NCBI GenBank assembly: GCA_002686955.1
Contig: NYZA01000261.1
Span: forward strand, 1-10,561
Source: Gemmatimonadota bacterium
Lineage (GTDB): Bacteria; GCA-2686955
Reading direction: 5' to 3'
Length of the DNA stretch: 10,561 nt
The notes below the pieces were generated by a model, which did no database searches, was not told the origin of the DNA, and worked only from the letters and a program-made list of their open reading frames with translations. Positions 1 to 10,561 of this stretch are shown piece after piece. The translations under genes and the position numbers were made by a program. Position 1 is the stretch's first letter; every line of letters starts with the position of its first letter.

Positions 1-550
1 AGGATCGGTCGAGATCGGATCGGGACTCGTGACACTGGATAGGAGCGACGAAATCGTCGGGCATCTGCGGATCACTGCTCCAATGAAGCTGATCGTAGAG
101 GGGCGAAGCGATACGCTGGATGTGGACCGTGTGGATGATGTGGATGAGGAGCTGCGAGAGATCCTGCTCGATCGAGTGCAGTCCGCGGCCATGGTGCTGC
201 GGGTCGCGAACAGCATACCGATCGGAGTGAGCATCGATGTCGGTCTCGACCCCGATTCCAGCGCTTCCATCTCGAATCCCGTAGTCAGACTTCCGGCCGG
301 GGGACCGCTCGAAGTCGACGCTCCGCGGATCGACGAAGAGGGGCGAGCCGTGGAGCCCGCCGTGGTCGTCAGGCGGATCGAGATCTTTCAGGACGATCTC
401 GATGCTCTATTTGGAACTGACATGTTCTTCGCGAGTACCAAAGCGAAACTCCAGAGCAGCGAGGGCCGAGAGATCTCGATTCGCGGTTCCGATACGATCG
501 AAATCGCCGCTCATCTCGAAGTCACCGCAACCATGGGGGCGATACGATGA
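1..550 (+). CDS. C-terminal part of an unknown beta-rich protein (5' truncated)
   Basis: The reading frame is open to the left edge. A GTG at 29 could be a start, but the in-frame residues before it (GSVEIGSGL) run smoothly into the same alternating beta pattern, so the true start is probably outside the window. About 183 residues are visible. They are dominated by short alternating hydrophobic/polar strands (VTLDRSDEIVGHLRITAP, VVRRIEIFQDDLDALFG) with many Asp and Glu and no membrane segment. Two helix-like stretches are seen, DVDEELREILLDRVQSA and FQDDLDALFGTDMFF. I do not recognise a family. The stop overlaps the start of the next gene (ATGA at 547-550), so the two are translationally coupled. 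Because that partner looks like an outer-membrane barrel, this protein may be an exported partner of the barrel; that is inference from position only. Confidence 0.75.
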   Translation, partial: GSVEIGSGLVTLDRSDEIVGHLRITAPMKLIVEGRSDTLDVDRVDDVDEELREILLDRVQSAAMVLRVANSIPIGVSIDVGLDPDSSASISNPVVRLPAGGPLEVDAPRIDEEGRAVEPAVVVRRIEIFQDDLDALFGTDMFFASTKAKLQSSEGREISIRGSDTIEIAAHLEVTATMGAIR

Positions 551-1743
551 ACAGACACCTGGCTGGTTGCTTGCTCGCCGCGGCTGTGTCGACGCTCTCG
601 ACCGGCGCGATCGGGGCGGTTCGATCGGCGGCGATGGGCGGCGTGGGTTTTCCCGACAGCCGGGGAATCGCTACGGTATTGTGGAATCCCGCCCTGCTCG
701 ACCGAGAAGACCGGCCGCCGTGGTCGGTTGCAGTGCTGGCTCTGGACGTGGAGTTGGGAAATTCGTCGCTATCACTCTCCGACTACAAGCGCTACAACGG
801 GGCGGTGCTCAGTGAGAGCGACAAATCGAGCATACTCTCGGCCATCGATGCGGATGGTCTCGAGACCTATGCCGCCGGCAGAGGCTTGTATCCCGGTGTT
901 CAGTACGGCTCCGCCGCCATCTTCGCGACGACGCGGGGAGCGGAGTCGGGAAAGCTGTCGAAAGCCGCTGTCGAGGCCGTTCTGATCGGCTTCGATCTGC
1001 GCGATGAGCTGGATTTGGCGGGGCAGGGGGAAGCGACGCTTTGGACCGAGATCGGCGTGGCGTACGCTCACCGCATCGGCGATGTGCAAGTCGGCGCGTC
1101 GGTGAAGCGCCTCTTTGGTCACTACACGATCAAGTCGTGGTGCGTGGGGGAGGTGACGCCGATTCTCGCCGACAGCGTTTTGAAATCGGTCGGAACCGAC
1201 GGTTCGGCCTACACGCGCGAAGCCGATGGCGGCGGGGGATGGGGCATCGATCTCGGGTTCGCCCGGCAGTGGGAAAGCACAACCCTCTCGGTCTCTGTCT
1301 CGAATCTGGTCGCTCAGATCGATTGGAGCGGCAACCCCTGGCTGCAAGGGGTGACCCACCGGTCCTCCGACCTGGTGGGGGAGGAGTTCCCCGAGGGCGA
1401 GGAGACCGATGAAAGTGTCGCGCCCTTCACCACCGATCTACCCGCGACTTGGCGTCTCGGAGCCGCCCATCGTCCGAGCCCGACCTGGACATTGGTTGCC
1501 GGCATGGTCAGAGATTCGGTTACGGGCAGCGAGCTGGGGCTGGGCTCCGAATGGCGAGGAGTCGACTGGCTGCCCCTGAGATTCGGCACGGCGCTGCATT
1601 CGGTGGATGGGATTCGCCTGAGCACCGGGCTCGGCTTGATCGTTGGGGGCTTCAACCTGGATTTGAGCGTTGGGCAGGGGAACGGGGTGTTCGGCGGGGC
1701 GAAGGGGGTTGGGGTAGGGGTTGGGGTGAGCTTCGCGCCTTGA
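547..1743 (+). CDS. Secreted outer-membrane beta-barrel protein, PorV/TraF-like (DUF5723-like)
   Basis: 398 residues, start ATG 547 inside the stop of the preceding gene. Residues 1-23 are a clear signal peptide (hydrophobic CLLAAAVSTLSTGAIGA, Ala-X-Ala-type cleavage before VRSAAMGG). The mature N-terminus MGGVGFPDSRGIATVLWNPALL matches in style the 'MGG-G-A ... NPA-L' start of PorV, UPF0164, TraF-like and DUF5723 proteins, all of them outer-membrane barrels related to FadL. The rest alternates in amphipathic strands (TLWTEIGVAYAHRI, VQVGASVKRLFGHY, WGIDLGFARQW, TLSVSVSNLV) separated by Gly/Asp turns, with a long acidic loop near residues 279-292 (GEEFPEGEETDES). It ends in a Gly-Val alternating strand (GVGVGVGVSFAP). 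The exact subfamily and any cargo are unknown. An inner-membrane or cytoplasmic role is unlikely given the signal peptide. Confidence 0.8.
   Translation: MNRHLAGCLLAAAVSTLSTGAIGAVRSAAMGGVGFPDSRGIATVLWNPALLDREDRPPWSVAVLALDVELGNSSLSLSDYKRYNGAVLSESDKSSILSAIDADGLETYAAGRGLYPGVQYGSAAIFATTRGAESGKLSKAAVEAVLIGFDLRDELDLAGQGEATLWTEIGVAYAHRIGDVQVGASVKRLFGHYTIKSWCVGEVTPILADSVLKSVGTDGSAYTREADGGGGWGIDLGFARQWESTTLSVSVSNLVAQIDWSGNPWLQGVTHRSSDLVGEEFPEGEETDESVAPFTTDLPATWRLGAAHRPSPTWTLVAGMVRDSVTGSELGLGSEWRGVDWLPLRFGTALHSVDGIRLSTGLGLIVGGFNLDLSVGQGNGVFGGAKGVGVGVGVSFAP
1704..1726 (+). other. Putative G-quadruplex (four G-runs, 2-nt loops)
   Basis: On the coding strand, four runs of guanine (five at 1704-1708, four at 1711-1714, 1717-1720 and 1723-1726) are separated by TT, TA and TT. 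This fits the G4+N1-7 rule with four tetrads and very short loops, so the mRNA or non-template DNA could fold into a stable quadruplex 15 bases before the stop codon of the barrel gene. The same bases encode the alternating Gly-Val final strand, so coding constraint alone may explain them, although the wobble positions are all G or T. Confidence 0.5.
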
Positions 1744-1754
1744 GGGGCGGCCGA

Positions 1755-1818
1755 TTAGCCCGCATATCTCACCAACTTTCGTCGCCACAGCAGAAAGTTG
1801 GTGAGATATGCGGGTTAG
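1755..1818. mobile_element. Palindromic MITE-like element with 4-bp direct repeats
   Basis: Two exactly complementary 22-bp arms lie at 1759-1780 (beginning CCCGCATATCTCACC) and 1793-1814 (ending GGTGAGATATGCGGG) around a 12-nt centre (1781-1792). The 56-bp palindrome is flanked directly by TTAG on both sides (1755-1758 and 1815-1818), as expected for a 4-bp target-site duplication. There is no coding capacity, so it would be a non-autonomous foldback element moved in trans. Which transposase family would recognise these ends cannot be told here; 4-bp duplications are made by several IS families, IS1380 among them. It lies 12 bases after the barrel gene, so its hairpin could also stop transcription or protect mRNA ends, but there is no T-tract after either arm. 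Confidence 0.6.
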
Positions 1819-2147
1819 GGCGAAGTACGGCCGCAGCGGTGATCTGTGGGGAGGGCGGGTTGGCACTCGGTCCGTCTCCGCGACGGAATGCACTTCCCCC
1901 AATTCTGAGCGCCTCCCTCTGTGGCTGCGCGGGGCGGCGTTGCGCCGAGGGCCCGCAGGGCGTCGGGCTCGGCCACGAAACAATCACCCTCGGCGACTCG
2001 GTTGCGCGTCGTTTCAAGATCCTGATGGGTAGCGACATAGCGCAGCCCTTGGCGGGCCAAATCGGCGTACGCGCGGTGCAGCAGCCGGGTCAGCTCGCCG
2101 AGGTCGTCGCCCGGGTCGAGGCGACGTATTTTGGTCGGGGTCGTCAT
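1815..2147 (-). pseudogene. Truncated GNAT N-acetyltransferase (N-terminal fragment)
   Basis: From ATG 2147 the first ~60 residues (to about 1968) read as the start of a GNAT acetyltransferase: IRRLDPGDDLGELTRLLHRA, then YADLARQGLRYVATHQDLET, then TTRNRVAEGDCFVAE, the usual first strand, helices alpha1-alpha2 and second strand. A GGGAG-type ribosome site lies a few bases before the ATG. After FVAE the sequence turns into Pro/Arg/Ala-rich residues without the GNAT beta-strands or the acetyl-CoA loop (Q/R-x-x-G-x-G/A), and the frame stops after about 110 residues where ~160 would be expected. Neither other frame of this strand resumes the domain, so this is a deletion or replacement rather than a simple frameshift. 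The stop TAA falls in the right TTAG copy of the neighbouring palindrome. A functional short protein is possible but unlikely. Confidence 0.55.
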
Positions 2148-2282
2148 TGGAGCGCGGTCTCCCGAAGGGAAGGGTGCCTCACGATATCTTTCGCTCGCGC
2201 GACTCCAAAGGCTCGCAATTGCTTGTAGTATGGCAACGTCTCGCATCTTGCCGGATAGAGTTTCCACCGCCGGAGTTGCTAG
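2148..2282. other. Divergent intergenic spacer
   Basis: 135 bases between the start of the GNAT fragment (leftward) and the SGNH membrane protein (rightward). It must hold the promoter of the large rightward gene unless that gene is read from further upstream. The best -10-like hexamer rightward is TAGTAT (2226-2231), without a convincing -35 box. No operator or riboswitch-like structure was recognised. Confidence 0.3.
2272..2275 (+). promoter_or_regulatory. Shine-Dalgarno supporting a CTG start at 2283
   Basis: GGAG at 2272-2275 is followed by a 7-nt spacer and CTG at 2283, the ideal distance. The only in-frame ATG (2325) has its nearest GGAG (2301-2304) 20 nt away. An in-frame TAG at 2280-2282 limits the gene to 2283 at the earliest. 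Confidence 0.5.
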
Positions 2283-4643
2283 CTGTTTCGCTCGACCGCC
2301 GGAGCCCTGAGCCTGATCACTCTAATGGGCGCCGCGGCGTCCGTCGGCGTGCTTCGCGCGCATTTCGATCGCGGGTACGCGCCCGATCGGAGCCGCTGGG
2401 CCTTCAGCTTCCCCCGCGTGGAGGGTTATGAGGAGTGGGTCGGGCGCGGGAGGGGGGAGCACATGACCTGGCAGGAGCACACAGGTCGTTTCGTGCTGGA
2501 TCACTTTGGGACGCTGCGTCATCGGGACGCCACGACCATCTGGAAGCGATGTGAGGTGGAGATGCGCGTGCCCGATGCCCAGCTGGGCGTCGCGCTGTCG
2601 GGCGGCGAAGGCGATTCGGCCACGACTCTCGGTGTAGTGGTTCGCCAAGCAGGTGGCCAGGTGGAGCTGCAGCCGTGGAATCCCGAAGGGTCGGAGCCGC
2701 TGGGCACGGACCCCGACCCCTCGATGCCGTCCGAGCGCTGGCTTCAAGAGCCCGGGGCGACGCTCCATGTGGAGGTCCAGCTCGAGGGAGATGGGTCCGC
2801 CGTGGCGATCGGTTGGGGTGCCGAGGAGAGCTTCCGAATCCCCGCCCCGGAGGGTTGGCACCCTGATGCAATCCAGGTCTCGGTCGGAGAGAGGGAGGCC
2901 GAGATCCTCCAGGTTCGTGCGTGGGGCACGCGCCTGGATCGGTTCGCTTCGCCGGTCGTACTGGAAGAGGACTTCCGCTCACCGTGGCTCTCCGGCCCCA
3001 GGCAGCTCGCCCTTGCGCTTTTCGGGGCGCTGGGCATGGCGGGACTGGCTCTGGGCTTGGCGTGGCTCTGGGGCGCGTCGATGCGAGCCCCCATACCCTT
3101 CTCTCTGCGCCTCGACCCCCTCTCCTATCTCCCACTCCTCCCATTGGCGCTGATGGCGCCTCCTGTCGAGATCCAGCGCAGCGCGGAGCGGGGGGAGCTC
3201 GCCATGAGGCTCATCCCGCACGGCGTGCTCACTGTGGCGCTAGCGATCCTCGTGCTCAAGCTGGCCAGGGCCGGATTCGACCCTCGATGGCAACGAGCGT
3301 TTCGATTCCATCTCGAGGGGGCCCGCGGGCGTTCAGGAGCATCGAGGAGCTGGGTCTCGATCGCATCGATCGTGGGGATGGGCGCCGCCATCTATCTGGT
3401 GATTCTCATCCCTCAGCTCTCCACGCACCCTCGATTCTGGGGATCGATCGGCGCGACTTGGGTGATCTGGTCCTTGTCCTTTGCTCTCGGCACCGGCTGC
3501 CGATTGCTCTGGATCCTCGGCTCCGATCTTCTCGCCCTCTTCCCCGTGGCGCTGGCGGCCCTTCTCGGTTCGACATGGGAGGGAGGCGCCCCACATCTGG
3601 TCACGCGCACCCTCCCCCTCGTCCTCGGGATTCGTTGGCTCTGGGTCGCGGTCAACGAAGAGCGGCTCTCCTGGGCGCCCGTGATCCACCTGGTTCTGGC
3701 CATCTCGAGCGTCGGAGCCGTGGAGGTCGGCCTGCGCACGACGGAGATGTGGCGCCCCCTCCCGAGGAGCTACTCGAACGACAGCCTGCTCTTCTGGCGC
3801 TACGCGAGCGATTCGTACTTCAGGGCGCGCCCCAATCCATCGACCAAAGGCGGGGAGATCCGGCGGGTGATCTGCATAGGCGGATCGACTACCTTCGGCG
3901 GTGCAATCGCGGAGCCCGAAGAGGTCTATCCCTATGTTGCGGAACGGCTTCTGGTCGAAGCCGGAGCACCCTTCGAAGTGCTGAACGCGGCGGTGCCGGG
4001 CTTCTCTTCCTTGCAGGGGCGGCTTCTGCTCGAACATCGGCTCCTCGAGTTCGATCCCGACTGGGTGACGATCAGCTTCGGGGTGAACGACAGTCAGCAG
4101 GGGCAAGGGTCGGACATGGAACGATGGCTTGCGCTGTCCCGCCGCTCCCCGTGGCTGGTGACCCTTCAGGATGGGCTGGAGCAGTTTCACCTGTACGTGG
4201 GGCTCTCCCGCTTCCTTCGCTGGGGAACCCGAAACCTCGGCCGCTACTTCGGCGCGCAGGCCGACGCGCCCCCCCGCATCTCGCCCGAGGAGATGGCCAT
4301 CACTCTGCACGCGTTGGCCGAGCTGGGGCTGGAAGAGGGTTTCCGGATTGTACTCCTGCTCGAGTCCACGACCGATCTCCTCTCAGGTGACCCCGCGGGC
4401 GTCCATCCACTCCGTGGCTACTACCAAGCGATGGCCGCCGTCGCCGCCACCTGGGAGCATGTGGAGCTCTTGGACCCTTCCGGAGAATTGCTCCGGGCCC
4501 ATCGCGACGGGATTCCGCTCTTCGTGGACGACTGCCACCTGAGCTATGAAGGCCACGGCATTTTGGGCGAAGCGCTGGCACGCCTGCTGCTGCGAGGCGA
4601 GGAGGGGAGCGGGGCGGAGCGCAACAGGCTCCTAGCTCCTTGA
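2283..4643 (+). CDS. Polytopic membrane protein with C-terminal SGNH/GDSL hydrolase domain
   Basis: 786 residues from the CTG at 2283; 772 from the ATG at 2325. I prefer CTG because it has a well-spaced GGAG and restores a full hydrophobic anchor (AGALSLITLMGAAASVGVL, residues ~6-24) that the ATG start would cut in half. Domains (CTG numbering): anchor; residues ~40-225, beta-strand-rich and resembling a LamG-like or concanavalin-type sandwich (CEVEMRVPDAQLGVALSGG; LHVEVQLEGDGSAVAIGW); ~240-485, about eight membrane segments; ~525-775, an SGNH hydrolase. The catalytic blocks are clear: GGST with Ser535, the block II glycine in AVPGFSS, GVND with Gly600/Asn602, and DDCH with Asp749/His752. SGNH enzymes are esterases or acyl/acetyl-transferases. 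Fused to a membrane part and next to glycan genes, this one may O-acylate or deacylate a surface polymer (inference). It runs towards the minus-strand glycan operon and is not co-transcribed with it. Confidence 0.8.
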   Translation: MFRSTAGALSLITLMGAAASVGVLRAHFDRGYAPDRSRWAFSFPRVEGYEEWVGRGRGEHMTWQEHTGRFVLDHFGTLRHRDATTIWKRCEVEMRVPDAQLGVALSGGEGDSATTLGVVVRQAGGQVELQPWNPEGSEPLGTDPDPSMPSERWLQEPGATLHVEVQLEGDGSAVAIGWGAEESFRIPAPEGWHPDAIQVSVGEREAEILQVRAWGTRLDRFASPVVLEEDFRSPWLSGPRQLALALFGALGMAGLALGLAWLWGASMRAPIPFSLRLDPLSYLPLLPLALMAPPVEIQRSAERGELAMRLIPHGVLTVALAILVLKLARAGFDPRWQRAFRFHLEGARGRSGASRSWVSIASIVGMGAAIYLVILIPQLSTHPRFWGSIGATWVIWSLSFALGTGCRLLWILGSDLLALFPVALAALLGSTWEGGAPHLVTRTLPLVLGIRWLWVAVNEERLSWAPVIHLVLAISSVGAVEVGLRTTEMWRPLPRSYSNDSLLFWRYASDSYFRARPNPSTKGGEIRRVICIGGSTTFGGAIAEPEEVYPYVAERLLVEAGAPFEVLNAAVPGFSSLQGRLLLEHRLLEFDPDWVTISFGVNDSQQGQGSDMERWLALSRRSPWLVTLQDGLEQFHLYVGLSRFLRWGTRNLGRYFGAQADAPPRISPEEMAITLHALAELGLEEGFRIVLLLESTTDLLSGDPAGVHPLRGYYQAMAAVAATWEHVELLDPSGELLRAHRDGIPLFVDDCHLSYEGHGILGEALARLLLRGEEGSGAERNRLLAP
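4619..4635 (+). repeat. 17-bp direct repeat, copy 1
   Basis: GCGCAACAGGCTCCTAG, identical to 4682-4698 with a 63-bp period; it encodes the last residues (RNRLLA) of the SGNH protein. With the preceding bases it can form a small GGAGC/GCTCC hairpin (4616-4632) at the gene end. Confidence 0.7.
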
Positions 4644-4681
4644 TCCCGAAACGAACTCGAACACTGGGCTCGAAAGCCTAT

Positions 4682-4698
4682 GCGCAACAGGCTCCTAG
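4682..4698 (+). repeat. 17-bp direct repeat, copy 2
   Basis: Exact second copy in the 72-bp convergent spacer between the SGNH gene and the GT2 gene. The bases between the copies hold a small GGCT-CGAA-AGCC hairpin (4667-4678; UUCG loop when read on the minus strand), which could act as a weak bidirectional stop. There is no T-tract. It may be a partial tandem duplication of the SGNH gene end or a remnant of an inserted sequence. Confidence 0.65.
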
Positions 4699-4715
4699 GG
4701 TCGGCGCGCCGGTTC

Positions 4716-5447
4716 TCAGCGACTCCGGTTTCGCCCCTTCGCGCTGCTCGCGGAAGGCATCGAAGGCGCGATTGGGCGAAACCGTGCCGTCACGATCCGC
4801 CTCACCGTCCACAGGCTGGTCTCGAGCGGGTTCATGACGCTCTCCCCGAGCCGAAAACGGTAGGCGATGTCGACGAAGCCGACCTTCATGCCACTCTTGT
4901 GCGGCAGAAGCAGCAGGTGCACCGGCTGGGCCGCGCCATTGAGGTTGTACTTCAGCCGCTCCGGCACCCCTCTCTTGTAGGCGCGCATGCCGCTGTGCAG
5001 GTCGCGGAACCGCTTGAAGAAGAGGATCGAGGCGAACATGGCGAAGATCCAGTTGCCCAGGTAGTTGATCGTTCGCATCGCTGCGGGCTTGCTCCGCAGC
5101 CGATTGCCGTCGACCACGTCGTAGCCCTCCTCGAGCACCAATCGGGCCAAGGTCTCGATCTGATCGACCGGGTAAGTGTCGTCACAGTCCATGGTCACGA
5201 CGACCTCGCGTTCGTTGGAACGCAGCGCCAAATCCATGGCTCGACCGTAGCCCCTGGGCGGATGCTGGCGAATCACCCGGGCACCGAGGGCTCGAGCGAT
5301 CTCGGGCGTCCGATCGTCGCTGGAATCAACCAGCACCACTTCGGCGGCGGGCAGGGCGGCTCTGATGTTGCCAATGACCTTGCCCACCGCCTCCTCCTCA
5401 TTCATGGAGATCATGGCGACTGTGATACGTTCGTCGATCGAGGGCAA
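4716..5447 (-). CDS. Family 2 glycosyltransferase, DPM1-like (polyprenyl-phosphate sugar synthase type)
   Basis: 243 residues from TTG 5447. GGAG at 5455-5458 sits 7 nt before this TTG and overlaps the end of the upstream gene (stop TAG 5452-5454), whereas the ATG at 5495 lies deep inside that gene without a clear ribosome site. The fold is GT-A: first strand and nucleotide loop ITVAMISMNEEEAVG (8-22), VVLVDSSDDRTPEIA (37-51), RGYGRAMDLAL (65-75), and the metal-binding motif MDCDDTYP (Asp87, Asp89, Asp90) where DPM1 relatives have MDADLQHP. DLHSGMRAYKRG (149-160) matches the acceptor-side 'D-x-x-SG-x-R' of this family. One hydrophobic stretch (YLGNWIFAMFASILFF, ~129-144) may lie on the membrane; there is no C-terminal membrane pair. 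It likely moves a sugar from a nucleotide to polyprenyl phosphate for the membrane transferase encoded just upstream. Sugar and lipid identities are unknown. Confidence 0.85.
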   Translation of the reverse strand: MPSIDERITVAMISMNEEEAVGKVIGNIRAALPAAEVVLVDSSDDRTPEIARALGARVIRQHPPRGYGRAMDLALRSNEREVVVTMDCDDTYPVDQIETLARLVLEEGYDVVDGNRLRSKPAAMRTINYLGNWIFAMFASILFFKRFRDLHSGMRAYKRGVPERLKYNLNGAAQPVHLLLLPHKSGMKVGFVDIAYRFRLGESVMNPLETSLWTVRRIVTARFRPIAPSMPSASSAKGRNRSR

Positions 5448-5451
5448 GCTT

Positions 5452-7335
5452 CTACTCCGGACTCGCCGGTTCACAGAGCAGCTCCTGCAAGCCACTCACG
5501 GCTTGGTCCGACTCCAAGAGTTCCCAAAGAGGGGCGAGTGTCGCGATTTCACAACGTTCGCAGAGCTTACCCGAGCGCCCGGGCATGAACTGCTCTCGCG
5601 GCGAGTCCCAAGGCATGCCAAGAGCGTCCAGCGTGAGCGCAACCCCGGCGTAGTAGAGTGGATCGGTGTACCTCCACCCGCGTCCGCCGGCGCGCTCCAC
5701 ATCGTTATGCCCGAGAAGGAAGCTATGGAGGAACTCCCGGTAGCGGTCGACGCCACTGTCGAGCCAGACAATCTGCTTGCGAGCCAACGGGCTGAGTGGA
5801 ACCACTTCCTCTCCGAGGTTCAACGGGATCGCATTGTAAGGGTCGAGGCCGCTGCTCCCTTCGAGCGGTGTGCCCAGGCCGTGGAGAAGGACTTCACGCT
5901 CCAACTGGGTCATCGGCAGGGAATCCAGAGCCGCCACCACTGGCTCGAGCGCTCGCTGATGGGGTCGGGCCATGCCGTGGAGGAAGATTCTGCGAGTGAG
6001 CTCACCAGAGTATTGCATGCCCTCAGACAGTGAATGGACTCCACCCATTCGTGACACCATCTCGAAGCGAGGAACGAGCATCGCGCCCAGTACCACGATC
6101 AGGATCCTCATCCCCTTGGAAGCGGGCGCCTTCGAGGAAGTGTCGGTCTTCCGGTATGAGAGCGCATGCGCGAGCTCCGGCAAACCCTGTCCGATCGTCC
6201 ACCCTTGCACGATCGCCAGCGGCGTGAAGAGTGGTATCAGATAACGCACCATGGTGAGCTCGGCGACGACCGCGATCAGAAGATACGATCCGACGAATAC
6301 AAGCGATAAAAATGTCACGAACCGTAGGTCTCGTGACGAGCTGTGCCACGCCAAGGCCGCGGCCAAGGGGAACCAGAGAAGGGATGTGCCGAACTCGTCC
6401 AATGCAAAGAGCGCTCCAGTCTCCATTGCGGGAGGAAGCGAATGGGCGCCTCGTTGCCACAGCATCGCTGCCTCGACAATTCGCCGCCCGATCGTCGCGG
6501 TCGGTTCCCCGGCCCAGAAAGGGCGCGGCTCCGAGGCGTAGGGAATGAAGATGGAGAGGATGTTCTCGGGAACGTAGGCAAACCAGAGCAACAACAATCC
6601 CGGGACCGATCCCAGCAACAACGGGCCGACCAGTCTCTTCCAAAATCGCACTCCGCGGCCCCTCGACACGAAGACGAAGCCGGCCGGAGCGAATACAGCG
6701 AGCCAAGCGTGGAACGACTGGCAGTAGTAGACGCCGATTCCCGCTACCAGGCCCAGAGCTCCAACACGCAGGCGGGCCGCCTCGAAGTCGCCCGAGAGCA
6801 ACGCGCGCCTCAGACGCAGCGACAGACCCAAGCTTGCCATTATGAAGAACGGGATCTCGGCATGATTGCCGCCGCATACGAGCGACAGCACAATGCTTGC
6901 CCTTGGTGGCACCGCCAGCAGGAGCCCGATACACATCGCTGCCCATCTCGAAACGCTTTCTCGCAGAGCCCAGTGCACGGTAATCAGGATGGCGATTCCC
7001 CACGCCAAGCTGACGGTCTTGAGCAACAGGTAGCTGGGGCCGGTGATCCGGGCGATGCTCGAGAAGATGAGGCCGTTGATGCGGCAGCCGCCATAGAAGG
7101 TGGCCCAGTCCCAGTCGGCGACCGCGCGGAGGAACCCCCAGGGACTCAGCGTTCGCAGGTGCTCGTCGAAGCCGAAGAACCAGTACTCGTCCTGGTGCGC
7201 GAAGCTACCGTTGGCGCTGAGCGCCAGCCAGATCCTCAAGGCGAGGTAGAGACCGACCGTCACCACGAGCCCCCCGATCTCCGCGCCGTCTACGCTGGAA
7301 ACGCGCCCCTTCGTCGTGGCCGAGTCGGAGGTCAT
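5452..7335 (-). CDS. GT39/ArnT-like integral membrane glycosyltransferase with soluble C-terminal tail
   Basis: 627 residues from ATG 7335, whose ATGA overlaps the stop of the upstream FAD gene. The first membrane segment (GLVVTVGLYLALRIWLALS, ~22-40) is followed by an extracytoplasmic loop with HQDEYWFFGFDEH: Asp49-Glu50 fit the acidic pair in the first loop of GT-C enzymes (PMT, ArnT, GT39/GT83). About ten further hydrophobic segments follow to residue ~423 (for example LLLKTVSLAWGIAILITVHW, LVFVGSYLLIAVVAELTMV, ILIVVLGAMLVP). Residues ~425-627 are soluble, with an LCERCE CxxC motif near the C-terminus and no recognised fold. Such enzymes take a sugar from a polyprenyl-phosphate donor and transfer it on the outer face of the inner membrane, which suits the DPM1-like gene immediately downstream. 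The acceptor (lipid A, polymer or protein) cannot be told. Confidence 0.75.
   Translation of the reverse strand: MTSDSATTKGRVSSVDGAEIGGLVVTVGLYLALRIWLALSANGSFAHQDEYWFFGFDEHLRTLSPWGFLRAVADWDWATFYGGCRINGLIFSSIARITGPSYLLLKTVSLAWGIAILITVHWALRESVSRWAAMCIGLLLAVPPRASIVLSLVCGGNHAEIPFFIMASLGLSLRLRRALLSGDFEAARLRVGALGLVAGIGVYYCQSFHAWLAVFAPAGFVFVSRGRGVRFWKRLVGPLLLGSVPGLLLLWFAYVPENILSIFIPYASEPRPFWAGEPTATIGRRIVEAAMLWQRGAHSLPPAMETGALFALDEFGTSLLWFPLAAALAWHSSSRDLRFVTFLSLVFVGSYLLIAVVAELTMVRYLIPLFTPLAIVQGWTIGQGLPELAHALSYRKTDTSSKAPASKGMRILIVVLGAMLVPRFEMVSRMGGVHSLSEGMQYSGELTRRIFLHGMARPHQRALEPVVAALDSLPMTQLEREVLLHGLGTPLEGSSGLDPYNAIPLNLGEEVVPLSPLARKQIVWLDSGVDRYREFLHSFLLGHNDVERAGGRGWRYTDPLYYAGVALTLDALGMPWDSPREQFMPGRSGKLCERCEIATLAPLWELLESDQAVSGLQELLCEPASPE
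5455..5458 (-). promoter_or_regulatory. Ribosome binding site of the GT2 gene
   Basis: GGAG on the minus strand, overlapping the last codons of the upstream gene and 7 nt before the TTG at 5447; it decides the start of the GT2 gene and implies translational coupling. Confidence 0.6.
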
Positions 7336-8714
7336 GTGGGCGTTGCTGTGGGACCATGGTTCCCGGCAAAGGCTGCACCGGCGGCTCGAGCTGTGGCGAT
7401 GGCCGCATCGGAATTGATGTACTCGAAGCGGCCGAATCTGCCGAGGCTGAGGATCCCGATGGAATCGAGCCAGGTCAGCACCCGATCGGTGTTGCGACGG
7501 TGGTGGAGATCGTAGACGACGTATGCGTAAGGGAAGGTGCGTGTCTCGCAGAAATTCACACTGTCGGCAGGCACCAGTCCCAAATGTTCGAGGCTCTGGA
7601 TCACCTGAGACGATACCTCCTTCGGGATCGAAACAGTTGTTTCATCAGGGCGAAAGGTGGTTTCGGCGAGAAGAGTGGATGTGCCCGCGATGCTATAGGC
7701 CGGACCCAGGAAATCGAGCTTGCTCACGCGATGAAACGACACATTCGGAGACGGAATCATGATGGCAAAATGGGGTCCGAGCCCATCCTCGTCGACGTTG
7801 AGCACCGTCACATGGATGGAATTGTAGCGAAGGCGGTGAAGCGCTTCGATCACGTCAGGTGGCGCCTGCGGCCGGATTCGGGGGACGAGCTCGTGCAAAG
7901 GGATCGTATTCACCAGGCTTGGAAAGTGTGCACGCGATCCTCCAGAGATCACTGTGAACTCACCAGAGCTCCCGATCTCAACGCGTTCCACCGGCGCCTG
8001 TGTTCGCACATCGACGTATTCCTTGCCGCGGGCAGCGAGGCCCCGGACCATCGATTCGATCCCCCCATCCGTCGGATACCAAAAGTGTAGCTGGTGAGTG
8101 TACCCTTCGATGTCCTCACCGGCGGCCGATCGTACGATGTGTTCGTCCGGCGGACGTGGGATGCGCTCGACCATCTGTATGTCCATTTGGACCGGGTCGA
8201 GCTTCCAGATTTTGCGATTGTACGGTTCGAGGTAGGTGCGGGTGATCCCTTCGCCGAAGACTCCTAGGAAGAACGAGAGCATGTTCTCGGCGGGAAGCTC
8301 GCGATGGGGATTGTTCAGAAAGGTGTCGAGACACCAATCTCGTTCGGAGTCCGGCAAAGCTGAAAGCTGATTCTCGAAGGGGTAGCGAACGAAGCGATTC
8401 CGATGCAGGATCTGATTCGAACGCTTGTGGCGCGTCATCGGAGTCAGGGCGCGCATGAAATCGGTGCGCTCCTGCGCTCCGGAAAAGACGATATGAGGCC
8501 CGATGTCGTGGTACAGCCCGTGGGACTCGAAACTGCGACACAGCCCGCCGACGCGATCTTCCTTCTCGAAGATCACCGCGGGAACTCCGGCGGCATCGGC
8601 GAACGCCAGCCCCGAGACACCCCCGCCGAGAATCGCCACCGGCGCCGACGATTGGTGGTTTCTACGAGCAGTCAATGGCGTTGCAGGTGAGATGGGCGAT
8701 GACCACGAACGCAT
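7332..8714 (-). CDS. FAD-dependent oxidoreductase, UGM/HemY (amine oxidase)-like
   Basis: About 460 residues from ATG 8714, which has a weak AGG six bases upstream. The frame extends to ATG 8756, and a TTG (8675) or GTG (8639) just before the Rossmann fold are alternatives, so the start is unsure. Any start upstream of 8662 overlaps the end of the SIS gene. The dinucleotide-binding motif VAILGGGVSGLAFA (Gly30, Gly32, Gly35) leads into VIFEKEDRVGGLCRSF, the glutamate binding the FAD ribose and the 'R-x-GG' motif of the UGM/protoporphyrinogen-oxidase/amine-oxidase group. HDIGPHIVF, EPYNRKIWKLDP and WYPTDGGIESMVRGLA also match this group; the C-terminal FAD motif is probably SLGRFGRFEYINSDAAIATA. 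Related enzymes in polysaccharide clusters include UDP-galactopyranose mutase; others desaturate lipids or pigments. The substrate is unknown. Its stop overlaps the next gene by 4 bases (7332-7335). Confidence 0.8.
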   Translation of the reverse strand: MRSWSSPISPATPLTARRNHQSSAPVAILGGGVSGLAFADAAGVPAVIFEKEDRVGGLCRSFESHGLYHDIGPHIVFSGAQERTDFMRALTPMTRHKRSNQILHRNRFVRYPFENQLSALPDSERDWCLDTFLNNPHRELPAENMLSFFLGVFGEGITRTYLEPYNRKIWKLDPVQMDIQMVERIPRPPDEHIVRSAAGEDIEGYTHQLHFWYPTDGGIESMVRGLAARGKEYVDVRTQAPVERVEIGSSGEFTVISGGSRAHFPSLVNTIPLHELVPRIRPQAPPDVIEALHRLRYNSIHVTVLNVDEDGLGPHFAIMIPSPNVSFHRVSKLDFLGPAYSIAGTSTLLAETTFRPDETTVSIPKEVSSQVIQSLEHLGLVPADSVNFCETRTFPYAYVVYDLHHRRNTDRVLTWLDSIGILSLGRFGRFEYINSDAAIATARAAGAAFAGNHGPTATPT

Positions 8715-9222
8715 CTTCAGCCTGCCGAAGATCGCGAGTCGGAACATGGATCGCATGATGAGCGGCGGTCCGCAAACGCCCGCCGGTCAGACCGCACACT
8801 CCGAAGGTGGTGGCCCCCGCCGCTTTCGCCAGCGCAACGGCCCGAATGACACTCTCCGAGTCACCACTGCCCGAGAAGGCGATGACCAGATCCGCCTCCC
8901 CGACGAAATTGCGCAGCTGTTCGGCCATGGCGTCGCCGTAGTCCACGTCGTTGGCATAGGCCGTCAGAGTTGGCGTGGATTCGTTCAGGCAGAGGGCACG
9001 GAAAGGGATCGAGTGACGGTTGCTCAAGGTCTTGTTCAGATCGCAGGCAAGGTGCGACGCCACCGCCGCCGAGCCGCCGTTGCCCATCACGAACACCGTT
9101 CGACCCCTCTGTCGGGCCTCGAGCAAGGCGTCGACCAGCGCCTCGATCGGTGGCAAGTCGAGCCGTGCGATGAGCTCGCTTACACCGTCTCGATAGGCCT
9201 GCATCGTCTCTCGCATCGTCAT
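8662..9222 (-). CDS. SIS-domain sugar-phosphate isomerase, GmhA-like
   Basis: 186 residues from ATG 9222, chosen over ATG 9264 because AGAGG (9228-9232) lies 5 bases before it and a -10-like box sits just upstream at 9270-9275. The length fits sedoheptulose-7-phosphate isomerase (~190). Phosphosugar-binding motifs are clear: GNGGSAAVASHLACDL (47-62) and FSGSGDSESVIRA (116-128), with a typical SIS ending (AIHVPTRDLRQAEDAFVVIAHLTCN). GmhA converts sedoheptulose 7-phosphate to heptose 7-phosphate, the first step to ADP- or GDP-heptose. Aligned by eye to remembered E. coli GmhA, catalytic Glu65 becomes Asp61, Gln172 becomes Glu169, and His180 is kept as His177. It may therefore be a divergent heptose isomerase or act on another sugar. 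The nearby GmhB-like gene favours a heptose role. First gene of the four-gene run to 4716. Confidence 0.8.
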   Translation of the reverse strand: MTMRETMQAYRDGVSELIARLDLPPIEALVDALLEARQRGRTVFVMGNGGSAAVASHLACDLNKTLSNRHSIPFRALCLNESTPTLTAYANDVDYGDAMAEQLRNFVGEADLVIAFSGSGDSESVIRAVALAKAAGATTFGVCGLTGGRLRTAAHHAIHVPTRDLRQAEDAFVVIAHLTCNAIDCS

Positions 9223-9226
9223 GGGG

Positions 9227-9233
9227 ACCTCTT
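9227..9233 (-). promoter_or_regulatory. Ribosome binding site of the SIS gene
   Basis: AAGAGGT on the minus strand, with its AGAGG core 5 nt before ATG 9222; it supports that start over the upstream ATG at 9264. Confidence 0.6.
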
Positions 9234-9269
9234 GGGGGCGTAGCGCGGCTCCATTCCTCTGCATGAAGG

Positions 9270-9275
9270 ACTATA
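9270..9275 (-). promoter_or_regulatory. Possible -10 box for the SIS-to-GT2 operon
   Basis: TATAGT on the minus strand, in the 241-base gap before the SIS gene, about 48 bases before its start. No good -35 hexamer is seen at 16-18 bp, so this is tentative; the gap otherwise holds no recognised element. Confidence 0.3.
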
Positions 9276-9463
9276 GCGCCTCATCCGCCACCCGATACGC
9301 GATTCGCCATGCGCCCCTTTTGGTTCGATCCTGCCTCACTCGGGCCGACTCGACCTTCGATCTGGCCCCTTTGCGCCCGCTCTCGAATCGCTGCGCCTCC
9401 CCGGAGATGAGATTCGCACCCTTCGGTCATCCATTGGCGGGGCCGATGGGGGAGCCCACCGGT

Positions 9464-10561
9464 TCACACCCGCCTCGAGGCATCGCTCGACCCGACGATC
9501 AGATCGGCTCCGGTCCGCTGCTTCCGCACCGCCGGCCACTCCTCGGATCGTCGCCGTCGCAGGGTCGCGGCAATCTCGCCGGCGGGACACCCCTTCCAGC
9601 GATAGAAGGCGCGGGTTCGTGCCTCGACGATTTCGTCGGCGGCCTCCACGTAGACCAAGGCATCGATCAGATGCTGTAGCCCACTCGAACCGGCCAGCAC
9701 GCCGTCGAGGATCACTACTCCGCGCGAGGGGGCGGTGTATCGCACGATCCGTCCACCTCGGCGATCGTGGGGATCGTAGCCCGGCGCTTCGACAGTCTCT
9801 CCCCCCAGTAGGCGGCGCGCGATCTCCGGCATCGACGCCGACTGCGTTCGTTCCGCCACGGTCGATTCAGGAGCACGTTCCTTTCTCGGCACGATCCAGT
9901 CGTCGAGCCGAACGTGCAGGGTCTCGATGCCCTTTCGTCCGAGGGCCGTGCGCAACGCATGGGCGACCGTGGATTTGCCCGTCCTGGAGATCCCTGACAC
10001 CGCCACCAGCTTCGGTCGCTGGGATGGGGCATCCTGGGCCAGGCGCGTGGCCAGGATCTCCACCTCGGGCACTCCGTGCACCACGAAGGCCGTCGCCTCG
10101 TTGACATCGTCGAAGATCAGATCGGGGGGCTCGATTCCCGGTGGCAGCAGCCGACTTCCCTCGCCGGTGCGCACTCCGTACACCGCCACTCCCATGCTCC
10201 GACCAGCTCCGAAGTCGCGCCAGCTATCGCCGATGATGCAGCTCCGGCCCAGGTCGACATTCAGATCGGTCGCCGCCCGCACCAAGAGGCCGGGTGTTGG
10301 CTTCCTGCACTCGCACGCCCCCTTGAGCTCGGTCACCTCGTCCTCGTGGCCCGCCTCTGGGTGATGGGGACACCAGTAGATTCGATCGAGCTTTGCCCCC
10401 GCGCGCCCGAGATCGGTCTCGAGACGCGCATGAATGCTCTCGATCACTTCCCGCGAGGCGAACCCCTTCGCCACCTGCGGCTGATTGGTGACCAAGACCG
10501 CCAGGAAACCCGCGTCGTTCGTGCGCCGCACCGCCTCGGCGGCCCCATCGATCAGGCAGAG
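9464..10561 (-). CDS. GmhB-like HAD phosphatase fused to a uridine-kinase-like P-loop kinase (5' truncated)
   Basis: 365 residues are visible; the frame runs off the right edge. A GTG at 10531 is in frame, but residues before it (LCLIDGAAEAV) continue the HAD fold, so the true start and the nucleophile motif DxDGT are outside. Visible HAD part (numbered from the edge): LVTNQPQVAKG (motif II, 23-33), zinc loop CPHHPE...CECRKP (Cys64, His66, Cys83, Cys85; motif III Lys87) and GDSWRDFG (motif IV, 111-118). The CxH...CxC zinc loop is typical of GmhB, which removes the 7-phosphate from heptose 1,7-bisphosphate. From ~183 a second domain begins: LVAVSGISRTGKSTVAHAL (Walker A GISRTGKST, 190-198), RLDDW (218-222, like the SFDDFY of uridine kinases) and VVILDGVLAG (282-291, the VILEGIL position). 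It looks like a small-molecule kinase of the uridine kinase/phosphoribulokinase family; the substrate is unknown. A 241-base gap separates it from the SIS gene. Confidence 0.75.
   Translation of the reverse strand, partial: LCLIDGAAEAVRRTNDAGFLAVLVTNQPQVAKGFASREVIESIHARLETDLGRAGAKLDRIYWCPHHPEAGHEDEVTELKGACECRKPTPGLLVRAATDLNVDLGRSCIIGDSWRDFGAGRSMGVAVYGVRTGEGSRLLPPGIEPPDLIFDDVNEATAFVVHGVPEVEILATRLAQDAPSQRPKLVAVSGISRTGKSTVAHALRTALGRKGIETLHVRLDDWIVPRKERAPESTVAERTQSASMPEIARRLLGGETVEAPGYDPHDRRGGRIVRYTAPSRGVVILDGVLAGSSGLQHLIDALVYVEAADEIVEARTRAFYRWKGCPAGEIAATLRRRRSEEWPAVRKQRTGADLIVGSSDASRRV

Follow-up and report, generated by a model that had tools for sequence, protein, structure and literature searches.

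A recurrent, unannotated fusion of a GmhB-like phosphatase and a PRK/Udk-clan kinase in putative heptose-activation gene clusters

At the end of the analysed contig lies an open reading frame (ORF) in which a GmhB-type HAD phosphatase is fused to a PRK/Udk-clan P-loop kinase, and this combination is a real, recurrent and unannotated domain architecture. Judged by its relatives among root-nodule and soil bacteria, the full protein is most probably a three-domain enzyme, rare and conserved, with the order NTP_transferase (HddC-like)-GmhB-kinase, and it can likely be regarded as an HddA-type heptose-activation enzyme variant that carries an additional PRK/Udk-clan kinase. The window, i.e. the whole stretch of DNA that was analysed, corresponds to the entire contig C261 (10561 bp) of a MAG of 4.28 Mb, which consists of 270 contigs and is 84.5% complete. 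The fusion ORF has no start codon, its 5' part being cut by the contig end. An earlier note on this DNA had described a GmhB-like phosphatase fused to a Udk-type kinase, with a GmhA-like isomerase next to it; the fusion is borne out by HMM, profile and structure matches and by its recurrence, and the neighbouring isomerase is confirmed as a SIS-domain gene (Table 1).

Table 1. Features of the window discussed in the text, with their coordinates and the supporting observations.
Feature	Position	Strand	Basis
Fusion ORF, C-terminal 365 residues	9464..10561	-	single open frame, 365 codons
GmhB-type HAD-IIIA phosphatase domain, residues 1-162	10076..10561	-	NF006506 1.2e-33; TIGR01656 above cut-off
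Cys/His (zinc-type) loop C-x-H-(16)-C-x-C, residues 64-85	10307..10372	-	invariant across aligned fusions
PRK/Udk-clan P-loop kinase domain, residues 178-365	9467..10030	-	profile and structure matches
Walker A GISRTGKS, residues 190-197	9971..9994	-	aligned with UCK2/Udk P-loop
Asp220, motif LDxW, UCK2 catalytic base position	9902..9904	-	invariant in fusions
GmhA-like SIS-domain isomerase	8662..9264	-	follows fusion; H64, H183 kept
FAD-dependent amine-oxidase-like oxidoreductase	7332..8756	-	PF01593 2.5e-15
627-aa protein, membrane-protein-like composition	5452..7335	-	no Pfam/NCBIfam match
GT2 glycosyltransferase, dolichyl/polyprenyl-phosphate hexose type	4716..5495	-	NF041391 6.6e-55

For the phosphatase half, residues 3-160 of the ORF match the GmhB/histidinol-phosphatase models, with NF006506 at 1.2e-33 and TIGR01656 at 92 bits (cut-off 84), as well as PF13242 at 1.8e-12. 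The equivalog cut-off of NF006506 (178 bits) is reached neither by the truncated window protein (116 bits) nor by the full-length Bacteroidota protein L004 (175 bits), and all proteins fall below the NCBI equivalog cut-offs except for TIGR01656 and TIGR01662. From these profile matches, the HAD domain appears assignable to GmhB at the subfamily level only. It shares 45-56% identity with the HAD domains of the other fusions, and C64, H66, C83 and C85 of its loop are invariant in those aligned. The full-length relatives carry the DxD nucleophile motif as DRDG or DCDG, the window's copy lying beyond the contig end.

The kinase half is recognized more distantly by its Pfam model: PF00485 matches residues 178-356 at 8.6e-4 with the whole ORF, and at 22.2 bits, against a cut-off of 22, with the half alone. 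A profile of seven kinase halves matches the solved Udk/UCK/PRK/PanK chains with E-values ranging from 1e-14 to 1e-8 (1rz3, 1.2e-14; 3w8r, 5e-13), and the AlphaFold model aligns with PanK, UCK2, Udk and PRK at Z values of 13-16. The two-domain model was chosen, the kinase-only one being poorer (pLDDT 63); its kinase core reaches a pLDDT of about 80-90, with weak loops. The sequences of the window, Rhizobium, Bacteroidota and G642 all retain Walker A and the aspartate. Asp220 aligns with D62 of UCK2, the catalytic base of that enzyme, and the DHP motif of UCK2 belongs to the uridine-binding site. The fusion kinases also keep the PxY motif and the acidic-Gly strand, and possess a peculiar lid signature, YxWKG/YxWRG. 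The DHP motif and His117 of UCK2 are missing in every fusion kinase aligned, and the kinase half scores 24 bits with TIGR00235, the cut-off of which is 220 bits.

Among nine Rhizobium orthologues, dN/dS amounts to 0.20 for the kinase and to 0.10 for each of the other domains. The value of 0.20 indicates that the kinase is under selection for function, less tightly than its neighbours, with a rate of evolution about twice that of the other two domains. In Polyangium sp. 6x1 (L006 5068-6954), the kinase domain is found without its middle part, and it is possible that the domain is decaying in this isolate genome.

Public genome scans returned relatives from Bacteroidota (L004, L005, and L091 in genome G440), from Myxococcota (Polyangium L006, and L090 in genome G642) and from plasmids of Rhizobium (L064, L065, L069, L070, L097, L098-L102). 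The full-length relatives comprise 630-700 aa and three domains, namely a nucleotidyltransferase (PF00483), a GmhB phosphatase and the kinase; the N-terminal domain of L004 matches the HddC model NF049965 at 2e-23. The identity of the window ORF to these proteins is 36-41% over ~360 aa where measured, and the ORF is collinear with the last two domains of the Rhizobium protein (41% over 367 residues). The N-terminal nucleotidyltransferase is present in all full-length relatives, and the corresponding region of the window protein lies beyond the contig end. By analogy with its relatives, the lost part would consist of a nucleotidyltransferase domain resembling HddC, followed by the first ~30 HAD residues, including the DxD motif. 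The N-terminus had already been noted as missing, and the relatives now reveal the third domain that was overlooked; the window's own copy was not recovered, the search of the MAG yielding only nucleotidyltransferase matches of 28-31% and a stand-alone GmhB.

The kinase domain occurs on 55 Rhizobium plasmid records, where the annotation, if given, is 'HAD-IIIA family hydrolase'. In the phylum of L004 one further genome (G440) among 395 sampled carries the fusion, and in that of Polyangium, at the same threshold, 1/188 (G642). The count of 0/385 in the Alphaproteobacteria class sample, which may omit the Rhizobium plasmid species, says merely that the gene is patchy, although it is widespread on Rhizobium plasmids. 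The fusion is absent from the other genome of the window's phylum (two genomes in all), no relatives were found among viral contigs, and the phage search gave a single weak match. In the literature searched, with subscription journals outside its scope, no description of the fusion was found, nor was any match to an already described bifunctional family whose substrate is known, a finding that the earlier note had named as one that would refute its proposal.

In the kinase tree, the fusion kinases form one clade among the 35 sampled (support 94/93; 96% of bootstrap trees). The window is grouped with Polyangium and Rhizobium in the HAD tree (96/88) and likewise in the kinase tree (94/84). The simplest reading is that the fusion arose once and then travelled between phyla, with the caveat of long branches and some weak joins. 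The HAD tree is compatible either with a loss of the kinase from the two-domain proteins or with their never having had one.

An HddA-type GHMP kinase directly follows the fusion, and a GmhA-like SIS gene lies near it, in five of the other loci with an intact kinase domain (L004, L005, L064, L090, L091); L064, L090 and L091 additionally have an SDR epimerase/dehydratase ahead of the fusion. The GHMP kinase of L004 matches HddA (NF049969, 3e-49), and the Rhizobium GHMP protein matches solved heptose kinases (3k85, 8e-45). The SDR/fusion/GHMP layout recurs in Armatimonadota (L007) and Verrucomicrobia (L008, L018) with two-domain nucleotidyltransferase-GmhB proteins that lack the kinase; in L009 and L010 such proteins stand ahead of GHMP. 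The kinase profile detected no separate kinase gene near any of these five (L007-L010, L018). The kinase-less versions in the same layout, together with the HddA genes beside the fusions, indicate that the kinase is an optional extra on an HddA-type heptose-activation module, rather than its usual 1-kinase. Consequently, the idea of a variant route put forward earlier stands in part: the fusion does sit in a heptose-type gene set, but a general replacement of the PfkB or GHMP kinase by its kinase is not supported, since HddA adjoins five fusions and kinase-less versions exist. On other contigs, the window genome encodes a stand-alone GmhB as well as an HldE that scores 352 bits, above cut-off, and on this ground the fusion would belong to a second module.

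In Rhizobium, a conserved nine-gene cluster (L064 2808-14279 and its plasmid equivalents) contains genes for SIS, GT2, a 656-aa protein, a flippase-like protein, SDR, the fusion, the GHMP kinase and two oxidoreductases. No description of it was found in the literature searched. Its GT2 is of the polyprenyl-phosphate type and the 656-aa protein resembles a membrane protein. Only the fusion, the GT2 and the SIS of the window are related to Rhizobium genes at a detectable level, the two GT2 proteins sharing 36% identity over 159 aa; the 627-aa protein of the window takes a similar cluster position to the 656-aa protein, with no BLAST similarity between them.

Further along the window, an ORF of 772 aa at 2325-4643 (+) encodes a long hydrophobic stretch followed by a C-terminal SGNH/GDSL hydrolase domain, and a 17-bp direct repeat, GCGCAACAGGCTCCTAG, with copies 63 bp apart, lies at its end (4619-4698). 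A DUF5723 (PorV-like) outer-membrane-type protein is encoded at 547-1743 (+). At 1756-1817 there is a 25-nt near-perfect inverted repeat, TAGCCCGCATATCTCACCAACTTTC, the core of which occurs 72 times in the MAG (<=2 mismatches), compared with once for the reversed control. Several inverted pairs of this repeat are 151 bp apart and many copies lie at contig ends. Such pairs look like a MITE-like element of ~175 bp, of which the window copy appears internally deleted.

The SIS protein of the window retains H64 and H183 of B. pseudomallei GmhA, with the replacements D61->V, E68->D and Q175->E. Loss of D61, the E68->D replacement and a change at Q175 are shared by the SIS genes of the window, L004, L064, L090, L091 and L006; in the cluster proteins His64 is kept and His183 mostly so, while Q175 is mostly E, and V in Rhizobium. 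This pattern suggests that the GmhA-like proteins of the fusion clusters form a distinct isomerase subfamily. By homology the module is probably heptose-like, and the three active-site changes imply that its sugar may not be sedoheptulose 7-phosphate.

Taking these observations together, we tentatively favor, at somewhat less than even confidence, a three-domain enzyme of a second HddA-type module with the kinase as a feeding or salvage kinase. The module would supply NDP-heptose to a lipid-linked surface-glycan system, and its GmhA-like, HddA-like, GmhB and HddC-like steps would act serially, as expected from family knowledge (S7P -> heptose 7-P -> 1,7-bisP -> 1-P -> NDP-heptose). The fused kinase would phosphorylate the primary hydroxyl of a free heptose, ketose or related polyol, which is the least certain part of the scheme. 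Its product would be a 7-phosphate, either newly entering or returning to the route, on which the isomerase and HddA act; the kinase would be tethered to the enzymes that finish the activation. Uridine kinase, PRK, PanK and glycerate kinase act on primary hydroxyls, and to our knowledge no known member of the clan acts on an anomeric hydroxyl; since the primary hydroxyl of a heptose is O7, the feeding or salvage role is preferred. A broader version, in which the fused enzyme is a PRK/Udk-clan sugar kinase whose reaction, new to sugar-nucleotide metabolism, supplies or substitutes for the initial phosphorylation in a route of heptose type, and in which the altered isomerase uses a substrate other than sedoheptulose 7-phosphate, seems rather doubtful.

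It is unlikely that the phosphate added by the kinase stays in the product, as part of the NDP-sugar or glycan residue, or that the kinase acts on a polyol linked to this glycan. The arrangement of the kinase in cis with a nucleotidyltransferase, with glycosyltransferase and flippase-like genes nearby, would fit such a role, and the C. jejuni HS:5 capsule contains heptose and glucitol-6-phosphate, by a different pathway (PMC10918830); the GmhB domain of the same chain, however, would oppose a 7-phosphate. A structural, regulatory or decaying domain that is not catalytic in the pathway is a little less credible again. Taking into account the dispensability of the domain in related operons and the gap in L006, the kinase may be non-essential or decaying, and its absence from the two-domain relatives and faster evolution point the same way, but the preserved Walker A and aspartate and the dN/dS of 0.20 argue against a non-catalytic role.

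A replacement of HddA by the fused kinase as sugar 1-kinase in the window organism is quite improbable. The gene downstream of the window fusion is a SIS gene and not a GHMP kinase, and the search for HddA in the MAG, which is 84.5% complete, gave none, the best match being a weak GHMP on another contig (28% identical, E 2e-6). Against this, five other loci with intact kinases have HddA beside the fusion, known members of the clan phosphorylate primary hydroxyls and are not known to act on the anomeric one, the MAG is incomplete, and the upstream side is cut. UCK2 and Udk are among the closest characterised folds, but a true uridine kinase is ruled out by the missing motifs and low scores; a nucleoside or nucleotide kinase feeding the adjacent nucleotidyltransferase is very improbable as well, given the lack of DHP and His117 and the separation of the clade from the stand-alone kinases sampled. 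As the contig is a MAG fragment ending within the ORF, one might suspect that two separate genes were joined locally by the assembly. The likelihood of this is negligible: the same junction recurs in many independent records, 55 Rhizobium plasmids and other genomes carry it, and the HAD and kinase trees agree on the partners. The two halves were not found as separate genes in near relatives, which the earlier note had named as a refuting observation.

In root-nodule bacteria, the fusion would mark a dedicated activation module of heptose type, and it would place a PRK/Udk-clan kinase inside a sugar-nucleotide pathway. The enzyme, present on at least 55 Rhizobium plasmids and scattered among Bacteroidota and Myxococcota, bears only the label 'HAD-IIIA family hydrolase', which conceals two further domains. 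Expression and knock-out are feasible for the Rhizobium versions, which makes the kinase question directly testable.

Among known systems, the heptose route of C. jejuni relies on Cj1424, Cj1425, Cj1152 and Cj1423 as separate genes, with no extra kinase mentioned in the passages on the pathway (PMC10680097). Homologues of all four activities are found together in the operons of the fusion relatives; unlike the C. jejuni proteins, the fusion carries phosphatase and nucleotidyltransferase in one chain, plus the PRK/Udk-clan kinase. The LPS and capsule heptose routes of C. jejuni are separate (PMC10680097), which offers a parallel for the fusion as a second module beside HldE/GmhB. The two-domain NTP_transferase-GmhB proteins of Verrucomicrobia and Armatimonadota (L007-L010, L018) have the same first two domains, with GHMP next, and differ in the missing kinase domain, with SDR upstream in L007, L008 and L018. 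With the UCK2/Udk/PRK/type I PanK clan (3w8r, 1udw, 6kev, 1sq5) and the putative kinase 1rz3, the fusion kinase has in common the fold, Walker A, the catalytic Asp and PxY, whereas it lacks DHP and His117, has its own YxWKG/YxWRG lid and is joined to GmhB. Sugar kinase and nucleotidyltransferase activities are also combined in single chains in HldE and in FKP (fucokinase/GDP-fucose pyrophosphorylase); the kinase is PfkB-type in HldE and GHMP-type in FKP, and neither has a HAD phosphatase, unlike the fusion. In polynucleotide kinase-phosphatase (PNKP), a HAD phosphatase precedes a P-loop kinase, and L004 matches PNK3P weakly (9e-4, below cut-off). A PNKP-like repair enzyme is nevertheless ruled out: the HAD part of the fusion is GmhB by all models, the chain carries an extra nucleotidyltransferase, and the operon is of the sugar-nucleotide type.
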